A DNA stretch of 64,000 bases from the NCBI RefSeq assembly GCF_009663465.1, contig NZ_QXHU01000001.1, positions 1-64,000 of the forward strand, given 5' to 3'. The DNA comes from Riemerella anatipestifer (GTDB lineage: Bacteria; Bacteroidota; Bacteroidia; Flavobacteriales; Weeksellaceae). Positions 1 to 64,000 of this stretch are shown here, piece after piece. The position numbers and the translations under genes were made by a program. The first letter of the stretch is position 1; each line of letters starts with the position of its first letter. Under the pieces are notes generated by a model that was not told the origin of the DNA, made no database searches, and saw nothing but the letters and a program-made list of their open reading frames with translations.

Positions 1-1716
1 ATCACCGTTGAAATTGAGAATACGGGTGGGGCAACGGCAAGTGGTCTCAACCTGTCTAATGCCATCAGCCTAAGCCAGCTTTCGGGCATTAGTGTCGTCC
101 CTAACCAGCATTCTTCGGTAAGCATTGCGGGAAATACGACAAAAACCTTGCAGTACCAGTTGGCGGGGTCTTCGCCTTCGATAGGGACATTAAAGGCGAG
201 CTTTACTGCCAGTCCAGTGAGTGGTACGCAAACCGCCAATCAGGTGTTTGAGCAGTTTGCCAATGCGACTTCCAGCAATTTAACCGTTAATGGGACTTAT
301 GTGGTAGGCGTAGGCAGCAACGGCAGCCGTACAGTAAAGGTAACGCTTCAGAACAATAACAATTATGCCCTCAATAACTTGGATTTGAGCAATGCCCTCA
401 GCATTTCCAACGGTTTGGGCATCAATGGGAGTAGCAACAGCAGCGTAACCCTCCCCGCTAACCAGTCGCTTACGCTGACATATCCAGTAACGGGGACACC
501 AACAGCTCCCGGTACTGCCACGGCGACCTTTAGTTCGGCACCGTTTGCGACCCTAACTACTAATTTTAACATCAGTGCAGCTACGGCGACTTTGGGACCG
601 GTAAAAGACCAGTTGATTGTGGCTTTAAACTACAATGGTCAAAAGTACCATTCGCCAGCCACTGGTATTCCAGACGGTTACGAGTTTGAGGTGAAAATCC
701 CTTACACCAATGCCAACCCGACCAACGGCAGTTATTTGGCTTACGAGCAGATTTTGCCGCTTCAGAACGATGCGGGAGGCACCCAGAACTTCAAGTTGTA
801 CTATCCTGCAGGGACTTTGGCAGGGGCAAGTGGAACGATTACGGCGAAGTTGCGAAATGTGTCGGGCAGCCCTTTCAAAGCGAAAACTTATGGTCCTGAC
901 GGTCAGCAGTACAATCTGATTTTGGGGGCATCGGCTTACACCATCACCTTTAATGGGAATATCTCCAGTACACCGTTTGGGGTAAAAGCCATCGGTGGGA
1001 TTCCTGACCGTTGTTTTGGTAAGACCACTTTGGAGTGTGTGGGTTACGGGGCAAATGTTAAAGAACACGAGTTTATCTATGTCCCCGTTACAGGTCCCGA
1101 TGGTAAGACTTGGCTCAACAACAATCTTGGGGCGGAGTATGCTCGTGTAGGTTCTCCTGACTTTAACCCTTTGCAACAAGCCACAAGTTTTAATGATTAC
1201 AAGGCTTATGGTTCTTTATTTCAGTGGCAAAGAAAACCAGATGGGCACGAATTAGTAAGTAGAAATGGCAGTGGTGGAACTATGAAATATCCTTCTACAG
1301 ATACCGTTGTGTATGACCCCAACTGGATTGCAGGGCATAATAAATCTATTTCAAATAGCTTGTCATGGGTTGCATCATCAGTTTATAATTCAACAAACAA
1401 TTTGAATTTATGGGGAGTAGACGGGGCTAATAATCCTTGCCCTATCGGGTATCATGTGCCAAAAACATCTGATTTTTCGAGTTATAAACAAAATAGAGGG
1501 AGTTTTTCTTCCGATCCTTTAAAAATCCCAGCAGGAGGAACAAATCTTTATGGTAGCGGTAGTGTAGGTGTTACTGACGCAGGATACTATTGGAGTAGTG
1601 AAGCTTGCTGTTCACCTGGAGAGGCATGGGATATGATGCACTATGATACATCAATATATCCTCAATTCACTCAACAACAAGCTGAAGCCTATACTGTGCG
1701 CTGTATTCAAGATTAA
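1..1716 (+). CDS. Large Ig-repeat surface protein with C-terminal FISUMP domain (5' end outside window)
   Basis: The reading frame is open from base 1 with no plausible start, so the gene begins upstream; 571 residues are visible. Residues 1 to about 190 hold two related blocks of about 95 residues, rich in Asn, Ser, Thr and Gly, each with a core like SNLTVNGTY or LSNAISLS, which suggests tandem Ig-like or adhesin modules. From about residue 355 a FISUMP domain follows (Fibrobacter succinogenes major paralogous domain): DGKTWLNNNLG, SLFQWQRKPDGHE, NPCPIGYHVPKTSDF, YYWSSE and the closing AYTVRCIQD are typical. FISUMP proteins of Bacteroidota are usually exported and cell-surface attached; the ligand is unknown. 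The repeat part is clearly more GC-rich than the last 500 bp, so the gene looks mosaic. A terminator lies at 1897-1935. Confidence 0.85.
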   Translation: MTVEIENTGGATASGLNLSNAISLSQLSGISVVPNQHSSVSIAGNTTKTLQYQLAGSSPSIGTLKASFTASPVSGTQTANQVFEQFANATSSNLTVNGTYVVGVGSNGSRTVKVTLQNNNNYALNNLDLSNALSISNGLGINGSSNSSVTLPANQSLTLTYPVTGTPTAPGTATATFSSAPFATLTTNFNISAATATLGPVKDQLIVALNYNGQKYHSPATGIPDGYEFEVKIPYTNANPTNGSYLAYEQILPLQNDAGGTQNFKLYYPAGTLAGASGTITAKLRNVSGSPFKAKTYGPDGQQYNLILGASAYTITFNGNISSTPFGVKAIGGIPDRCFGKTTLECVGYGANVKEHEFIYVPVTGPDGKTWLNNNLGAEYARVGSPDFNPLQQATSFNDYKAYGSLFQWQRKPDGHELVSRNGSGGTMKYPSTDTVVYDPNWIAGHNKSISNSLSWVASSVYNSTNNLNLWGVDGANNPCPIGYHVPKTSDFSSYKQNRGSFSSDPLKIPAGGTNLYGSGSVGVTDAGYYWSSEACCSPGEAWDMMHYDTSIYPQFTQQQAEAYTVRCIQD

Positions 1717-1896
1717 ATAAAATGAGTTATTTTGCAGTAGAGGAGCAATTATTATGGAAAACTAACTTATCTCAATACAATGGATAAGCTAAGAGATAAA
1801 GACATAAATGGTTTTTGCAGTGATTATTGTAAAGTTACTTGGAATTGATTTCTGAATAAAAATCTTTATGAATCAATGGCAAAAGCCTAAAATATC

Positions 1897-1935
1897 AAAA
1901 TCCCACTATAAATTTTATAGTGGGATTTTTTTTTG
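1897..1935 (+). terminator. Rho-independent terminator after the FISUMP gene
   Basis: Perfect inverted repeat with 15-nt arms (AAAATCCCACTATAA, then its complement) around a 3-nt loop, followed by a run of T. It lies about 180 bp after the FISUMP stop codon and is correctly oriented for it. Confidence 0.85.
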
Positions 1936-1943
1936 TTTATACA

Positions 1944-1974
1944 AAAAAATCTACTCTAATAGAGTAGATTTTTT
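1944..1974 (-). terminator. Terminator of tRNA-Ala
   Basis: Inverted repeat AAAAAATCTACTCT/AGAGTAGATTTTTT with a 3-nt loop. Read on the minus strand it lies about 15 nt after the 3' end of the tRNA and ends in a T-run, as expected for a single-tRNA transcript. The symmetrical A and T runs could also stop transcription arriving from the left. Confidence 0.8.
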
Positions 1975-1989
1975 ATAAAAATTTAGAAG

Positions 1990-2063
1990 TGGAGAATACG
2001 GGATTCGAACCCGTGACCTTTTGACTGCCAGTCAAACGCGCTAGCCAACTGCGCCAATTCCCC
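1990..2063 (-). tRNA. tRNA-Ala (anticodon GGC)
   Basis: A 74-nt cloverleaf on the minus strand. The anticodon stem TTTGA/TCAAA encloses the loop CTGGCAG, giving anticodon GGC (reads GCC/GCU). The acceptor stem GGGGAAT/ATTCTCC has the G3-U70 wobble pair that is the main identity element for alanyl-tRNA synthetase, which confirms Ala. The T arm carries GGTTCGAATCC. The discriminator base is A; the 3' CCA is not encoded. Confidence 0.96.
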
Positions 2064-2078
2064 TAAAAATTGTTTCTG

Positions 2079-2110
2079 CGAAGATATACATATTTCATCA
2101 CAAAAACAAA
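2079..2110 (-). promoter_or_regulatory. Promoter of tRNA-Ala
   Basis: On the minus strand TTTG (plus-strand CAAA 2107-2110), a 20-nt spacer, then TATCTTCG (2079-2086), one base from the Bacteroidota -7 consensus TAnnTTTG. It lies 15 nt upstream of the tRNA. Confidence 0.6.
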
Positions 2111-2120
2111 ATCTTGTTTT

Positions 2121-2345
2121 TTATTCTTGAGTTTTTAGATACTCATCTATAATCTCTAGAGCTTTTTTTTCATCTTTCAATTCTACTTTAACCTTCATAG
2201 TTGTAGCTGTAGGCGTAGACAAAAATGAAAGATAACTATTCTCTACTTCTGCTGAAATACCAGCCTCCTCCAGTTTTGATTTAATTAGTTGCACTTCCTG
2301 TGTGGTGTCTCCTTCAAATACGGAAACTCTAGTTACTACCTCCAT
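2121..2345 (-). CDS. DUF2007 domain protein
   Basis: A 74-residue protein that consists almost entirely of a DUF2007 fold (putative signal-transducing protein family). The pattern is typical: N-terminal TRVSVFEGDTTQEVQLIKSKLEEAGI, a central VENSYLSF stretch, then VKVELKDEKKALEIIDEYL. Family members are predicted to have a small ferredoxin-like alpha/beta fold and have no established biochemical role. No signal peptide or membrane segment is visible, so it should be cytosolic. It lies between the tRNA and the thioredoxin-like gene on the same strand, 74 bp from the latter; an operon is possible but not shown. Confidence 0.8.
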   Translation of the reverse strand: MEVVTRVSVFEGDTTQEVQLIKSKLEEAGISAEVENSYLSFLSTPTATTMKVKVELKDEKKALEIIDEYLKTQE

Positions 2346-2419
2346 AATTGTTATTTTTTTGTTAACAAGTCCGAATGTACTAATTTTATTTTAATATAAC
2401 AAACTTTTAAAGAAATATT

Positions 2420-2935
2420 TTATTTTGAAAGCTCATCTATTGTTTTCTGAATATCTGGGTCATTAGGCGTAATAGCATAATATTTAGCAATATCAGACTT
2501 CTGATTTATAACAATATAACGAGGAATCCAATTCAAATCTATATAGTTATTAAAATCATTTTTCCAACCAGAAAAGAACCAATAATTTTCTTTATTAGCT
2601 AGCTCGTGTTTGTCTAATCCTTTTTTCCAAGCCTCTTCGCTTCTATCCAGAGATAGAAAAACAAAATCTACATTTGGATTATTATTTTCTAGTGTTCTAG
2701 CGGCAGGTAAGGCGTTAATGCAATCTCTACACCAACTTGCCCACATATCTAGTACTAGTATTTTCCCTTTGTGTTTAGATAACAAATCTTTTATTGTGAT
2801 TTGTGTCCCGTTGATTGTTTGTATTTTTTGGGACAAAGCTGTAGTATTAAATTTAGTTTTTAAAACTTTAGGAACTTCTTGTGAATAAACCAAGGTCCCA
2901 AACATCATTCCTGCTATTAGAAGTATTTTTTTCAT
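2420..2935 (-). CDS. Exported TlpA-like thioredoxin-family protein
   Basis: 171 residues. The signal peptide MKKILLIAGMMFGTLVYSQ (about 1-19) predicts export to the periplasm. A thioredoxin-like fold follows, with WASWCRDC holding the redox Cys69-x-x-Cys72 pair and a cis-proline in NWIPRY (Pro138). TlpA/ResA-like proteins reduce or exchange disulfides in extracytoplasmic proteins; the partner here is unknown. The C-x-x-C filling RD is less common than PP or GP, which may shift redox potential (inference). The 120-bp upstream region is shared with the divergent purA gene. Confidence 0.85.
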   Translation of the reverse strand: MKKILLIAGMMFGTLVYSQEVPKVLKTKFNTTALSQKIQTINGTQITIKDLLSKHKGKILVLDMWASWCRDCINALPAARTLENNNPNVDFVFLSLDRSEEAWKKGLDKHELANKENYWFFSGWKNDFNNYIDLNWIPRYIVINQKSDIAKYYAITPNDPDIQKTIDELSK

Positions 2936-2998
2936 TGACTGTGATAAATTAAGTTACAATAATACAGATTTTACCTATCAAAACAAAACTAAAAAGCC

Positions 2999-3030
2999 TT
3001 TTGATATCCCATTTTTTTAAATTATTTTTG
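2999..3030 (+). promoter_or_regulatory. Promoter of purA
   Basis: TTTTG ending at 3003, a 19-nt spacer, then TATTTTTG at 3023-3030, an exact match to TAnnTTTG. The ATG of purA is 26 nt downstream. Confidence 0.75.
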
Positions 3031-3056
3031 TAACATTCTAATAAAAAAGTAAAAAT

Positions 3057-4346
3057 ATGTCAACTTATGTGGTAGTAGGACTCCAATACGGAGACGAAGG
3101 CAAAGGTAAAATTACAGATGTACTCTCTGCGAAATCAGATTATGTGGTGCGTTTCCAAGGTGGGAACAATGCTGGGCATACTGTATATGTGGGCGAAGAC
3201 AAGTTTGTTCTTCATCTTTTGCCCTCTGGAGTATTACAATGTAAAGGTAAATGTGTTATAGCTAATGGTGTAGTGGTAGATCCTAAAGCATTTATTTCCG
3301 AAATAAAACAAATAGAAGCTAAAGGACTTAGTACAGACCACATCTTTATCAGTAGGAGAGCTCATGTTATTATGCCTTATCATATTCTTTTAGACACTTA
3401 CAGGGAAGAAGAATTGGTAGGAGAGAAACAAATCGGAACTACCAAAAAAGGTATAGGACCGTGCTACGAAGATAAGATTGCAAGAGTAGGAATAAGAATG
3501 ATTGACCTGCTAAATCCAGAAGTTTTAGCAGAAAAAATCAAAGTAAATCTTAAAGTTAAAAATTCATTATTTGAAAAATATTTTAATAAACCAACTTTAG
3601 ATTTTGATACCATTTATAATGAATTTTTAACCATCGGAGAACAGCTAAAAGACAGAATTGTAGACACAGAACTAGAAATTAACGAGGCTATTAAAGAAGG
3701 GAAAAACATCTTGTTTGAAGGAGCTCAAGCCCTAATGTTGGATATAGATTTCGGTACTTATCCTTATGTTACTTCATCATCTCCGTCCACGGGAGGGGTG
3801 TGTACTGGGGCAGGAGTGCCACCTACGGCTCTCAAAAATTTGATAGGTGTGGCTAAGGCTTATACCACAAGAGTAGGTAATGGTCCTTTCCCTACCGAGT
3901 TAGATAATGATTTAGGTGAAAAAATTAGACAGATTGGTCACGAGTTTGGTGCAACCACAGGAAGACCTAGAAGAACAGGTTGGCTAGATTTGGTTTCATT
4001 AAAGCACGCTTGTATGATTAACGGTATCAATAATTTAGTTATTACAAAACTAGATGTACTCACTAATATTGGAGAAATAAAAGTAGCAACTAAATACAAA
4101 ACAGAAGACGGAAAAATTATAGACTATTTTACTTCCTCTACTACCAAACTTTATGATTATGAGCCTATATATGAAACCCTAGAAGGTTGGACGGAAGATA
4201 TTACCAAAGCTCGTTCTTATGATGAGTTGCCAGTAAATGCTCAGAAATACATAGAATTTATAGAGAAATATTTAGGTATCAATGTTTATTTGGTATCTGT
4301 AGGACCAGAAAGAACTCAAAATATTATAAGAAAAGAGTTGTTTTAA
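3057..4346 (+). CDS. purA: Adenylosuccinate synthase
   Basis: 429 residues, the usual length. It catalyses IMP + Asp + GTP to adenylosuccinate, the first committed step from IMP to AMP; cytosolic. The GTP-binding loop YGDEGKGK (about 11-18) and FQGGNNAGHTV with catalytic His41 are intact, as are TTKKGIGPCYEDK, the IMP-site stretch LFEGAQALMLDIDFGTYP and the C-terminal TTGRPRRTGW. The next AMP-pathway enzyme, purB, is in this window at 40.5-41.9 kb but unlinked. The gene appears monocistronic, with its own promoter at 2999-3030 and terminator at 4417-4455. Confidence 0.98.
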   Translation: MSTYVVVGLQYGDEGKGKITDVLSAKSDYVVRFQGGNNAGHTVYVGEDKFVLHLLPSGVLQCKGKCVIANGVVVDPKAFISEIKQIEAKGLSTDHIFISRRAHVIMPYHILLDTYREEELVGEKQIGTTKKGIGPCYEDKIARVGIRMIDLLNPEVLAEKIKVNLKVKNSLFEKYFNKPTLDFDTIYNEFLTIGEQLKDRIVDTELEINEAIKEGKNILFEGAQALMLDIDFGTYPYVTSSSPSTGGVCTGAGVPPTALKNLIGVAKAYTTRVGNGPFPTELDNDLGEKIRQIGHEFGATTGRPRRTGWLDLVSLKHACMINGINNLVITKLDVLTNIGEIKVATKYKTEDGKIIDYFTSSTTKLYDYEPIYETLEGWTEDITKARSYDELPVNAQKYIEFIEKYLGINVYLVSVGPERTQNIIRKELF

Positions 4347-4416
4347 TGGGGACACTATAAAAAATTAACAGTAGATAAAAAATAATAAGTAGCTTTCCAC
4401 TACTATATTTAAACTG

Positions 4417-4455
4417 AAAACTCAAGGTATATCATAATTAAAGCCTTGAGTTTTT
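4417..4455 (+). terminator. Terminator after purA
   Basis: AAAACTCAAGG at 4417-4427 pairs with CCTTGAGTTTT at 4444-4454 across a 16-nt loop, followed by T7. Confidence 0.75.
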
Positions 4456-4477
4456 TTATGATATCAATCTTTGGTTT

Positions 4478-4508
4478 TTGGTGTCTCTATATTAAATTAT
4501 TAACTTTG
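4478..4508 (+). promoter_or_regulatory. Promoter of lysS
   Basis: TTG at 4478-4480, a 20-nt spacer, then TAACTTTG at 4501-4508, an exact -7 box. The lysS start is 22 nt downstream. Confidence 0.75.
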
Positions 4509-4530
4509 TAGCCTCGTAATTTAGAATAAA

Positions 4531-6231
4531 ATGATGCATTTATCAGAACAAGAAATTATCCGTAGAGAAAAGTTAGAAAAACTTTCTCAAATGGGCATAA
4601 ATGCCTTTCCGGCAGACGAATATGCTATTACACATACTACACAATCTATAAAAGAAAATTTTCAAGAAGGAAGCAAGGTTAAAATCGCGGGACGCCTCAT
4701 GTCCAGAAGAATCCAAGGGAAAGCCTCTTTTGCCGAATTACAGGATAGTGAAGGCAGAATCCAAGTGTATTTTAATAGAGATGAAATTTGTCCTGACGAA
4801 GACAAAACGCTTTATAACGAAGTCTATAAACATTTGCTTGATATTGGCGATATTATAGGCGTGGAAGGCGAATTGTTCAAAACTCAAGTGGGCGAAATGA
4901 CGGTGATGGTTAAAAACTTTACCCTTTTAACCAAAACGCTTCGTCCTTTGCCTCAAGCTAAAATCGACGAAAACGGCGTGGTACACGATGCCTTTAACGA
5001 CCCTGAATTGCGTTACCGTCAGCGTTATGTAGACCTTACGGTAAATCCGCAGGTTAAGGAAATTTTTGTAAAGAGAACCAAATTGTTCAACGCAATGCGG
5101 GGGTTCTTTAATGAGGCGGGGTACTTTGAGGTAGAAACGCCTATTTTACAAGCGATTCCGGGGGGAGCTTCAGCAAGACCATTCATTACACATCATAATG
5201 CTTTGGACATTCCACTCTATATGAGGATTGCCAATGAGCTTTATTTGAAAAGACTGATTGTTGGAGGCTTTGATGGCGTGTATGAATTCTCTAAAAACTT
5301 CCGTAATGAAGGTATGGACCGAACTCACAACCCTGAGTTTACAGCCATGGAGATTTATGTGGCGTACAAGGATTACAACTGGATGATGGATTTTACCGAA
5401 AGACTGTTGGAGCATTGTGCTACTGCGGTGAATGGGAAGCCAGAATCTCAATTTGGCGAACATACCATCAATTGGAAAGCTCCTTACCCAAGAATTTCTA
5501 TGACGGAAGCCATTCAGAAATTTACAGGGTTTGATATTACAGGAAAAACCGAAGAGGAACTTAGAACCTTTGCTAAGTCTATCGGTATAGAGGTAGATGA
5601 TACGATGGGGAAAGGTAAGCTCATTGATGAAATTTTCGGAGAGAAGTGTGAAGGTAATTTCATTCAGCCGACTTTCATTACCGATTACCCTATCGAAATG
5701 TCGCCGCTAACCAAAAAACACCGAAGCAAAGAGGGCTTAACCGAAAGATTTGAGTTGATGGTTTGCGGAAAAGAAATTGCGAATGCTTACTCTGAGCTTA
5801 ACGACCCTATCGACCAAAGAGAACGCTTTGAGGAGCAGCTTAAACTTTCAGAAAAGGGCGATGACGAGGCGATGTTTATCGACCAAGATTTCCTAAGAGC
5901 CTTAGAATACGGTATGCCGCCTACGGCTGGTTTGGGTATCGGTATGGACAGGTTGGTGATGTTCTTGACGAATAATGCTTCTATTCAGGAGGTTTTATTC
6001 TTCCCTCAAATGAGACCAGAAAAGACTCAGCCTAAAGTAGAGCTGACCGAGGACGAGCAGAAAATACTTTCCATTCTTAGCCAATATCACGATGAAGTGC
6101 CTTTGGCAACCGTGAAAGACCAATCCGGACTTTCCGGTAAAAAATGGGATAAGGCCACCAAAAACCTTTCCAAAAACCAATGCATTAAGGTGGAAAAAAT
6201 CAATGATGAACTGTGGATGAAAAAACTCTAA
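4531..6231 (+). CDS. lysS: Lysyl-tRNA synthetase, class II
   Basis: 566 residues. It charges tRNA-Lys with lysine in the cytosol. An N-terminal OB-fold anticodon-binding domain (about 45-150, with KIAGRLMSRRIQGKASFAEL) precedes the class II catalytic core. Motif 2 (FRNEGMDRTHNPEFTAMEIY) and motif 3 (GLGIGMDRLVMFLT) are intact. About 70 residues follow motif 3 (LTEDEQKILSIL to the end); such a C-terminal helical extension occurs in Bacteroidota LysS but not in E. coli (about 505 aa). Start codons at 4531 and 4534 are in tandem (ATGATG); the first is used here. Much of the coding region is more GC-rich than purA next door. Confidence 0.97.
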   Translation: MMHLSEQEIIRREKLEKLSQMGINAFPADEYAITHTTQSIKENFQEGSKVKIAGRLMSRRIQGKASFAELQDSEGRIQVYFNRDEICPDEDKTLYNEVYKHLLDIGDIIGVEGELFKTQVGEMTVMVKNFTLLTKTLRPLPQAKIDENGVVHDAFNDPELRYRQRYVDLTVNPQVKEIFVKRTKLFNAMRGFFNEAGYFEVETPILQAIPGGASARPFITHHNALDIPLYMRIANELYLKRLIVGGFDGVYEFSKNFRNEGMDRTHNPEFTAMEIYVAYKDYNWMMDFTERLLEHCATAVNGKPESQFGEHTINWKAPYPRISMTEAIQKFTGFDITGKTEEELRTFAKSIGIEVDDTMGKGKLIDEIFGEKCEGNFIQPTFITDYPIEMSPLTKKHRSKEGLTERFELMVCGKEIANAYSELNDPIDQRERFEEQLKLSEKGDDEAMFIDQDFLRALEYGMPPTAGLGIGMDRLVMFLTNNASIQEVLFFPQMRPEKTQPKVELTEDEQKILSILSQYHDEVPLATVKDQSGLSGKKWDKATKNLSKNQCIKVEKINDELWMKKL

Positions 6232-6293
6232 CTGCCGTTGCACAAGGCGAAACTGTGGTTTTGTCTTTGAGAGGTGTGTAATGACGCTTTGTT

Positions 6294-6333
6294 AAAAAAA
6301 TCTGTTTAAAAAAGCTTTAAACAGATTTTTTTT
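6294..6333 (+). terminator. Terminator after lysS
   Basis: TCTGTTTAAA (6301-6310) and TTTAAACAGA (6316-6325) form a stem with a 5-nt loop, flanked by A7 and T8. It stands just upstream of the next gene. Confidence 0.85.
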
Positions 6334-6370
6334 GTATCTTCGGAGGGCTAACCCCTTAAATTTTAATGGT

Positions 6371-6862
6371 ATGAGCATTACGGATTTAAACAACACGCAT
6401 CTGACAGAGCCACAAATGGAAGCCATAAAACAGGCGCTAACGGCTTTGGAAACGGCGATGGCAAGTCTTCAAGTGAACCTAACACCGGAGGAGAGAAACC
6501 GCTATGGGCGGGTGAATGAGCAAAACAAACTCTTTGTGGGGAAAGTGAATGAATACGCCCTGTCCGAACCAGCCTTGCGTTCGCAGGATGTGGATTGGGA
6601 CGAGTTTGCCAAAGATTTTAAGAGCCGGAACTTTTTGGAAGGCATCATCAACCGGCTCAACAGCCTTTCTACCCGTGCCAACAATGCCAAGACGCTTCAC
6701 GATTACGATAACTATCAGGACGCTTTGGCGGATTACGCTTACACCTCGTTCCGTGTGGGGTCTAAAGCGGTGGGCTTCGAGGATAAGCATAAGGAATTAA
6801 AACAATTCTTCAAACGCCGGAACAGAAACACGACAGTAGAGCCCCCTAAAGAGGGTGAATAA
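6371..6862 (+). CDS. Conserved hypothetical protein, all-helical
   Basis: 163 residues from the ATG at 6371 (MSITDLNNTHLTEPQ). An in-frame TTG at 6332 would start inside the lysS terminator, so I prefer 6371. No signal peptide or membrane segment; sequence favours helices (AIKQALTALETAMASL, GIINRLNSLSTRANNA). The pattern NEQNKLFVGKVNEY and VDWDEFAKDFKSRNFLE resembles small uncharacterised proteins I associate with Flavobacteriia, but I cannot name a family or function. GC content is higher than in the core genes around it. A variant -7 box, TATCTTCG (6335-6342), lies 28 nt upstream. A strong terminator follows, then the 21-bp repeat array. Confidence 0.7.
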   Translation: MSITDLNNTHLTEPQMEAIKQALTALETAMASLQVNLTPEERNRYGRVNEQNKLFVGKVNEYALSEPALRSQDVDWDEFAKDFKSRNFLEGIINRLNSLSTRANNAKTLHDYDNYQDALADYAYTSFRVGSKAVGFEDKHKELKQFFKRRNRNTTVEPPKEGE

Positions 6863-6877
6863 TCCCAATCTTACCCC

Positions 6878-6928
6878 AAAAAAGCACCTTAACGAACCTT
6901 TACACAAGCGTTAAGGTGTTTTTTTTAT
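6878..6928 (+). terminator. Terminator after the 6371-6862 gene
   Basis: CACCTTAACG (6885-6894) pairs with CGTTAAGGTG (6909-6918) across a 14-nt loop, with A-run before and T8 after. Confidence 0.85.
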
Positions 6929-6959
6929 ACGAATATCCTGCATTATCATCTTAAAACAG

Positions 6960-7240
6960 GAAAATATCCTGAAAACAACCCAAAATATGACCTCAGAGGT
7001 GTGTCGGAAGCCCTTTTTGAAAAAAAATATGACCTCCGAGGTCCAAAATATAACCTCGGAGGTTCAAAATAGCTCCTCAAAGGTCTAAAATACTACCCCG
7101 AAGGTCAAAAACCGTATCAAAAAGGTCTTCCGGAGCTTCAAAAAGGTCTTTGGAACCTTTAAAAGGCTATCCCTAAGCCTTAAAACTCTCCGCTGGAGGA
7201 TTAAAAAGAGCTTCGGAAGGGGAAAATAAGGTTCCGGAGT
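6960..7240. repeat. Degenerate 21-bp-periodic intergenic array (locus 1)
   Basis: From 6960 the sequence can be cut into 13 consecutive 21-bp units (starts 6960, 6981, 7002, 7023, 7044 and so on to 7212) without any indel. Units starting 6981, 7023, 7044, 7065 and 7086 share an A-rich block AAAATA followed by ACC...GAGGT or a relative of it. In three of them the core is an inverted repeat: ACCTC-a-GAGGT, GACCTC-c-GAGGTC and AACCTC-g-GAGGTT. Later units drift to a second type, around CGGAAG...TTAAAA, that keeps the register. There is no long ORF. It fills the gap between a terminator and the YD-repeat gene at 7288. Confidence 0.8.
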
Positions 7241-7287
7241 TTGTTTTTTGGTATCTTTATCGTCGGAAGTTTTAAATCGGATAGAAG

Positions 7288-8034
7288 ATGAAAAGCCTAT
7301 TTTTATTCACGCTGTCCCTGCTGGTTTTTTCGCTTTGCAACGGACAGGAACAGCAAAATAGAACCAATTGGAAAGAATTTAATTTAAAAGAAAAGGTAAA
7401 ATATCTAAGCGAAATCACTTACGATGTCGTGGAAGAAAACGGAACCCTGCAAAAGGGAAATCTAAAAGACCATTTAGAATATCGTTTTCACGAACAAGGT
7501 CATAAAGTGGAAGAAATTTGGTATAGATTAGATAATAGCTCTTTAAAATGGACTTATAAGTACGATTCTGTGAGAAAACGAATAGAGGCGTGTGCTACTC
7601 CTGATGATTATTTCTTTACGTATAAATATGATGAACAAAGTAACAAAACAGAAGTAAATAAATATATAGATGGTATTTGGGTATGGGAAGAAAGGTTTAA
7701 ATACGATACGCAAAATAATCTAATAGAAGCCATTATCTTTCACTTAGGGGATTTATATGGCCAAAAAAACTACCAATACGATGCCCAAGGCAACCGGATA
7801 GAAGTGAATACTTATGTGCCGGACGGTAGCCTATACAATAAGAAAGTTTATAGATATGATGAGAAAGGAAACGAAATAGAGGTGAAAACCTATAATTCAT
7901 ACGGACGTTTAGAAAGTAAACAGGCTTATCAATACCAATACGATAAGCAAGGGAACTGGATTAAAAAGACAGAGTATGAAGACAATAAACCTATACAAAT
8001 CACTGAACGGGAAATCCAATATTATCAAAATTAA
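7288..8034 (+). CDS. Secreted YD-repeat-like protein, copy 1
   Basis: 248 residues. The N-terminal signal peptide MKSLFLFTLSLLVFSLCNGQ predicts export; the Cys lacks a good lipobox (L at -1), so signal peptidase I cleavage near Gly-Gln is more likely than lipidation. The body repeats a unit of about 20-22 residues of the form Y-x-YD-xx-G/S-N-x-x-E-x-x-x-Y, like the YD/RHS-type and WXXGXW-like short repeats that build beta-rich surfaces. Function unknown. It is the first of three tandem paralogues: the first 36 bases and the junction TAAAATCCAATGAAAAG recur at the next two copies. A -7-like TATCTTTA lies at 7252-7259. Confidence 0.75.
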   Translation: MKSLFLFTLSLLVFSLCNGQEQQNRTNWKEFNLKEKVKYLSEITYDVVEENGTLQKGNLKDHLEYRFHEQGHKVEEIWYRLDNSSLKWTYKYDSVRKRIEACATPDDYFFTYKYDEQSNKTEVNKYIDGIWVWEERFKYDTQNNLIEAIIFHLGDLYGQKNYQYDAQGNRIEVNTYVPDGSLYNKKVYRYDEKGNEIEVKTYNSYGRLESKQAYQYQYDKQGNWIKKTEYEDNKPIQITEREIQYYQN

Positions 8035-8040
8035 AATCCA

Positions 8041-9117
8041 ATGAAAAGTCTATTTTTATTCACGCTGTCCCTGCTGGCTTTGTCGCTTTGCAACGGACAG
8101 GAACAACAAAAGAAAACCGATGTACAGGAATTAGGGCTGAACGCAACAGTAAAACGGGTAAAAGAAATGGCTTACAACGCTAAAAAACAGAATGAGGCGA
8201 TAGAAAAGAATCCGTTCGGTGGTATAGAAGAGCATCTGTTTGATGAACAAGGCCGCCGAATAGAACAAAATGACTATAACTTGGACGGTGGTTTGTCTCG
8301 CCGGTACACTTATCAGTATGACCATAAAGGCCACTTAACGGAAGATAATGAGTATAATTCGGACGGCAGTTTAAACATGAAGAGGACTTACCAATACGAT
8401 GAGGAAGGCCGTCAAACAGAGATGATAATATACAACTCGGAAAAAAGCAACAAGGCTACTTATAAATATGACGATAAGGGCCGCCTGATAGAGAAGAATA
8501 GTTATGATGAAGGGGGAAATTTAGATTGGAAAACCATTTGTGAATACGACGATAAAGTCCATCGGATAGAGGAGAATCATTATAACGCATGGGGGGATTT
8601 TGTTAGTAAGTACATTTATCAATATGATGAAAAAGGAAAACTAATGGAAGAGAAAGAGTATGACTCACACAATAAGTTATACAAAAGGTGCACTTATCAA
8701 TACGACAGCAAAGGCAATGAAATAGAGGTAAAGGAATATTATGCATACGGTATAGCACATAGTTGGACTTATCAATACGACGAAAAAGGAAACAAAATAG
8801 AAGAAAAAGGCTATGCCGGGAACGGCAGTCTAAGTTATAAGGAAACTTTTAAGTATGACCATAAAGGGCATTTAATAGAAAAGAACTTTCATTACTCAGA
8901 AGATCGTTTATATTATAGAATGACCTATCAGTATGATGACCATGGTAATCTGACAGAAGAGTGTAAAATTGACGGTTCAGGCGGAGATAAACAGTGTAGA
9001 ATTTATCAGTACGAGTACGATAAGCAAGGGAACTGGGTTAAAAAGTCAGAATATGGAAACGATGAGCCTACGATACAAACCCTCATCGAACGGGAAATCG
9101 AATACCATCAAAACTAA
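8041..9117 (+). CDS. Secreted YD-repeat-like protein, copy 2 (paralogue)
   Basis: 358 residues, starting 6 bp after the copy 1 stop codon, so the two are probably cotranscribed. The signal peptide is almost identical to copy 1 (MKSLFLFTLSLLALSLCNGQ). The mature part has more repeat units than copy 1, about 13 of roughly 21 residues with YQYDEKGN or YKYDDKGR cores, and both proteins end alike (YDKQGNWVKK...IERE). The length difference therefore reflects gain or loss of repeat units. Likely exported; role unknown. Such repeats are found in RHS/YD proteins, but no toxin or core RHS domain is visible here. Confidence 0.75.
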   Translation: MKSLFLFTLSLLALSLCNGQEQQKKTDVQELGLNATVKRVKEMAYNAKKQNEAIEKNPFGGIEEHLFDEQGRRIEQNDYNLDGGLSRRYTYQYDHKGHLTEDNEYNSDGSLNMKRTYQYDEEGRQTEMIIYNSEKSNKATYKYDDKGRLIEKNSYDEGGNLDWKTICEYDDKVHRIEENHYNAWGDFVSKYIYQYDEKGKLMEEKEYDSHNKLYKRCTYQYDSKGNEIEVKEYYAYGIAHSWTYQYDEKGNKIEEKGYAGNGSLSYKETFKYDHKGHLIEKNFHYSEDRLYYRMTYQYDDHGNLTEECKIDGSGGDKQCRIYQYEYDKQGNWVKKSEYGNDEPTIQTLIEREIEYHQN

Positions 9118-9123
9118 AATCCA

Positions 9124-9306
9124 ATGAAAAGCCTATTTTTATTCACACTGTCCCTGCTGGCTTTGTCACAGACAGGAAAAGCAAACCGATTGGGAAAAGA
9201 TGAATTTGAAAGGAAAAGTGAAAATAATACGAGGATAGCCTTACAAGGCGATAGATGAAAAGGAAGTGATACAAAAAAGGAAGATGATTTATCATATAGC
9301 TAAATA
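9124..9306 (+). pseudogene. Third copy of the YD-repeat gene, frameshifted and truncated
   Basis: The first 45 bases repeat the start of copies 1 and 2, and the junction TAAAATCCAATGAAAAG is present at 9115-9131. After LLALS a short deletion removes the LCN codons and shifts the frame. In the shifted frame RQEKQTDWEKMNLKGKVKII still resembles copy 1 (QEQQNRTNWKEFNLKEKVKY), then stops come at about 9238 and 9304. The remaining gene body is missing. Confidence 0.75.
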
Positions 9307-9456
9307 AATGTTTTTATTGATGACTCAGAATAATCATCAGATAAAGAAGCGTAGCACTTTTTCTTGTTTTCGTGTCCATTGCAATATCTTTTTTTGAGCC
9401 ACTCCACTCTATTACTTCTGAAAAATTTTAAATTTACACATTAAGTAGATACTACC

Positions 9457-9484
9457 AAAAAAGGGAAGCCTAGCTTCCCCTTTT
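9457..9484 (-). terminator. Terminator after the SRPBCC gene
   Basis: GGGAAGC/GCTTCCC stem flanked by A6 and T4; on the minus strand it ends in T6, 22 bp after the SRPBCC stop codon. Bases 9307-9456 before it hold nothing I recognise. Confidence 0.75.
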
Positions 9485-9505
9485 ATAGTCTTTTGGTATT
9501 GATAA

Positions 9506-9895
9506 TTATAGCTGCTCTATCTTATCCGTTAAGTTATTGATAAAGTTTTGAAGTGGTTTCTCCACCATCATTTTAATAAAAGGATTAAATTTTCCTTCAA
9601 ATAAAAGCTGAACTTCTGTTTGGTTTTCGTTAATAGCGTTCATCATTCCTGTAAGACCAAAATCTAAGCTAGAGCTAGCTGATTTTAATACTACTTTTTC
9701 GCCTTCCTTTACTTCGTCTATTTTAAGGGCGATTTCTGGCATACCTTTAAGCCCGAACTTAAAACCATCAGCTACGGTTTCAAACTTTTGTAGTCCCTCT
9801 GGCATCAGTTCTTTATAATCTTCTGGGCGTTTCAGCATTTCGGATAGCTGTTTTACTGATTTATTTACGATAATTTTTCTTCCTTCTAAATTCAT
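9506..9895 (-). CDS. SRPBCC-like (START-fold) small protein
   Basis: 129 residues, no signal peptide. The pattern MNLEGRKIIVNKSVKQLSEMLKRPEDYKELMPEGLQKFE and the C-terminal helix FIKMMVEKPLQNFINNLTDKIEQL fit the SRPBCC/START-like superfamily, whose members bind hydrophobic ligands or act as chaperone-like subunits. Orthologues are common in Flavobacteriia beside a Nudix hydrolase gene, as here, often with pyrE, which is absent from this window. The ligand is unknown. A -7 box TACATTTG (minus strand, 9927-9934) lies about 30 nt upstream in the region shared with the Nudix gene. Confidence 0.7.
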   Translation of the reverse strand: MNLEGRKIIVNKSVKQLSEMLKRPEDYKELMPEGLQKFETVADGFKFGLKGMPEIALKIDEVKEGEKVVLKSASSSLDFGLTGMMNAINENQTEVQLLFEGKFNPFIKMMVEKPLQNFINNLTDKIEQL

Positions 9896-9929
9896 TTCTT
9901 ATTTTTGTTAAATTATTAAACTTCCGCAA

Positions 9930-10541
9930 ATGTATAAAGTTTTTATCAATGAAAAAAGATTAATCATCAGTAATCAACCCGAAAGTAAGGTGCATAACAT
10001 CATATTTGTTGGTGAGAAAAATATAAAAGAAGGGATAGAACTACTAGAAAAAACTTCTGCAAGAGAGGTGTGTATTTATGCCTCTAATGTAGATGAGTTG
10101 TGGAAGTGTTTTAAATCTTCATTTCATATTGTAGAAGCAGCAGGAGGTTTGGTAACGAATACAGAAGACAAAATTTTATTTATACATAGACTGGGAAAGT
10201 GGGACTTGCCTAAAGGTAAACTAGAGAAAGGCGAAGGTATAAAAGAAGCGGCTGTAAGAGAGGTGGAAGAAGAAACAGGGATTACAGACTTAGAGTTACT
10301 AGATTTCTTACAGGAAACTTATCACATTTATACCGAAAAAAAGAAAAGAATACTCAAGAAAACCTATTGGTTTACGATGAAATACAACGGCTCCGAGGTG
10401 CCTTCTCCACAGATAGAAGAAGGCATTAACAAAGTAGAATGGAAGTCCCATAAGGAAATCCAAGAGCGTATTTATCCTCAAACATTTAAGAATATACAGT
10501 TACTAATCAATCTTTATTTTAGATTAAATAATATCGTCTAA
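9930..10541 (+). CDS. Nudix hydrolase
   Basis: 203 residues. The Nudix box is complete at about 96-118: G-x5-E-x7-REVEEETGI, with the metal-binding glutamates in place. It should hydrolyse a nucleoside diphosphate linked to another group; the substrate cannot be told from sequence. The N-terminal 65 residues (MYKVFINEKRLIISNQ) form a separate region seen in Bacteroidota Nudix proteins of this type. Divergent from the SRPBCC gene, with a -7 box TATTTTTG at 9900-9907. Its 3' end overlaps the convergent murF stop by 18 bp. Confidence 0.9.
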   Translation: MYKVFINEKRLIISNQPESKVHNIIFVGEKNIKEGIELLEKTSAREVCIYASNVDELWKCFKSSFHIVEAAGGLVTNTEDKILFIHRLGKWDLPKGKLEKGEGIKEAAVREVEEETGITDLELLDFLQETYHIYTEKKKRILKKTYWFTMKYNGSEVPSPQIEEGINKVEWKSHKEIQERIYPQTFKNIQLLINLYFRLNNIV

Positions 10542-11798
10542 TATTTTCTCTAAAGCAATACCTCTTGAGCCTTTTAGTAGAATGTTTTTAGTAGTTAGAG
10601 GTTGATTTTTAAGATATTCGGATAGCTGTTGAGTGTTAAGAAATGCTGTGCCTCGTGTATTCACACTAGAGAAATGTTTCCCAACGGTAATGATTTTATC
10701 AAAATTGAGAGATTGCGCTTTTTGAAGAATAGCTTTATGTTCTTCTTCAGAAGAATCGCCTAGTTCTAACATATCCCCAATGATTACGGTTTTACTATCA
10801 TTAAACAAAGCAAAATTCTCTAAAGAAACTACCATACTGCTAGGGTTAGCATTGTAAGTGTCTAGCACCAAGGTTTTATCTCCTTTTTGCATAATTTGAG
10901 AACGCATATTGTTAGGAGTATAATCTTGTATGGCTTCTTTAATGAGATTTTTGTCAATACCAAAATGTAGTCCTAGAGTTACAGCTGCTGATATGTTGGT
11001 AAAGTTATAAGCTCCTGTAAGTTGCGAAATCATTTTTTCGCTTTCAAAAATAAGCCCTACTCTTTGATTATCATAGAATAACTGGAAATCATAATCAGAT
11101 TGAGGTGTTCCAAAACAAATGGTTTTAGAGTAGTCTTTTGTTTTTTCTATTTGTAGGGTGTCGTTGGCATTAACCAAGATTTTCTTTCTTTCTTTTTTAA
11201 GATAATCATACAACTCTGACTTTCCTTTGATAACACCTTCTACGCCTCCAAAGCCTTCAAGATGTGCTTTGCCAAAATTGGTAACATAACCATAGTCAGG
11301 CTGAGCTATTTGGCATAAACGTTCGATTTCTTTTTGATGATTAGCCCCCATTTCTACCACTGCGATTTCGTGCTCTGGTTTTATAGAAAGTAAAGTAAGA
11401 GGAACACCTATATGGTTATTAAGATTGCCCTTAGTAAATTGCACATTGTATTTCTTGGATAATACCGCAGCTATGAGTTCTTTAGAAGTGGTTTTTCCGT
11501 TACTTCCTGTAAGAGCAATAATAGGAATGTTAAGCGTATTTCTATGAAAGGTAGATAATTCTTGTAAAAATTTTAAAGTAGAAGGAACATAAAAAATATT
11601 TTTACTCATATTTTCGTACTCCTTTTGTTCTACTATTACAGCTAAAGCTCCTTTGTTAATAGCGTCTTCTGCTAATGTTGCTGCATTGAAATTCTCGCCA
11701 GAAAAAGCAAAAAATAAATCACCTTCAGCAATAGTTCTACTATCAATGGAAACTTTATTGCTTTTTAAATATATTGGATAAAATTGTTCTATATTCAT
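10524..11798 (-). CDS. murF: UDP-N-acetylmuramoyl-tripeptide-D-Ala-D-Ala ligase
   Basis: 424 residues from ATG 11798. It adds the D-Ala-D-Ala dipeptide to the UDP-MurNAc-tripeptide, the last cytoplasmic step of peptidoglycan precursor synthesis. N-terminal Mur domain (SIDSRTIAEGDLFFAFSG), then the ATP loop ALTGSNGKTTSKE (about 95-107), VVEMGANHQKEI, and a C-terminal domain with LDTYNANPSSM and GDMLELG. A longer start at 11825 would lie inside the gldJ terminator, so I reject it. The -7 box TATTTTTG is 4 nt before the ATG, so the mRNA may be leaderless. Same strand as gldJ but separated by a terminator. Confidence 0.96.
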   Translation of the reverse strand: MNIEQFYPIYLKSNKVSIDSRTIAEGDLFFAFSGENFNAATLAEDAINKGALAVIVEQKEYENMSKNIFYVPSTLKFLQELSTFHRNTLNIPIIALTGSNGKTTSKELIAAVLSKKYNVQFTKGNLNNHIGVPLTLLSIKPEHEIAVVEMGANHQKEIERLCQIAQPDYGYVTNFGKAHLEGFGGVEGVIKGKSELYDYLKKERKKILVNANDTLQIEKTKDYSKTICFGTPQSDYDFQLFYDNQRVGLIFESEKMISQLTGAYNFTNISAAVTLGLHFGIDKNLIKEAIQDYTPNNMRSQIMQKGDKTLVLDTYNANPSSMVVSLENFALFNDSKTVIIGDMLELGDSSEEEHKAILQKAQSLNFDKIITVGKHFSSVNTRGTAFLNTQQLSEYLKNQPLTTKNILLKGSRGIALEKILDDII

Positions 11799-11802
11799 AG
11801 CC

Positions 11803-11810
11803 CAAAAATA
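11803..11810 (-). promoter_or_regulatory. murF -7 box, 4 nt from the start codon
   Basis: Minus-strand TATTTTTG ends 4 nt before the ATG. Since Bacteroidota transcripts start a few bases after this box, the mRNA would begin at or next to the start codon. The box abuts the gldJ terminator hairpin. Confidence 0.5.
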
Positions 11811-11842
11811 AAAAAACCTTTCCAATAAAGAAAGGTTTTTTT
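11811..11842 (-). terminator. Terminator after gldJ
   Basis: AAAAAACCTTTC/GAAAGGTTTTTT with a 7-nt loop, 18 bp after the gldJ stop codon on the minus strand. Confidence 0.85.
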
Positions 11843-11859
11843 AGAGTTTAAGAAATTGT

Positions 11860-13476
11860 TTATCTTTTACTTCTTTTATTCATATTATCTTTAGCATCTT
11901 GTGCTACTCGGAAGCCTACCCAGCCGTAAGCTCTTGCTTCATCTCTATATCTTCTTTGCCCTGGGTCTAGCCAATATGCGGTATCCTTCCATGAACCACC
12001 TTTAACTACTCTAGAGCTGTTAGAAACATTAGACGTTCTAAACTTTTTATCTTTCTCTAGGATAACTTTCCCCTTAGCATCTACAAAGAATCTTTTCTTA
12101 GTAGAGTTATACATATTAAATTCTTTAGATGAGGCACTGTCAAGCTCTCTTCCGTTTCCTACACCTAGAGAAGATATGAAATCCCCATCACGGAAGTTTC
12201 TTTTATCATTGGTGACTTCTCTTTCATACTGACCAGGCAATCCTCTATAGACTCTTCTACCATCCGCCAAAGTATCATATTTGATATTATTACCATCAAC
12301 CTTAGAGAAAGTACCATCACTATTCTTGACTACTTGCTTATAAATATTACCTCTGTAGTAGTTAAAATCGCTTGCTTCATCATCTATTATTGGTCTATAC
12401 ACATCAGCTGTCCATTCAGCCACGTTACCATACATACCATAGATACCTAAATCGTTAGAAGGGTACTGTCTTACATCAGCTGTTGTAGGTGCTCCATCAT
12501 TATTCCAACCAGCAGGGCCTGAGTAATCTCCTCGCCCATACTTGAAGTTCTCAAGGAACATACCCCTATTTCTACCTTTGTTGCCTCTTAGTTTATCCAT
12601 TTCAGGTGTTTTACCTGTGTATAGATTATATTCTCTATTCTTTTGTAAACCTAAAGCTGCAAATTCCCACTCCACTTCTGTAGGGAGGCGGTACTTGGTA
12701 ACTATTCCCGAAGTTGCATCTCTGTTAGCTGCTAAAATTCTAGAATTGGTTGTCTTAATCCCAGACCTTTGTTTAAGCCTTTGCTCGTTGATATAGCTCT
12801 GCATTTCAGGGTCGTTCGCTTTATATTTATCTAATGTAAAAGAAGATTGTCCCTGATTATTACTTTCGTTAGTATATAAATCTTTGGAAATCACTCCTTG
12901 ATCCATTAGTATTCTTTCACCTACTCTGTCCGTTAACCATTCACAATATCTATTCGCCTGTAACCAAGAAACCCCAACTACAGGATAGTTGTCAAATCCT
13001 GGTGAACGAAAATAAGTTTCGGAATAGTCATTTCTAGATAATTCATTATTCCAAACCAAAGTATCAGGAAGAGCTCCACTGTAAATATCTTTAAAGTTAG
13101 GGTCAGAAGAAGGGAAAACAAATTTCAACCAAGTCACATAGTTACGGTAATCGTAATTGGTAACTTCAGTCTCACCAATGAAGAAAGAACTTACTTGCAT
13201 TCTTCTAGGGGTGTTATTCCAATCGTGCATTACATCGTCTTTCACTAGCCCCATGGTAAAAGTACCTCCTTGTACGAATACCATACCTGGCTGCCCTTTT
13301 TGTTTCTTTTCTCTTTTAGAAAAGAACCAACCTTTTTGATCGTTAGGCTTCCAGCCCGTAAGACTTGTCGTTTTACTAGATCCTCCACCTTTTTTAGTAT
13401 TACCTCCACCGCAGCTAACTAGAACTAAAAAAGATGAACTTAACACACATAATGAAAATAGTTTTAGTTTTTTCAT
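11860..13476 (-). CDS. gldJ: Gliding motility lipoprotein GldJ
   Basis: 538 residues from ATG 13476; the frame extends to 13530 but MKKLKLFSLCVLSSSFLVLVSC gives a clean lipoprotein signal with lipidated Cys22. GldJ is an outer-membrane lipoprotein needed for gliding and for stability of T9SS components. The body is an FGE-sulfatase (formylglycine-generating-enzyme-like) fold: PGMVFVQGGTFTMG, VTNYDYRNYVTWL, PVVGVSWLQANRYCEWLTD, YRLPTEVEWEFAA, GMYGNVAEWTADVY, and a C-terminal VVKGGSWKD...RRYRDE...GWVGFRVA. It is expected to be structural rather than catalytic. It faces porU divergently across 233 bp, the common flavobacterial arrangement. Confidence 0.95.
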   Translation of the reverse strand: MKKLKLFSLCVLSSSFLVLVSCGGGNTKKGGGSSKTTSLTGWKPNDQKGWFFSKREKKQKGQPGMVFVQGGTFTMGLVKDDVMHDWNNTPRRMQVSSFFIGETEVTNYDYRNYVTWLKFVFPSSDPNFKDIYSGALPDTLVWNNELSRNDYSETYFRSPGFDNYPVVGVSWLQANRYCEWLTDRVGERILMDQGVISKDLYTNESNNQGQSSFTLDKYKANDPEMQSYINEQRLKQRSGIKTTNSRILAANRDATSGIVTKYRLPTEVEWEFAALGLQKNREYNLYTGKTPEMDKLRGNKGRNRGMFLENFKYGRGDYSGPAGWNNDGAPTTADVRQYPSNDLGIYGMYGNVAEWTADVYRPIIDDEASDFNYYRGNIYKQVVKNSDGTFSKVDGNNIKYDTLADGRRVYRGLPGQYEREVTNDKRNFRDGDFISSLGVGNGRELDSASSKEFNMYNSTKKRFFVDAKGKVILEKDKKFRTSNVSNSSRVVKGGSWKDTAYWLDPGQRRYRDEARAYGWVGFRVAQDAKDNMNKRSKR

Positions 13477-13709
13477 TTGATATAATAATTTTTCTTTTAT
13501 TAAATTTAAACAATCAATGGTGAGAATCATTAGTATCTCATCTTCGAAAAGATTTTCAGCCTACAAAGAAAGCTAATTTATTCTACTTTACAAAATAGAT
13601 TTTAACTTTTTTACAAAACGAAGAGAATTAGATTTTATTGTTATGATTTTTTATTTTTACTTTGCAAGGGAAATAGATTTATTCTAAAATATATTAGGAG
13701 TGTTACATT

Positions 13710-16700
13710 ATGAAATTATCAATTAATAAGAATATACCACTAGCAATAGTTTTTATATGTAATTTTTTTGGAGCTCAAACCACTCAAATACAATGGCAAG
13801 GTAGTACAGAACTAAGTTATGGCACGAATAAATCGGTTAAACTACCTAGTTTTACTAATAAAGAATTAGTGTTTGATAATAATCAAATATACCTTCAAAA
13901 TACCACAAAGCTAGTTCAATATGAAAATTATATTGTTACAAACCTAGTATGGGAAAAACTCCAAGATAACCAAAAGTTTGATTTAGACGCTTCTTTAATC
14001 ACATCAGAGGAAGAAATGGAAGTGAATGTACAAAAAAATTCTTTTGGAGAAGGTTTTCTTCTGAATTTAAGAATTAAAGCTATAAAAAAGGAAGGTAATG
14101 AACTAAAGAAATTGGTTTCATACACTTTAGAAAAAGAGAGTAAGAGTTTACACGTTAATAGTAATTCAAATAAGATTTTGTCTACACCTGTAACTAGCCC
14201 GTTAGCTTCAGGAACTTTTTATAAAATAAAGGTAGATAAATCGGGGGTATTTAGAATTACGAGCCAGTTTTTGAGGGATAATGGCATCAATCCTTCTTCT
14301 ATCAATCCTAAAAATTTCAGAATATATGGTAATGGTGGACTTATGTTGCCTGAATATAATCTAGATGAGTATTATAAAACGCTACAAGAGAATGCAATAG
14401 AAGTGGTAGGCGAAGAAGATGGGCGATGGGACGAAGGAGATTATGCTCTTTTTTATGCTCAAGGTGCAGATGGCTATGCTTTTTACAATAGGAATAATCG
14501 TAAATCGGATACGAGACTAGATAGACCATCTCACTACAAAAATATCTACGAAGACAACGCTTATTATTTTATCAATTTTGACATAGGAGCTGGAAAGAGG
14601 ATTAGTCAAGCTCAAGATACTACCCCCACTACCGACCTCATTACAGAATATGATGCCTATCAGTTTATCAATGAGGATAAGAATAACCTTAGAGGAATAG
14701 GACGATTATGGGTAGATGATGTATTTAATAGCACAAAGGAAGTTAGTTTTAACTTAACCGATATTCCATCGGATTCTAGAGTTAAATTTAGAACAAGGTT
14801 AATTGCTAAAGATGCTCAGAATACTAAAATAACCTTAAATATAGGAAGTAATACTTTTGAGCAAAGTATTTCTGGACAAGGTGGATATAATTCTGTTTTA
14901 TTTCTCTCATCTATAGCATTAGATACTAATAAAGTAGCACTTAACTATACTCCCAATATAAGTACAAATCCGAATGCTGTATTTTATCTAGACTATGCAG
15001 AAATAGAATATAAGCAACCATTGAAATTCAATGGATTTCAAATGAATTTTAGAGATTTTGGATTGATGGAAACTTCTATGCGAAACTATGGGTTTCAAAT
15101 TAGTAATGCCGATGCTATTGATAGAGTTTGGGACGTGTCTGATGTAACTAATATTAAGAATAAAAAGAATCTTAACTCTACGAATAATCTCTTTACTTTA
15201 GCTTATCTTGCTAATAATAATGCTTTTAACAATGAGTTTGTCGCCTTTAAGCTAGATGCGGCTTATACGCCTAGTTTTGTTGGTAGGATAGAAAATCAAA
15301 ATTTACACGGACTTACAGATGTAGATTACCTTATTATTACAAACTCTGATTTTGCAGCAGAAGCCAAAAGATTGGCTGATTATCACACTTATAAAAATGG
15401 ATTTAAAACAGCGATTGTAGAACCTAGCAAAATATATAACGAGTACAGTTCAGGTGGTCAAGATATTACTGCAATAAGGAACTTTATTTCTCATCTTAAA
15501 AATAATGGCAGGTTAAAATATGTCCTATTATTGGGAGATGGCTCTTACGACTATAAAAACCGTACAGGAAGTAATTCTAATATTGTACCCACTTATGAAA
15601 GCGAAAGTAGCTTAGATTTTAATAACACCTATGTTACTGATGATTATTTCGTAATGACTTCGCCACAACGGAGCACTTCTTTGAGTAATGTTTTACCTGA
15701 TTTGCCTATTGGGAGAATCTTAGCTAAAAATACAACGGAAGCTAAAATAGGAATAGATAAAACTTTGGCATATTACAATGCTCTACCAAACCAATCTACA
15801 CCTTTCGGAGAATGGCGAATGAATATGGACTTTGTTGTAGATGATGATAGAGATGGTGGAGTACCTTTCCATGATGAAATTAATTCGGCTTTAGTTAATT
15901 TGTTTGAAACCAGTACTTCAGATAAAAAGGAGTATCATATTAGAAAACTTTACTTAGATTCATTCTCTTCAGAAGCTACTGCAGGGGGGCAAAGGTTTCC
16001 TCAAGTTACACAGGGGATTAACACAGCTATGGGGAATAGTTTATTTTTGTTCTATTTTGGGCATGGTGGTATCAATGGTTGGGCTCAAGAGAGGGTACTT
16101 ACACTTAATGATGTTAATCAGTTTAATAACTTCAGTAGTACTTACAGTCGCTTTCCGCTAGTTTCTACTATTACTTGCGAATTTACCCTTTGGGACGACC
16201 CAAATACACCATCTTTAGGAGAGATTTTATTTAAATTAAAATCAGGAGGTCCAGCTACAATGATTACATCTAGTAGAGAGCTAGGAGTGTCTTATGGGAG
16301 AAAATTCACCAATGTATTTTTAGAGTCTATTTTTAAAAAAGAAAATACAGAACGCTTCTACACTTTGGGAGATGCTTTTCTAATGGCAAAGAATAATTTT
16401 GGAGTTCATCCAGATCATCTAAAAGTTAATATGTTGGGAGACCCAGCAATGAGACTTAGCCGACCAGCACCTAGGATTGTGATAGACCAAATAGAAAAAC
16501 CAACTCAAGAAAGTGTAAGAGCTTTGGATTTTGTGAAAATTAAAGGTCAGGTTAATACTATTTCTGGGAATTTAGATGAGGCTTTTAATGGTAGAATAGT
16601 AGCTAACATTTTTGATAAAATACAAGATAAAAAAACACGAAATAATGATGGAGGCCTAACTCCGATACTCAATTATAAAGTGGAAGGAAATCCTATTGTT

Positions 16701-17597
16701 AAAGCTTCAGGCACGGTTAAAAATGGGATTTTTGAGATAGAATTTTATATGCCTAAAGATATTGACTTTAGTTTAGGAGACGGAAGGCTACTCTTATATG
16801 CTGATAATAAGAAGGTAGATGTTTACCAATCCAAAACGGTTAAAATTGGTGGTATCAATCCTGATGGTATTAAGGATAATGAACCTCCTAAGATTAAACT
16901 TTTTATGAATAATACCAATTTCGTTAATGGAGGTATCACAAATGAAAATCCTGTATTTTTAGCTTGTGTTACAGATGATACAGGTATTAACGCCACAGGA
17001 GCTGGTATAGGACACGATATTACAGTAACTCTAGATGGGGAAGTCATCAATACCATTGTTCTCAATGATTTCTATATTCCTGGAGAGGAAAATGGCTGTA
17101 TAAATCCTAATCTCAAAGATTATCAAAAAGGAAGTGTGAGCTATCCATTTAGAAATTTAAAAGCAGGAGAGCACCAATTAGTATTTAAAGTTTGGGATAT
17201 TAACAATAATTCTTCAACTACATCGTTAAACTTTGTAGTGAAACCTCAGGCGGAAGAAAATTTGGTGGTAAAAAGGTTATTAAATTGGCCTAATCCATTC
17301 ACTAATAAAACTTACATTCAGTTTGAACATAACTGTTCTGATGTTTTAGAAGTAGAAGTCCAAATTTATACCATCACGGGAAAACTTGTCAAAACTCTGC
17401 GCCAGACGGTAAGTTCGGAGCCTTTTAGAGAAGGATTTAGGACAGGAAGACAACAAATAGAATGGGACGGAACAGATGATTATGGTGCAAATGTGGGAAA
17501 AGGTACTTATATTTACAAAGTTTTTGTAAAAAGTACCAATCAGGAGACTTGTAAAGGTTCTTCTACTCAAATAGAAAAAATGATAATTTTAAAATAA
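13710..17597 (+). CDS. porU: Type IX secretion sortase PorU
   Basis: 1295 residues, in the usual range. PorU is the surface sortase that cleaves the C-terminal signal of T9SS cargo and attaches it to A-LPS. N-terminal signal region (about 1-22), then a peptidase C25 (gingipain-like) domain around 540-930. The catalytic dyad is visible: His785 in FGHGG and Cys823 in STITCEF. The C-terminal part has LNWPNPFTNKTYIQFEHN and GRQQIEWDGTDDYGANVGKGTYIYKV, a FlgD-like/T9SS C-terminal beta-domain. porV follows after 7 bp, so they are cotranscribed. The promoter is not clear: a near -7 box TTACTTTG lies upstream. Confidence 0.96.
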   Translation: MKLSINKNIPLAIVFICNFFGAQTTQIQWQGSTELSYGTNKSVKLPSFTNKELVFDNNQIYLQNTTKLVQYENYIVTNLVWEKLQDNQKFDLDASLITSEEEMEVNVQKNSFGEGFLLNLRIKAIKKEGNELKKLVSYTLEKESKSLHVNSNSNKILSTPVTSPLASGTFYKIKVDKSGVFRITSQFLRDNGINPSSINPKNFRIYGNGGLMLPEYNLDEYYKTLQENAIEVVGEEDGRWDEGDYALFYAQGADGYAFYNRNNRKSDTRLDRPSHYKNIYEDNAYYFINFDIGAGKRISQAQDTTPTTDLITEYDAYQFINEDKNNLRGIGRLWVDDVFNSTKEVSFNLTDIPSDSRVKFRTRLIAKDAQNTKITLNIGSNTFEQSISGQGGYNSVLFLSSIALDTNKVALNYTPNISTNPNAVFYLDYAEIEYKQPLKFNGFQMNFRDFGLMETSMRNYGFQISNADAIDRVWDVSDVTNIKNKKNLNSTNNLFTLAYLANNNAFNNEFVAFKLDAAYTPSFVGRIENQNLHGLTDVDYLIITNSDFAAEAKRLADYHTYKNGFKTAIVEPSKIYNEYSSGGQDITAIRNFISHLKNNGRLKYVLLLGDGSYDYKNRTGSNSNIVPTYESESSLDFNNTYVTDDYFVMTSPQRSTSLSNVLPDLPIGRILAKNTTEAKIGIDKTLAYYNALPNQSTPFGEWRMNMDFVVDDDRDGGVPFHDEINSALVNLFETSTSDKKEYHIRKLYLDSFSSEATAGGQRFPQVTQGINTAMGNSLFLFYFGHGGINGWAQERVLTLNDVNQFNNFSSTYSRFPLVSTITCEFTLWDDPNTPSLGEILFKLKSGGPATMITSSRELGVSYGRKFTNVFLESIFKKENTERFYTLGDAFLMAKNNFGVHPDHLKVNMLGDPAMRLSRPAPRIVIDQIEKPTQESVRALDFVKIKGQVNTISGNLDEAFNGRIVANIFDKIQDKKTRNNDGGLTPILNYKVEGNPIVKASGTVKNGIFEIEFYMPKDIDFSLGDGRLLLYADNKKVDVYQSKTVKIGGINPDGIKDNEPPKIKLFMNNTNFVNGGITNENPVFLACVTDDTGINATGAGIGHDITVTLDGEVINTIVLNDFYIPGEENGCINPNLKDYQKGSVSYPFRNLKAGEHQLVFKVWDINNNSSTTSLNFVVKPQAEENLVVKRLLNWPNPFTNKTYIQFEHNCSDVLEVEVQIYTITGKLVKTLRQTVSSEPFREGFRTGRQQIEWDGTDDYGANVGKGTYIYKVFVKSTNQETCKGSSTQIEKMIILK

Positions 17598-17604
17598 ATA
17601 AAAT

Positions 17605-18741
17605 ATGAAAGTTACAAAAAGACTACTTTTAGGGTTAGGGGTAACAGTTAGTACCTTAACATTAGCACAGCAGAAAGGGCAAGTACTTACGGGAGCGCCC
17701 CTTCTTAGAATTTCTCCAGATGCAAGAGCTGGAGGTATGGGAGATCAAGGGGTGGCAACTTCTTCGGATGCATTTTCACAATTTTGGAATGCAGCAAAAT
17801 ATCCTTTTAGTAAAACTTCTTCGTCTGTAGGTGTAAGTTACACGCCTTATATGAGTAAGTTAACCAATGATGTGTTTCTTCTCTACGCTGGGTATCATAC
17901 TTTTTTGGGAGAAGAGGAACGTTCTACATTAGGTGCTAGTATCTACTACTTTAATATGGGGCAGGTAGATTTAACTAAGTTAGTAGGAAGTCAAGTAAAA
18001 AGAGAGGGAACTGTAACTCCAAACGAATTTGCAATTGATTTGTCTTATGGTTTAAAACTGTCTGATACTTACTCTATGGCAGTTACGGGGCGTTATATTC
18101 GTTCAGACTTTGGTAGTTTTAATTCAGATAATACTATTAAACCAGCTAATAGTTTTGCAGTAGATGTTTCAGGTTTTTACCAATCCCCTAAGCATCAGAG
18201 CTTTGGTGATTATGAAGGGCAAGCTAGAGCAGGTTTTGCAATACAAAATTTAGGTCCTAAGTTAGATTATACAGGAGACGATACTTCACGTTCTTATTTA
18301 CCGACTACTTTTAGAATCGGTGGAGGTTATGATGTCTTTTTAGACGATGTTAATAAAGTAGGACTTAGTGTAGAGGCTTCTAAACTATTGGTACCTGGTT
18401 CAGAAATTCCAGCAGGTAGTAGCACCCCTCAAATCCCTAATGTGGGTGTAATGGAAGGGATAGGTAAATCCTTTAGCAATCCACAAAGTTTAATGCTAAG
18501 TGGAGCATTAGAATATTCTTATGACAACGCTTTTGCGGTAAGAACAGGTTATTTTAGAGAAAGTGAACTTCAAGGGGGAAGACAATTTGCTACGGTGGGT
18601 ATTGGTTTCAATTATCAATCTTTCGGGTTAGATGTTTCTTACCTTATCAATACTTCTAAAGTTAATACAGCTTTAGATAATACCTTGCGTTTCGGGCTTA
18701 CTTGGAATATAGGAAATGATACTTCTAAGGCTGACCGCTAA
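17605..18741 (+). CDS. porV: Type IX secretion outer-membrane protein PorV
   Basis: 378 residues. Signal peptide MKVTKRLLLGLGVTVSTLTLA. The FadL-like beta-barrel PorV binds the C-terminal domain of cargo leaving the translocon and carries it to PorU. Typical features: PLLRISPDARAGGMGDQGVA near the N-terminus, SQFWNAAKYPF, and an alternating aromatic beta pattern to the end (LRFGLTWNIG). Second gene of the porU-porV operon, closed by a terminator at 18764-18800. Confidence 0.95.
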   Translation: MKVTKRLLLGLGVTVSTLTLAQQKGQVLTGAPLLRISPDARAGGMGDQGVATSSDAFSQFWNAAKYPFSKTSSSVGVSYTPYMSKLTNDVFLLYAGYHTFLGEEERSTLGASIYYFNMGQVDLTKLVGSQVKREGTVTPNEFAIDLSYGLKLSDTYSMAVTGRYIRSDFGSFNSDNTIKPANSFAVDVSGFYQSPKHQSFGDYEGQARAGFAIQNLGPKLDYTGDDTSRSYLPTTFRIGGGYDVFLDDVNKVGLSVEASKLLVPGSEIPAGSSTPQIPNVGVMEGIGKSFSNPQSLMLSGALEYSYDNAFAVRTGYFRESELQGGRQFATVGIGFNYQSFGLDVSYLINTSKVNTALDNTLRFGLTWNIGNDTSKADR

Positions 18742-18763
18742 TAGGTTAAAATATATCTAATTT

Positions 18764-18800
18764 CTCTAGGCTAATCTTTTGTGGTTAGCCTAGAGTTTTT
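18764..18800 (+). terminator. Terminator of porU-porV
   Basis: CTCTAGGCTAA (18764-18774) pairs with TTAGCCTAGAG (18785-18795), followed by T5. Confidence 0.85.
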
Positions 18801-19013
18801 ATATGAAAATTCTCATTGTTCATTTTAAAATAGGTTATTTGATGTATAGAAATGGTATTTTGTCATTGAAAATGGATAACGACCATACAGGAATGATATT
18901 TTATCGCTTAGGAATGAATAAGGACCATTTTTTAGTTAGTGTTCATAATGTACCACAAGTTAAAAATCGCATTTCAGAATTAAAAATAAGGTACACTACT
19001 GCCTTAAAATCCT

Positions 19014-19021
19014 TATCTTTG
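19014..19021 (+). promoter_or_regulatory. -7 box 4 nt before the SAM hydrolase start codon
   Basis: TATCTTTG matches TAnnTTTG exactly and ends 4 nt before ATG 19026, so a transcript starting from it would have practically no leader. No TTTG is visible at the -33 position. Upstream 18801-19013 holds no gene I can support. Confidence 0.5.
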
Positions 19022-19025
19022 CACT

Positions 19026-19859
19026 ATGCCAGTGATAACACTTACATCTGATTACGGACTTGTAGACCATAGGGTTGGTGCTATTAAGGGAAGTATTTTG
19101 TCCCTAAAATCTGATGCAAGGCTTATAGACCTTAGCCACGATGTAGAACCTTATAATCTCCTTCAGGCGGCTTATATCGTTAGGAATGCTTATGCTTATT
19201 TCCCTAAGGGGACAGTACATCTTATCGCAGTAGATAGTTTTTATCATAAAGATAGGAAGGCGGTGGTTTACAAAGTAGACGGACATTATTTTGTGGCGGC
19301 AGATAATGGCATTCTTAGTTTAATTTTTTTCAATATCAATCCAGAGGAAATCTATGAAATTACTTTAAATAACAGGTTTGATGACGAAGTTAATTTCACA
19401 GCTACTGATGTTTTAGTTCCTGCAGCGGTTCATCTCCATAATGGCGGTTTGCCAGAAGTGATAGGGCGGGTTTATAACGAACCTAAAAAAATATCTTTCC
19501 CGAAGGCGATAGAAACAGATAATCTCATTGTGGGACAAATTATGTATGTGGATAATTTTGGTAATGCCGTGTCTAACATCAGTAAAGCATTTTTTGAGAA
19601 GAAAGTGGCAGCTTATAATGAGTTTGTTGTGAAATTTAGGAGCTATGCTCTGTCAAAAATTTATAATCAGTATACAGATGTTGTAAAAGATTGGGAAAAT
19701 GAGAGACAGTATCACGGGAAGCCTTTAGTCTTGTTTAATGATGCGGATTTGCTAGAAATCAGTATTTATAAAGGAACTAAAAATAACGGAGCAAAAACTC
19801 TATTAGGTGTAAGTGTGGGCGAAAAAGTGTATGTAGAATTTAACAAAAATAAATCATAA
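19026..19859 (+). CDS. SAM hydroxide adenosyltransferase (SAM hydrolase, DUF62 family)
   Basis: 277 residues. The N-terminal ITLTSDYG is the start typical of the fluorinase/chlorinase-like superfamily. Most bacterial members are not halogenases: they use water to split SAM into adenosine and methionine. Here AVDSFYHKDRKAVVY holds the expected Asp and Arg, AADNGILSLIF follows, and PAAVHLHNGG supplies the His of the Asp-Arg-His set that activates water; these assignments rest on family knowledge. Cytosolic. The next gene, hemJ, begins 3 bp after the stop codon, so the two are cotranscribed and perhaps continue into gldFG. Confidence 0.88.
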   Translation: MPVITLTSDYGLVDHRVGAIKGSILSLKSDARLIDLSHDVEPYNLLQAAYIVRNAYAYFPKGTVHLIAVDSFYHKDRKAVVYKVDGHYFVAADNGILSLIFFNINPEEIYEITLNNRFDDEVNFTATDVLVPAAVHLHNGGLPEVIGRVYNEPKKISFPKAIETDNLIVGQIMYVDNFGNAVSNISKAFFEKKVAAYNEFVVKFRSYALSKIYNQYTDVVKDWENERQYHGKPLVLFNDADLLEISIYKGTKNNGAKTLLGVSVGEKVYVEFNKNKS

Positions 19860-19862
19860 GTT

Positions 19863-20408
19863 ATGGCATATTTAATCATAAAGGCATTACACATTGTATT
19901 TATGGTAAGCTATTTTGCTGGGATTTTTTATTTGGTAAGATTATTTGTGTACTATAAGGATACTGATGATTTTGATACTCCAAAACAAACCGTTCTTAGA
20001 GAGCAATATTTGTTTATGATGAGACGATTGTGGAATATTATTACCGTTCCTGCTGGAGTTTTAATGTTACTTTTTGGAATAATTCTTATCATAATGAATC
20101 CTTATCTGATGAAAATGCCTTGGTTTCATCTAAAGCTGTCTTTTTTAATTGGTTTGGCTGTGTATCATTATTGGTGTTGGAAGAAAGTTTTAGTAGTGAA
20201 AAATCTTAATTTTTCGGAACTTTCCACCTCTAATCTTAAATTAAGACAAGCGAATGAAATTGCTACTTTTCTACTATTTTTAGTGGTATTTACGGTAATT
20301 TTAAAGGCTTTTGTGATAGATTATTGGTGGCAGTTGATAGTGGGCTTCTTGGTTCTTGTGGTTGTAATTATGCTCACGGTGAAGCTAGTTAATAAAAATA
20401 AAAAATAA
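19863..20408 (+). CDS. hemJ: Protoporphyrinogen IX oxidase-like membrane protein, HemJ family
   Basis: 181 residues with four or five hydrophobic helices (about 5-28, 55-80, 88-105, 130-150, 155-175). The N-terminal stretch IIKALHIVFMVSYFAGIFYLVRLFVYY matches the HemJ/UPF0093 signature with the conserved His in the first helix; LRRL-type MMRRLWNIITVPAGVLML and PWFHLKLSFL hold further conserved His/Lys positions. HemJ oxidises protoporphyrinogen IX to protoporphyrin IX in haem synthesis at the inner membrane. It lies 3 bp after the SAM hydrolase gene and 14 bp before gldF. Confidence 0.88.
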   Translation: MAYLIIKALHIVFMVSYFAGIFYLVRLFVYYKDTDDFDTPKQTVLREQYLFMMRRLWNIITVPAGVLMLLFGIILIIMNPYLMKMPWFHLKLSFLIGLAVYHYWCWKKVLVVKNLNFSELSTSNLKLRQANEIATFLLFLVVFTVILKAFVIDYWWQLIVGFLVLVVVIMLTVKLVNKNKK

Positions 20409-20422
20409 TCGTTTCTATAAAG

Positions 20423-21157
20423 ATGATAGCATTATTTAAAAAAGATTTTAAAGCCTATTTTGGAGGCTGGTCAGCGTGGCTGATTATCGCTGTGTATAGT
20501 CTTATTGGAGCTTTGTTTCTGTTTTTCTTTGATAACAGTTTTAATATTTTAGAAATAGGAACTGCCTCTTTACAAAGTTACTTTGTTTTATCGCCTTGGT
20601 TGTTAATGTTTATTATTCCAGCATTGAGTATGAAATCCTTTGCAGAGGAGCAACAAAATGGTACGCTCTATTGGCTGTTTTCTCAACCTTTAAAAACTTT
20701 TGAAATTGTAGGAGGAAAGTTTTTAGCTGTTTTTTTAGTGGGAATTTTATGCTTGTTGCCATCGTTGTTTTATATGTATACGGTCTATACTCTTGGTATG
20801 GCGGAAGGTAATTTAGATTTAGGAATGACGCTAGGAGGTTACATAGGATTATCGGTTTTAATTGCGGCATTTTCTAGTGTGGGCGTTTTAGCATCTACCT
20901 TGTCGTCTAATCAAATTATGGCGTATCTGTTAGGTGTGTTTGTTAATTTTATATTGTATTTTGGGATTGAACAATTAGCAAGTTATAAACTGTTGGGAGC
21001 GGCAGATTATTGGCTTCAAAGTTTAGGCTTTTACCATCATTTTATGGCATTTACAAGAGGATTGATAGATACCAAAGATGTATTTTATTTTCTATTGATA
21101 GTAGTGATTAGTTTGTATTTTTCAGTATTTTTTATTGATAAAAAGAAGAAGATTTAA
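20423..21157 (+). CDS. gldF: Gliding motility ABC transporter permease GldF
   Basis: 244 residues with six predicted membrane helices, ABC-2 type permease. The start LFKKDFKAYFGGWSAWLIIAVY and the central SMKSFAEEQQNGTLYWLFSQPLKTFEIVGGKF are typical for GldF. With GldG and the ATPase GldA, which is not in this window, it forms an inner-membrane transporter required for gliding in F. johnsoniae; the substrate is not known. gldG starts 3 bp later. Presence does not prove motility, since some non-gliding relatives keep these genes. Confidence 0.92.
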   Translation: MIALFKKDFKAYFGGWSAWLIIAVYSLIGALFLFFFDNSFNILEIGTASLQSYFVLSPWLLMFIIPALSMKSFAEEQQNGTLYWLFSQPLKTFEIVGGKFLAVFLVGILCLLPSLFYMYTVYTLGMAEGNLDLGMTLGGYIGLSVLIAAFSSVGVLASTLSSNQIMAYLLGVFVNFILYFGIEQLASYKLLGAADYWLQSLGFYHHFMAFTRGLIDTKDVFYFLLIVVISLYFSVFFIDKKKKI

Positions 21158-21159
21158 GT

Positions 21160-22839
21160 ATGAAAAAATGGCTTCAAAATAATATTACCGTTATAATAGT
21201 AGGAGTGGTAGCTCTATTGGGTATTTTAGGTACATTTCAAGCAAGGTTTGACCTAACGGAAGAAAAACGCTATACACTTAACGAGGCTACCATAAAGACT
21301 TTAGAATCGGTTAAGAAACCTTTGGTGATAGATGTTTATTTGGACGGAGATTTCCCTGCATCGTTTAAGCAACTCCAAAGCGAAACCAAATTTATGCTAG
21401 AGGAGTTTAGGAAAATCAATCCTAAAATTGACTATAAATTCATAGACCCTATTAAGACTAAAATGTCAAAAGACACGCTAATGGCAATGGGAATGCAGCC
21501 TTCTGTTCTTCCAGATATGAAAGATGGGAAGGTATCAGAAATTGTGCTGTTTCCCTATGCAGTAATGCGTTATGCAGATTATGGGACTTCCGTTCCGTTG
21601 ATTATAGATCAAATAGGGCTAGATGCGAGCACTCAGCTTAATAAATCTATAGAAAATTTAGAGTACAACCTTATTTCTAATATAAAAGCTCTGACTACTG
21701 AACATAGAAAAAACATCGGTATTATCGTTAATCATAGTGAGTTAAAGCCTGATGCATTCCAAGGATTTGTGGATATGGCATTAGAAAACTATAACATAGG
21801 AGCTATCATTCCTGAAAAGGAAACATGGCTTTCTGTTGCCGATATGCCTAAACTTAAAAAGATGGACGCTCTTGTGGTTGCCAAACCTAGAAAACCTTTC
21901 TCCGATGAAGAAAAAGTAGTGTTAGACCAATATATTATGAATGGTGGGAAGATGCTATGGATGCTAGATGCGGTAAACGCTGAAATGGATACACTTTTCC
22001 AAGCAAAAAAGATTATGGCATATCCTGTAGATCTTAATCTTACCGATTTTTTCTTTAATTATGGAGTAAGAATTACGCCAGCTTTAGTGAAAGACTTTAA
22101 GAAAACAGCATTTATAAGGCTAGGTGCAGGAGAAATTGCAGGAAACCCTCAATATAAAAACTTCCTTTGGCCTTATTTTCCGTTAGGTATATCAGAAACA
22201 CCTCATGTCATTACTAAAAATATCAACCCTGTAAAGTTTGAATTTCCTACTGCGATAGATACGCTCTCTAGGGAAGGTATCAAAAAACAGGTTTTGTTTG
22301 AGTCTAGCGAAAGAACTTCTAGCAAGGCAGTTCCTAACTATGTGGCTCTCTCCGAAATTGTGAATGCAGACTCTCTAGGAGCAATGGAACGCCCAAGCAC
22401 TCCCAAGATTTTTGCAGTAAGTTTAGAAGGTAAATTTAGGTCTGCTTATGCTAATAGAAGTGAGCGAAGTAGTTTTCCTAATTTTAAAAGTCAAAGCCCC
22501 GAAAATAAAATGCTTGTAATCGCAGATGGAGATGTAGGTAGAAATCAAACTCTTAAAGGTGAGCCTTTGCCTCTAGGCGTAGATTTGCTGACCAACCAAA
22601 AATACGGTAACGAACAATTTTTGAGAAATGCTTTAGATTGGCTTTTGGACGATTCTAATCTTATGAGCCTTAGAAACCGAAACATAGAAGCACGACTTTT
22701 AGATGCAAGAAGAATAGAACAAGAGAGAACCGAATGGCAATGGTTTAATTTACTATCTCCTTTAGTTTTAATAGCTATATTGAGTGCTTTGTTTTATTGG
22801 TGGAGGAAACAGAAGTATGTAAAATATCTATTCACTTAA
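21160..22839 (+). CDS. gldG: Gliding motility ABC transporter accessory protein GldG
   Basis: 559 residues. N-terminal membrane anchor (about 9-27), a large extracytoplasmic ABC-transporter auxiliary domain (FDLTEEKRYTLNEATIKTL through about 500), and a C-terminal membrane helix (LLSPLVLIAILSALFYWW). The family works with GldF and GldA. It starts 3 bp after gldF and its 3' end overlaps the convergent glycosyltransferase by 12 bp, so there is no room for a separate terminator between them. Confidence 0.92.
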   Translation: MKKWLQNNITVIIVGVVALLGILGTFQARFDLTEEKRYTLNEATIKTLESVKKPLVIDVYLDGDFPASFKQLQSETKFMLEEFRKINPKIDYKFIDPIKTKMSKDTLMAMGMQPSVLPDMKDGKVSEIVLFPYAVMRYADYGTSVPLIIDQIGLDASTQLNKSIENLEYNLISNIKALTTEHRKNIGIIVNHSELKPDAFQGFVDMALENYNIGAIIPEKETWLSVADMPKLKKMDALVVAKPRKPFSDEEKVVLDQYIMNGGKMLWMLDAVNAEMDTLFQAKKIMAYPVDLNLTDFFFNYGVRITPALVKDFKKTAFIRLGAGEIAGNPQYKNFLWPYFPLGISETPHVITKNINPVKFEFPTAIDTLSREGIKKQVLFESSERTSSKAVPNYVALSEIVNADSLGAMERPSTPKIFAVSLEGKFRSAYANRSERSSFPNFKSQSPENKMLVIADGDVGRNQTLKGEPLPLGVDLLTNQKYGNEQFLRNALDWLLDDSNLMSLRNRNIEARLLDARRIEQERTEWQWFNLLSPLVLIAILSALFYWWRKQKYVKYLFT

Positions 22840-23901
22840 TAGATTGACATATTGCTCTAAAATCACATCTTTGGAAAATAGAGAGTAGATGTGGTTTCTT
22901 ATATTTTCTTTAGGAAAATTTCCTTGAGATAATATGGATTTTATTTTTTCTGAAAACTCTTTGTGATTTTCTATGTTTGCAACTTCTCCGTTTACGCCGT
23001 GTTTTATAATTTCGTTAATTCCTCCAGGGCAGTTATTGGCAAGGGCATAAGTACCACACGCTCCAGCTTCTAGTAATACATTAGGAAAGCCCTCGTATCT
23101 TGAAGAGAGGATAAATAAATCGGCATATTTTAGAAATTGATAAGGGTTCTTTTGTTTTCCGTGGAATATCACATTGGACAGTCCTAACTCTTCTTTCATT
23201 TGGTGGAGAAGCTCCTTATCCTTACCATCGCCTAAAATATGGAGTTTTATCGGTTCATTTTTAAGAAAAGAAAAGACTTTGAGTAGATTATCAAACCCCT
23301 TTCTTTCAGATAGATTACCTATGGCAACCACATTTTTCATTTCGTTTGAGAAAAGGTTAGGTTTTTCTGAAATAGAAAGCTGTTGGTCTATAAATTCAAA
23401 ATCAACAGGATTGTTGATTTTGGTAATTTTGTTAGGTTTTATATTGAAATTTTTAATTAAATCTTCCGCCATATCATCACTTTGAGCAATAATAGTATGG
23501 AAGTTATTATAAAATTTATAGAAAAACTTAATTTCCTTTCTTGTAACATGTTTAGAGACTACATTGGTTTCCCTAGCGATAAATTTCACTTTAGGGAAAA
23601 GTCGTGTAAATATTGATAAATAAGCATTTACTTCACCAAACCCGGAGAATACAATGTCTGGCTTTCTCCTCCATATTTCCCTCAAAATAGGTTTTAGAGA
23701 ATGGCGTATCCTAGGTGTTTTTAAATCTATAACTTCTATATCCTTTTTTAGAAAATCTAAATAACCGCCTTCTTTTCTAAGAAGCATTATTTTAGGAGTA
23801 AATTTTTCTCTCGGTAGATGATTAGCAATGGTGGTTACAATTCGTTCTGCACCACCCATTTCCATATCGGGAAGAATAAAAATAATCTCCTTTTTCTTCA
23901 T
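22828..23901 (-). CDS. Glycosyltransferase, GT4-like (GT-B fold)
   Basis: 357 residues. N-terminal PDMEMGGAERIVTTIANHL is typical of GT4 enzymes that transfer a sugar from a nucleotide donor to cell-envelope acceptors. The C-terminal donor domain has VVAIGNLSERKGFDNLLKVF, LHILGDGKDKELL and the ExxxxxxxE motif in SRYEGFPNVLLEAGACGTYA. Sugar and acceptor are not deducible. No membrane helix, so it acts at the cytosolic face. It starts 4 bp after the recQ stop codon, suggesting cotranscription with recQ, an odd functional pairing. Confidence 0.88.
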   Translation of the reverse strand: MKKKEIIFILPDMEMGGAERIVTTIANHLPREKFTPKIMLLRKEGGYLDFLKKDIEVIDLKTPRIRHSLKPILREIWRRKPDIVFSGFGEVNAYLSIFTRLFPKVKFIARETNVVSKHVTRKEIKFFYKFYNNFHTIIAQSDDMAEDLIKNFNIKPNKITKINNPVDFEFIDQQLSISEKPNLFSNEMKNVVAIGNLSERKGFDNLLKVFSFLKNEPIKLHILGDGKDKELLHQMKEELGLSNVIFHGKQKNPYQFLKYADLFILSSRYEGFPNVLLEAGACGTYALANNCPGGINEIIKHGVNGEVANIENHKEFSEKIKSILSQGNFPKENIRNHIYSLFSKDVILEQYVNLLSE

Positions 23902-23905
23902 AAAA

Positions 23906-26110
23906 TTAGTTGGCTACATCGCTAATAAACTTAATTCTAAGCAGGCGAACTTCGTCATCGCTCAACTCTTCGCCAAACTCTGCTAAAAGGACTTTCATGC
24001 TATCACTTTCAGACTCTTTCATAAACTCCATAAAATCTTCTACCATCTCCTCATCAAAATTATCTTCTATATAATAGTCTATGTTAAGTTTTGTGCCTTG
24101 ATAAACAATGCTTTCCATTTCGGAAATGAGTTCGTCCATCGAAAGATTTTTAGCATTAGCAATATCTTCTAAATCTATCTTTTTATCTGTATTCTGAATG
24201 ATGAACACTTTGTGGCTAGATTTGTTTGCTACTTTTTTTAGCACCATATCATCAGGGCGTTCTATGTTGTTGTCTTCAACATATTTTTTGATGAACTCGG
24301 CAAATTCTTTCCCAAACTTTTTAGCTTTACCCTCACCTACACCATAAACCTTTGCAATTTCTTCTATAGTGATAGGGTATTGCACCGTCATATCCTCTAA
24401 ACTTGGGTCCATAAACACAGTGTAAGGAGGAATGCCTTGTTTTTGAGCGATTTTCTTTCTTAAATCCTTAAGTTGATTAAATAGAATTTTATCAAGTCCA
24501 CCACCACTTTGGAGTTGTATTTGGTCTGAATCGGCTTTAGTTTGAGCCAAATCGTACTCTCTATCTTCGGCAATTAAGAAAGGCTCTTTGTCTTTTCCAG
24601 AAATAATATTCTGTCCTTTCTTGCTCACCCTAAGCACTCCATAGGTCTCTATATCTTTAATAATATAGCCTCTCACCGTAGCTTGTCTAATGATAGATTT
24701 CCAATAATTATCCGAAGTTTCTTTACCTATACCAAAGAACTCGGATTTCTCTAACTTATAGGATTTGGTGGTTGGTGTTTCCTTGCCTACAAGAACAGCG
24801 ATTAAGTCTTTAGTTTTGAACTTTTCTTCTAAACTTTTAATGAGGTTAAGTACGGTTTTAAAATCGTTTGTAACATCTTTTAGTTTAGGTGGATTTGCAG
24901 AGTTGTCGTCCATTTTAGCACCAGCTCCGTTAATTGGATCAAACTCCTCACCGAAGTAATAGAGTATGTACTGTCTTCTACTCATAGAGGTTTCGGCATA
25001 TCCTACTACTTCGTTTAGCAACTGTAAGCCAACTTCTTTCTCCGAAACCGATTTTTGAGCTAAGAACTTCTCTAGTTTTTCAATATCTTTAGGGTCGTAG
25101 AATGCTAAACAATGTCCTTCGCCACCGTCTCTACCAGCTCTACCTGTTTCTTGGTAATAACTTTCTAAAGATTTAGGGAAATCATAATGTATTACAAAAC
25201 GAACATCGGGTTTGTCTATCCCCATACCAAAAGCGATGGTAGCTACGATGACATCACATTCTTCCATTAAGAATTTATCTTGATTAGCCACTCTTGTTTT
25301 TTGGTCTAACCCTGCGTGATAGGGTAGAGCATTGATGCCATTAACTTGTAAAGTTTGTGCAAATTCTTCTACTTTTTTACGGCTAAGGCAGTAAACTATC
25401 CCTGATTTTCCTTTATTTTTATTGATGAATTTTACAATTTCTTTTTCTACATCTACCTTTGGGCGTACTTCGTAAAATAGATTTGGTCGGTTAAAACTTT
25501 CTTTGAAAACTATTGCATCTGACATACCCAATGTTTTCTGAATATCATCTTGCACCTTAGGTGTAGCCGTTGCTGTGAGTGCAATAACGGGAACATTAGC
25601 TATTTTATCTATAATACCTTTTAAATTTCGGTATTCTGGTCGGAAATCGTGTCCCCATTCAGAGATACAATGAGCTTCATCTATAGCTACAAAAGAAATG
25701 TTAGCCTGTTTTAAAAAATCCAGATAATCCTCTTTTATTAAAGACTCAGGAGCTACATACAAGAGTTTGGTTCTTCCGCTATTGATGTCGCTGAAAACCT
25801 GTTTTATCTGTGTTTTATTAAGAGAAGAATTAAGTACATGAGCTACTCCTTCTTCTGAAGAAAGCCCATTAACCGCATCTACTTGGTTTTTCATTAAGGC
25901 AATAAGTGGAGATACCACGATAGCTGTGCCTTCTGAAATAAGTGCAGGGAGCTGATAGCAAAGAGATTTACCTCCACCAGTAGGCATAAGTACAAATACA
26001 TCTTTACCGCTAAGAAGTGTACTGATAATAGCCTCTTGCTGTCCTTTAAAGGTAGAAAATCCAAAATACTTTTTGAGTTCTTCTGCTAAATTGTATGTTT
26101 TTTTAGTCAT
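23906..26110 (-). CDS. recQ: ATP-dependent DNA helicase RecQ
   Basis: 734 residues, longer than E. coli RecQ (about 610). It unwinds DNA 3' to 5' in recombination and repair. Helicase core with Walker A LMPTGGGKSLCYQLP (about 41-55), the DEAH box AIDEAHCISEWGHDFRPEY, and motif VI with YYQETGRAGRDG. The RQC region follows but the usual zinc-binding cysteines are not evident in the stretch after MSRRQYILYYFGEEFDP. An HRDC domain comes at about 530-600 (LKDLRKKIAQKQGIPPYTVF), then an acidic C-terminal tail. A minus-strand -7 box TATCTTTG lies at 26143-26150. Confidence 0.95.
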   Translation of the reverse strand: MTKKTYNLAEELKKYFGFSTFKGQQEAIISTLLSGKDVFVLMPTGGGKSLCYQLPALISEGTAIVVSPLIALMKNQVDAVNGLSSEEGVAHVLNSSLNKTQIKQVFSDINSGRTKLLYVAPESLIKEDYLDFLKQANISFVAIDEAHCISEWGHDFRPEYRNLKGIIDKIANVPVIALTATATPKVQDDIQKTLGMSDAIVFKESFNRPNLFYEVRPKVDVEKEIVKFINKNKGKSGIVYCLSRKKVEEFAQTLQVNGINALPYHAGLDQKTRVANQDKFLMEECDVIVATIAFGMGIDKPDVRFVIHYDFPKSLESYYQETGRAGRDGGEGHCLAFYDPKDIEKLEKFLAQKSVSEKEVGLQLLNEVVGYAETSMSRRQYILYYFGEEFDPINGAGAKMDDNSANPPKLKDVTNDFKTVLNLIKSLEEKFKTKDLIAVLVGKETPTTKSYKLEKSEFFGIGKETSDNYWKSIIRQATVRGYIIKDIETYGVLRVSKKGQNIISGKDKEPFLIAEDREYDLAQTKADSDQIQLQSGGGLDKILFNQLKDLRKKIAQKQGIPPYTVFMDPSLEDMTVQYPITIEEIAKVYGVGEGKAKKFGKEFAEFIKKYVEDNNIERPDDMVLKKVANKSSHKVFIIQNTDKKIDLEDIANAKNLSMDELISEMESIVYQGTKLNIDYYIEDNFDEEMVEDFMEFMKESESDSMKVLLAEFGEELSDDEVRLLRIKFISDVAN

Positions 26111-26142
26111 TTTTAGTTTAGTTTACTAAATTTGCAACTTAC

Positions 26143-26150
26143 CAAAGATA
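26143..26150 (-). promoter_or_regulatory. recQ -7 box
   Basis: Minus-strand TATCTTTG, exact TAnnTTTG match, 32 nt before the recQ ATG. No clear -33 element. Confidence 0.45.
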
Positions 26151-26253
26151 AGAAAAACTTTTGGCTTTTGAATTAAAAAAATTGATTAACATAAAAATTT
26201 ATTCTCTACTGAGCTAGTTCTAAGGTACGAAAATAAACAAAAAATAATAAATA

Positions 26254-27213
26254 ATGAAATCTTCCACTCTTATAGACATTGCAAAAAAGGCTATTGATAC
26301 AGAAATAGCGGAATTGGAAAGGCTAAGAGATAGCCTAGATAATAGTTTTTTAGATGCAGTGGAACTTATCAATAAATCAAGCGGAAAACTTATTGTAGTA
26401 GGAATAGGCAAATCTGCTCATGTAGGGAATAAGATTGTGGCAACGCTTAATTCTACAGGGACACCTGCACAATTTCTACACGCGGCAGAGGCTATTCACG
26501 GAGATTTAGGAGTGGTTCAAAAAAATGATGTTGTACTATGTATTTCTAATTCTGGTAATTCGCCAGAGATAGTTAATCTAGCTCCTTACCTTAAGCAATA
26601 TTCGGTGGGGCTTATAGGTATGACAGGAAATTTAAAATCCAAACTAGCAGAACATTCAGATATTGTGCTTAACACTTTTGTAGAGAAAGAGGCGTGTCCT
26701 AATAAATTAGCTCCAACAAGCTCTACCACGGTGCAAATGGCTCTAGGAGATGCTTTAGCCGTATGTCTTATGGAAATCAATCATTTTAAAGATACCGATT
26801 TTGCGAAGTTTCACCCTGGTGGAAGTTTAGGTAAGAATCTTACGGCTAAGGTAGGACAGTTTTTATCTTCACAAAAGCCTCAAGTTTCAGAGGGGTCGTC
26901 CATTAAAGAAGTGATAATTTCCATCAGTGCTTCTACACACGGAGTTACAGTAGTTACGGAAGGAGAAACTATAAAAGGTATTATTACTGATGGAGATTTA
27001 AGGAGAATGCTGATGGGAAATGATGACATTAAAGGAATTAAGGCTAAAGATATAATGAGTTTAACTCCCAAAACAATAGATAAAGAAGCGTTAGCAAAAG
27101 AAGCTATGAAAATACTTAAACAGTATAACATAGGGCAACTGATTGTAACGGATAAAGGTAACTATTTTGGGATTATAGATTTGCATACTTTGTTAGACGA
27201 AGGAATCTTGTAA
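26254..27213 (+). CDS. Arabinose-5-phosphate isomerase, KpsF/GutQ/KdsD family
   Basis: 319 residues: an N-terminal SIS sugar-isomerase domain (about 35-170) with GKLIVVGIGKSAHVGNKI and AAEAIHGDLGV, and two C-terminal CBS domains (about 205-319). The reaction is ribulose-5-P to arabinose-5-P, the first step to KDO for LPS. Conserved SIS residues are intact. KdsD, KpsF and GutQ cannot be separated by sequence alone; a housekeeping KdsD role is the simplest assumption as no capsule or glucitol operon is nearby. The start of recQ lies 143 bp away in divergent orientation. The tatC promoter overlaps its 3' end. Confidence 0.9.
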   Translation: MKSSTLIDIAKKAIDTEIAELERLRDSLDNSFLDAVELINKSSGKLIVVGIGKSAHVGNKIVATLNSTGTPAQFLHAAEAIHGDLGVVQKNDVVLCISNSGNSPEIVNLAPYLKQYSVGLIGMTGNLKSKLAEHSDIVLNTFVEKEACPNKLAPTSSTTVQMALGDALAVCLMEINHFKDTDFAKFHPGGSLGKNLTAKVGQFLSSQKPQVSEGSSIKEVIISISASTHGVTVVTEGETIKGIITDGDLRRMLMGNDDIKGIKAKDIMSLTPKTIDKEALAKEAMKILKQYNIGQLIVTDKGNYFGIIDLHTLLDEGIL

Positions 27214-27218
27214 CTTTG
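27189..27218 (+). promoter_or_regulatory. tatC promoter overlapping the isomerase stop codon
   Basis: TTTG at 27189-27192, an 18-nt spacer, then TAACTTTG at 27211-27218. The TAA of the -7 box is also the stop codon of the upstream gene. The tatC GTG is 15 nt downstream. Confidence 0.6.
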
Positions 27219-27233
27219 TAAAAAATAAAACTA

Positions 27234-28061
27234 GTGAGTGAAGAAAAAGAAATGTCCTTTTTAGGGCATATAGGAGAGCTTAGAGGGCATTTGGTGCGTT
27301 CTATAATAGCTATTGTGGTAGGTGGATTTTTAATTGGCTTTAATATCAATTGGATTATGGATCATATTATCTTCGGTCCTACTCGTCCAGATTTTCTCAC
27401 TTTTAGAGTGGTTAATTATTTCTCTAGAATGTTTGTGGGCGAAGATGTTATTGTGATGCCACATTCGTTTCCAATACAAGTAAGGCGATTGTTTGAACAG
27501 TTTAATATGATGATGGCGGTTTCTGTAGTTGGAGGGCTTATCATCGCATTTCCCTATGTTATCTGGGAACTTTGGAAATTTATCAGTCCAGCACTTAAAG
27601 AATCCGAAAGAAAAAACTCTATTTTCATCATCAACGGGACTTGGGTGCTATTTGTGATGGGAGCATTATCAGGATACTTTTTGGTAATGCCTTTTGTTAT
27701 CAATTTTGGTTATTTTTTTAGTATTTCGGATTTTGTAAGGGTAGATATAGATTTATCAAGCTATGTTACCATTTTACTTCAAGTTGTTTTGGGTATGGCT
27801 GTGATATTTTTATTCCCGATGATTGTTTATATACTCACTTCCATAGGCATACTTACTCCTATGTTTTTAAGGACTTATAGGAGACACGCTATTGTGGTAA
27901 TTATGGTGGTGGCGGCTTTTATTACACCCGCAGATATTATCAGTATGTTGGCAGCGGCATTTCCACTAGTAGTTCTTTATGAAATATGCATCTTGATGTC
28001 AGCATTGGTTTACCGAAGAATTAAAAAGGAAGAAGCACTTAGTTTACCGTTACCAAAGTAA
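27234..28061 (+). CDS. tatC: Sec-independent protein translocase TatC
   Basis: 275 residues, six membrane helices. TatC is the receptor of the twin-arginine translocase for folded proteins. The N-terminus MSEEKEMSFLGHIGELRGHL holds the conserved F-x-x-H-x-x-E-L-R motif for signal-peptide binding. The start is GTG at 27234; a downstream ATG (27252) would remove the residues ahead of MSFLGH and is less likely. A terminator follows at 28096-28133. tatA is not in the window. Confidence 0.95.
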   Translation: MSEEKEMSFLGHIGELRGHLVRSIIAIVVGGFLIGFNINWIMDHIIFGPTRPDFLTFRVVNYFSRMFVGEDVIVMPHSFPIQVRRLFEQFNMMMAVSVVGGLIIAFPYVIWELWKFISPALKESERKNSIFIINGTWVLFVMGALSGYFLVMPFVINFGYFFSISDFVRVDIDLSSYVTILLQVVLGMAVIFLFPMIVYILTSIGILTPMFLRTYRRHAIVVIMVVAAFITPADIISMLAAAFPLVVLYEICILMSALVYRRIKKEEALSLPLPK

Positions 28062-28095
28062 GTAATGAATTTTATAAAGTAATACCAGGTAATAT

Positions 28096-28133
28096 AAAGA
28101 CAAGGATAAAAGCAAACTATCCTTGTCTTTTTC
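28096..28133 (+). terminator. Terminator after tatC
   Basis: AAAGACAAGGATA (28096-28108) pairs perfectly with TATCCTTGTCTTT (28118-28130), then a T-rich tail. Confidence 0.85.
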
Positions 28134-28182
28134 TTTTATAAATAGATGAAAAACATTATTTTCGCACCAAAGTTTAAAAAAT

Positions 28183-31100
28183 ATGATGAAGCACTGGAGT
28201 TTTAAAAAATGGAACACCATTTTAGGCTGGATAGTTTTTGGGATAGCCTTAATAACCTATCTATCTACCATAGAACCTAATTTTAGCTTTTGGGATTGTG
28301 GCGAGTATATTTCCTCTGCCGTGAAATTAGAAGTTACGCACGCTCCAGGAGCGGCATTGTTCCAGTTGGTGGGAGCAGTATTTGCGATGTTCGCCTTTGG
28401 TAATGGGGCTTATTACTCTTTGGTTATCAATGCAATGTCTGCCTTGTTTAGTGCCTTTACCATTTTATTTTTATTTTGGACAATCACTCATTTGGTTAGA
28501 CGACTATTGCATAAAGATTTTGAGGAAGTTACCGAAAACGAGAAATGGGTTATTCTATTTTCAGGATTGATAGGTGCTTTGTGTTTCACTTTTTCGGATA
28601 CTTTTTGGTTTTCTGCTGTGGAAGGCGAGGTTTACTCTATGGCATCATTATTTATAGCGTTAATCGCTTGGCTTATAACCAAATGGGAGAACGAATATCA
28701 ATCCTCTGATAACGAGAGATGGATTATCCTTATCTTTTTCCTAATAGGGCTTTCCGTGGGAGTTCATATGATGGTAATGTTGGTAGTGCCATTTATCTGT
28801 TTGGTTTATTACTCTAGAAATTATGATTTCTCTTGGAAATCTTTTGCGATAGCCAATGTAATTACATTATTTGTTCTCGCTCTTGTGTTTAAAGGGATTT
28901 TTCCTTTTGTGATGACGATGTTTGGTAAGTCGGAGATATTCTTCGTTAATGGTTTAGGATTGCCTTTCCACTCAGGGACTATCTTTGCATTTTTAGTGCT
29001 AATTGCTTTAGGATATTTTGCTATTAACTATGCTCGTTCCAAAGGAAATAGATTGGTACAAATGGCGGTACTATCTATGGTTTATATGATTATTGGTTTT
29101 TCTTGTTGGTTGATGATACCTATTCGTGCCAATGCTAATCCACCAATGAACCTTAATAATCCTGATAACGCCATTGGTATGCTTGATTATTACAATCGTG
29201 AGCAATATGGAGATTGGCCTACTTTGTATGGACAAAATTATACTGCCCACTTGGACTGGAACGGAATGGAAAAGAATGAAGATGGAAGTCTAAAAACGAT
29301 AAAAACAGGCGAAACTTACGAAAAAGACGAAACCACAGGACGCTATATTAAAGTAGGAGATAAGACTAATTATGTTTATAACAAGGCACATGTAGGCTTT
29401 ATGCCGAGAATGTTTGTGCAAGATAAGAATGTAATGTCTAATTACATTTCTATGTATGGTGCTCCTGATTTTGAGTTTAATTATGCCGATGAAGATATAG
29501 CAAATAATCCTGAAGCTCAAAAATATTTTGATGAACTTAGAAAAAAATACGAGAATGGTACTATTACTGTTGATGATTATCTACAAGCAAAACAGTATCA
29601 TTTAATCAATGTTAAAAAGCCTACATTTGGACAGAGTTTATATTATTTTATTACATTCCAAAATGGGCATTATTTTGTGAGATATTTAATGTGGAATTTT
29701 GTTGGTCGCCAAAATGATTTGGAAGGTCATATGGAAAATACCAACGGAAATTGGATATCAGGGATTCCTATGATAGATAATTATCTGTACGATAATCAGT
29801 CGGATATGCCTGGAAGGTATAAAAATGAAAGTACAGTTTATTTCTTTTTCCTACCACTTATTTTAGGTTTATTGGGAGCGTTCTTCCAGTATACTAAAGA
29901 TTTTGGGAGGTTCTATGCTTTGTTATCCCTTTTTGTCCTTACTAGTATTGGAATTGTTTTCTATACAGGTGTAAAACCTTTTGAGCCAAGAGAAAGGGAT
30001 TATGCTATGGTGGGAGCGTTCTATGCCTTTACGATTTGGATAGGTTTAGGAACCGCTTTTATCTTACAATTATTGAATCAAAAAGTTAAAAAATCTAGTG
30101 CAATTTTAGGTGTTGGAGTTTTACTTTTAGGAGTTCCGCTGATGATGGGCTTCCAAAATTACAATCCACACGACAGAAGTGGAAGATATGCCGCTTATGA
30201 TTATGCTTATTCTACACTAAAATCACTTCCTAAAGATGGCATTCTTTTCGTATATGGTGATAATGATACATATCCACTTTGGGCAATACAAGAGACAGAA
30301 CAGTTTAGAGATGATGTAAAGGTGGTAAACTTTACCCTTTTGGCTACGCCTTGGAATATAGACCAAGTGAAAAGACGCACCTACAACGCAATGCCCGTAG
30401 TATCAGCACTTAAACACGAGGAGTATAGAGAAGGTATAAATGAACAAATCTATACTCTAAGCACTGAAGATTGGAAAAATATATTTGCCAATCTGAAAGA
30501 AAGCGGTGCTCCTGATAACGTGTTAAAAGGCTTTGAAAAGTATATGACGCAAGATAGTATGACTTTGAAAGAAGCTGTGGCATTCTTAAAGAATAAGTCT
30601 CCTGAGAAGGATATGGTACTAAAAATGATTTATGGTGAAGAAAAGTATGAACAGTACAATGTTTTACCTGTGTCTAAATTCGTACTTCCTGTTAATAAAC
30701 AAAATGCAGTTAAAGCAGGTATTATTAAATCTCAAGATGTGGCTTTAGCGGAAGATTATATTGTGATAGACTATAAAAAATCTACGCTATTCAAAAACGA
30801 TTTAATGATGCTAGACATCTTAGCTAACTTTGATTGGAAAAGGTCTATCAATTTCTCCGTTGGAGGTATTTATGATGCTAGTAATATTTTCTTTTTGAAA
30901 GATTATTTACAATATGATGGTTTCAGTTATCGTCTTGTACCGATAAAAACTCCTGAAAAGGAAGACGGAGAGTTAGGTAGAGTAGATGCTGATGACCTTT
31001 ATAGAATAGTTAAAAATTTTAGATGGGGCAATTTTAAAGATGTTAATGTTCACTTTGATGAAACTTGTACTTCTAATATAATAAGTTATAGAAGTTCAGC

Positions 31101-31671
31101 GAGTAGAGTTGCGGAGGCTCTAATGGCGAAGGGAGAAAATAAAAAAGCTCAAGAGGTATTAGACTTGGTAAATAAGGAGATTCCTGTATCTAAATATAAT
31201 GACCCTCGTTCGCTTAATTCCATTGTTTACGGTTATATCGTATCGGGGCAAGAGAAGAAAGGTTTAGAATTAGCAGAAGAGCTTAAAAAATCTATTTTCA
31301 AAGAGTATGATTACTATTTAACTTTAACGCCAGAAAATCAAAGGTATGCGAAAAGAGAAATGAGTATTCAGCCATTGTTATACTCTATGGTAGTAGCTTC
31401 TGTGTCTGATGCTTATAAGAAAATAGGACAGGAGCAGAAGGCATATAATTACTTAGTAAGTTCTATAAAACCTATTGATACTAGGTTTAATTCATTTATA
31501 AATCAGCTAAAAGCTATGGGGAAAGAAAAGGCATACCAAGAATCTGAAAATGTACAGAAAATAATCCCTTTCTATCAGTATCTTTTTGAGGTAATGAAAC
31601 CTTATGATAGTACTTACACTTCGGAAAAGATGAATCAAATTACAGATGCAGTTATAAAGGTAACAGAGTAG
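28183..31671 (+). CDS. GT117 (DUF2723) family membrane glycosyltransferase
   Basis: 1162 residues. The N-terminal half has about ten hydrophobic helices. The first loop, FWDCGEYISSAVKLEVTHAPGAALFQLVG, is the DUF2723 hallmark, with the Asp/Glu pair that resembles the catalytic loop of PMT-type GT-C enzymes. NCBI-style names for this family are glycosyltransferase 117; a role in protein or lipid glycosylation at the periplasmic face is inferred, not shown. The C-terminal third is soluble and helix-rich. Tandem ATGs start at 28183. A near -7 box TATTTTCG lies upstream, and a terminator follows at 31696-31731. Confidence 0.88.
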   Translation: MMKHWSFKKWNTILGWIVFGIALITYLSTIEPNFSFWDCGEYISSAVKLEVTHAPGAALFQLVGAVFAMFAFGNGAYYSLVINAMSALFSAFTILFLFWTITHLVRRLLHKDFEEVTENEKWVILFSGLIGALCFTFSDTFWFSAVEGEVYSMASLFIALIAWLITKWENEYQSSDNERWIILIFFLIGLSVGVHMMVMLVVPFICLVYYSRNYDFSWKSFAIANVITLFVLALVFKGIFPFVMTMFGKSEIFFVNGLGLPFHSGTIFAFLVLIALGYFAINYARSKGNRLVQMAVLSMVYMIIGFSCWLMIPIRANANPPMNLNNPDNAIGMLDYYNREQYGDWPTLYGQNYTAHLDWNGMEKNEDGSLKTIKTGETYEKDETTGRYIKVGDKTNYVYNKAHVGFMPRMFVQDKNVMSNYISMYGAPDFEFNYADEDIANNPEAQKYFDELRKKYENGTITVDDYLQAKQYHLINVKKPTFGQSLYYFITFQNGHYFVRYLMWNFVGRQNDLEGHMENTNGNWISGIPMIDNYLYDNQSDMPGRYKNESTVYFFFLPLILGLLGAFFQYTKDFGRFYALLSLFVLTSIGIVFYTGVKPFEPRERDYAMVGAFYAFTIWIGLGTAFILQLLNQKVKKSSAILGVGVLLLGVPLMMGFQNYNPHDRSGRYAAYDYAYSTLKSLPKDGILFVYGDNDTYPLWAIQETEQFRDDVKVVNFTLLATPWNIDQVKRRTYNAMPVVSALKHEEYREGINEQIYTLSTEDWKNIFANLKESGAPDNVLKGFEKYMTQDSMTLKEAVAFLKNKSPEKDMVLKMIYGEEKYEQYNVLPVSKFVLPVNKQNAVKAGIIKSQDVALAEDYIVIDYKKSTLFKNDLMMLDILANFDWKRSINFSVGGIYDASNIFFLKDYLQYDGFSYRLVPIKTPEKEDGELGRVDADDLYRIVKNFRWGNFKDVNVHFDETCTSNIISYRSSASRVAEALMAKGENKKAQEVLDLVNKEIPVSKYNDPRSLNSIVYGYIVSGQEKKGLELAEELKKSIFKEYDYYLTLTPENQRYAKREMSIQPLLYSMVVASVSDAYKKIGQEQKAYNYLVSSIKPIDTRFNSFINQLKAMGKEKAYQESENVQKIIPFYQYLFEVMKPYDSTYTSEKMNQITDAVIKVTE

Positions 31672-31695
31672 TAGTTGTCAGGATAATCTCAACAT

Positions 31696-31731
31696 AAAAC
31701 CGACTTAAATATGTTTTTGAGTCGGTTTTTT
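31696..31731 (+). terminator. Terminator after the GT117 gene
   Basis: AAAACCGACT/AGTCGGTTTTTT stem with a 14-nt loop and T-run. The next 210 bp (31732-31941) contain no supportable gene. Confidence 0.85.
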
Positions 31732-31941
31732 GATGGGGTTTCTAAACGTTCTTATAATGATTAATATTCTAAGTTTACTTTATGTATTATTGTATCAGAA
31801 TTAGGAATAGAGGAAGAAGACTTATTTCTAAAACAAAGAATTTTCTATAGCTCAATATTCATATAAGTAATTACCATCATACTTTTTATATATAAAATAT
31901 ATCATCTAGAAATATGGCTATAAAGCAAATATTTTTGAAAT

Positions 31942-31977
31942 AAAAAACTGTCTCTGAAATATCTAAGACAGTTTTTT
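31942..31977 (-). terminator. Terminator of the peroxiredoxin-thioredoxin set
   Basis: AAAAAACTGTCT/AGACAGTTTTTT with a 12-nt loop. On the minus strand it lies 21 bp after the DUF6952-like stop codon. Confidence 0.85.
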
Positions 31978-31998
31978 AATATTGGTAGTAAGAGAATA

Positions 31999-32247
31999 TT
32001 ATCTATCTATAGACCCCATTACTTTTTGTGCGAAGCTATTGAGGGCGTCTTTTTCGGCCATACCTTCTTGTACATTATGATGTACTTCCATAGCTCCACA
32101 GATATTAGTTATCATTTCGCCGATTAAATTCATTTCTTCTTCGGATACGCCTCTAAACTCGGTATAAGATTCTAAAACCTCCAGTGTTGCTGCTAAATTT
32201 TCAGCTGTATTATTTTGATAGAATTGTCTTATAATTGGTAATTTCAT
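31999..32247 (-). CDS. Small conserved protein, DUF6952-like
   Basis: 82 residues, soluble, predicted helical: MKLPIIRQFYQNNTAENLAATLEVLESYTEFRGVSEEEMNLIGEMITNICGAMEVHH. The position directly after a thioredoxin and a peroxiredoxin gene, and the sequence, fit the flavobacterial family I know as DUF6952; the family name is from memory. No function is established. It starts 3 bp after the thioredoxin stop codon, so translation is likely coupled, and a link to thiol redox defence is a reasonable inference. The single Cys and paired His near the middle could bind metal or form a disulfide. Confidence 0.65.
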   Translation of the reverse strand: MKLPIIRQFYQNNTAENLAATLEVLESYTEFRGVSEEEMNLIGEMITNICGAMEVHHNVQEGMAEKDALNSFAQKVMGSIDR

Positions 32248-32250
32248 AAC

Positions 32251-32559
32251 TTATTTAATTTCGTTGAACAAATTGTTAAGGCTTTCTGCTTGGTTGGTTT
32301 GCACTTGGTTTACCAACGTTCCATTTTTAAAAGCGGCAAAAGTAGGCAGGTTATCCACCTTAGCTAGTTTACGGCTTTCTGGGAATTTTTCAGCATCTAC
32401 ATAGTAGAATGGTACATCTTCGTTTTCCGAAGCTAATTTTTTAAATTTAGGCTTCATTATACGGCAGTTACCACACCATGAAGCTCCATATTGTACCATT
32501 ACTTTTTCGTTTTCGTTTACTATTTGTTGAAGTTGGTCTTCTGTTAATTCTTGATACAT
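32251..32559 (-). CDS. Cytosolic thioredoxin-family protein
   Basis: 102 residues, a minimal thioredoxin fold without signal peptide. The active site is WCGNC (Cys29, Cys32) instead of the canonical WCGPC, so redox potential may differ from TrxA. The cis-Pro is in NLPTFAAFKNG. It sits between the peroxiredoxin and the DUF6952-like gene, and probably acts as the dedicated reductant of that peroxiredoxin (inference from context). A hairpin at 32588-32623 separates it from the peroxiredoxin gene, so only part of the transcript may read through. Confidence 0.88.
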   Translation of the reverse strand: MYQELTEDQLQQIVNENEKVMVQYGASWCGNCRIMKPKFKKLASENEDVPFYYVDAEKFPESRKLAKVDNLPTFAAFKNGTLVNQVQTNQAESLNNLFNEIK

Positions 32560-32587
32560 TGTATTATATTTTAAAGTTAAAAGTACT

Positions 32588-32623
32588 AAAAAAGAGGCCT
32601 GAGAAAATCAAACCTCTTTTTTT
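32588..32623 (-). terminator. Hairpin terminator between peroxiredoxin and thioredoxin genes
   Basis: AAAAAAGAGG/CCTCTTTTTT stem with a loop of about 15 nt, 16 bp after the peroxiredoxin stop codon on the minus strand. It may attenuate expression of the downstream two genes. Confidence 0.75.
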
Positions 32624-32638
32624 ACTAAATTACTATTA

Positions 32639-33271
32639 TTAGTGTTTTGCTAAATATTCAGCGGTTGATTTTCTATCAGCACTCATAGCTTCTTTACCTT
32701 CTTCCCAGTTAGCAGGGCAAACTTCACCGTGCTTCTGTACGTGAGTATAGGCATCTATAAGTCGTAAAAATTCTTTTACATTTCTACCCAAAGGCATATC
32801 GTTTACTGCTTCGTGGAATATTTTTCCTGTTTCATCTATCAAGTAAGTAGCTCTGTAAGTTACATTTGACCCTGAAAGAATCTCATTACCTTCTTCATCA
32901 TAATCAAAGTCTTGATCTACAATTCCTAAAGCATTAGCTAGTTGTCTGTGAGTATCTGCTAAGATTGGGTAAGTAACCCCCTCGATACCACCATTATCTT
33001 TAGGTGTGTTTAACCAAGCGAAGTGTACTTCGTTAGTATCACAAGAAGCACCAATTACTTTAGTATTTCTCTTTTCAAACTCACCTAAAGCTTCTTGAAA
33101 AGCGTGTAATTCTGTTGGACAAACAAAAGTAAAATCCTTTGGATACCAAAATAATAATACTTTTTGTTGGTTTTTTGTTGCTTCTTCTAGAACGTTAATT
33201 CTTAGATTATCTCCCATTTCAGATATTGCATCTACTGTAATGTTTGGGAAAGGTCTTCCTACTAATGACAT
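32639..33271 (-). CDS. Peroxiredoxin, AhpC/Prx1 type
   Basis: 210 residues, typical 2-Cys size. It reduces hydrogen and organic peroxides. The peroxidatic Cys51 is in FTFVCPTELHAF and the resolving Cys185 in HGEVCPANWEEG, both intact. Cytosolic. Downstream genes encode a thioredoxin-like protein and a small partner. A minus-strand -7 box TATCTTTG (33310-33317) lies 38 nt upstream, and a dyad with ATAG-N7-CTAT spacing (33348-33368) lies just beyond it, which fits OxyR control, as known for ahpC in Bacteroides. Confidence 0.94.
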   Translation of the reverse strand: MSLVGRPFPNITVDAISEMGDNLRINVLEEATKNQQKVLLFWYPKDFTFVCPTELHAFQEALGEFEKRNTKVIGASCDTNEVHFAWLNTPKDNGGIEGVTYPILADTHRQLANALGIVDQDFDYDEEGNEILSGSNVTYRATYLIDETGKIFHEAVNDMPLGRNVKEFLRLIDAYTHVQKHGEVCPANWEEGKEAMSADRKSTAEYLAKH

Positions 33272-33309
33272 ATTTTTATATTTTTTAGTTATTTTAAAAT
33301 TTTCTTTTA

Positions 33310-33317
33310 CAAAGATA
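33310..33317 (-). promoter_or_regulatory. Peroxiredoxin -7 box
   Basis: Minus-strand TATCTTTG, exact TAnnTTTG match. No TTTG at -33, as expected for an activator-dependent promoter. Confidence 0.5.
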
Positions 33318-33347
33318 AAAAGATTCAGTTAATGAATTATACTATTA

Positions 33348-33368
33348 TTGATAGTTAATATCTATCAA
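33348..33368. promoter_or_regulatory. Possible OxyR-type operator upstream of the peroxiredoxin gene
   Basis: TTGATAG, 7 nt, CTATCAA: a perfect 7-bp-arm dyad containing ATAG-N7-CTAT, the OxyR half-site pattern and a LysR T-N11-A. A further CTAT lies 5 bp to the left (33342-33345) instead of the ideal 7. It lies about 30 bp upstream of the -7 box, a normal place for an activator. Confidence 0.4.
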
Positions 33369-33386
33369 TTAAAAAGAATTTATGAG

Positions 33387-34583
33387 TTAAACATTATATT
33401 TTGCTAAAGTTTCTTTGATACGCTTCATCGCTTCTATTATCTGTTCATCAGAAGTGGCGTAAGATAAACGAATACAGTTGGTATCTCCAAATGATACGCC
33501 TCCAACAGTAGCCACATGAGCTTTTTCTAAAAGGAACATCGCAAAATCATCAGAGTTATTGATGGTGGTATCTCCCAAAGTTTTTCCAAAATAATAAGAA
33601 GCATCAGGGAAAAGATAGAATGCCCCTTTAGGCAGATTACATTTAAAACCTGGTATTTCGGATATAAGTTGATGAGCTAGGTTTCTTCTTTCTTTAAACT
33701 TATCTATCATAGGTTGTAATTCCGAAGGTTGCATTTCTAATGCGGTAATAGAAGCGATTTGTGCAATGGTATTAGCCCCAGAAGTTACTTGTCCTTGTAT
33801 TTTGTCGCAAGCAGATGCCAACCACTGCGGAGCAGCAGAGTAGCCTATTCTCCAGCCCGTCATAGCATAAGCCTTAGAAACACCATTAATGACTACCGTC
33901 TGATTGAACACTTGTGGAAATTCGGCAATAGAAGTATGTTTACCTTCGTAATTTAAAAACTCATAAATTTCGTCGGAAATTATCACAATCTCTGGATACT
34001 TAGCTAAAGTATTAGCGATAGCTTCTAGTTCTTCATAAGTGTAAAAACTTCCAGAAGGATTACAAGGCGAACTAAATAAAATCGCTTTAGTCTTTGGAGT
34101 AATGGCAGCTTCTATTTGCTTAGGAGTTACCTTAAAATCAGTTTCTATAGAAGTTTCTATAAAAACAGAATTTCCGCCCATCATTCTTACCATTTCGTCG
34201 TAGCTCACCCAATACGGCGAAGGTAAAATAACTTCGTCTTCGTCGTCTATAAGAGCGGCTAATACATTAGAAATGGACTGTTTAGCTCCCGTAGAAACAC
34301 AAATTTGGCTAGGAGAGTAATCCAAATTATTATCTCTTTTTAACTTATTACAAATAGCTTGTCTAAGTTCAAGAAATCCTGTTATAGGAGAATAATGGCT
34401 ATAGTTGTCGTCAATAGCTTTTTTAGCGGCTAATTTTATTTTTTCAGGAACATCAAAATCTGGCTCGCCCAAAGTCATACTAATAACATCTATACCTTCT
34501 GCTTTCATAGCACGGGCTTTATTAGACATTACAAAGGTTTGGGAATAGCTTAGTCTTTCAACTCGTTTAGATAATTTGCTCAT
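33387..34583 (-). CDS. PLP-dependent aminotransferase, aspartate aminotransferase type I
   Basis: 398 residues, fold type I. It is likely an aspartate:2-oxoglutarate aminotransferase of the thermophile-type (Ib) subgroup. The PLP Lys237 sits in NGVSKAYAMTGWRIGYSA; other family marks are SMTLGEPDFDVP, VSTGAKQSISNVL, SSPCNPSGSFYTYEEL and IISDEIYEFLNY. The related enzymes for other amino acids look similar, so the substrate is not certain. A minus-strand -7 box TAATTTTG lies at 34603-34610. It stands 115 bp upstream of the peroxiredoxin gene on the same strand. Confidence 0.9.
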   Translation of the reverse strand: MSKLSKRVERLSYSQTFVMSNKARAMKAEGIDVISMTLGEPDFDVPEKIKLAAKKAIDDNYSHYSPITGFLELRQAICNKLKRDNNLDYSPSQICVSTGAKQSISNVLAALIDDEDEVILPSPYWVSYDEMVRMMGGNSVFIETSIETDFKVTPKQIEAAITPKTKAILFSSPCNPSGSFYTYEELEAIANTLAKYPEIVIISDEIYEFLNYEGKHTSIAEFPQVFNQTVVINGVSKAYAMTGWRIGYSAAPQWLASACDKIQGQVTSGANTIAQIASITALEMQPSELQPMIDKFKERRNLAHQLISEIPGFKCNLPKGAFYLFPDASYYFGKTLGDTTINNSDDFAMFLLEKAHVATVGGVSFGDTNCIRLSYATSDEQIIEAMKRIKETLAKYNV

Positions 34584-34602
34584 AGTATATTTTTATTAGC
34601 AA

Positions 34603-34610
34603 CAAAATTA
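34603..34610 (-). promoter_or_regulatory. Aminotransferase -7 box
   Basis: Minus-strand TAATTTTG, exact TAnnTTTG match, 19 nt before the ATG. Confidence 0.45.
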
Positions 34611-34688
34611 CGGATTTTGATTAAACATTTCATCATATTTATAGTTTATAGCTTAAATGTAAAGCGAAATTAAATGAAAATAAATAAT

Positions 34689-34696
34689 TATTTTTG
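34689..34696 (+). promoter_or_regulatory. -7 box of the 48-aa peptide gene
   Basis: TATTTTTG, exact TAnnTTTG match, 17 nt before ATG 34714; no -33 element seen. Confidence 0.45.
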
Positions 34697-34713
34697 CTAA
34701 AAATATCTTCACA

Positions 34714-34860
34714 ATGAACAACACTTCTGATTCTAAATTTAAAAAATGGCTTAAACGAGTGGGATGGGGAGGGCTAATCTTCTTTACTGTAAAAGGAGTA
34801 GTTTGGTTGGCTATATTTTATTTCGGTGCAGATGCTTTAAAGGGTTGTGTGAATAATTAA
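34714..34860 (+). CDS. 48-residue single-span membrane peptide
   Basis: A short ORF of 48 residues starting MNNTSDSKFKKWLKRVGWGG and ending FGADALKGCVNN. A basic amphipathic start (KFKKWLKRVG) is followed by one membrane helix (about 21-40, GLIFFTVKGVVWLAIFYFG), so it should be anchored with its N-terminus in the cytosol. Small proteins of the type KKWLKRxGxGG-FF-xKGLxWL are, as I recall, frequent in Flavobacteriia, and none has a known function. An exact -7 box stands 17 nt upstream, which supports a real gene. Confidence 0.65.
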   Translation: MNNTSDSKFKKWLKRVGWGGLIFFTVKGVVWLAIFYFGADALKGCVNN

Positions 34861-34944
34861 ATTTTTGCACAAAGTTTCTTTAAACTAAGTTATACTGCAA
34901 AATAACTATAAATTTTAAAATAAACTTAAACTATAAATAAAACG

Positions 34945-35063
34945 TCATTACCAACTGATGAGGCAGTGGTGAAATAGTATGTCTTGCTCTAAAGGAAACT
35001 ACTAAAAAATGGACGATGCCAATCCATAATTGGGATATTGTTCTTAACCAATTTATACTTTAG
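34945..35063 (+). pseudogene. Remnant of an IS256 (mutator) family transposase C-terminus
   Basis: Translation in two frames gives PTDEAVVK, then a stop and frame change, then ALKETTKKWTMPIHNWDIVL followed by NQF. This matches the conserved C-terminal end of IS256/mutator transposases (P-T-E/D-x-A...AL-x-x-x-TKKWTMPI-x-NW...NQ). Only the last ~40 codons remain. The following 35064-35160 may contain the old right end of the element (TTAACTTATACACTTTGTGG, then TAGTGTCATAACG) but no second inverted repeat is present. Confidence 0.7.
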
Positions 35064-35207
35064 ATTATAAAACTCTAACTTTTTAACTTATACACTTTGT
35101 GGGTAGTGTCATAACGACTTTAATTATTGTTCAGTTTATCAATAATTTAAAGGTTGTCATTGTTTAAAAATAGGTAAGTTAATTAAATATCAGTAATTTT
35201 TGTCATA

Positions 35208-35239
35208 CTAAAAGCAGATGGTTAACCATCTGCTTTTAG
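35208..35239. terminator. Perfect 32-bp palindrome at the metG 3' end
   Basis: CTAAAAGCAGATGGTT followed directly by its exact reverse complement, with no loop. It lies 5 bp after the metG stop codon (minus strand). T-runs on either side are weak, so it could be an RNA-stabilising hairpin or a bidirectional terminator. Confidence 0.55.
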
Positions 35240-35244
35240 TTGTT

Positions 35245-37278
35245 TTATCCTATCTCTACTCCGTTATCTACGGGCTCATCTGGCGTAACAAAAGAAAGTT
35301 TGCCATCAGGCTTCGTGGTAAGCAGTAGCATACCTTGGCTTTCGATACCTCTTATTTTTCTAGGTGCTAGATTTAATAAAATCATCACTTGTTTGCCTAC
35401 ACATTCTTCAGGTGTAAAGCTCTCTGCGATACCAGAAACTACAGTTCTTATATCCACCCCAGTATCTACCTTAAATTTGAGGAGTTTATCCGCTTTTTCT
35501 ACTTTTTCGGCTTCTAGTATGGTAGCGGTTCTTAAGTCTATTTTGGTGAAATCGTCAAAAGTAATCTCGTCTTTCATTGGCTTGGCGTTAGGGTTTGTTT
35601 TTTTATTATTGATTTTGGTTTGCTCTAATTTTTGGATTTGAGCTTCTATGGTTTCGTCTTCTATTTTAGAGAATAGTAAACTTGGCTCGTTAATTTGGTG
35701 TCCTTCTGCTAAAAGCACTTTTTGGTTCTCCAATTCAGACCAGTTGCAAAGTTTAGTATTAAACATATTAAGCAATTTCTCCGAACTGAACGGCATAAAA
35801 GGCTCTGACAGTTGGGCTAAAGCTACTGCAATTTGAGTTCCTATAAACAGGGTGTTGGCTGTTTTGGCTTCATCAGTTTTGATGGTTTTCCAAGGCTCTT
35901 CGGTTTGTAGATATTGGTTTCCAAAACGCGCTAAATTCATAAGTGCAGACAGGGCGTTTCTAAACTCAAATTTCTCTAGATAGTCTTTTATTTCTGTTGC
36001 AGCTTTGTTTATTTCCTCTAGTTCTGTTGCGTTGGTGTTGCCTTTAGGCACTCGCCCGTTGTAATATTTGTGAGTAAGCACGGCTACTCGGTTGATAAAG
36101 TTTCCTAAAATACCCACCAATTCCGAGTTGTTTTTGGTTTGAAATTCCTTCCAAGTAAAGTTATTATCTTTAGTTTCGGGAGCAGACGACAATAATGCAT
36201 AGCGAAGCACATCTTGTTGTCCAGGGAAGTCTGCCACATATTCGTGAGCCCACACTGCCCAGTTTCTAGAGGTAGAAATTTTATCATTTTCTAGATTAAG
36301 AAACTCAAATGCAGGGACATTGTTTGGCATAATGTAGTCGCCGTGAGCCTTCATCATAGAAGGGAAAATAATACAATGGAAGACTATATTATCTTTCCCA
36401 ATGAAATGTACTAAATCTGAATTTTCTGACTGCCAATAGTCTTTCCAATCTTTATTGTTCTTTTCTGCCCATTCTTTTGTGAACGAAATGTATCCGATAG
36501 GAGCATCAAACCAAACATAAAGCACTTTGCCCTCCGCATTTGGCAATGGTACAGGCACACCCCAGTTGAGGTCTCTGGTCATTGCACGAGGTTTTAAGCC
36601 TTCGTTAAGCCAAGATTTTACTTGCCCATACACATTAGGCTTCCAGTCGTGCTGGTGTCCTTCAATAATCCATTGGTTCAAAAATCCTTCGTAATCGTTT
36701 AGCGGAAGATACCAGTTTTTAGTAGGTTTTAGCACAGGGCTATTCCCACTAAGCATAGATTTAGGATTGAGAAGTTCCGTAGGAGAAAGGGTAGAGCCAC
36801 ATTTTTCGCATTGGTCGCCGTAAGCATTGTCATTACTACATTTTGGGCAAGTCCCCACGATGTATCTATCGGCTAGGAACTCTCCTGCTTGTTCATCATA
36901 AAACTGTTCGGAAACCTCCTCGGTAAACTTTCCGTTCTCGTACATTTTAAGGAAAAATTCAGAGGCTGTTTCGTAGTGCTTTGCACTGGTAGTTCTGGAA
37001 TATTCATCAAAAGAAATTCCTAAATCTTCAAAAGATTTTTTTATGATTAAGTGGTATTTATCTACAATATCTTGAGGTGTTACGCCTTCTTTTTTAGCTC
37101 TAATAGTAATGGGAATGCCGTGTTCATCAGACCCACATATAAAGGCAACCTCTTTGCCTGTTCTTCTTTGGAATCTAGCGTAAACATCTGCCGGTATGTA
37201 CACGCCAGCAAGGTGTCCTATATGTACGGGACCATTAGCATAAGGTAATGCTGCGGTAATTAACTTTCTCTCTGCCAT
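35245..37278 (-). CDS. metG: Methionyl-tRNA synthetase
   Basis: 677 residues from ATG 37278 ([22 protein letters not shown]); an upstream in-frame ATG at 37284 would add only two residues. It charges initiator and elongator tRNA-Met. HIGH motif at residues 19-22; zinc knuckle [19 protein letters not shown] (four Cys); the KMSKS loop reads KISTS ([10 protein letters not shown]), the form I recall in MetG of this subgroup. The C-terminal domain from about 570 ([20 protein letters not shown]) is the EMAP-II/Trbp-like tRNA-binding module. A minus-strand -7 box TATCTTTG lies at 37295-37302. Confidence 0.97.
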
Positions 37279-37294
37279 TCTCAATTATTTTTTG

Positions 37295-37302
37295 CAAAGA
37301 TA
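37295..37302 (-). promoter_or_regulatory. metG -7 box
   Basis: Minus-strand TATCTTTG, exact match, 16 nt before ATG 37278. Confidence 0.45.
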
Positions 37303-37455
37303 AAATTTTATTGTGATATTCGATAATAAGGACGTTATCTGTAATTTTGCTGAAATATTGTTCCAAACCTCACAGAAAAACAATTTGAACTTTACGGAAA
37401 AACAATATCATTAAAGCTGTTTTAATTTTGTCGAATAATTTTAAAATATAAAAAA

Positions 37456-38202
37456 ATGACAAAGACAGTAATTATTACAGGAGGAACAACAGGTATTGGC
37501 AAAGCAACGGCTTTACATTTTGCAAAAAATGGATACAATGTTGTTATTACAAGTAGAAATGCAAACAAAGAAACGGAGGTTTTAGAAGCATTTAAAAAAG
37601 AAGGTGCAGAGGTAACTTTCTTTCCTTTAGACGTAACACAAGAAGAACAAGTTAAAAACGTAATTGACAAAACGGTAGAAAAATTTGGAAAATTAGACTC
37701 TATGGTGAATAATTCGGGCGTTTCTTTAGGAAATGCTTTGTTGGCTGATACAGAATCGGATGAGTTGAAGCAAATGTTGGAAACTAATGTAATGGGTGTT
37801 TATTATGGGATGAAGCACGCCATTAGAGCAATGCTGAAAACAGGTGGAGGAACTATTGTAAACCTTGCTTCCATAGCTGGTTTGAATGGGTTAGTAAGCA
37901 CCGCTCAATATAACGCTTCTAAACACGCTGTTGTTGGTTTAACCAAAGGAGGTGCATTGGATTACGCTACCCAAAATATTCGTATAAATGCAGTGGCACC
38001 AGGAGCGATTAAAACCGATATTTTGAAAAATGCAATTGCTTCTGGAACTTATGATATTTCGGGAATTGAAGCATTGCATCCAATGAAACGCTTAGGGGAA
38101 GTTGAAGATATTGCAAAAGGAATTTTCTTTTTGGCATCAGATGAGAATCCTTTTATGACAGGAACTGTATTGAGTATTGATGGTGGTTATAATGCAAAAT
38201 AA
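37456..38202 (+). CDS. Short-chain dehydrogenase/reductase (SDR)
   Basis: 248 residues, classical SDR. Cofactor motif TGGTTGIGKA (about 8-17), NNSG, the catalytic Ser in NLASIAGL and the YNASKHAVVG motif with Tyr-x3-Lys, then PGAIKTDI. The substrate is not deducible; relatives are often annotated as glucose-1-dehydrogenase or 3-oxoacyl-ACP reductase. It is the first gene of a three-gene cassette with a membrane protein and an AraC-type regulator, all on the plus strand. The cassette looks accessory compared with the flanking metG and purB genes. Confidence 0.88.
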   Translation: MTKTVIITGGTTGIGKATALHFAKNGYNVVITSRNANKETEVLEAFKKEGAEVTFFPLDVTQEEQVKNVIDKTVEKFGKLDSMVNNSGVSLGNALLADTESDELKQMLETNVMGVYYGMKHAIRAMLKTGGGTIVNLASIAGLNGLVSTAQYNASKHAVVGLTKGGALDYATQNIRINAVAPGAIKTDILKNAIASGTYDISGIEALHPMKRLGEVEDIAKGIFFLASDENPFMTGTVLSIDGGYNAK

Positions 38203-38263
38203 TCAAAATAAATCCCTAAATTGGCTGTCTTTTAGGCAGCCTTTCTATTAAAAAATAATAAAA

Positions 38264-38770
38264 ATGGATATGATACAAAACACCATCAATTGGTATAACG
38301 GAGAAATATTTGAGGGAAAATTTATACTTGGATTTGGTTTTTTCTTAATCTTAACAGCTTTACTATTTTACTTTTTAGGGAATACGCCAGCCGCAAAAGC
38401 ATTGCTGATTCCGATGTTGGTTATAGGTCTATTTTTTTCTATAACAGGCGTAAATATGATATATTCCAACGGAAAACAAAAACAAGAAATTGTAAAAAGA
38501 TATGAACAAAACCCAAAAGAATTTATAAATACCGAAATTAAACGTGTAAATGATTTTCAATATTTATACCCAATGTCTATCGCTATTAGTTTAGCTTGTT
38601 TTCTTATAGCCATTGCCTTGCTTTATTTTACACAAAATATATATTTAAAAGCCATTGCTATTTCTTTAATATTATTCGGAATGGCTTTTGCGGTAATAGA
38701 TTACTTTTCAAAAGAAAGAGCAACAATTTATTACGAACAATTAAAATCATCATTCCAAAATAATGATTGA
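38264..38770 (+). CDS. Membrane protein of unknown function with four predicted helices
   Basis: 168 residues. Predicted helices at about 22-38 (LGFGFFLILTALLFYFLG), 46-64, 105-122 and 128-145, with a charged cytosolic-like loop (NGKQKQEIVKRYEQNPKEFI) in the middle. No family recognised. It lies 61 bp after the SDR gene and its last 8 bp overlap the AraC-type gene, so those two are translationally coupled. Confidence 0.7.
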   Translation: MDMIQNTINWYNGEIFEGKFILGFGFFLILTALLFYFLGNTPAAKALLIPMLVIGLFFSITGVNMIYSNGKQKQEIVKRYEQNPKEFINTEIKRVNDFQYLYPMSIAISLACFLIAIALLYFTQNIYLKAIAISLILFGMAFAVIDYFSKERATIYYEQLKSSFQNND

Positions 38771-39572
38771 AGATAGAACCCGAGTTAATATTATGTTTTC
38801 TTGTATATCACAAGAGAAAAAAAACTTTGAACCTTTTGTTCAAGACCACGCTTTGGTCTGTGTTTTAAATGGAACAATGCTCATTAACGATGGCGTAGAA
38901 ACCATTCAGTATAACAAAGGTGATATTGGTTTTGTGTCAAAAAATCAATTAGTAAAAACACAAAAAATCCCTCAAGACAATAAGCCTTTTATGAGTATCA
39001 GCATTTTTTTATCCAAAGAAATGTTGTATAATTATTCAAAAGAATATCATATTTTACCCAAAGGAAAGTATTTAGGAAAACCTAATTTTATATTTCAACC
39101 CGACCCATTTTTAAAAGGTTTTTTCGATTCTATGCTTCCCTATTTTGAATGTCAAGAGGCACTTACCGATAATTTAGCGACTATTAAAACTTTTGAGATT
39201 ATTGAACTTTTGCTTCGGTATGCCACAATTCAAAATTTACTTTTCAATTTTGAAGAAGATTTTAAAATTGACTTGGAAGCGTATATGAACAAAAATTATA
39301 TGCACAATATTCCGTTGGCGCAATTTGCAAAACTTACGGGTAGGAGTATTTCAACATTTAAAAGAGATTTTCAGAAAATTTTCAACCAAACCCCTAACAA
39401 ATGGCTTATCAAAAAGCGATTAGATTTAGCCTATTTTTTAATATCAAAACAAGGCAAAAAGCCTAATGAAATTTATGACGATGTAGGTTTTATAAATTTC
39501 TCTCATTTTTCAAGAAGTTTCAAAGCAGAATTTGGGGTAAATCCTTCGGAAATAGAAAAAAAACACAGCTAA
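38763..39572 (+). CDS. AraC-family transcriptional regulator
   Basis: 269 residues. The N-terminal cupin-like ligand-sensing part (about 25-100: HALVCVLNGTMLINDG) precedes a C-terminal AraC/XylS DNA-binding domain with two helix-turn-helix units (IPLAQFAKLTGRSISTFKRD and PNEIYDDVGFINFSHFSRSF, FGVNPSEI). The ligand is unknown. It overlaps the membrane-protein gene by 8 bp and probably controls its own cassette including the SDR gene (inference from gene order). Confidence 0.88.
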   Translation: MIEDRTRVNIMFSCISQEKKNFEPFVQDHALVCVLNGTMLINDGVETIQYNKGDIGFVSKNQLVKTQKIPQDNKPFMSISIFLSKEMLYNYSKEYHILPKGKYLGKPNFIFQPDPFLKGFFDSMLPYFECQEALTDNLATIKTFEIIELLLRYATIQNLLFNFEEDFKIDLEAYMNKNYMHNIPLAQFAKLTGRSISTFKRDFQKIFNQTPNKWLIKKRLDLAYFLISKQGKKPNEIYDDVGFINFSHFSRSFKAEFGVNPSEIEKKHS

Positions 39573-39875
39573 TAAGATATTCTTCTGAAGAGGTATTTTA
39601 TTGAAGTTAGGTGCTAAGAAGCTATGCTTTCGACAATACCCCGACCGATTGCTAAATGTATCTAAAACATAAAAATGCAGCTCTGTTGAGTATCGCATTG
39701 TAATGAATATCGCAGAGCCTTGTATTATTGACCTGTTTTATTAAAAAAGGCAATTACAAACAATCTGCTGAAAGCATTAAAACCAAATGACTTGCCTTAC
39801 CACCAGATACCCAAGTGTATGGCGGATATAGAGTGAGTACCAATGTTGGTTTTGAGCAACAAGACAAGCTGTTCC
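39573..39875. other. Intergenic region, no supportable gene; possible coding debris
   Basis: No ORF with a start is convincing. At about 39800-39876 one plus frame reads PDTQVYGGYRVSTNVGFEQQ then DKLFL and a stop, without a start codon, which may be the 3' end of a decayed gene. A partial inverted repeat GCTCTG...CAGAGC lies at about 39675-39720. No promoter of the TAnnTTTG kind leads into the array that follows. Confidence 0.35.
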
Positions 39876-40309
39876 TATAGGTTGTGGGTTCAAAAATAGA
39901 CCCTAGAGGGAGTAATATTGAGGTTGCAGGGTTAAAATTAGAGATTATAGGTTCAAAAACAGACCCTAAAGGGAGTAATATTGAGGTTGCAGGGTTAAAA
40001 TTAGAGGTTGTAGGTTCAAAAATAGACCCTAAAGGGAGTAATATTGAGGTTGTAGGGTTAAAATTAGAGGTTGTGGGTTCAAAAATAGACCCTAGAGGGA
40101 GTAATGTTGAGGTTGCAGGGTTAAAATTAGAGGTTGTAGGTTCAAAAATAGACCCTAGAGGGAGTAATATTGAGGTTGCAGGGTTAAAATTAGAGGTTGT
40201 AGGTTCAAAAATAGACCCTAGAGGGAGTAATGTTGAGGTTGTAGGGTTAAAATTAGAGGTTGTGGGTTCAAAAATAGACCCTAAAGGGAGTAATGTTGAG
40301 GTTGCAGGG
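39876..40309. repeat. Tandem 63-bp (3 x 21 bp) intergenic array (locus 2)
   Basis: Six complete and one partial 63-bp copies start at 39887, 39950, 40013, 40076, 40139, 40202 and 40265, with no indel. Each copy consists of three related 21-bp subunits: one with GGTTCAAAAATAGACCC, one with GGGAGTAATATTGAGGTTG, one with GGGTTAAAATTAGAGGTTG. Copies differ at only about nine positions, and all differences are transitions (A/G or C/T). The period is a multiple of three, so ORFs on both strands pass through it; these are not evidence of coding. A terminator-like hairpin follows at 40337. Confidence 0.92.
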
Positions 40310-40336
40310 TTTGCAGAGCGTTGGTGCATCAATAAT

Positions 40337-40374
40337 AAAAAAATACTACTCTTGGGATAGGGTAGTATTTTTTT
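40337..40374. terminator. Bidirectional terminator between array 2 and purB
   Basis: AAATACTAC (40341-40349) pairs with GTAGTATTT (40362-40370), flanked by A7 and T7. It could end purB transcription on the minus strand and any transcript that runs through the repeat array on the plus strand. Confidence 0.75.
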
Positions 40375-40465
40375 GTTTAGTGAGGGAGGATTTATTTAGA
40401 ATTTAGGCTTTACACTAAGCCTCACTTTTAGACCTTATGTAAACTAAACTTCTACGGATACTATT

Positions 40466-41893
40466 TTAAACTTTCAGTTCTGCCTTTAATCCCACCATAT
40501 CCGAATATTTATCTAATATTGGCTGAACTTCATTTTTGATAAATTCTTCGGTTTGTATAGGCGCAAATCCAATAAAGTTTTTAGGGTCTAAAACTTCTGC
40601 AAGTTTTGATTTGTCTAGCTTTAAGCTATTATCGTTCATTATTCTTTCTATCAAATCGTTATCCTTACCTTCCATTTTCACCTTTTTGCTCGCTTCCATA
40701 GAGTGAACTCTGATGATTTCGTGGATTTCCTGTCTGTCGCCTCCAGCCTTTACTTCTTCCATAATAATGTACTCGGTAGCCATAAAAGGAAGCTCCTCCA
40801 TAATATGCTTGTTGATTCTGTTTTCGTAAACTACCAGTCCGTTCATAATGTTGTTCCAAATCAATAAGATAGCATCTACCGCAAGGAAGGCTTGTGGAAT
40901 GCTTAGTCTTTTGTTAGCCGAGTCGTCTAGGGTTCTTTCAAACCATTGCGTTGCAGCCACCATTGCAGAACTAGAAGATAGCGACATTACATATTTAGCC
41001 AAAGCCCCTATTCGCTCCGAACGCATCGGGTTTCTCTTATATGCCATTGCCGATGAACCAATTTGGTCTTTCTCAAAAGGTTCTTCAATCTCTTTTAGAT
41101 TTTGTAACAGTCTTAAATCGTTAGTAAATTTGTGAGCCGATTGGGCGATGTTGGATAATAAAGCCACTACTTTAGCGTCTATTTTTCTGTCGTAGGTTTG
41201 TCCAGAAACGCCAAAAACTTTATCAAACCCGAATCTTTTGGATAGCTCTTTGTCAAGTGTTTTCACTTTTTCGTAATCTCCGTTGAAAAGCTCTAGGAAA
41301 CTAGCCGCAGTTCCTGTCGTACCCTTTACTCCTCTGAAACGAAGTGTGTCTAAGAAGAATTCTAGTTCTTCAAAATCTAGAATTAAAGACTGTAGCCAAA
41401 GGGTGGCTCTTTTGCCCACGGTAGTTAGCTGTGCGGGTTGGAAGTGAGTGAAGCCTAAAGTTGGTAAATCTTTGTACTTTAAGGCGAAGTCGGACAAGCC
41501 TTTAATTACATTAACTAGCTTTTTTTTAAGGATAAGGAGTCCGTCTCGCATTTGGATTAAATCCGTATTGTCGCCCACAAAAGCCGAAGTAGCTCCTAAG
41601 TGGATAATGGGCTTGGCTAGTGGCGCTACATCTCCGTAGGTGTGCACGTGAGCCATTACATCGTGGCGGAAGCGCTTTTCGTATTCGGCGGCTTTGGTAT
41701 AATCTATATCTTTAGCCTTGTCTTTCATTTGATTGATTTGCTCTTCGGAAATGTCTAGACCTAAGTCCTTTTCTATTTCGGCTAGAGCAATCCATAGTTT
41801 TCTCCAATTTTGAAATTTGTTGTCGTGAGAGAAATTAAAAAGCATCTCTTCGCTAGAATAGCGTTCTTCTAAAGGGTTTTTGTAGGTATTCAT
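40466..41893 (-). CDS. purB: Adenylosuccinate lyase
   Basis: 475 residues. It catalyses two fumarate-releasing steps of purine synthesis (SAICAR to AICAR, adenylosuccinate to AMP). Fumarase/aspartase superfamily marks: HVHTYGDVAPLAKPIIHLG, TLGFTHFQPAQLTTVGKRA with the catalytic His, and the signature GSSAMAYKRNPMRSERIG with the catalytic Ser in the flexible loop. Length is like that of other Bacteroidota forms. Minus-strand -7 box TATTTTTG at 41913-41920, 19 nt before the ATG. The nearby SBP gene is separate with its own promoter. Confidence 0.97.
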   Translation of the reverse strand: MNTYKNPLEERYSSEEMLFNFSHDNKFQNWRKLWIALAEIEKDLGLDISEEQINQMKDKAKDIDYTKAAEYEKRFRHDVMAHVHTYGDVAPLAKPIIHLGATSAFVGDNTDLIQMRDGLLILKKKLVNVIKGLSDFALKYKDLPTLGFTHFQPAQLTTVGKRATLWLQSLILDFEELEFFLDTLRFRGVKGTTGTAASFLELFNGDYEKVKTLDKELSKRFGFDKVFGVSGQTYDRKIDAKVVALLSNIAQSAHKFTNDLRLLQNLKEIEEPFEKDQIGSSAMAYKRNPMRSERIGALAKYVMSLSSSSAMVAATQWFERTLDDSANKRLSIPQAFLAVDAILLIWNNIMNGLVVYENRINKHIMEELPFMATEYIIMEEVKAGGDRQEIHEIIRVHSMEASKKVKMEGKDNDLIERIMNDNSLKLDKSKLAEVLDPKNFIGFAPIQTEEFIKNEVQPILDKYSDMVGLKAELKV

Positions 41894-41912
41894 CTTTACT
41901 TTTTTACTTTCA

Positions 41913-41920
41913 CAAAAATA
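41913..41920 (-). promoter_or_regulatory. purB -7 box
   Basis: Minus-strand TATTTTTG, exact match, 19 nt before the purB ATG. Confidence 0.45.
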
Positions 41921-41976
41921 AGGAAATTTTTAAAAATTGAATTGTTTTATTTATTAGAGAGTTATATGTTTGTGCT

Positions 41977-43023
41977 TTACTTTAAAGCATTCATATAAGT
42001 AAGAGTGTCTTTAGGAAGTAAAGCAGGGTGGAAGATTTTAATATAGTCTTTTAAAACTAAATCGGCTCTTACAACACCACTTTCAAAGTAATCGTTGGCT
42101 TTGCCTTTTTGTCTTTTGGCGATGTTATAAAGTTTTCCTTTTTTGAAGATGTCCATTTTAGAATAAGACGGATTTATCGCTAATAATTCCTTTTTGTATT
42201 GATAATTGGAAAGATTGACCCAATATTCAGCTTGTTTTGATTTAGCATAAACTTCCTCAAAACTTAAAGGTACAGATTGGTCTTTATCCAAATCGTTGAA
42301 TATATAATTGCCTCCTGCATCGTTAAAGTATTTGGCAGCAAAGGTCTTGTTTCCTGGTAAGAACCATTGGTTGCCATAGATTTCATTACAAAGGACTTGA
42401 GGTTTATGTAGTGTTTTCTGTGCTTGAAGTTTTAAATGGTCATAGTTTTGTTTGATGTTTAAATAGCGTTCAGAAGCCTGTTTCTCAATACCGAATAGCT
42501 TTCCGAAAATTTTTAGATAAGCGGTTTTTTCTAGTGGTTCGTTTTCTAGATACTCGTTTAGGAAGATGACTTCTATGTTGTTTTTTCGGAGCAAGTCATA
42601 GGTGTTTTCAAAATTAGGGATATGATTAGTAATTATAGCATCGGGTTTTAAACTGATGATTTTTTCTATGTTGTATTTTTGCTCGTTGCCTACGGCGTGT
42701 ATTTTTTTAGATTGGATAAGTGCTTTTACCTTTTCGGAATAGACATATTCCTTACTAGAAATACCAATGATATGGCTCTCTAAACCTAGTTCTAACATAT
42801 AGCCTAACATAGAAGAACTTAATAAAACTACTTTTTTTAATGGTAATTTGGCGGCGGGGATTTCGGAGGAAAGGTTTTTTGTGTTGATGATTACTTTATT
42901 ATTATCTTCTTGATAATAAGTGTTTTTTGAAATAACAACTTGTTCTTTTGAAAAATCATTAGCTTCTTTTTTACAAGATATAAGAGCTAAACTGCTTATG
43001 AGAATAAAAAAATGTGTTTTCAT
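41977..43023 (-). CDS. ABC-transporter substrate-binding lipoprotein (BtuF/FhuD-like)
   Basis: 348 residues from ATG 43023. MKTHFFILISSLALISCKKEAND is a lipoprotein signal with lipidated Cys17. The body is a class III periplasmic binding protein (VVLLSSSMLGYMLELGLESHIIG, SLKPDAIITNHIPNFENTYDLL), the fold used for cobalamin, iron-siderophore and haem. The ligand cannot be told, and no permease or ATPase gene is beside it. A longer ORF start at 43095 would run through tRNA-Arg and is rejected. The -7 box TATTTTTG ends just 3 nt before the ATG, so the mRNA may be leaderless. Confidence 0.85.
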   Translation of the reverse strand: MKTHFFILISSLALISCKKEANDFSKEQVVISKNTYYQEDNNKVIINTKNLSSEIPAAKLPLKKVVLLSSSMLGYMLELGLESHIIGISSKEYVYSEKVKALIQSKKIHAVGNEQKYNIEKIISLKPDAIITNHIPNFENTYDLLRKNNIEVIFLNEYLENEPLEKTAYLKIFGKLFGIEKQASERYLNIKQNYDHLKLQAQKTLHKPQVLCNEIYGNQWFLPGNKTFAAKYFNDAGGNYIFNDLDKDQSVPLSFEEVYAKSKQAEYWVNLSNYQYKKELLAINPSYSKMDIFKKGKLYNIAKRQKGKANDYFESGVVRADLVLKDYIKIFHPALLPKDTLTYMNALK

Positions 43024-43026
43024 TTT

Positions 43027-43059
43027 CAAAAATAATAAAAAATTTTCTATATTTGCAAA
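43027..43059 (-). promoter_or_regulatory. Promoter of the binding-protein gene, 3 nt from its start codon
   Basis: Minus-strand TTTG (43056-43059), a 21-nt spacer, then TATTTTTG (43027-43034) followed by 3 nt and ATG. The plus-strand tRNA-Arg -7 box lies inside the spacer region, so the two divergent promoters overlap. Confidence 0.55.
43048..43055 (+). promoter_or_regulatory. tRNA-Arg -7 box
   Basis: TATATTTG, exact TAnnTTTG match, 12 nt before the tRNA 5' end. Confidence 0.55.
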
Positions 43060-43067
43060 CTCAAAAC

Positions 43068-43144
43068 GGACGCGTAGCTCAATTGGATAGAGCATCAGAT
43101 TACGGCTCTGAAGGTTAGGGGTTCGACTCCCTTCGCGTTCACCA
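43068..43144 (+). tRNA. tRNA-Arg (anticodon ACG)
   Basis: 77 nt including an encoded CCA. Acceptor stem GGACGCG/CGCGTTC, D arm GCTC...AGAGC, anticodon stem TCAGA/TCTGA enclosing loop TTACGGC with anticodon ACG (A34 presumably modified to inosine, reading CGU/CGC/CGA), T arm AGGGG-TTCGACT-CCCTT. Confidence 0.97.
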
Positions 43145-43171
43145 ACCGCCTTTTTTAGGGCGGTTTTTTAT
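43144..43171 (+). terminator. Terminator of tRNA-Arg
   Basis: AACCGCC and GGGCGGTT form a short GC-rich stem with a 7-nt loop, followed by T-run, directly after the tRNA. Confidence 0.85.
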
Positions 43172-43225
43172 TTATAACAAAATTAGATTGTCCTAAATTT
43201 AGTGCCAATAAAATAAAAACACAAT

Positions 43226-43657
43226 ATGTTTAGCAAACAAGAAGCAGCACAACTCAAAAAAGAATTCTGGATTGCCTTTGGGAAATCTTTTCCTAGAAAA
43301 TGGCTTCTATATAATACCAAAATTAAAGACTTCTCATTTAAGTTTTTTGCTGATAATAAAAAAGCAATGGTGTGCTTAGATATAGAGATGAAGGAGGAAC
43401 TTTTCAGAAATGCTTACTTTGAGAAAATACAATCTTTACAATCTATTTTAGATGAAGCTCTTGGTGAGGAGGCTTTTTTTGAAGAAACATTATATTTAGA
43501 TAATGGTAAAGAAATTAGCCGAGTGTGGGTAGAGTGTGATGGCGTAAGTATTTTTAATAAAGGAAGTTGGCAAAAAATATTTGAGTTTTTTGTAGAAAAA
43601 ATGACGGCATTTGAAACTATATTTTATGAATACGAAGACTTTATAAAAGATATTTGA
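43226..43657 (+). CDS. DUF4268 domain protein
   Basis: 143 residues, soluble. The whole chain fits DUF4268: FSKQEAAQLKKEFWIAFGKSFPRKW, KDFSFKFFADNKKAMVCLDIEM, and a C-terminal FEFFVEKMTAFETIFYEYEDFI. DUF4268 is often found as a C-terminal domain in nuclease-like or restriction-related proteins, but free-standing forms such as this in Flavobacteriia have no known function. Single gene between the tRNA-Arg terminator and the S46 peptidase. Confidence 0.8.
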   Translation: MFSKQEAAQLKKEFWIAFGKSFPRKWLLYNTKIKDFSFKFFADNKKAMVCLDIEMKEELFRNAYFEKIQSLQSILDEALGEEAFFEETLYLDNGKEISRVWVECDGVSIFNKGSWQKIFEFFVEKMTAFETIFYEYEDFIKDI

Positions 43658-43728
43658 GTAAGAATAGTTATTTTATAAATTAGGTTGGTTTTTTCATTTT
43701 TCTTATTTTTAGGGCAAATTTTTTAATA

Positions 43729-45858
43729 ATGATTAAAATGATAAAGAAACCTCTGATACTATCTGCCGTAGTACTGCCTGCTGTAATGGCGTTTGCACAG
43801 CAATATGGAGGAATGTGGATGCCTACAGAACTCAATGAAAAAGAAATGAAAAAACTAGGGATGAAAATATCTGCAAAAGATATCTTCAATCCAGAAAAAC
43901 CTAGTATTAAAGATGCGGTAGTACAGTTCAACGGAGGGTGTACTGCGGAAGTTATTTCTCCTAAAGGGCTCATTCTTACCAATCATCACTGTGGTTATGG
44001 GCAGATACAATCTCACTCTAGTGTAGAAAAAGATTACCTAAAAGATGGTTTTTGGGCTAAAAATATAGGAGAAGAGTTGCCTAATCCTGGGGTAACTGTA
44101 GATTTTATCGTGGATATTAAAAATGTAACCAACGAAGTTTTAAAAGGAAACCCAAACCTTTCTGAGCAAAATATCAAGGACAATATAGAGGCTTTAAAGA
44201 AGTCATTTAAACTAGAGCCTTATCAGCATATTGTGGTGAAGCCTGTGTATTACGGTAACCAATATTATGCTTATGTTATAGAAACTTTTAAAGATGTTCG
44301 TTTGGTAGGGGCTCCACCGTCTTCTATTGGTAAGTTTGGTAGCGATACAGATAACTGGGTTTGGCCTAGACATACGGGAGATTTCTCTATGTTCCGTGTT
44401 TATGCAGATAAAAATAACAAACCTGCAGAGTATTCTAAAGATAATGTTCCATACAAACCAAAGCATTTTTTACCAATTTCTATTAAGGATAAAAAAGAAA
44501 ACGATTTTACTTTTGTATTTGGTTTCCCAGGCAGAACGCAGGAATATCTACCATCTATCGCTGTGGAAAAAATTATGAAAGAGATAGACCCTGCAATGAT
44601 TTCTATGAGAGAGGTCGCTCTTAAAACTTTGGACGAAAAAATGCGTGTAGATGATGCAACAAGAATAAAGTATGCTTCTAAATATGCCTCGGTAGCCAAC
44701 TATTGGAAAAAATGGATAGGTGAGGTGGAAGGACTTAAAAAGTCTAAAGCGGTGGATAAAAAACGAGCGTATGAAGCGGAACTCATCAAAAAGAACCCTG
44801 AAATAAAGAAAACCATAGATGAGCTTAATAGACTTTATACAGAGCAATCTGCCTATGCATTGAATAGAGCCTATTATAACGAACTTTTAAGGAATGCAGA
44901 AACACTTAATCTAGCTAATCGCTATCTAGATTATCTGTTTAATGTAGAGAAAGGTAAGAATATAGAACCTAAGTTTTTTGAGAGTTTAAAATCTTTTTAT
45001 AAAGATTACGATGGTGCATTAGATGCTAAAGTAACGGCAAAACTATTGGCTTTATATACCAACAAGACACCTGCGGAATTTCTTCCTAAAGGGTTTGAAG
45101 AATTTAAAAATGAAGATACTAATCTTAAAGTCATAGAAGAATGGAGTAAAAACTCGGTAATTACAGGAAGAAAATCACTTAACAGAGCTTATGTAACGTC
45201 TGATTTAGACAAGGTATTTCAGAATAAAGAGGCTTTAGTAAAAGAGCTTAATGCTGACCCACTTTTAGGAGTGTTGGCTATGCTGCAAACAACTTATGTA
45301 CAGGGAACTCAGTCTAAGTTTAATGAATATCAAACCCAAATAGATGCTCAGCTTAAAACCTTTATGGCGCAGCAAATGGCGACGGATAAGGATAGAAAAT
45401 TCTTCCCAGATGCTAACTCTACACTTAGGGTAACTTACGGAACGGTGCAAGGCTCTAATCCTAGAGATGCTGTATATTACGGATATAAGACTCACACTTC
45501 GGGGATTATGGAGAAATATATCCCAGGAGATTATGAATTTGATGTTCCTACTCGTCTTATCAATCTTTATCAAAACAAAGATTATGGCATTTACAAAGAT
45601 GAAACAGGAGAGGTGCCTGTTAATTTTACAGCGACCAATCACACCACGGGAGGTAACTCTGGAAGCCCAGCGTTAGATGCTTATGGTAATTTGATAGGAC
45701 TTAATTTTGACCGCCAATGGGAAGGCACGATGAGCGACATCAATTACGATCCTAAATTCAGTAGAAATATTATGGTGGATACTAAATATATTCTATTTAT
45801 TGTCGATAAATTCGCTAATGCTAAATGGCTTTTAGACGAAATGAAAATTATAAAATAA
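43729..45858 (+). CDS. S46 family dipeptidyl peptidase, DPP11-like
   Basis: 709 residues. Signal peptide to about residue 24 (LSAVVLPAVMAFAQQ) predicts the periplasm. S46 peptidases release dipeptides from peptide N-termini; they feed asaccharolytic Bacteroidota with amino acids. Catalytic His in TNHHCGY (H86/H87), Asp in RHTGDFSMFRVYAD, Ser644 in GGNSGSP. Arg662 in LNFDRQWEG lies exactly 18 residues after the catalytic Ser, the spacing of the Arg that gives DPP11 its Asp/Glu preference (DPP7 has Gly there); so acidic P1 specificity is inferred. A long hairpin follows at 45876-45934. Confidence 0.93.
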   Translation: MIKMIKKPLILSAVVLPAVMAFAQQYGGMWMPTELNEKEMKKLGMKISAKDIFNPEKPSIKDAVVQFNGGCTAEVISPKGLILTNHHCGYGQIQSHSSVEKDYLKDGFWAKNIGEELPNPGVTVDFIVDIKNVTNEVLKGNPNLSEQNIKDNIEALKKSFKLEPYQHIVVKPVYYGNQYYAYVIETFKDVRLVGAPPSSIGKFGSDTDNWVWPRHTGDFSMFRVYADKNNKPAEYSKDNVPYKPKHFLPISIKDKKENDFTFVFGFPGRTQEYLPSIAVEKIMKEIDPAMISMREVALKTLDEKMRVDDATRIKYASKYASVANYWKKWIGEVEGLKKSKAVDKKRAYEAELIKKNPEIKKTIDELNRLYTEQSAYALNRAYYNELLRNAETLNLANRYLDYLFNVEKGKNIEPKFFESLKSFYKDYDGALDAKVTAKLLALYTNKTPAEFLPKGFEEFKNEDTNLKVIEEWSKNSVITGRKSLNRAYVTSDLDKVFQNKEALVKELNADPLLGVLAMLQTTYVQGTQSKFNEYQTQIDAQLKTFMAQQMATDKDRKFFPDANSTLRVTYGTVQGSNPRDAVYYGYKTHTSGIMEKYIPGDYEFDVPTRLINLYQNKDYGIYKDETGEVPVNFTATNHTTGGNSGSPALDAYGNLIGLNFDRQWEGTMSDINYDPKFSRNIMVDTKYILFIVDKFANAKWLLDEMKIIK

Positions 45859-45875
45859 TTCTGTAATTTTGAATG

Positions 45876-45934
45876 AGATTGTCCACGTATTTAATTAAAA
45901 ATCATACATTTTTAATTAAATGCATGGACAATCT
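45876..45934. terminator. Large inverted repeat between convergent genes
   Basis: Arms of 27 nt (AGATTGTCC at one end, GGACAATCT at the other, both with TTTAATTAAAAAT or its complement towards the loop) pair with just two mismatches around a 5-nt loop. It lies between the convergent S46 peptidase and nucleoside phosphorylase genes; a bidirectional terminator is the simplest role. Confidence 0.7.
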
Positions 45935-45968
45935 TTTCCTTTTTTAATTCAACGGGTATCTAACTAAA

Positions 45969-46823
45969 TTATTTAATAATTCTATCCAATACCCATTCTA
46001 TCATATTTTTTTCTGAAGTGTGGTGGTCAGCAGAAAACTCACCTCTACGGCGGTTGGCAATTACACAGTTCACGGTAAGAGCTTTATGACCAAGTAGCTT
46101 TGATAGACCATAGATTGCGGAAGTTTCCATCTCAAAGTTAGAAACTCCTAAATCGTTAAGGGTTTCTAAGAAGTTTTCATCTACGGCTTTAAGCCTTAGC
46201 TGCCTTCCTTGTGGAGCATAGAATCCAGGGAAAGTAGCGGTGTTTCCGTGGTATTTGGCATCTTTGTAATAATCTGAAATATCTTCTGCCCAGTCTGAAA
46301 AATAAAGCATTGATTTTATTTTCTCATAAGGGAACTTTTCTAAGAAATTTCTAGAAAATTCATTTTCAAACTGATAGTCTTGGTAGAAATGTAACAAACC
46401 GTCAAGTCCCACCACATTTTGAGTTACCAGCATATTATCTACCTCTATATCAGGGTTTACACTACCACAAGTTCCTAAACGGAACAACTGTAACGCAGTA
46501 TGCTCTGACTTGAATTCTTTATTTTTCAAATCAATATTTACCAAGGCATCTAGCTCATTCATTACGATGTCTATATTCTCAGTACCGATACCTGATGACA
46601 TCACCGTAATTCTTTCCCCTCTAAGCGTTCCTGTATGTGTATAGAATTCCCTTTTGTTCTTTTTGATTTCTATTTTATCAAAATATTTAGAAACCTTAGG
46701 AACACGGTCTGGGTCTCCTACCAAAATTATTTTTTCTGCAATATCCTCTGGAAGTAAATTAAGGTGATACACACTTCCGTCTTCATTAAGCACCAGTTCT
46801 GATGCAGCTAACTTATTAAGCAT
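45969..46823 (-). CDS. Nucleoside phosphorylase (uridine phosphorylase-like)
   Basis: 284 residues, PNP/UDP superfamily. It cleaves a nucleoside with phosphate to base and ribose-1-P in salvage. Marks: IILVGDPDRVPKVSKYFD, FYTHTGTLRGERITVMSSGIGTENIDIVMNE, LFRLGTCGSVNPDIEVDNM, and the base/ribose-binding NFEMETSAIYGLSKLLG. The long form with an inserted segment resembles Bacteroidota proteins annotated as uridine phosphorylase; the exact base preference is uncertain. It starts 19 bp after the SUI1-family gene, with which it is likely cotranscribed. Confidence 0.88.
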   Translation of the reverse strand: MLNKLAASELVLNEDGSVYHLNLLPEDIAEKIILVGDPDRVPKVSKYFDKIEIKKNKREFYTHTGTLRGERITVMSSGIGTENIDIVMNELDALVNIDLKNKEFKSEHTALQLFRLGTCGSVNPDIEVDNMLVTQNVVGLDGLLHFYQDYQFENEFSRNFLEKFPYEKIKSMLYFSDWAEDISDYYKDAKYHGNTATFPGFYAPQGRQLRLKAVDENFLETLNDLGVSNFEMETSAIYGLSKLLGHKALTVNCVIANRRRGEFSADHHTSEKNMIEWVLDRIIK

Positions 46824-46842
46824 AATTATATATTTTTTATTT

Positions 46843-47172
46843 TTATCCTCCTACTCGTTTTGTTTTGTATCCCATTTCTTTAAGAATATCCATTATCTTA
46901 TCCCTGTTGTCGCCTTGTATAATGATAATGCCGTCTTTTTCGGAGCCACCTATTCCTAAAGTTGTTTTAATTTTTTTAGAAATTTGTTTTAGTTCATCAT
47001 CATTACCTTCAAAGCCTTCTATCAGAGTTACAGGCTTACCATTTCTCCCTTTTTTTTCATATTTACAGATGAGAGGCTCTTTTTGAATAGAAGTTTCCGG
47101 CTCCTCTTCAATTTCAAAGTCTTGCTCTATATGGTCAGGAAAAAGGTTCTTTAGTTGGTCTCTTAAATCCAT
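46843..47172 (-). CDS. SUI1/eIF1-like translation factor, YciH type
   Basis: 109 residues. The C-terminal SUI1 domain is clear: GKPVTLIEGFEGNDDELKQISKKIKTTLGIGGSEKDGIIIIQGDNRDKIMDIL. Bacterial YciH proteins are related to eIF1 and are thought to influence start-codon fidelity or IF3 function on the 30S subunit; their role is not fully settled. This may matter in a lineage where mRNAs lack Shine-Dalgarno sequences. The N-terminal 35 residues are acidic (DHIEQDFEIEEEPETS). Same strand and close to the phosphorylase. Confidence 0.88.
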   Translation of the reverse strand: MDLRDQLKNLFPDHIEQDFEIEEEPETSIQKEPLICKYEKKGRNGKPVTLIEGFEGNDDELKQISKKIKTTLGIGGSEKDGIIIIQGDNRDKIMDILKEMGYKTKRVGG

Positions 47173-47245
47173 GTTTCAAAGGTAGTAATTTGTTCTTAAT
47201 TCTAATGCTATTTTGGAAGTGATTTTTTGCAGTTCTTCATAAAGA

Positions 47246-47280
47246 AAAAATCCAAACCTAGTTATTAAGTTTGGATTTTT
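47246..47280 (-). terminator. Terminator after rny
   Basis: AAAAATCCAAAC/GTTTGGATTTTT with an 11-nt loop, 20 bp after the rny stop codon on the minus strand. Confidence 0.85.
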
Positions 47281-47300
47281 GTATATAAAACAGTTAATGT

Positions 47301-48875
47301 CTATCGTGCGATATTAACGGCTCTAGTTTCTCTAATTACAGTGATTTTTACTTGACCTGGATAAGTCAGTTCATTTTGAATTTTCTCTGAAATATCATAA
47401 GAAAGTTGAGCAGCTACGCTATCATTTACTTTAGCACTTTCTACCATCACTCTAAGCTCTCTACCTGCTTGGATAGCATAAGCACTAGACACTCCTTCAA
47501 AACTTAATGCTGCTGCTTCTAAATCTTTTAATCTTTGGATATAAGACTCTAGCACTTGTCTTCTCGCTCCAGGTCTTGCACCTGAAATTCCGTCTGCCAC
47601 TTGGATAATAGGAGAGAGGAGAGAGGTCATTTCTATTTCGTCGTGGTGTGCACCTATGGCATTTACAACTTCTGGATTTTCTCCAAACTTTTCAGCCCAT
47701 TGCATACCTAATAAAGCGTGAGGAAGCTCAGACTCTTGTTCTGGAACTTTACCTATATCGTGTAATAAACCAGCTCTCTTAGCTAATTTCACATTAAGAC
47801 CTAGCTCTGCCGCCATAGTTGCTGCTATATTGGCAACCTCGCGAGAGTGTTGTAATAAATTCTGACCATAAGAAGAACGGTACTTCATTCTACCCACTAT
47901 TTTTACGAGCTCTGGGTGTAAACCGTGTATTCCTAAATCTATAATAGTTCTCTTACCAACTTCTATAATTTCTTCTTCTATTTGCTTTCTTGTTTTTTCT
48001 ACAATTTCTTCAATTCTTGCAGGGTGAATTCTGCCATCTGTAACTAATCTGTGGAGAGATAGTCTTGCAATTTCTCTTCTCACAGGGTCAAAACAAGATA
48101 AAAGGATAGCCTCTGGTGTATCATCTACTATAATTTCTACACCTGTAGCTGCTTCTAAAGCACGGATATTTCTCCCTTCTCTACCAATAATTCTCCCTTT
48201 AACATCATCGGATTCTATATTAAATACAGATACCGAATTTTCTATAGCTTGTTCTGTTCCTATTCTTTGGATAGTTTGGATTACTATTTTTTTAGCTTCG
48301 TTCTTTGCATTAAGTTGAGCTTCCTCCATAATGTTCTGAACATAAGACTGAGCTTTGGTCTTAGCTTCAGATTTCATGGTTTCTACTAGCTCTTCTTTAG
48401 CCTCTTCAGCAGAGTAACCCGAAACTTTTTCTAAAAGTTCTACTTTTTTAGTAATAGCAATACTAAGTTCTTCTTGCTTCTTTTCTAGTTGTTCTTCTTT
48501 TCTAGAAAGGTCATTAAGTTTCTTGTCTAAATCTTTTTCTAATTTGCCTACTTTGCTTAGTTCGTCATTTAGTTTTTGCTCTTTATCTCTTACTCTTTTT
48601 TCAACCTCCTGCATTTTCTTTTCTCTCTGCTGTATGTGAGCATCATGTTCTGTTTTGAGCTCTAAAAAGCGTTCTTTAGCTTGTATGTTTTTTTCTTGCT
48701 TTATACTTTCAGCCTTTACTTTAGCCTTTTCTATTAAATTCTCTGCGTTTTTCTTGGCATCTTCCACGATGAATTTTGCCTTAGAGTTTAATGAGCTTTT
48801 AGCAAAAGCAAATCCTATAGCAGTCCCCACTACAAGACTGCCGAGTATACTGATGATTAAAACTACTGTTTCCAT
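47301..48875 (-). CDS. rny: Ribonuclease Y
   Basis: 524 residues. Membrane-anchored endoribonuclease that starts mRNA decay. N-terminal membrane helix (about 3-25, [20 protein letters not shown]), a long coiled coil (about 30-200, full of Lys/Glu heptads), a KH domain (about 215-280, [20 protein letters not shown]), then an HD domain with [13 protein letters not shown] and IGAHHDE. Length is standard. The 6S RNA gene lies just upstream on the same strand, and zapA beyond that. Confidence 0.97.
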
Positions 48876-48908
48876 TTTATATATATTTAATTTTTAACTT
48901 TTTTCCAT

Positions 48909-49084
48909 AAAAAAACCTACAACCATTCTTGTAAGATTAAAAGAGTAAACTCCTAATCAACACGATTCAGGTTAAGTCTTACTATTTGTAATCCGTGATA
49001 AAACGGCACGCCATCTAGCAAGCATTTACCCAGTATTAGTTTAGCGTTGAGTTTACCTTAATTAGTGTTAGAACAGTTGTAGGC
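48909..49084 (-). ncRNA. ssrS: 6S RNA (Flavobacteria type)
   Basis: Minus-strand RNA of about 176 nt. The ends pair: 5' GCCTACAAC with 3' GTTGTAGG, followed inwards by GGTAAACTC with GAGTTTAC, which leaves a large mostly unpaired central part with a small GC hairpin (GGCGTGCCG region). This long closed rod with an internal bubble is the 6S shape, which mimics an open promoter and binds RNA polymerase; the Rfam family 6S-Flavo covers such RNAs. The 3' stem runs directly into a T-run on the minus strand. Downstream of zapA, as in many other bacteria. No covariance model was run. Confidence 0.72.
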
Positions 49085-49138
49085 AAAATTTCACACAATA
49101 ATGAGGAAAAGTATTTCCGTATCCTAAATTATTGTTTT

Positions 49139-49417
49139 TTATTCGTCCAATAGTTGATTAAGATAACTTAATCTCTTTTGGACAGTTTCTATATTATTCT
49201 CTCCATTTTGTTTGGCGACTTCTGCATTAGTACCTAGCTTTAATGCACACATTGCCAAAACATCTTGTTTATCTTGAACATTAAAATTAGTTTCAAACTC
49301 CTTAATCATCATTTCTATTTGCTTTCCTACCTTACGGAGTGTTTCTTCTTCGTCGGCAGGTACATTAAGTGGGTATCTTCTACCGGCTATATTGATATTG
49401 ATTCTACGCACTTCCAT
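49139..49417 (-). CDS. zapA: Cell division protein ZapA
   Basis: 92 residues. ZapA binds FtsZ and promotes Z-ring bundling. N-terminal beta-beta part RRININIAGRRYPLNVPADEEETLRKVGKQIE and a C-terminal coiled coil fit the family. The ATG at 49417 overlaps the upstream stop codon by one base (TAATG), so the two genes are translationally coupled. The 6S RNA gene follows 54 bp downstream. Confidence 0.9.
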   Translation of the reverse strand: MEVRRININIAGRRYPLNVPADEEETLRKVGKQIEMMIKEFETNFNVQDKQDVLAMCALKLGTNAEVAKQNGENNIETVQKRLSYLNQLLDE

Positions 49418-49719
49418 TACAAGCCTTTATTTTGAAGTTGTGCAATACAAGCATCTATTTCCTTAATAAGTCTATTGATATGGTTTTTCATCAATCTATT
49501 ATGGTTGGGATTACCCGATATTGCAGAAACTAATTTTATTTCTTTATATTTTTCCAACAATTCCTGATGAGCTTTTTTTTCTGCATCTAACTTCCTTTTC
49601 GTTTCATTGTAATTTTCTAAAAGCACCGAATAATCATCTTTAAGTTTTTGATAATCATTTTTTAAATGGATTATCTTCCGTTCAACTTCTGAAAAATGAT
49701 TTTCTATCTCTTTTAGCAT
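49417..49719 (-). CDS. Coiled-coil protein coupled to zapA
   Basis: 100 residues, almost fully coiled coil between about 5 and 60 (IENHFSEVERKIIHLKNDYQKLKDDYSVLLENYNETKRKLDAEKKAHQELLEK), followed by NHNRLMKNHINRLIKEIDACIAQL, which resembles the end of division-associated coiled coils. By position and shape it could be a ZapB-like partner of ZapA, but sequence alone does not prove it. Its stop codon shares one base with the zapA start. Confidence 0.7.
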   Translation of the reverse strand: MLKEIENHFSEVERKIIHLKNDYQKLKDDYSVLLENYNETKRKLDAEKKAHQELLEKYKEIKLVSAISGNPNHNRLMKNHINRLIKEIDACIAQLQNKGL

Positions 49720-49972
49720 ACCCTCAGGATGTGTTCTAACCTTGACACAAAAGTATAAAAAAAACTTCGCCTACTAAAGGATTTTTTTACTTTTTTAATT
49801 CCTTCTCAAAACTTGTATTGATGTACCTTGAGGCTTTAAATCCTTTAATATTTTGATTGTTTGAGTTTTATAAGAATCGTGGAAAATACTTTTGTTGAAA
49901 ATTTTTCTTTTAAAATAGGTTTGCTTAAATTTGTAGGTTATTGTTTTTTACATTAAAAATAGAGGCTTATTT

Positions 49973-51829
49973 ATGAGTGAAGCGTTACAACAGGTTAATT
50001 ATTCTGAAGACAACATCAGAACCCTCGATTGGCAGGAGCATATTAGGCTTCGTCCAGGTATGTATATTGGGAAATTGGGAGATGGCTCGTCGGCTGATGA
50101 TGGTATCTATATTTTATTAAAAGAAATTCTAGATAACTCCATAGACGAGTTCAGAATGAAAGCTGGTAAAAGGATAGAAATCAAGCTAGATGATAGAAAA
50201 GTCCAAATCCGAGATTATGGAAGGGGTATTCCTTTAGGGAAAGTGGTGGATGCTGTTTCTAAAATGAATACTGGAGGAAAGTATGACAGTAAGGCGTTTA
50301 AAAAATCGGTAGGACTTAACGGAGTAGGTACTAAAGCGGTTAATGCTTTATCGGAATATTTCAGGGTAAAATCGGTACGAGATAATAAGACTAAAGTGGC
50401 TGAATTTTGCAGAGGTAACATTACGGAGAATTTTCCAGAAGAAGACTCTAGTGATAGAAATGGGACTGAAATTACCTTTATCCCGGATGCTGAAATATTT
50501 TTGAATTATAAATTCAGAAAAGAGTACATCGAGCGTATGCTTAGAAATTACGCCTATCTAAACCCAGGTCTTAAAATTATTTTTAATGGAGAAACTTATT
50601 TCTCCGAAAATGGACTGAAGGATTTGCTGGAAGAGGAAATGGAAAGCCAAACACTTTACCCAATTGTACACCTTAAGGGTGATGATATAGAGGTTGCCAT
50701 TACTCACTCGGATAAGTCCCAAACAGAAACTTATTTTTCATTTGTTAATGGGCAAAATACCACACAAGGTGGAACGCACCTTAATGCCTTTAGAGAAGCC
50801 TATGTAAAAACAATACGAGAATTTTTCAATAAAAACTTTGATGCTTCGGACATCAGAAAATCCATTATTGCAGCAATTTCTATAAATGTAGAAGAGCCTG
50901 TTTTTGAATCTCAAACCAAAACCAAGTTAGGTTCTAATGATATTGGTCCACAAGGTCCAACTGTAAGAACTTTTGTAATAGATTTTCTTAAGACCAAACT
51001 AGATAATTTTCTACATAAAAATCCAGAGGTTGCCGAAGCGGTTCACAAGAAAATTTTGGTTTCTGAAAGGGAAAGAAAAGAGCTTTCTGGAATACAAAAA
51101 CTCGCTAGAGAAAGAGCAAAAAAGGTATCCTTACACAATAAAAAGCTAAGAGATTGTAGGCAACACTACAATGAGCAAAAAGCCGATAGAAAATCAGAAA
51201 CTCAGATTTTTATAACGGAGGGAGATTCTGCATCAGGGTCTATCACTAAGTCTAGAGATGTGGAAACTCAAGCCGTGTTTTCTCTCAAAGGGAAACCTCT
51301 TAACTGCTACGGACTTACCAAGAAAGTAGTGTACGAAAACGAGGAGTTCAACCTTTTACAAGCCGCACTTAATATAGAGGAAAGTTTAGAAGATTTAAGA
51401 TACAATCAAGTCATTATTGCCACTGATGCCGATGTGGACGGAATGCACATTAGATTATTGATGATTACTTTCTTTCTTCAGTTTTTCCCTGATTTAATTA
51501 AAAATGGACATTTATATATCTTACAAACGCCATTGTTTAGGGTAAGGAATAAGAAAGAAACGCGTTATTGCTACACAGAAGAAGAGCGTATAAAAGCACT
51601 AAATGAACTTGGTAAAAATCCTGAAATCACTAGATTTAAAGGTCTTGGAGAAATCTCTCCAGAGGAATTTAAACACTTTATAGGTAAAGACATTAGACTT
51701 GAGCCTGTGGTAATAGGTAAAGACCAAACTATAGACCAAATTCTAGAATTTTATATGGGTAAAAATACACCTGATAGACAGCAGTTTATTTTAGAAAATC
51801 TAGTCGTAGAAGAAGTAATGGAAGGCTAA
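49973..51829 (+). CDS. parE: DNA topoisomerase IV subunit B (ParE)
   Basis: 618 residues. ATPase subunit of the type IIA topoisomerase that separates linked daughter chromosomes. GHKL ATPase core ([40 protein letters not shown]), a TOPRIM domain with EGDSASGSI (from about residue 417) and [10 protein letters not shown] (from about 484). Length and lack of an inserted domain favour ParE over GyrB. It heads a plus-strand cluster parE-membrane protein-parC-rel-nhaA with small gaps. The preceding 49720-49972 has no gene. Confidence 0.94.
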
Positions 51830-51843
51830 AGAACTATTATGGT

Positions 51844-52338
51844 ATGAGATTAAGTAGCAAGAAAAAAATTTCTTATAGTCAGTTTATGTTTACTTTAGCA
51901 AATATAGCTTTGGTAATTGGTGTTGGTATTTTTGTGTTACACAGTAAAGGTATATATATTTTCGCCAAATCTACTGCTGTTGGAATTATAGGTTTTTCAT
52001 TTTTTTTGTACTTTGTATTTTATATCAAAGGGCGACAATTTTTTGAATATGATAGTGATGGCGAAACTCTTAATTTTCAAAATAGAAATATCATTGCTTT
52101 TCTTGGCAAAGATGCTAGAGATGAGTTTCCTAAGTATAAATTGGTTTCTTATGACATAATTGATACATTTTTATTTAGAAAATTATATGTAAAAATAAAG
52201 AGTAAGAAGGGTAACCTAACGGTACTTAAATATGACATATCTTACCTTAGCAACAGAGAAGTAAAAGATTTAAAGCTATCGCTTAACAGAACCATAAAAT
52301 TAAATCAAGAAAACTCTAACAATAGAGATATAAAATAG
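51844..52338 (+). CDS. Two-helix membrane protein between parE and parC
   Basis: 164 residues. Two membrane helices at about 14-32 (FTLANIALVIGVGIFVLH) and 39-58 (STAVGIIGFSFFLYFVFYIKG), then a cytosolic PH-like region with alternating beta character (FFEYDSDGETLNFQNRN, FRKLYVKIKSKKGNLTVLKYD). No family recognised. It lies 14 bp after parE and 2 bp before parC, so it is surely cotranscribed; whether it is functionally linked to topoisomerase IV is unknown. Confidence 0.75.
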   Translation: MRLSSKKKISYSQFMFTLANIALVIGVGIFVLHSKGIYIFAKSTAVGIIGFSFFLYFVFYIKGRQFFEYDSDGETLNFQNRNIIAFLGKDARDEFPKYKLVSYDIIDTFLFRKLYVKIKSKKGNLTVLKYDISYLSNREVKDLKLSLNRTIKLNQENSNNRDIK

Positions 52339-52340
52339 TA

Positions 52341-54917
52341 ATGGAAGAACAATATCAGAAAGGAGAAACACTGAAAAAAGTTTCAGGATTATATAAAGAT
52401 TGGTTTTTAGATTACGCATCTTATGTAATATTAGACCGTGCCATTCCTTCTATTTTTGATGGTTTCAAACCTGTACAGAGGAGGATTATGCACTCTATGA
52501 AGGAGTTAGAAGACGGTCGTTACAATAAAGTTGCTAACATCGTGGGAAATACGATGAAATATCACCCTCACGGTGATGCTTCCATTACAGATGCAATGGT
52601 TCAGATTGGTCAAAAAGAACTTCTTATAGACACACAAGGTAACTGGGGAAATGTCTATACTGGCGACTCCGCTGCCGCTGCAAGGTATATAGAAGCGAGA
52701 TTAACGCCATTTGCATTGGAGGTTGTATTCAACCCAAAAACCACCCATTGGGTAAAATCTTATGACGGCAGAAATAATGAACCAATAGATTTACCTGTTA
52801 AGTTCCCATTACTCCTTGCTCAAGGCGTGGAGGGTATTGGAGTAGGGCTTTCTACTAAAGTAATGCCACATAACTTTAATGAACTGATAGAAGCATCTAT
52901 TGCGTATCTTAAAGGAAAGAAATTCCAGCTTTATCCAGACTTTATGACGGGCGGTATGCTAGATGTTAGCAACTATAACGATGGCGAAAGAGGCGGAAGG
53001 TTACGGGCTAGAGCTAGAATCGTTCAAAAAGATAAGCACACTTTATGTATTACTGAGCTTCCGTTTTCCAAAACAACTAGCGACTTGATTGACAGTATCA
53101 TCAAAGCTAACGAGAAAGGAAAAATTAAAATCAAAAAGATAGAAGATAATACTTCTGACCAGGTAGAAATCAATATTCATCTTAATAATGATGTTTCGCC
53201 TGATAAGATGATAGATGCCTTGTATGCATTTACAGATTGTGAAATTTCCATTTCACCCAACGCTTGTGTTATTGTAGGCGATAAGCCAATGTTCTTAAGT
53301 GTTTCGGAGATTTTAAAAAGAAATACCGACCACACCGTTTCTCTTCTAAAAAGAGAATTGGAAATAGAACTTGGAGAGCTGGAAGACAAGTGGCATTTTG
53401 CCTCTCTAGAAAGAATCTTTATTGAAAACGAAATTTACCAAGAGATTAAAGGTAAAGATTCTAAAGAAGCGGTTTACGAAGCCATTAACTTAGCCCTTCA
53501 ACCTTTCATTAAAAACTTAATGAGAGAGGTGGTTACCGAGGATATTATTCGTCTTACAGAGCTGCCGTTTATGCGTATTTCTAGATACGATAGAGATAAA
53601 GCATTAGAAAACATTGCTGCTCTTGAAGGTAAAATGGAGGAAGTTAAGCATCACTTAGCTCATTTGGTAGAGTATGCCATCAATTATTTCCTCAATATTA
53701 AAAAGAAGTTTGGTAAAGATAAAGAACGCCGAACAGAACTTAGAGTTTTTGATACTATTGATGCCACAAAAGTAGCCGTAGCTAACGAAAAATTCTATGT
53801 TAATAGGGCAGAGGGCTTTATAGGAACATCACTCCGAAAAGACGAGTATGTGTTTGATTGCTCCGATATAGACGATATTATTACCTTCAGAAAAGACGGC
53901 GTAATGCAGGTAACCAAGGTAGAACCCAAAACTTTTGTGGGCAAAGATATTATACACACAGGCGTTTGGAAGAAAAATGATAAACGCACTGTTTATAATA
54001 TGATTTACCGAGAGGGCAAAACGGGACCTTATTATATGAAAAGGTTTTCCGTAACCTCCATCACAAGAAATACCGAATATCCTTTAGCATCAGAAGCTAA
54101 AGGTTCAGAAGTGCTTTATTTTTCTGCCAATCCTAATGGCGAAGCAGAGGTAGTAACGGTTCTTTTAAAACCTAATGCTAGAATACGAAAAAATAAAATA
54201 GAGATAGATTTTTCAGATTTAGCGATTAAGGGTAGAAATTCTAGAGGAAATCTGGTTACCAAATATGCTGTAAAAAAGGTAGATTTGAAAGAAGAAGGCG
54301 TTTCTACGTTAGCACCTAGGAAGATATGGTTTGATGAAACAGTAAGAAGGCTTAATGCTGATGCAAGAGGTACATTATTAGGTAGTTTCAAAGGAGATGA
54401 TAAGATACTTACCATCAATACTAAAGGTGAAGCTAAGCTAATGACTTTTGACTTGATGAATCGTTTTGATGATGAGTATCTAGTGCTTGAAAAATGGAGA
54501 CCAGACCAACCTATCACTTGCATCTACTATGATGGCGAGAAGGAAATCTATTTCATTAAGAGATTTTTATTAGATAATACACTTAATCCTCAAGGGTTTA
54601 TGCCTAGTGAACACCCAAAATCCTTTATTGAATTTGTGGGAGTTCAAGACGGTTGTACTGCAGAAATCATCTTTGGAAAAGACAAGACAGGTAAAGAAAA
54701 AGCTCCTGAAACTATTGATATAGATGAATTTATCGCTATTAAAGGGATTAAAGCAATGGGTAATCAGTTTATTAAGGAAAAAGTAAAGGCTATCAATATT
54801 ACTATTCCAGAAAGAGAGGAGAAGGAGGAAGAACTCGAAATAGAAGAAAGAGAGCAACAAAATGATTCAGACGATATACCAGAAGAAGGTATTATAGGAG
54901 ATTTGTTTGGTGGCTAG
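52341..54917 (+). CDS. parC: DNA topoisomerase IV subunit A (ParC)
   Basis: 858 residues. DNA-cleaving subunit. The catalytic Tyr116 is in SAAAARYIEARLTPFA; RAIPSIFDGFKPVQRRIMHSM and the QRDR-like stretch HGDASITDAMVQIGQ match the winged-helix domain. The C-terminal half is a beta-pinwheel-like domain (from about 480) and ends in a highly acidic tail (EEKEEELEIEEREQQNDSDD). Acidic tails modulate activity in some GyrA proteins. Pairing with parE in one operon supports the ParC rather than GyrA assignment. Confidence 0.93.
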   Translation: MEEQYQKGETLKKVSGLYKDWFLDYASYVILDRAIPSIFDGFKPVQRRIMHSMKELEDGRYNKVANIVGNTMKYHPHGDASITDAMVQIGQKELLIDTQGNWGNVYTGDSAAAARYIEARLTPFALEVVFNPKTTHWVKSYDGRNNEPIDLPVKFPLLLAQGVEGIGVGLSTKVMPHNFNELIEASIAYLKGKKFQLYPDFMTGGMLDVSNYNDGERGGRLRARARIVQKDKHTLCITELPFSKTTSDLIDSIIKANEKGKIKIKKIEDNTSDQVEINIHLNNDVSPDKMIDALYAFTDCEISISPNACVIVGDKPMFLSVSEILKRNTDHTVSLLKRELEIELGELEDKWHFASLERIFIENEIYQEIKGKDSKEAVYEAINLALQPFIKNLMREVVTEDIIRLTELPFMRISRYDRDKALENIAALEGKMEEVKHHLAHLVEYAINYFLNIKKKFGKDKERRTELRVFDTIDATKVAVANEKFYVNRAEGFIGTSLRKDEYVFDCSDIDDIITFRKDGVMQVTKVEPKTFVGKDIIHTGVWKKNDKRTVYNMIYREGKTGPYYMKRFSVTSITRNTEYPLASEAKGSEVLYFSANPNGEAEVVTVLLKPNARIRKNKIEIDFSDLAIKGRNSRGNLVTKYAVKKVDLKEEGVSTLAPRKIWFDETVRRLNADARGTLLGSFKGDDKILTINTKGEAKLMTFDLMNRFDDEYLVLEKWRPDQPITCIYYDGEKEIYFIKRFLLDNTLNPQGFMPSEHPKSFIEFVGVQDGCTAEIIFGKDKTGKEKAPETIDIDEFIAIKGIKAMGNQFIKEKVKAINITIPEREEKEEELEIEEREQQNDSDDIPEEGIIGDLFGG

Positions 54918-54956
54918 AAGTATATATACAAATGTTTATATTTAAAGTAAAAATAT

Positions 54957-57164
54957 ATGGTTTACGATTTAGAAAAAGAAAATAAAGAGATTTTGGCAAG
55001 GTATAAGGATTTAATTTCCAGTACTTACAGAACTCTCAACGAGGAGCAAAATAAGCTCATTCGTAAAGCCTTCGATATAGCACTAGATGCACACAAAGAT
55101 CAGAGGCGAAAAACAGGTGAGCCATATATTTACCATCCAATTGCTGTAGCTAAGATAGTTGCCGAAGAGATAGGTTTGGGAGCAACTTCTATTGCTTGTG
55201 CTTTATTGCACGATGTTATAGAAGGTAGCGATTATACCTACGAAGACATCAAAAAAATATTCGGTGAAAAGATAGCAAGTATCGTTAATGGATTAACGAA
55301 AATTTCGGTGATGAACAACCAAAATATTTCTATACAATCCGAAAATTACCGAAAGCTATTGCTTACACTATCCGAAGATTTTAGGGTTATTTTGGTTAAA
55401 ATAGCAGACCGTCTGCACAATATGAGGACGTTAGATAGTATGCGTCCAGACAAACAGAAAAAAATAGCTTCCGAAACGGTTTATATCTATGCTCCATTGG
55501 CTCACAGGCTAGGACTTTATAATATTAAATCTGAGTTAGAAGATTTGTCCCTAAAGTATAATAATCCTGAAGTTTATACAGAAATTACAAGTAAATTAGA
55601 TTTAGCTAAAGAACAAAGAGAAGGCTATTTAGAAGAGTTTAAGCATGAGGTTTCAGAATATTTATCCAAAGAAGGTCTCAACTTTAAAATAAAAGGAAGA
55701 ACCAAAGCTATTAGCTCCATTTATAGAAAAATGCTAAAGCAAAATGTAGGCTTTGAGGAGGTTTATGACAATTATGCTATTAGAATCATATACAAATCCG
55801 ACCTTAAAAACGAGAAATTTTTGGCGTGGAAAATCTATTCCATTGTTACGGACCTTTACAAGAGTAACCCTCAAAGAATGCGAGATTGGATTTCTGCTCC
55901 TCGTTCCACTGGGTATGAAAGTCTTCACCTCACGGTATTAGGGCCTGATAACAAATGGATAGAAGTTCAAATTCGTTCTGAAAGAATGGACGAAATTGCC
56001 GAAAAAGGGGTGGCTGCTCATTATAAATACAAAGAAGGCTTCAAACGAAATAGTGATGATACCAATTTTGAGCAATGGGTAACCCAAATAAGAGAAGTGC
56101 TTGAAAACCAAGAAACAATGAGTACTTCTGAATTGTTAGACGATATTAAACTCAATCTTTATTCTAAAGAAGTTTTTGTTTTCACTCCAAAAGGGGAGGT
56201 TACTATTTTACCTAAAAATGCTACGGCTTTAGACTTTGCATTTTCTGTGCATACAGATTTGGGTATGAAATGTTTAGGAGCTAAAATCAATGGTAAATTA
56301 GTTCCTATTAGCTATGTGTTAAAAAATGGAGATCAAATAGAAATTTTATCTTCCAATAACCAAAGACCGAAACAAGATTGGCTAGATTTTGTAGTAACTT
56401 CTAAAGCTAAATCAAAGATTAAGAATGCTCTAAATATAGAAAGAAATCAGCGTGTTGCAGAAGGAAAAGAAATTTTACAAAGAAAACTGAAAAGTGCAAA
56501 AATTGCATTTAGTGAGGAGGAAGTTAATAATCTACAAAAATATTTCGCACTTAAGACTTCACAAGAATTATTTCTTAAATTTCACGATGGTAGCCTAGAT
56601 ATTGGCGATTTAAAAAGATATTCAGAAAGAAAAAGTATCTTCTCATCACTTCTTCAAAAATTCCGAAAAATCCCAACCAAATCTCAAAATATAAGAGAGG
56701 AAAATTCTCATCAGAATCTCGATTTAATAGTTTTTGGTAAAGACGAAGAAAAACTCAACCATACTTTTGCTAAATGTTGTACAGTAGTGCCTGGAGATAA
56801 GATATTTGGTTTTTTAACCATTTCTGATGGTATCAAGGTGCATAATGATAACTGCCCCAACGCTGTAAATCTACGAGCTAACTATGATTATCGTGTTTTA
56901 ACTGCAAAATGGGTAAATGCCGAGAGCTTTAGTAATCGTGTTAAAGTACAGGTAGAAGGCTTGGATAGAATGGGAATGATAAATGATATTACCAAAATCA
57001 TTACCAATGCGATGAGTATTGACATGAGGAGCTTTAGCATAGAATCTACCGATGGGATTTTTACAGGGCAAATAAGCCTAGAAGTTAAAAGTAAAGACCA
57101 ACTAGAAGAAACCATTAAGCATCTTAGAAAAATAGAAGGGGTAACTAGTGTAAAAAGAGTTTAA
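54957..57164 (+). CDS. Bifunctional (p)ppGpp synthetase/hydrolase
   Basis: 735 residues, Rel/SpoT architecture: HD hydrolase (about 50-170, HPIAVAKIVAEE, CALLHDVIEGSDYTYEDI, KIADRLHNMRTLDS), synthetase (about 240-360, IKGRTKAISSIYRKM, RDWISAPRSTGYESLHLTV), TGS (about 400-460, VFTPKGEVTILPKNATALDFAF) and a C-terminal ACT domain (660-735). Both enzymatic motifs look intact, so it likely both makes and removes the alarmone and is the main stringent-response enzyme. It lies 39 bp after parC. Bacteroidota have one or two Rel-like proteins, so the symbol relA versus spoT is left open. Confidence 0.95.
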   Translation: MVYDLEKENKEILARYKDLISSTYRTLNEEQNKLIRKAFDIALDAHKDQRRKTGEPYIYHPIAVAKIVAEEIGLGATSIACALLHDVIEGSDYTYEDIKKIFGEKIASIVNGLTKISVMNNQNISIQSENYRKLLLTLSEDFRVILVKIADRLHNMRTLDSMRPDKQKKIASETVYIYAPLAHRLGLYNIKSELEDLSLKYNNPEVYTEITSKLDLAKEQREGYLEEFKHEVSEYLSKEGLNFKIKGRTKAISSIYRKMLKQNVGFEEVYDNYAIRIIYKSDLKNEKFLAWKIYSIVTDLYKSNPQRMRDWISAPRSTGYESLHLTVLGPDNKWIEVQIRSERMDEIAEKGVAAHYKYKEGFKRNSDDTNFEQWVTQIREVLENQETMSTSELLDDIKLNLYSKEVFVFTPKGEVTILPKNATALDFAFSVHTDLGMKCLGAKINGKLVPISYVLKNGDQIEILSSNNQRPKQDWLDFVVTSKAKSKIKNALNIERNQRVAEGKEILQRKLKSAKIAFSEEEVNNLQKYFALKTSQELFLKFHDGSLDIGDLKRYSERKSIFSSLLQKFRKIPTKSQNIREENSHQNLDLIVFGKDEEKLNHTFAKCCTVVPGDKIFGFLTISDGIKVHNDNCPNAVNLRANYDYRVLTAKWVNAESFSNRVKVQVEGLDRMGMINDITKIITNAMSIDMRSFSIESTDGIFTGQISLEVKSKDQLEETIKHLRKIEGVTSVKRV

Positions 57165-57190
57165 TTTGATAAAAAAGATAAAAACATTCT

Positions 57191-58525
57191 ATGGAACAAC
57201 CTAAAATTCATTTAACTCCAGCAGATAAGTACATTTTAAAACCAGTAAACAAGTTTATTAGTAAATCTACCACTGGGGGTATTGTATTATTTATTGCGGC
57301 TTTAATTGCGATATTTTTCGCTAATTCTGAATGGAGTGAAGAATATGAACATTTTTGGCATCAGCATATCGCTATTAGTTTTGGAAAATATTCTTTAGAT
57401 CTATCATTACATCATTGGATAAATGATGGGCTTATGGCTATATTTTTCTTTGTAGTAGGGTTGGAGCTTAAACGAGAGCTTACCAATGGAGAGTTAGCTT
57501 CTCCTAAAAAAGCAATGCTCCCAATCATAGCAGCTATTGGAGGAATGATTTTTCCTGCTCTTATTTATACCTTCTTTAATAATGGTACAGATGCTGCACA
57601 CGGTTGGGGAATTCCTATGGCAACAGACATTGCTTTTGCATTAGGAGTAATGTATCTATTGGGAAATAAAGTTCCTCTGCCATTAAAGGTATTTTTAACG
57701 GCTTTAGCTATTGTAGATGATTTAGGAGCCGTTTTGGTAATCGCTATATTTTATACCAATGAGCTACATATGGGATATCTAAGTCTAGGACTTGGTATTT
57801 TTGCACTAATGCTTTTCTCTAATAAAATGGGCGTTAAAAGTATCATTCACTATGCTATATTGGGAATAGGTGGAGTTTGGCTTTGCTTCTTGATGTCAGG
57901 CGTACACGCTACCATCGCAGCCGTTTTAGCAGCTTTTGCTATTCCTGCTAATGCAAGGGTAAACGAAAGTTATTTTGTCTATAAAATGAGAGAACTCAGA
58001 GATAAGTTTCTAGGTATAGACCCCGACGAGAAACAGGAAGATTTAACCGACGAGCAAATTCGTGTAGTGGAGGATATGCATGATTTAACGAGAGAAACTA
58101 TACCACCTTCTCAGCGTTTAGAGCATGGTATGCATAGCTTTGTGAGTTTTATTGTGATGCCTATTTTCGCATTATGTAATGCGGCTATTCCTATCTCTTT
58201 TGATAACGGATTGAGTTTAGTTACTATTGGAGTTATTTTAGGATTATTACTTGGAAAAGTCTTAGGTATATTTGGATTATTAGGTGCTTTGATAAAACTG
58301 AAAATAGTTAAAAAAACAGAAGGATTATCTATGAAAAATTTGTTAGGAGTTGCTTTTTTAGCTTCTATAGGATTTACAATGTCTTTATTTATTACAGAAC
58401 TAGCATTTGATACTAAATTACATCCAGAGTATGTTCCAGAGGCTAAAATGGGGATTATTATAGCTTCTCTCATTGGTGGAATTGTAGGTTATCTTATTCT
58501 AAACACTAATAAGGAAGAGAAATAG
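57191..58525 (+). CDS. nhaA: Na+/H+ antiporter NhaA
   Basis: 444 residues, about 12 membrane helices. It exports Na+ in exchange for protons. The key acidic pair is in AIVDDLGAVLVIAIFY, preceded by PMATDIAFALGVM. A cytosolic insert of roughly 45 residues (LGIDPDEKQEDLTDEQIRVV and further) distinguishes it from the E. coli protein (388 aa) and is common in Bacteroidota forms. It starts 26 bp after the rel-type gene and closes the plus-strand cluster. 58526-58773 contains nothing I can support. Confidence 0.95.
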   Translation: MEQPKIHLTPADKYILKPVNKFISKSTTGGIVLFIAALIAIFFANSEWSEEYEHFWHQHIAISFGKYSLDLSLHHWINDGLMAIFFFVVGLELKRELTNGELASPKKAMLPIIAAIGGMIFPALIYTFFNNGTDAAHGWGIPMATDIAFALGVMYLLGNKVPLPLKVFLTALAIVDDLGAVLVIAIFYTNELHMGYLSLGLGIFALMLFSNKMGVKSIIHYAILGIGGVWLCFLMSGVHATIAAVLAAFAIPANARVNESYFVYKMRELRDKFLGIDPDEKQEDLTDEQIRVVEDMHDLTRETIPPSQRLEHGMHSFVSFIVMPIFALCNAAIPISFDNGLSLVTIGVILGLLLGKVLGIFGLLGALIKLKIVKKTEGLSMKNLLGVAFLASIGFTMSLFITELAFDTKLHPEYVPEAKMGIIIASLIGGIVGYLILNTNKEEK

Positions 58526-58773
58526 ATTTTTTTGTATTATTAAATTAAGATATTTTGTCAATCAGAGAATAAAGTTAAAGCTAGATTTACAAGATAATAG
58601 AAATTGTTGAGTTGGAGGAAATACATAGTGTTATAACTACTGCATTTAGAAGGCTATGGAACCATTTGAAAAAAACAATATGTTAGCAAGCTCACTAAAA
58701 CTATTATTTTTTAAACTTAATAGTCAATTGGATATTTTAATTTAATAACACCTTTCCATTTCTTTCAAAATAG

Positions 58774-58802
58774 AAAAAGTCAGACAACTTGTCTGACTTT
58801 TT
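58774..58802. terminator. Bidirectional terminator between nhaA and the M16 peptidase gene
   Basis: AAAAAGTCAGAC/GTCTGACTTTTT with a 5-nt loop and A/T runs on both sides. It lies 8 bp after the M16 stop codon (minus strand) and could also end the parE-nhaA transcript. Confidence 0.8.
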
Positions 58803-58809
58803 CTTGTTT

Positions 58810-61674
58810 TTAATAACCGAACAAATCTTCTATGCTTAACTCTTGCACTGTTCCTAAACTTTTTAGATAATTTAAGTTAAGGCTTTTGGTTTGTCCTATA
58901 ATGGCGGTATGATATGGTATCGGTTTTATGTTTTGATTATAAAAATCAGTTAAATCGTCTAAACTAAGCGAATTTATCTCATCATAAATATCCTTTCTAA
59001 TGTCGTAGCTATATCCCCATTTTTGCATCGCAAGATAATTGAAATATAAATTCTGCTTCGTAAGTCTTTGTGAGGCAATTTGCTTCAGAGCAGAACTTTT
59101 AGCATTGCTGAATTGAGACTTGATTTGAGGAAGTTCGCTCATTAGTTCGTTTATAGAGTTTAAGGCGATTTCCATTTTGTCGGCTTGAGTGCCAAGATAA
59201 GACGTTACATAATCATATTTTTTGAGTTGGCTAGGGTAGGTGTAAGACACATAAGCCGAATAAGCCAAAGATTTAGATTCTCGTATTTCCTGAAATACAA
59301 TAGAGGATAGCCCTCGCCCAAAATATTCATTAAAGACGCTTATTCGCCCAAAATTTTTAGGGTTGATTTCTTCGCCTCGTCCTACCTTCATGATTTCTAC
59401 CTGTACCATATCATAATCTACTAGATAGACTTTATTTTGATTAGTAAGTGGCTCTGGATAGTTTTTAGGAGCTGGAGGCGTAAGGTTTCCTTTGGTAAGA
59501 CCTATATCTAATAATGCTGATTTAAACGCTTCAATATCTTGCCCATAGAAGAATAGTTCATAAGGGTAATCCAACAATATTTGGGTTCTTTGTGTAAAAT
59601 CTTCCGCCTTAGCCGTTTGTAACCTTTCTTTGGTGATAACATCTCGGAAACGAGAGTTTTCTCCATATTTAGCATAATTTACTAAGGCTCTCGTAATTTG
59701 GTTTTTGTCCTTTTTACTTATTTCACGAGCGTCTAAGATGGTGGCTACCATAGTTTGATAAATAGAGTTATCAGGCTGTATATTCTTTAGCCAATGTACC
59801 ATTAGTGCAACTCCTTTAGCAAGATTTTCCTCCAATCCGCCCAACATAATACTAATGTTATCTGTACCAACTTGGAAGCTGTAATTAACGCCTATTTTAT
59901 AAAACTCTTGTTTAATTTCTTCGGGAGAATAGCGGTCGGTTCCCATATATTCCAAAACTTCTAGCACCAAACCAAGCTCTTTATCATTATCCGTTCCCAT
60001 AGGGAAAATAAAGTTCATTTGAGCGAGGTTGTTTTGGGTGTTTTTAATGGAGCTTAGTTTAATCCCATTGAGGCTATCCTCTAATATTTCTTTAGAATAA
60101 TCGGCAAAAATAGGAGCTATATCGTGAGTTTTCTCTGCGAGGAGTTGCGTTAAAAATTCAGATTGAGCTTCCTTATTGATTTTAATAGGCGTTATTTTAG
60201 GGTTTTCTACGCGTATGAGTTTATCATTTTCGCCTCTTTCTTTATAAACTACCACATAATTTTCGCCAAAAAATTCGTTAGCAAAACTAATGACTTCTTT
60301 TTTAGTAATGGTTTCGTATAGATTGAGTTCGTTTAGTTCTTCGTTCCATTCTCGTTCTTTAATGAAGGTTTCATAAAGGAGTGTGGCGAGTCCATCGGCA
60401 GTTTCTAGTTGTTTTAATCTTCCTTTTTTAATATCGTTGATGATGGCAGGGATAAGCCAATCTGGGAAATCTCCTTTTTTCAAGGCTTCTATTTGGGATA
60501 GAATTAAATCCTTCGCTTCGTCCAGAGTTTGATTTTCCTTCGGAACAATGACGATAGACAAAAATCCATAAGACTTAAATGGAGAGTGAAACGCCGATGC
60601 TCTTAAAGCGGTTTGTTTTTGATTGATGTTTAAATCAATAAGTCCTACCTCACCATTGTTTGAAAGGATTTGAGTGCATATCTCGGTAAGTCTAGCTTCT
60701 TGAGTGCCATAGCTATGAGAACGCCACGCCATCTGAAGTCTAGGTGCAGAAGGACTTTTAATAGTTCTTTTAATAATGTTGATTATAGGTTGCTCTATAA
60801 TAGGTGTTTTTTGAGGCAACTCTCTAAAAGAAAAAGTGCCAAAATAGCGTTCAGCTAAAGCAATAGTTGGTTCAAAATCTAAATCTCCCACCAAAATAAG
60901 AGCATAATTGTTAGGAACATAGTATTCTTTAAAATACTTATGTAGGGCTTCCATAGACGGGTTTTTAAGATGTTCGGCTTTACCGAGGGTGGTTTGTTGT
61001 CCGTTGGGGTGATTAGGGAAAAGAGCGTCCATAATTTCATAATGCACCAATCTAAAATCGTTATCTTGGGCTCTGTTGAACTCTTCATAAACCGACTCTA
61101 GCTCGGTATGGAATAGCCTTAAAGCTAGCTCCGAAAAGCGTTCTTTCTCTACTTTAAACCATTTTTCCAACTCGTTGGACGGGATATTGTTCTTATACAC
61201 CGTTTCGTCTAGCCAAGTGTGGGCATTAGTGCCAGAAGCCCCTAGAGAAGATAAAATTTTGTCGTATTCGTTAGGGATAGCATATTGTGCTGCCTCTTGA
61301 GAAATGGAGTCTATCTCTTTGTAAATTTGCTTTTTTTCTTCCTCGTTTTGGGTGGCTTTGTGCTGCTCAAACAAATCGGATAATTTCTGTAAAAGAGGTC
61401 GTTCTTTTTCCCAGTCAAGGCTACCTATTTTAGAAGTACCTTTAAACATCATATGCTCCAGATAGTGGGCAAGACCAGTATTGTCTTTAGGGTCGTTATT
61501 ACTTCCTGTTCTTACGGGGATATAAGTTTGTATTTTGGGAGCATCAGAATTTTTGGAGAGGTAAACTTTAAGACCGTTTTTTAGCGTGTATATTCTTACT
61601 TGGTTGTCGTCGTTAGTTACCGATAGGTATTCTAGCCCATTCTTATCGGTGTGGGATATTACATCATATTTCAT
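58810..61674 (-). CDS. M16 family zinc metallopeptidase
   Basis: 954 residues from ATG 61674 (an in-frame ATG at 61683 adds three residues). The inverted zinc motif H70-YL-E73-H74 lies in TGLAHYLEHMMFKGT, as in insulinase/pitrilysin enzymes. Two M16 units are seen: an active N-terminal one and an inactive C-terminal one (from about 510, QNNLAQMNFIFPMG...FNEYFGRGLSSIVFQEIRESKSLAYSAY). No signal peptide is visible at the chosen start, so a cytosolic location is likely, though some relatives are exported. Substrates are short peptides. Confidence 0.92.
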   Translation of the reverse strand: MKYDVISHTDKNGLEYLSVTNDDNQVRIYTLKNGLKVYLSKNSDAPKIQTYIPVRTGSNNDPKDNTGLAHYLEHMMFKGTSKIGSLDWEKERPLLQKLSDLFEQHKATQNEEEKKQIYKEIDSISQEAAQYAIPNEYDKILSSLGASGTNAHTWLDETVYKNNIPSNELEKWFKVEKERFSELALRLFHTELESVYEEFNRAQDNDFRLVHYEIMDALFPNHPNGQQTTLGKAEHLKNPSMEALHKYFKEYYVPNNYALILVGDLDFEPTIALAERYFGTFSFRELPQKTPIIEQPIINIIKRTIKSPSAPRLQMAWRSHSYGTQEARLTEICTQILSNNGEVGLIDLNINQKQTALRASAFHSPFKSYGFLSIVIVPKENQTLDEAKDLILSQIEALKKGDFPDWLIPAIINDIKKGRLKQLETADGLATLLYETFIKEREWNEELNELNLYETITKKEVISFANEFFGENYVVVYKERGENDKLIRVENPKITPIKINKEAQSEFLTQLLAEKTHDIAPIFADYSKEILEDSLNGIKLSSIKNTQNNLAQMNFIFPMGTDNDKELGLVLEVLEYMGTDRYSPEEIKQEFYKIGVNYSFQVGTDNISIMLGGLEENLAKGVALMVHWLKNIQPDNSIYQTMVATILDAREISKKDKNQITRALVNYAKYGENSRFRDVITKERLQTAKAEDFTQRTQILLDYPYELFFYGQDIEAFKSALLDIGLTKGNLTPPAPKNYPEPLTNQNKVYLVDYDMVQVEIMKVGRGEEINPKNFGRISVFNEYFGRGLSSIVFQEIRESKSLAYSAYVSYTYPSQLKKYDYVTSYLGTQADKMEIALNSINELMSELPQIKSQFSNAKSSALKQIASQRLTKQNLYFNYLAMQKWGYSYDIRKDIYDEINSLSLDDLTDFYNQNIKPIPYHTAIIGQTKSLNLNYLKSLGTVQELSIEDLFGY

Positions 61675-61764
61675 CACTTGCAAAAATCTTTATTGAGGTG
61701 CAAAGATACCTTAGTTAGAGTAATAATTGGTAAAATATTTCATTATACTAAAGACTTTGGGTAC

Positions 61765-61800
61765 AAAAAAGTCGGAAAGAACAATATTCTTTCCGACTTT
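61765..61800 (-). terminator. Terminator after the lipoprotein gene
   Basis: AAAGTCGGAAAGAA pairs with TTCTTTCCGACTTT across a short loop, with A6 at the left giving a T-run on the minus strand, about 29 bp after the stop codon. Confidence 0.8.
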
Positions 61801-61828
61801 AGTTGTTAAATTTACAGTGCATACATTC

Positions 61829-62677
61829 TTACTTAGAAACAACTTTGTACTCTATTTTAGAAATGCTTCGTTTTTTACCATCTCTTGTGTTCTCAATTTC
61901 TGTAGGAAAGTTTTTGTCGTTATAAGAGTATTTATAGCCATATAGAGTAGTCATTTGATTTTGTTTTCCACTTTTGGTTAGCATATTGTTTGTTCCTCCT
62001 TTTGAAAGATATATAGCATCTTGAGAGTAGCCCAGTTTATCAAAGCCACTAATGTTTTTAAAAAGAGAGTTCCTGTCGTCATAGGTATATTCTTCCTCTA
62101 TACTAGTTTCGTTAGAAAGGATTAAAGTAGCAGAACCGTAAGAGGAACTAACCTCTTTCCCTACTCTTTTTAGTATCTGTTTGTTTGGAGTAATGGTGTA
62201 AGTGTAGAAACCTTCCTTTTTGTATATTATATTCCCATCTTTTTTGTTTATTTCCTCAAGAGTTACCTCTACTGTATTTCCATTCAATTTATAGGTATAG
62301 GCTTCTGTAGAAGTTTGGCTAGGGTAATTACTTATAAAAGTTTCTTTTGTTAAATTGCCATTGCTGTCATACTCGTAAGAGGTTTCTGTTTTCTCACCTT
62401 TTATTTTGGTAATCAAGTCTCCTTGATAGGTGTAAACTAAACTATCTTTACTCTTGTTTGGGAAAACTACAACTTCTTTAGAAAGTTTAGTCCCATCGTA
62501 AGTTAAGTAGATGTTTTCTTTTTCTTCGTTATTATCCTCAAAGTAGGTTGTTTCTACCTTGTAAGGCAGTATCACTTCTTGGCTTAGAGGAGAAATTTCC
62601 TCATCTCGTTTGTTGCATGATACCATAAAAAGGGCAGCCAATGCTACCGTAGACAATAAATAAAATGATTTTTTCAT
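61829..62677 (-). CDS. Secreted lipoprotein with YD-like repeats
   Basis: 282 residues. MKKSFYLLSTVALAALFMVSCNKRDEE is a lipoprotein signal with lipidated Cys21 and no obvious retention signal beyond it. The body is rich in Tyr, Thr and charged residues with short repeats like TYEYDSNGNLTKETFISNY, YTYTITPNKQ, EEYTYDDRNSL and YKYSYNDKNFPTEIENTRDGK, comparable in style to the YD-repeat proteins at 7.3-9.1 kb. It is expected at the outer membrane. Function unknown. The region upstream contains the 21-bp array at 62755-62922. Confidence 0.72.
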   Translation of the reverse strand: MKKSFYLLSTVALAALFMVSCNKRDEEISPLSQEVILPYKVETTYFEDNNEEKENIYLTYDGTKLSKEVVVFPNKSKDSLVYTYQGDLITKIKGEKTETSYEYDSNGNLTKETFISNYPSQTSTEAYTYKLNGNTVEVTLEEINKKDGNIIYKKEGFYTYTITPNKQILKRVGKEVSSSYGSATLILSNETSIEEEYTYDDRNSLFKNISGFDKLGYSQDAIYLSKGGTNNMLTKSGKQNQMTTLYGYKYSYNDKNFPTEIENTRDGKKRSISKIEYKVVSK

Positions 62678-62754
62678 GATGAAATAGTTTTAGTTGAATG
62701 AAAATTGATGTGGCAAATATACTTATTTACAAAATTTAATTCCAAATAACATAT

Positions 62755-62922
62755 AAAGGCTCGTAGGAATACAAAAATGGTAATGAGGAACACAAAAACC
62801 GCCGTGAGGAATACAATAAAGGCTTGTAGGAATACAAGAATGACCGTGAGGAATAGAAGAATGATTGTGAGGAGCTCATTATTTTAATGAGGAATTAAAA
62901 AACAGCTTTGAGGAATAGGAGA
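62755..62922. repeat. 21-bp-periodic intergenic array (locus 3)
   Basis: Eight consecutive 21-bp units (starts 62755, 62776, 62797, 62818, 62839, 62860, 62881, 62902) with no indel. Most units carry TGAGGAA or GTAGGAA at the same columns (about 9-15), followed by TACAA or a relative, and begin with AATG. One unit reads AATGACCGTGAGGAATAGAA. It lies between the divergent lipoprotein and E1 dehydrogenase genes, about 78 bp from the lipoprotein start and 235 bp from the E1 start. Confidence 0.85.
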
Positions 62923-63129
62923 ATGAACAGTTTTTATTCATAAAATTGAAAATAATTCAAAAAAATACTTTAGTAAACCTCGTAACCTTACAGAATTATC
63001 TTATCAAGAGCTTTATTTCTCAGTTGCCAACCTCATTTTCTGTCCTGGTCAATCCTATGATTGGAGGTAGGTGATTTTTTTCAGCACGAATTAAAATAGG
63101 CTACCCTAAAATATTTCGTTTAGAATTAT
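62923..63129. other. Intergenic region between array 3 and the E1 promoter
   Basis: No ORF of note. AT-rich with no terminator-like hairpin; I see nothing further in it. Confidence 0.4.
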
Positions 63130-63137
63130 TATATTTG
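63130..63137 (+). promoter_or_regulatory. E1 dehydrogenase -7 box
   Basis: TATATTTG, exact TAnnTTTG match, 19 nt before ATG 63157; no clear -33 element. Confidence 0.5.
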
Positions 63138-63156
63138 TCAAAATTCAAAACGAGTT

Positions 63157-64000
63157 ATGAGTACAACTTACATAGAGTCTCAAAAAGTATCTTTTGAGGA
63201 TTTTAAAAATAGTATTTTAAACGATTATAAACTAGGGAGAATTTCCCGAGAGATGTCCTATCTAGGTAGGAGAGAAGTGCTTACAGGAAAAGCAAAATTT
63301 GGTATCTTTGGTGATGGTAAAGAGTTGCCACAGTTGGCGATGGCAAGGGTGTTTAGAAATGGCGATTTTAGGTCGGGATATTACAGAGACCAGACTTTCG
63401 CCTTAGCGATACAAGCCGTAAGTGTAGAGAGTTTTTTCGCACAGCTTTATGCAGATACAAGTGTAGAAAGAGAGCCCGCATCGGCAGGAAGACAAATGAA
63501 CGGGCATTACGCTACTAGAAGCCTTAACGAAGATGGTAGTTGGAAAAACTTAACAGAACAGAAAAACATTTCTTCCGATATATCGCCTACGGCGGGGCAG
63601 ATGCCTAGACTTTTAGGTTTAGCACAAGCCTCCAAAATTTATAAAGAAATCCAGTTTGAAGGTTCAGAAAAATTCTCTCGTAATGGCAACGAGGTAGCTT
63701 TTGGGACGATAGGAGATGCCTCCACTGCGGAAGGTCATTTTTGGGAAACCCTCAATGCTGCGTGTGCCTTGCAAGTCCCTATGATTGTAAGTATTTGGGA
63801 CGATGGGTATGGTATTTCTGTGCCTACACACAACCAAAGAGCCAAAGCAGATATTACCGAAATGCTATCAGGTTTCCAAAGAAAAGAAGGTAAAGCTGAA
63901 GGTTGCGAAATCATTACCGTAAAGGCGTGGGATTATCCAGCTTTGCTAGACGCTTACGCTAGAGCAGAAGATTTTGCAAGGAATCAAAGCATTCCAGTGG
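63157..64000 (+). CDS. 2-oxoacid dehydrogenase E1 component (3' end outside window)
   Basis: 281 residues are visible, and the frame stays open to the window end. Thiamine-diphosphate-binding E1 fold: YRDQTFALAIQ near residue 75, NGHYATRSLNEDG, SPTAGQMPRLLGLA, then the ThDP/Mg motif GDASTAEGHFWETLNAACAL (about residue 186) and WDDGYGISVPTH. In Flavobacteriia this gene usually encodes a fused alpha+beta E1 acting on branched-chain 2-oxoacids; the beta part and substrate cannot be confirmed here. It would decarboxylate the 2-oxoacid and pass the acyl group to E2. Confidence 0.88.
   Translation, partial: MSTTYIESQKVSFEDFKNSILNDYKLGRISREMSYLGRREVLTGKAKFGIFGDGKELPQLAMARVFRNGDFRSGYYRDQTFALAIQAVSVESFFAQLYADTSVEREPASAGRQMNGHYATRSLNEDGSWKNLTEQKNISSDISPTAGQMPRLLGLAQASKIYKEIQFEGSEKFSRNGNEVAFGTIGDASTAEGHFWETLNAACALQVPMIVSIWDDGYGISVPTHNQRAKADITEMLSGFQRKEGKAEGCEIITVKAWDYPALLDAYARAEDFARNQSIPV

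Follow-up and report, generated by a model that had tools for sequence, protein, structure and literature searches.

What keeps a run of intergenic repeats in step while their sequence drifts? The question is raised by positions 6960 to 7240 of the window, which in this text means the whole stretch analysed, 64,000 nucleotides of the Riemerella anatipestifer contig NZ_QXHU01000001.1. The original prediction had described thirteen 21-bp units in exact register there and had noted that in three of them the arms of a short dyad change together. It took this for a two-fold protein site or an RNA hairpin, with a spacing that matters.

Array 1 and its neighbours

The following features make up the locus:

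6371..6862, + strand: gene of the 'hyp6371' family, 163 aa, without a Pfam family, predicted to be all-helical with a basic C-terminal tail (ORF, profile search and models)
about 6885..6926, + strand: intrinsic terminator between the hyp6371 gene and array 1, stem CACCTTAACG/CGTTAAGGTG followed by a T-run (sequence)
6960..7238, no strand: array 1, about 13 units of 21 bp in exact register (sequence and lag scan)
7005..7132, no strand: gapless imperfect palindrome of 128 bp, centre 7068.5 (inverted-repeat score and shuffles)
7288..8034, + strand: next gene, encoding a secreted RHS/YD-repeat protein (ORF and profile search)

Array 1 is the downstream part of a gene-terminator-array unit. It is placed between the hyp6371 terminator and the RHS/YD-repeat gene, and the ORFs beside it are lysS, hyp6371 and the RHS-like gene. 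The encoded LysS shares up to 85% identity with LysS of Chryseobacterium. The window continues with consecutive secreted RHS/YD-like genes (7288-9164), whose 41-bp start is near-identical (95%) at 7288, 8041 and 9124.

The exact register was borne out. Thirteen 21-bp steps lead from 6960 to 7232, and identity over 6960-7240 amounts to 0.55 at lag 21, compared with 0.16-0.36 at lags 15-20 and 22-27. The lag-21 log-odds segment at 7024-7238 scores 38.1. All genome-wide lag counts rest on a 364-kb sample, consisting of the window and fifteen 20-kb stretches of the same genome; here we found eight strong segments at lag 21 and seven at lag 22, with 0-4 at each of the other lags and a top score of 20.3 outside lags 21 and 22. 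The genome holds no other strong copy of array 1, the next best match having an E-value of 0.3.

The three dyads are present exactly as originally written, ACCTC-a-GAGGT at 6981, GACCTC-c-GAGGTC at 7023 and AACCTC-g-GAGGTT at 7044. The unit at 7002-7022 is an inverted copy (CGGAAGCCCTTTTTGA) that has a mirror partner at about 7117-7132; its orientation and this partner led us to reject a decayed direct copy. Local dyad centres fall at 7037, 7047.5, 7058 and 7068.5, and from there on in the other phase, at 7151, 7172, 7193 and 7235. Because the dyads occupy two phases, the unit-level signal of array 1 alone is not significant when folded on one phase (p=0.43 in one test, p=0.15 in another), and a single base-pair swap among three units is thus insufficient evidence on its own. 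Covariation within single 21-bp arrays was null against column shuffles. The 128-bp palindrome scores 64 (column-permuted arrays, 24 +- 6.3) and depends on the order of the units (z=3.8 against unit-order shuffles). Folded as RNA and compared with dinucleotide shuffles, array 1 gives a z of -5.7 for the gene strand and -4.35 for the opposite strand.

The hyp6371 protein has no Pfam family at E<=0.001, where only sub-cutoff chance matches appear, and no NCBIfam or PHROG family either. We found no homologue among solved structures or in phage, plasmid (72,556 plasmids) and viral-contig collections. The protein is probably all-helical, judging from helical models of low confidence (pLDDT 60 for the single-sequence and 47 for the two-sequence model). 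YciF/Dps-like four-helix proteins match the model with Z about 6, the level expected for helical bundles, and we therefore neither claim nor exclude a fold family. The family is multi-copy, with five copies in this genome, and its distribution is patchy: relatives occur in 23 of 99 related genomes, in 31 of 392 sampled across the phylum and in 65 of 393 of the order.

Linkage, period and symmetry across loci

Linkage was examined in 103 testable, non-redundant hyp6371 relatives across the Bacteroidota, calling an array when a segment at lags 21, 22, 42-44 or 63-66 scored >=10 within 600 bp of the gene. Such an array follows 85 of the 103 genes, compared with 12/102 upstream and 4/103 at control lags; these are counts of genes and do not equal counts of independent events. 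Among 772 control ORFs from 80 lysS loci, array lags gave 27 calls and control lags 25. By lag, the downstream counts were 67 (lag 21), 16 (22), 60 (42), 24 (43), 52 (63) and 18 (64). These counts put the step mostly between 21 and 21.5 bp, which corresponds to two turns of B-DNA, and the view that spacing matters holds across the gene family, at a period of 21-22.

Seven codons also make 21 bp, so the arrays could encode a repeat protein or once have done so. Some arrays are indeed open in one frame, and array 2 of the window reads GSKIDPRGSNIEVAGLKLEVV. However, the best frame of array 1 has an in-frame stop, the array lies beyond the terminator, and many arrays in the same gene setting advance by 22, 43 or 64, which no reading frame survives. 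Heptad coding is thus refuted as a general account, and what is left of it has a negligible probability.

Gene and array also occur apart. No array was detectable at eighteen of the 103 genes, and some arrays lie away from any hyp6371 gene; we found no hyp6371 remnants beside five such arrays, namely arrays 2 and 3 of the window and three others. Array 2 (39879-40311) consists of seven 63-bp (3x21) copies, has significant unit dyad symmetry (p=0.003) and is open in one frame. Array 3 (62765-62920, period 21) lies between divergent genes, and its dyad is not significant (p=0.59). At L031:12828-14085 in Tenacibaculum aiptasiae we noticed three blocks of identical 30-bp repeats.

The genes that follow hyp6371-linked arrays are diverse, and homology between related genomes breaks off abruptly where the array stops on its 3' side in L126/L156 and L149/L168, as if the next gene had been swapped. 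Together with the patchy occurrence of hyp6371, this could point to a structured single-stranded recombination site similar to integron attC, which folds back after a gene, varies in sequence while keeping its structure and marks the joins of cassettes. Many regularly spaced units in place of one attC, and a terminator as well at most loci, make this very improbable.

We next turn to the symmetry of the units. Sixty-one period-21 arrays were aligned by rotation only, with column-permuted arrays as the null. The pooled profile holds 3.64 bits of information per unit (null, 1.87 +- 0.05), and none of the columns in the pooled consensus rises above 0.39 bit. The alternation of A/T and G/C peaks at 10.5 bp. 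The common frame has two dyad centres 10.5 bp apart, with a complementarity of 0.40 as against about 0.25 at most other centres. Across the 61 loci the dyad arms covary (z about 14, compared with -4 to +3 at other centres), and all ten base pairs of the 21-bp dyad contribute positively. In a set thinned to 29 arrays whose proteins are <60% identical, z is 8.6 and 8.2 at the dyad centres and at most 1.8 at every other centre. Taken individually, 50 of the 61 arrays show dyad symmetry at p<0.05, and 11 of the 14 most diverged arrays have significant dyads. Since the unit sequences of distant loci are unrelated and the arms covary across loci, each locus has its own palindrome, while symmetry and spacing are common to all.

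Symmetry extends to whole arrays. Compared with unit-order shuffles, the whole-array inverted repeat of 59 arrays has a mean z of 0.99 (Stouffer 7.6; 13 arrays with p<0.05), and among the strongest cases listed it is mostly centred close to the midpoint of the array. The picture is of a gene-plus-array cassette, widespread in the Bacteroidota, with some 6-25 mirror-symmetric units per array.

The period-22 arrays of this genome led to a second protein family, HU-HIG (PF18291), with 23 matches in the 2.3-Mb genome, many of them followed by 22-bp palindromic arrays. Among non-redundant HU-HIG genes, 20/29 are followed and 9/30 preceded by an array, with 22 as the main lag, and the dyads of these arrays covary with z about 9. 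The architecture is that of the hyp6371 cassette, but the protein is of another family, an HU-type DNA-binding protein, and the step is 22 bp. The ratio of lag 21 to lag 22 is 67:16 for hyp6371 and 3:15 for HU-HIG (Fisher p=5e-7), so that the length of the step seems to depend on which protein family is present. Some HU-HIG genes lie <800 bp from contig ends (C21:210-590, C22:210-590, C23:385-765), which suggests repeats that break the assembly. Chains of 22-bp palindromes, such as AAAACCTGCGCAGGTTTT, were also seen at L120:6444-6707, L125:7517-7778 and L132:579-757, where the flanking ORFs listed include neither HU-HIG nor hyp6371.

Turnover of the arrays and the level at which they may act

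The gap downstream of lysS is not syntenic in the five relatives from the genus, so orthologous arrays were compared via the linked hyp6371 gene. This gave 37 pairs, some sharing a member, with aligned arrays 70-98% identical. In strict alignments, 15 of the 43 in-array gaps measure 20-22 nt and one 105 nt (5x21), and the other large group is 13 gaps of a single nucleotide; the unit-step gaps support the view that spacing matters. A looser aligner produced many small paired gaps, which is why the gap spectrum has to be read as dependent on alignment settings; we rely on the strict alignments. Several pairs at 77-90% identity have no indel or a single one of 21 nt: L148/L150 differ by 61 substitutions and one 21-nt gap, and L234/L238 by 37 substitutions and no gap. 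Arrays become less alike as their proteins diverge, and at 55-65% protein identity their similarity is close to background. That units become unrecognisable at this distance argues against a fixed sequence-specific site.

In the local dyads, compensatory changes between orthologs are not enriched (5 seen, about 7 expected). Positions paired over the whole array substitute less often (0.160 vs 0.223 overall), and double changes number 75, of which 36 are compensatory, against about 45 expected; because these counts take each pair in both directions, they are modest evidence. The arms of the dyads thus change together across loci and in the fold-back of the whole array, as the original prediction had proposed for array 1, but not at unit level in array 1 alone or in the local dyads of orthologs.

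It is conceivable that period and symmetry are purely mutational and kept by drift. A palindromic founder would be multiplied by 21-bp slippage or unit duplication and turned back on itself by fold-back template switching, perhaps provoked by the protein. Unit-step indels, fast turnover of the sequence, the inverted unit at 7002 and the missing compensatory excess in local dyads would all agree with an unselected by-product. This account does not sit well with a linkage to one gene family that persists across many families of the phylum despite full replacement of the array sequences, with a period that depends on the protein family, or with the lower substitution rate at paired positions. We regard it as improbable.

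If the arrays are under selection, they might act as DNA or as RNA. A terminator-like hairpin separates gene and array at 54 of 81 loci, and the -7-type promoter motif TAnnTTTG stands before the array at one of 81 and after it at 21; most arrays are therefore outside the gene's transcript. Many also lie between convergent genes. These placements weigh against a transcribed array, whether reached by read-through or started from a promoter that escaped recognition. Its RNA would form a long, rod-like hairpin, paired in blocks at 21-nt intervals, and would be bound by the adjacent protein as a scaffold or sponge. An Rfam search of the window, moreover, returned tRNAs only and no match for array 1. 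Such an RNA would account for the folding of the arrays, which is far better than that of column-permuted arrays on both strands and slightly better on the gene strand, as well as for the excess of double changes, although good folding of both strands also speaks for the DNA level. It would also fit the surplus of G.U over A.C mismatches on the gene strand (ratio 1.19, CI 1.04-1.35), which recurs among single changes between orthologs (114 vs 77, counted in both directions and uncorrected for composition). However, strand-biased mutation, from C to T, could be the source of the G.U excess and of the better folding of the gene strand. The mirror order of whole arrays is a further point for RNA, and it counts against a reading by shape on DNA, since independent protein sites do not need it. 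Overall we consider the RNA reading rather unlikely, and the sequence evidence leans towards arrays that would act at the DNA level. The two-fold symmetry that the original prediction saw is real across the gene family; it may reflect either of the two things that it offered, a protein site or an RNA hairpin.

Around the observed linkage, period, symmetry, cross-locus covariation and unit-step indels, the reading that we favour runs as follows. The adjacent protein, probably as a dimer, would bind its own array by shape and not by a fixed sequence, recognising either dyads on one helix face or hairpins or cruciforms extruded from the dyads. A regular nucleoprotein structure could then assemble on the DNA that separates the terminator from the following gene and would be left untranscribed, possibly serving local chromosome architecture or insulation. 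The sequence of an array is private to its locus and turns over fast, with the geometry kept: an exact period, two-fold units and often a mirror-symmetric whole. That the adjacent protein has in the array a nucleic-acid partner defined by its shape, including binding and oligomerisation, we infer from sequence patterns and hold to be plausible, somewhat short of an even chance.

Comparison with known systems

Plasmid iterons are arrays of ~19-22 bp repeats on the same helix face beside a replication-initiator gene, with one conserved sequence per replicon. They share with the cassette a protein gene adjoining an array of similar repeat length. In contrast, hyp6371 arrays have private palindromic units, and their gene lacks a Rep domain and any homologue in the 72,556 plasmids. 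An iteron-type origin was rejected for array 1, where no initiator gene is adjacent (no Pfam, NCBIfam or PHROG family) and the units are ~55% identical rather than near-identical. The centromere-like sites parS and parC combine the gene of a binding protein with its own arrayed two-fold sites and a locus-private specificity. Here, none of the ORFs flanking array 1 encodes a partition ATPase or GTPase, and there are several hyp6371 cassettes per chromosome; a ParABS or ParMRC locus was rejected at the array 1 locus, which has no ATPase or filament gene among lysS, hyp6371 and the RHS-like gene.

The type III toxin-antitoxin system ToxIN brings together the gene of a ~165-aa protein, a terminator and an array of repeats of about 35 nt. 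In the hyp6371 cassette the order is gene, terminator, array, the units are of ~21 nt and diverged, and there is no toxin domain. With arrays downstream rather than upstream and a protein without family match, we rejected this assignment. CRISPR was rejected too, as diverged head-to-tail units without spacers are present and Cas9 profile matches are at chance level (14 bits, NCBIfam cut-off 399). REP/BIME elements with RAYT transposases are short intergenic palindromes with tagged sequences in common (PMC3733652). The likeness ends with the short intergenic palindromes: hyp6371 arrays are regular and have no common sequence, and their gene matches no transposase family. A genome-wide tagged palindrome is absent (next best copy at E 0.3, pooled columns <=0.39 bit), and REP/BIME was therefore rejected. 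We found no description of such arrays in the open-access literature; a survey of prokaryote satellites mentions repeat families, with these arrays not among them in the portion of the survey that we consulted (PMC6749651).

With close to even confidence, we propose a Bacteroidota-wide two-part system consisting of a protein and a private downstream array, which may have been built at least twice, with a 21-bp step for hyp6371 and a 22-bp step for HU-HIG. The inherited information would be geometric (two-turn spacing, two-fold units and fold-back symmetry), with the sequence freely replaced. What looks like a degenerate intergenic satellite would become a recurring, testable gene-plus-array unit in many families of a very common bacterial phylum, tied to one protein family that has no name and to another, HU-HIG, an expanded family of DNA-binding proteins. 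If this is true, spacing and symmetry, and not sequence, are the conserved trait, one that ordinary sequence searches miss.
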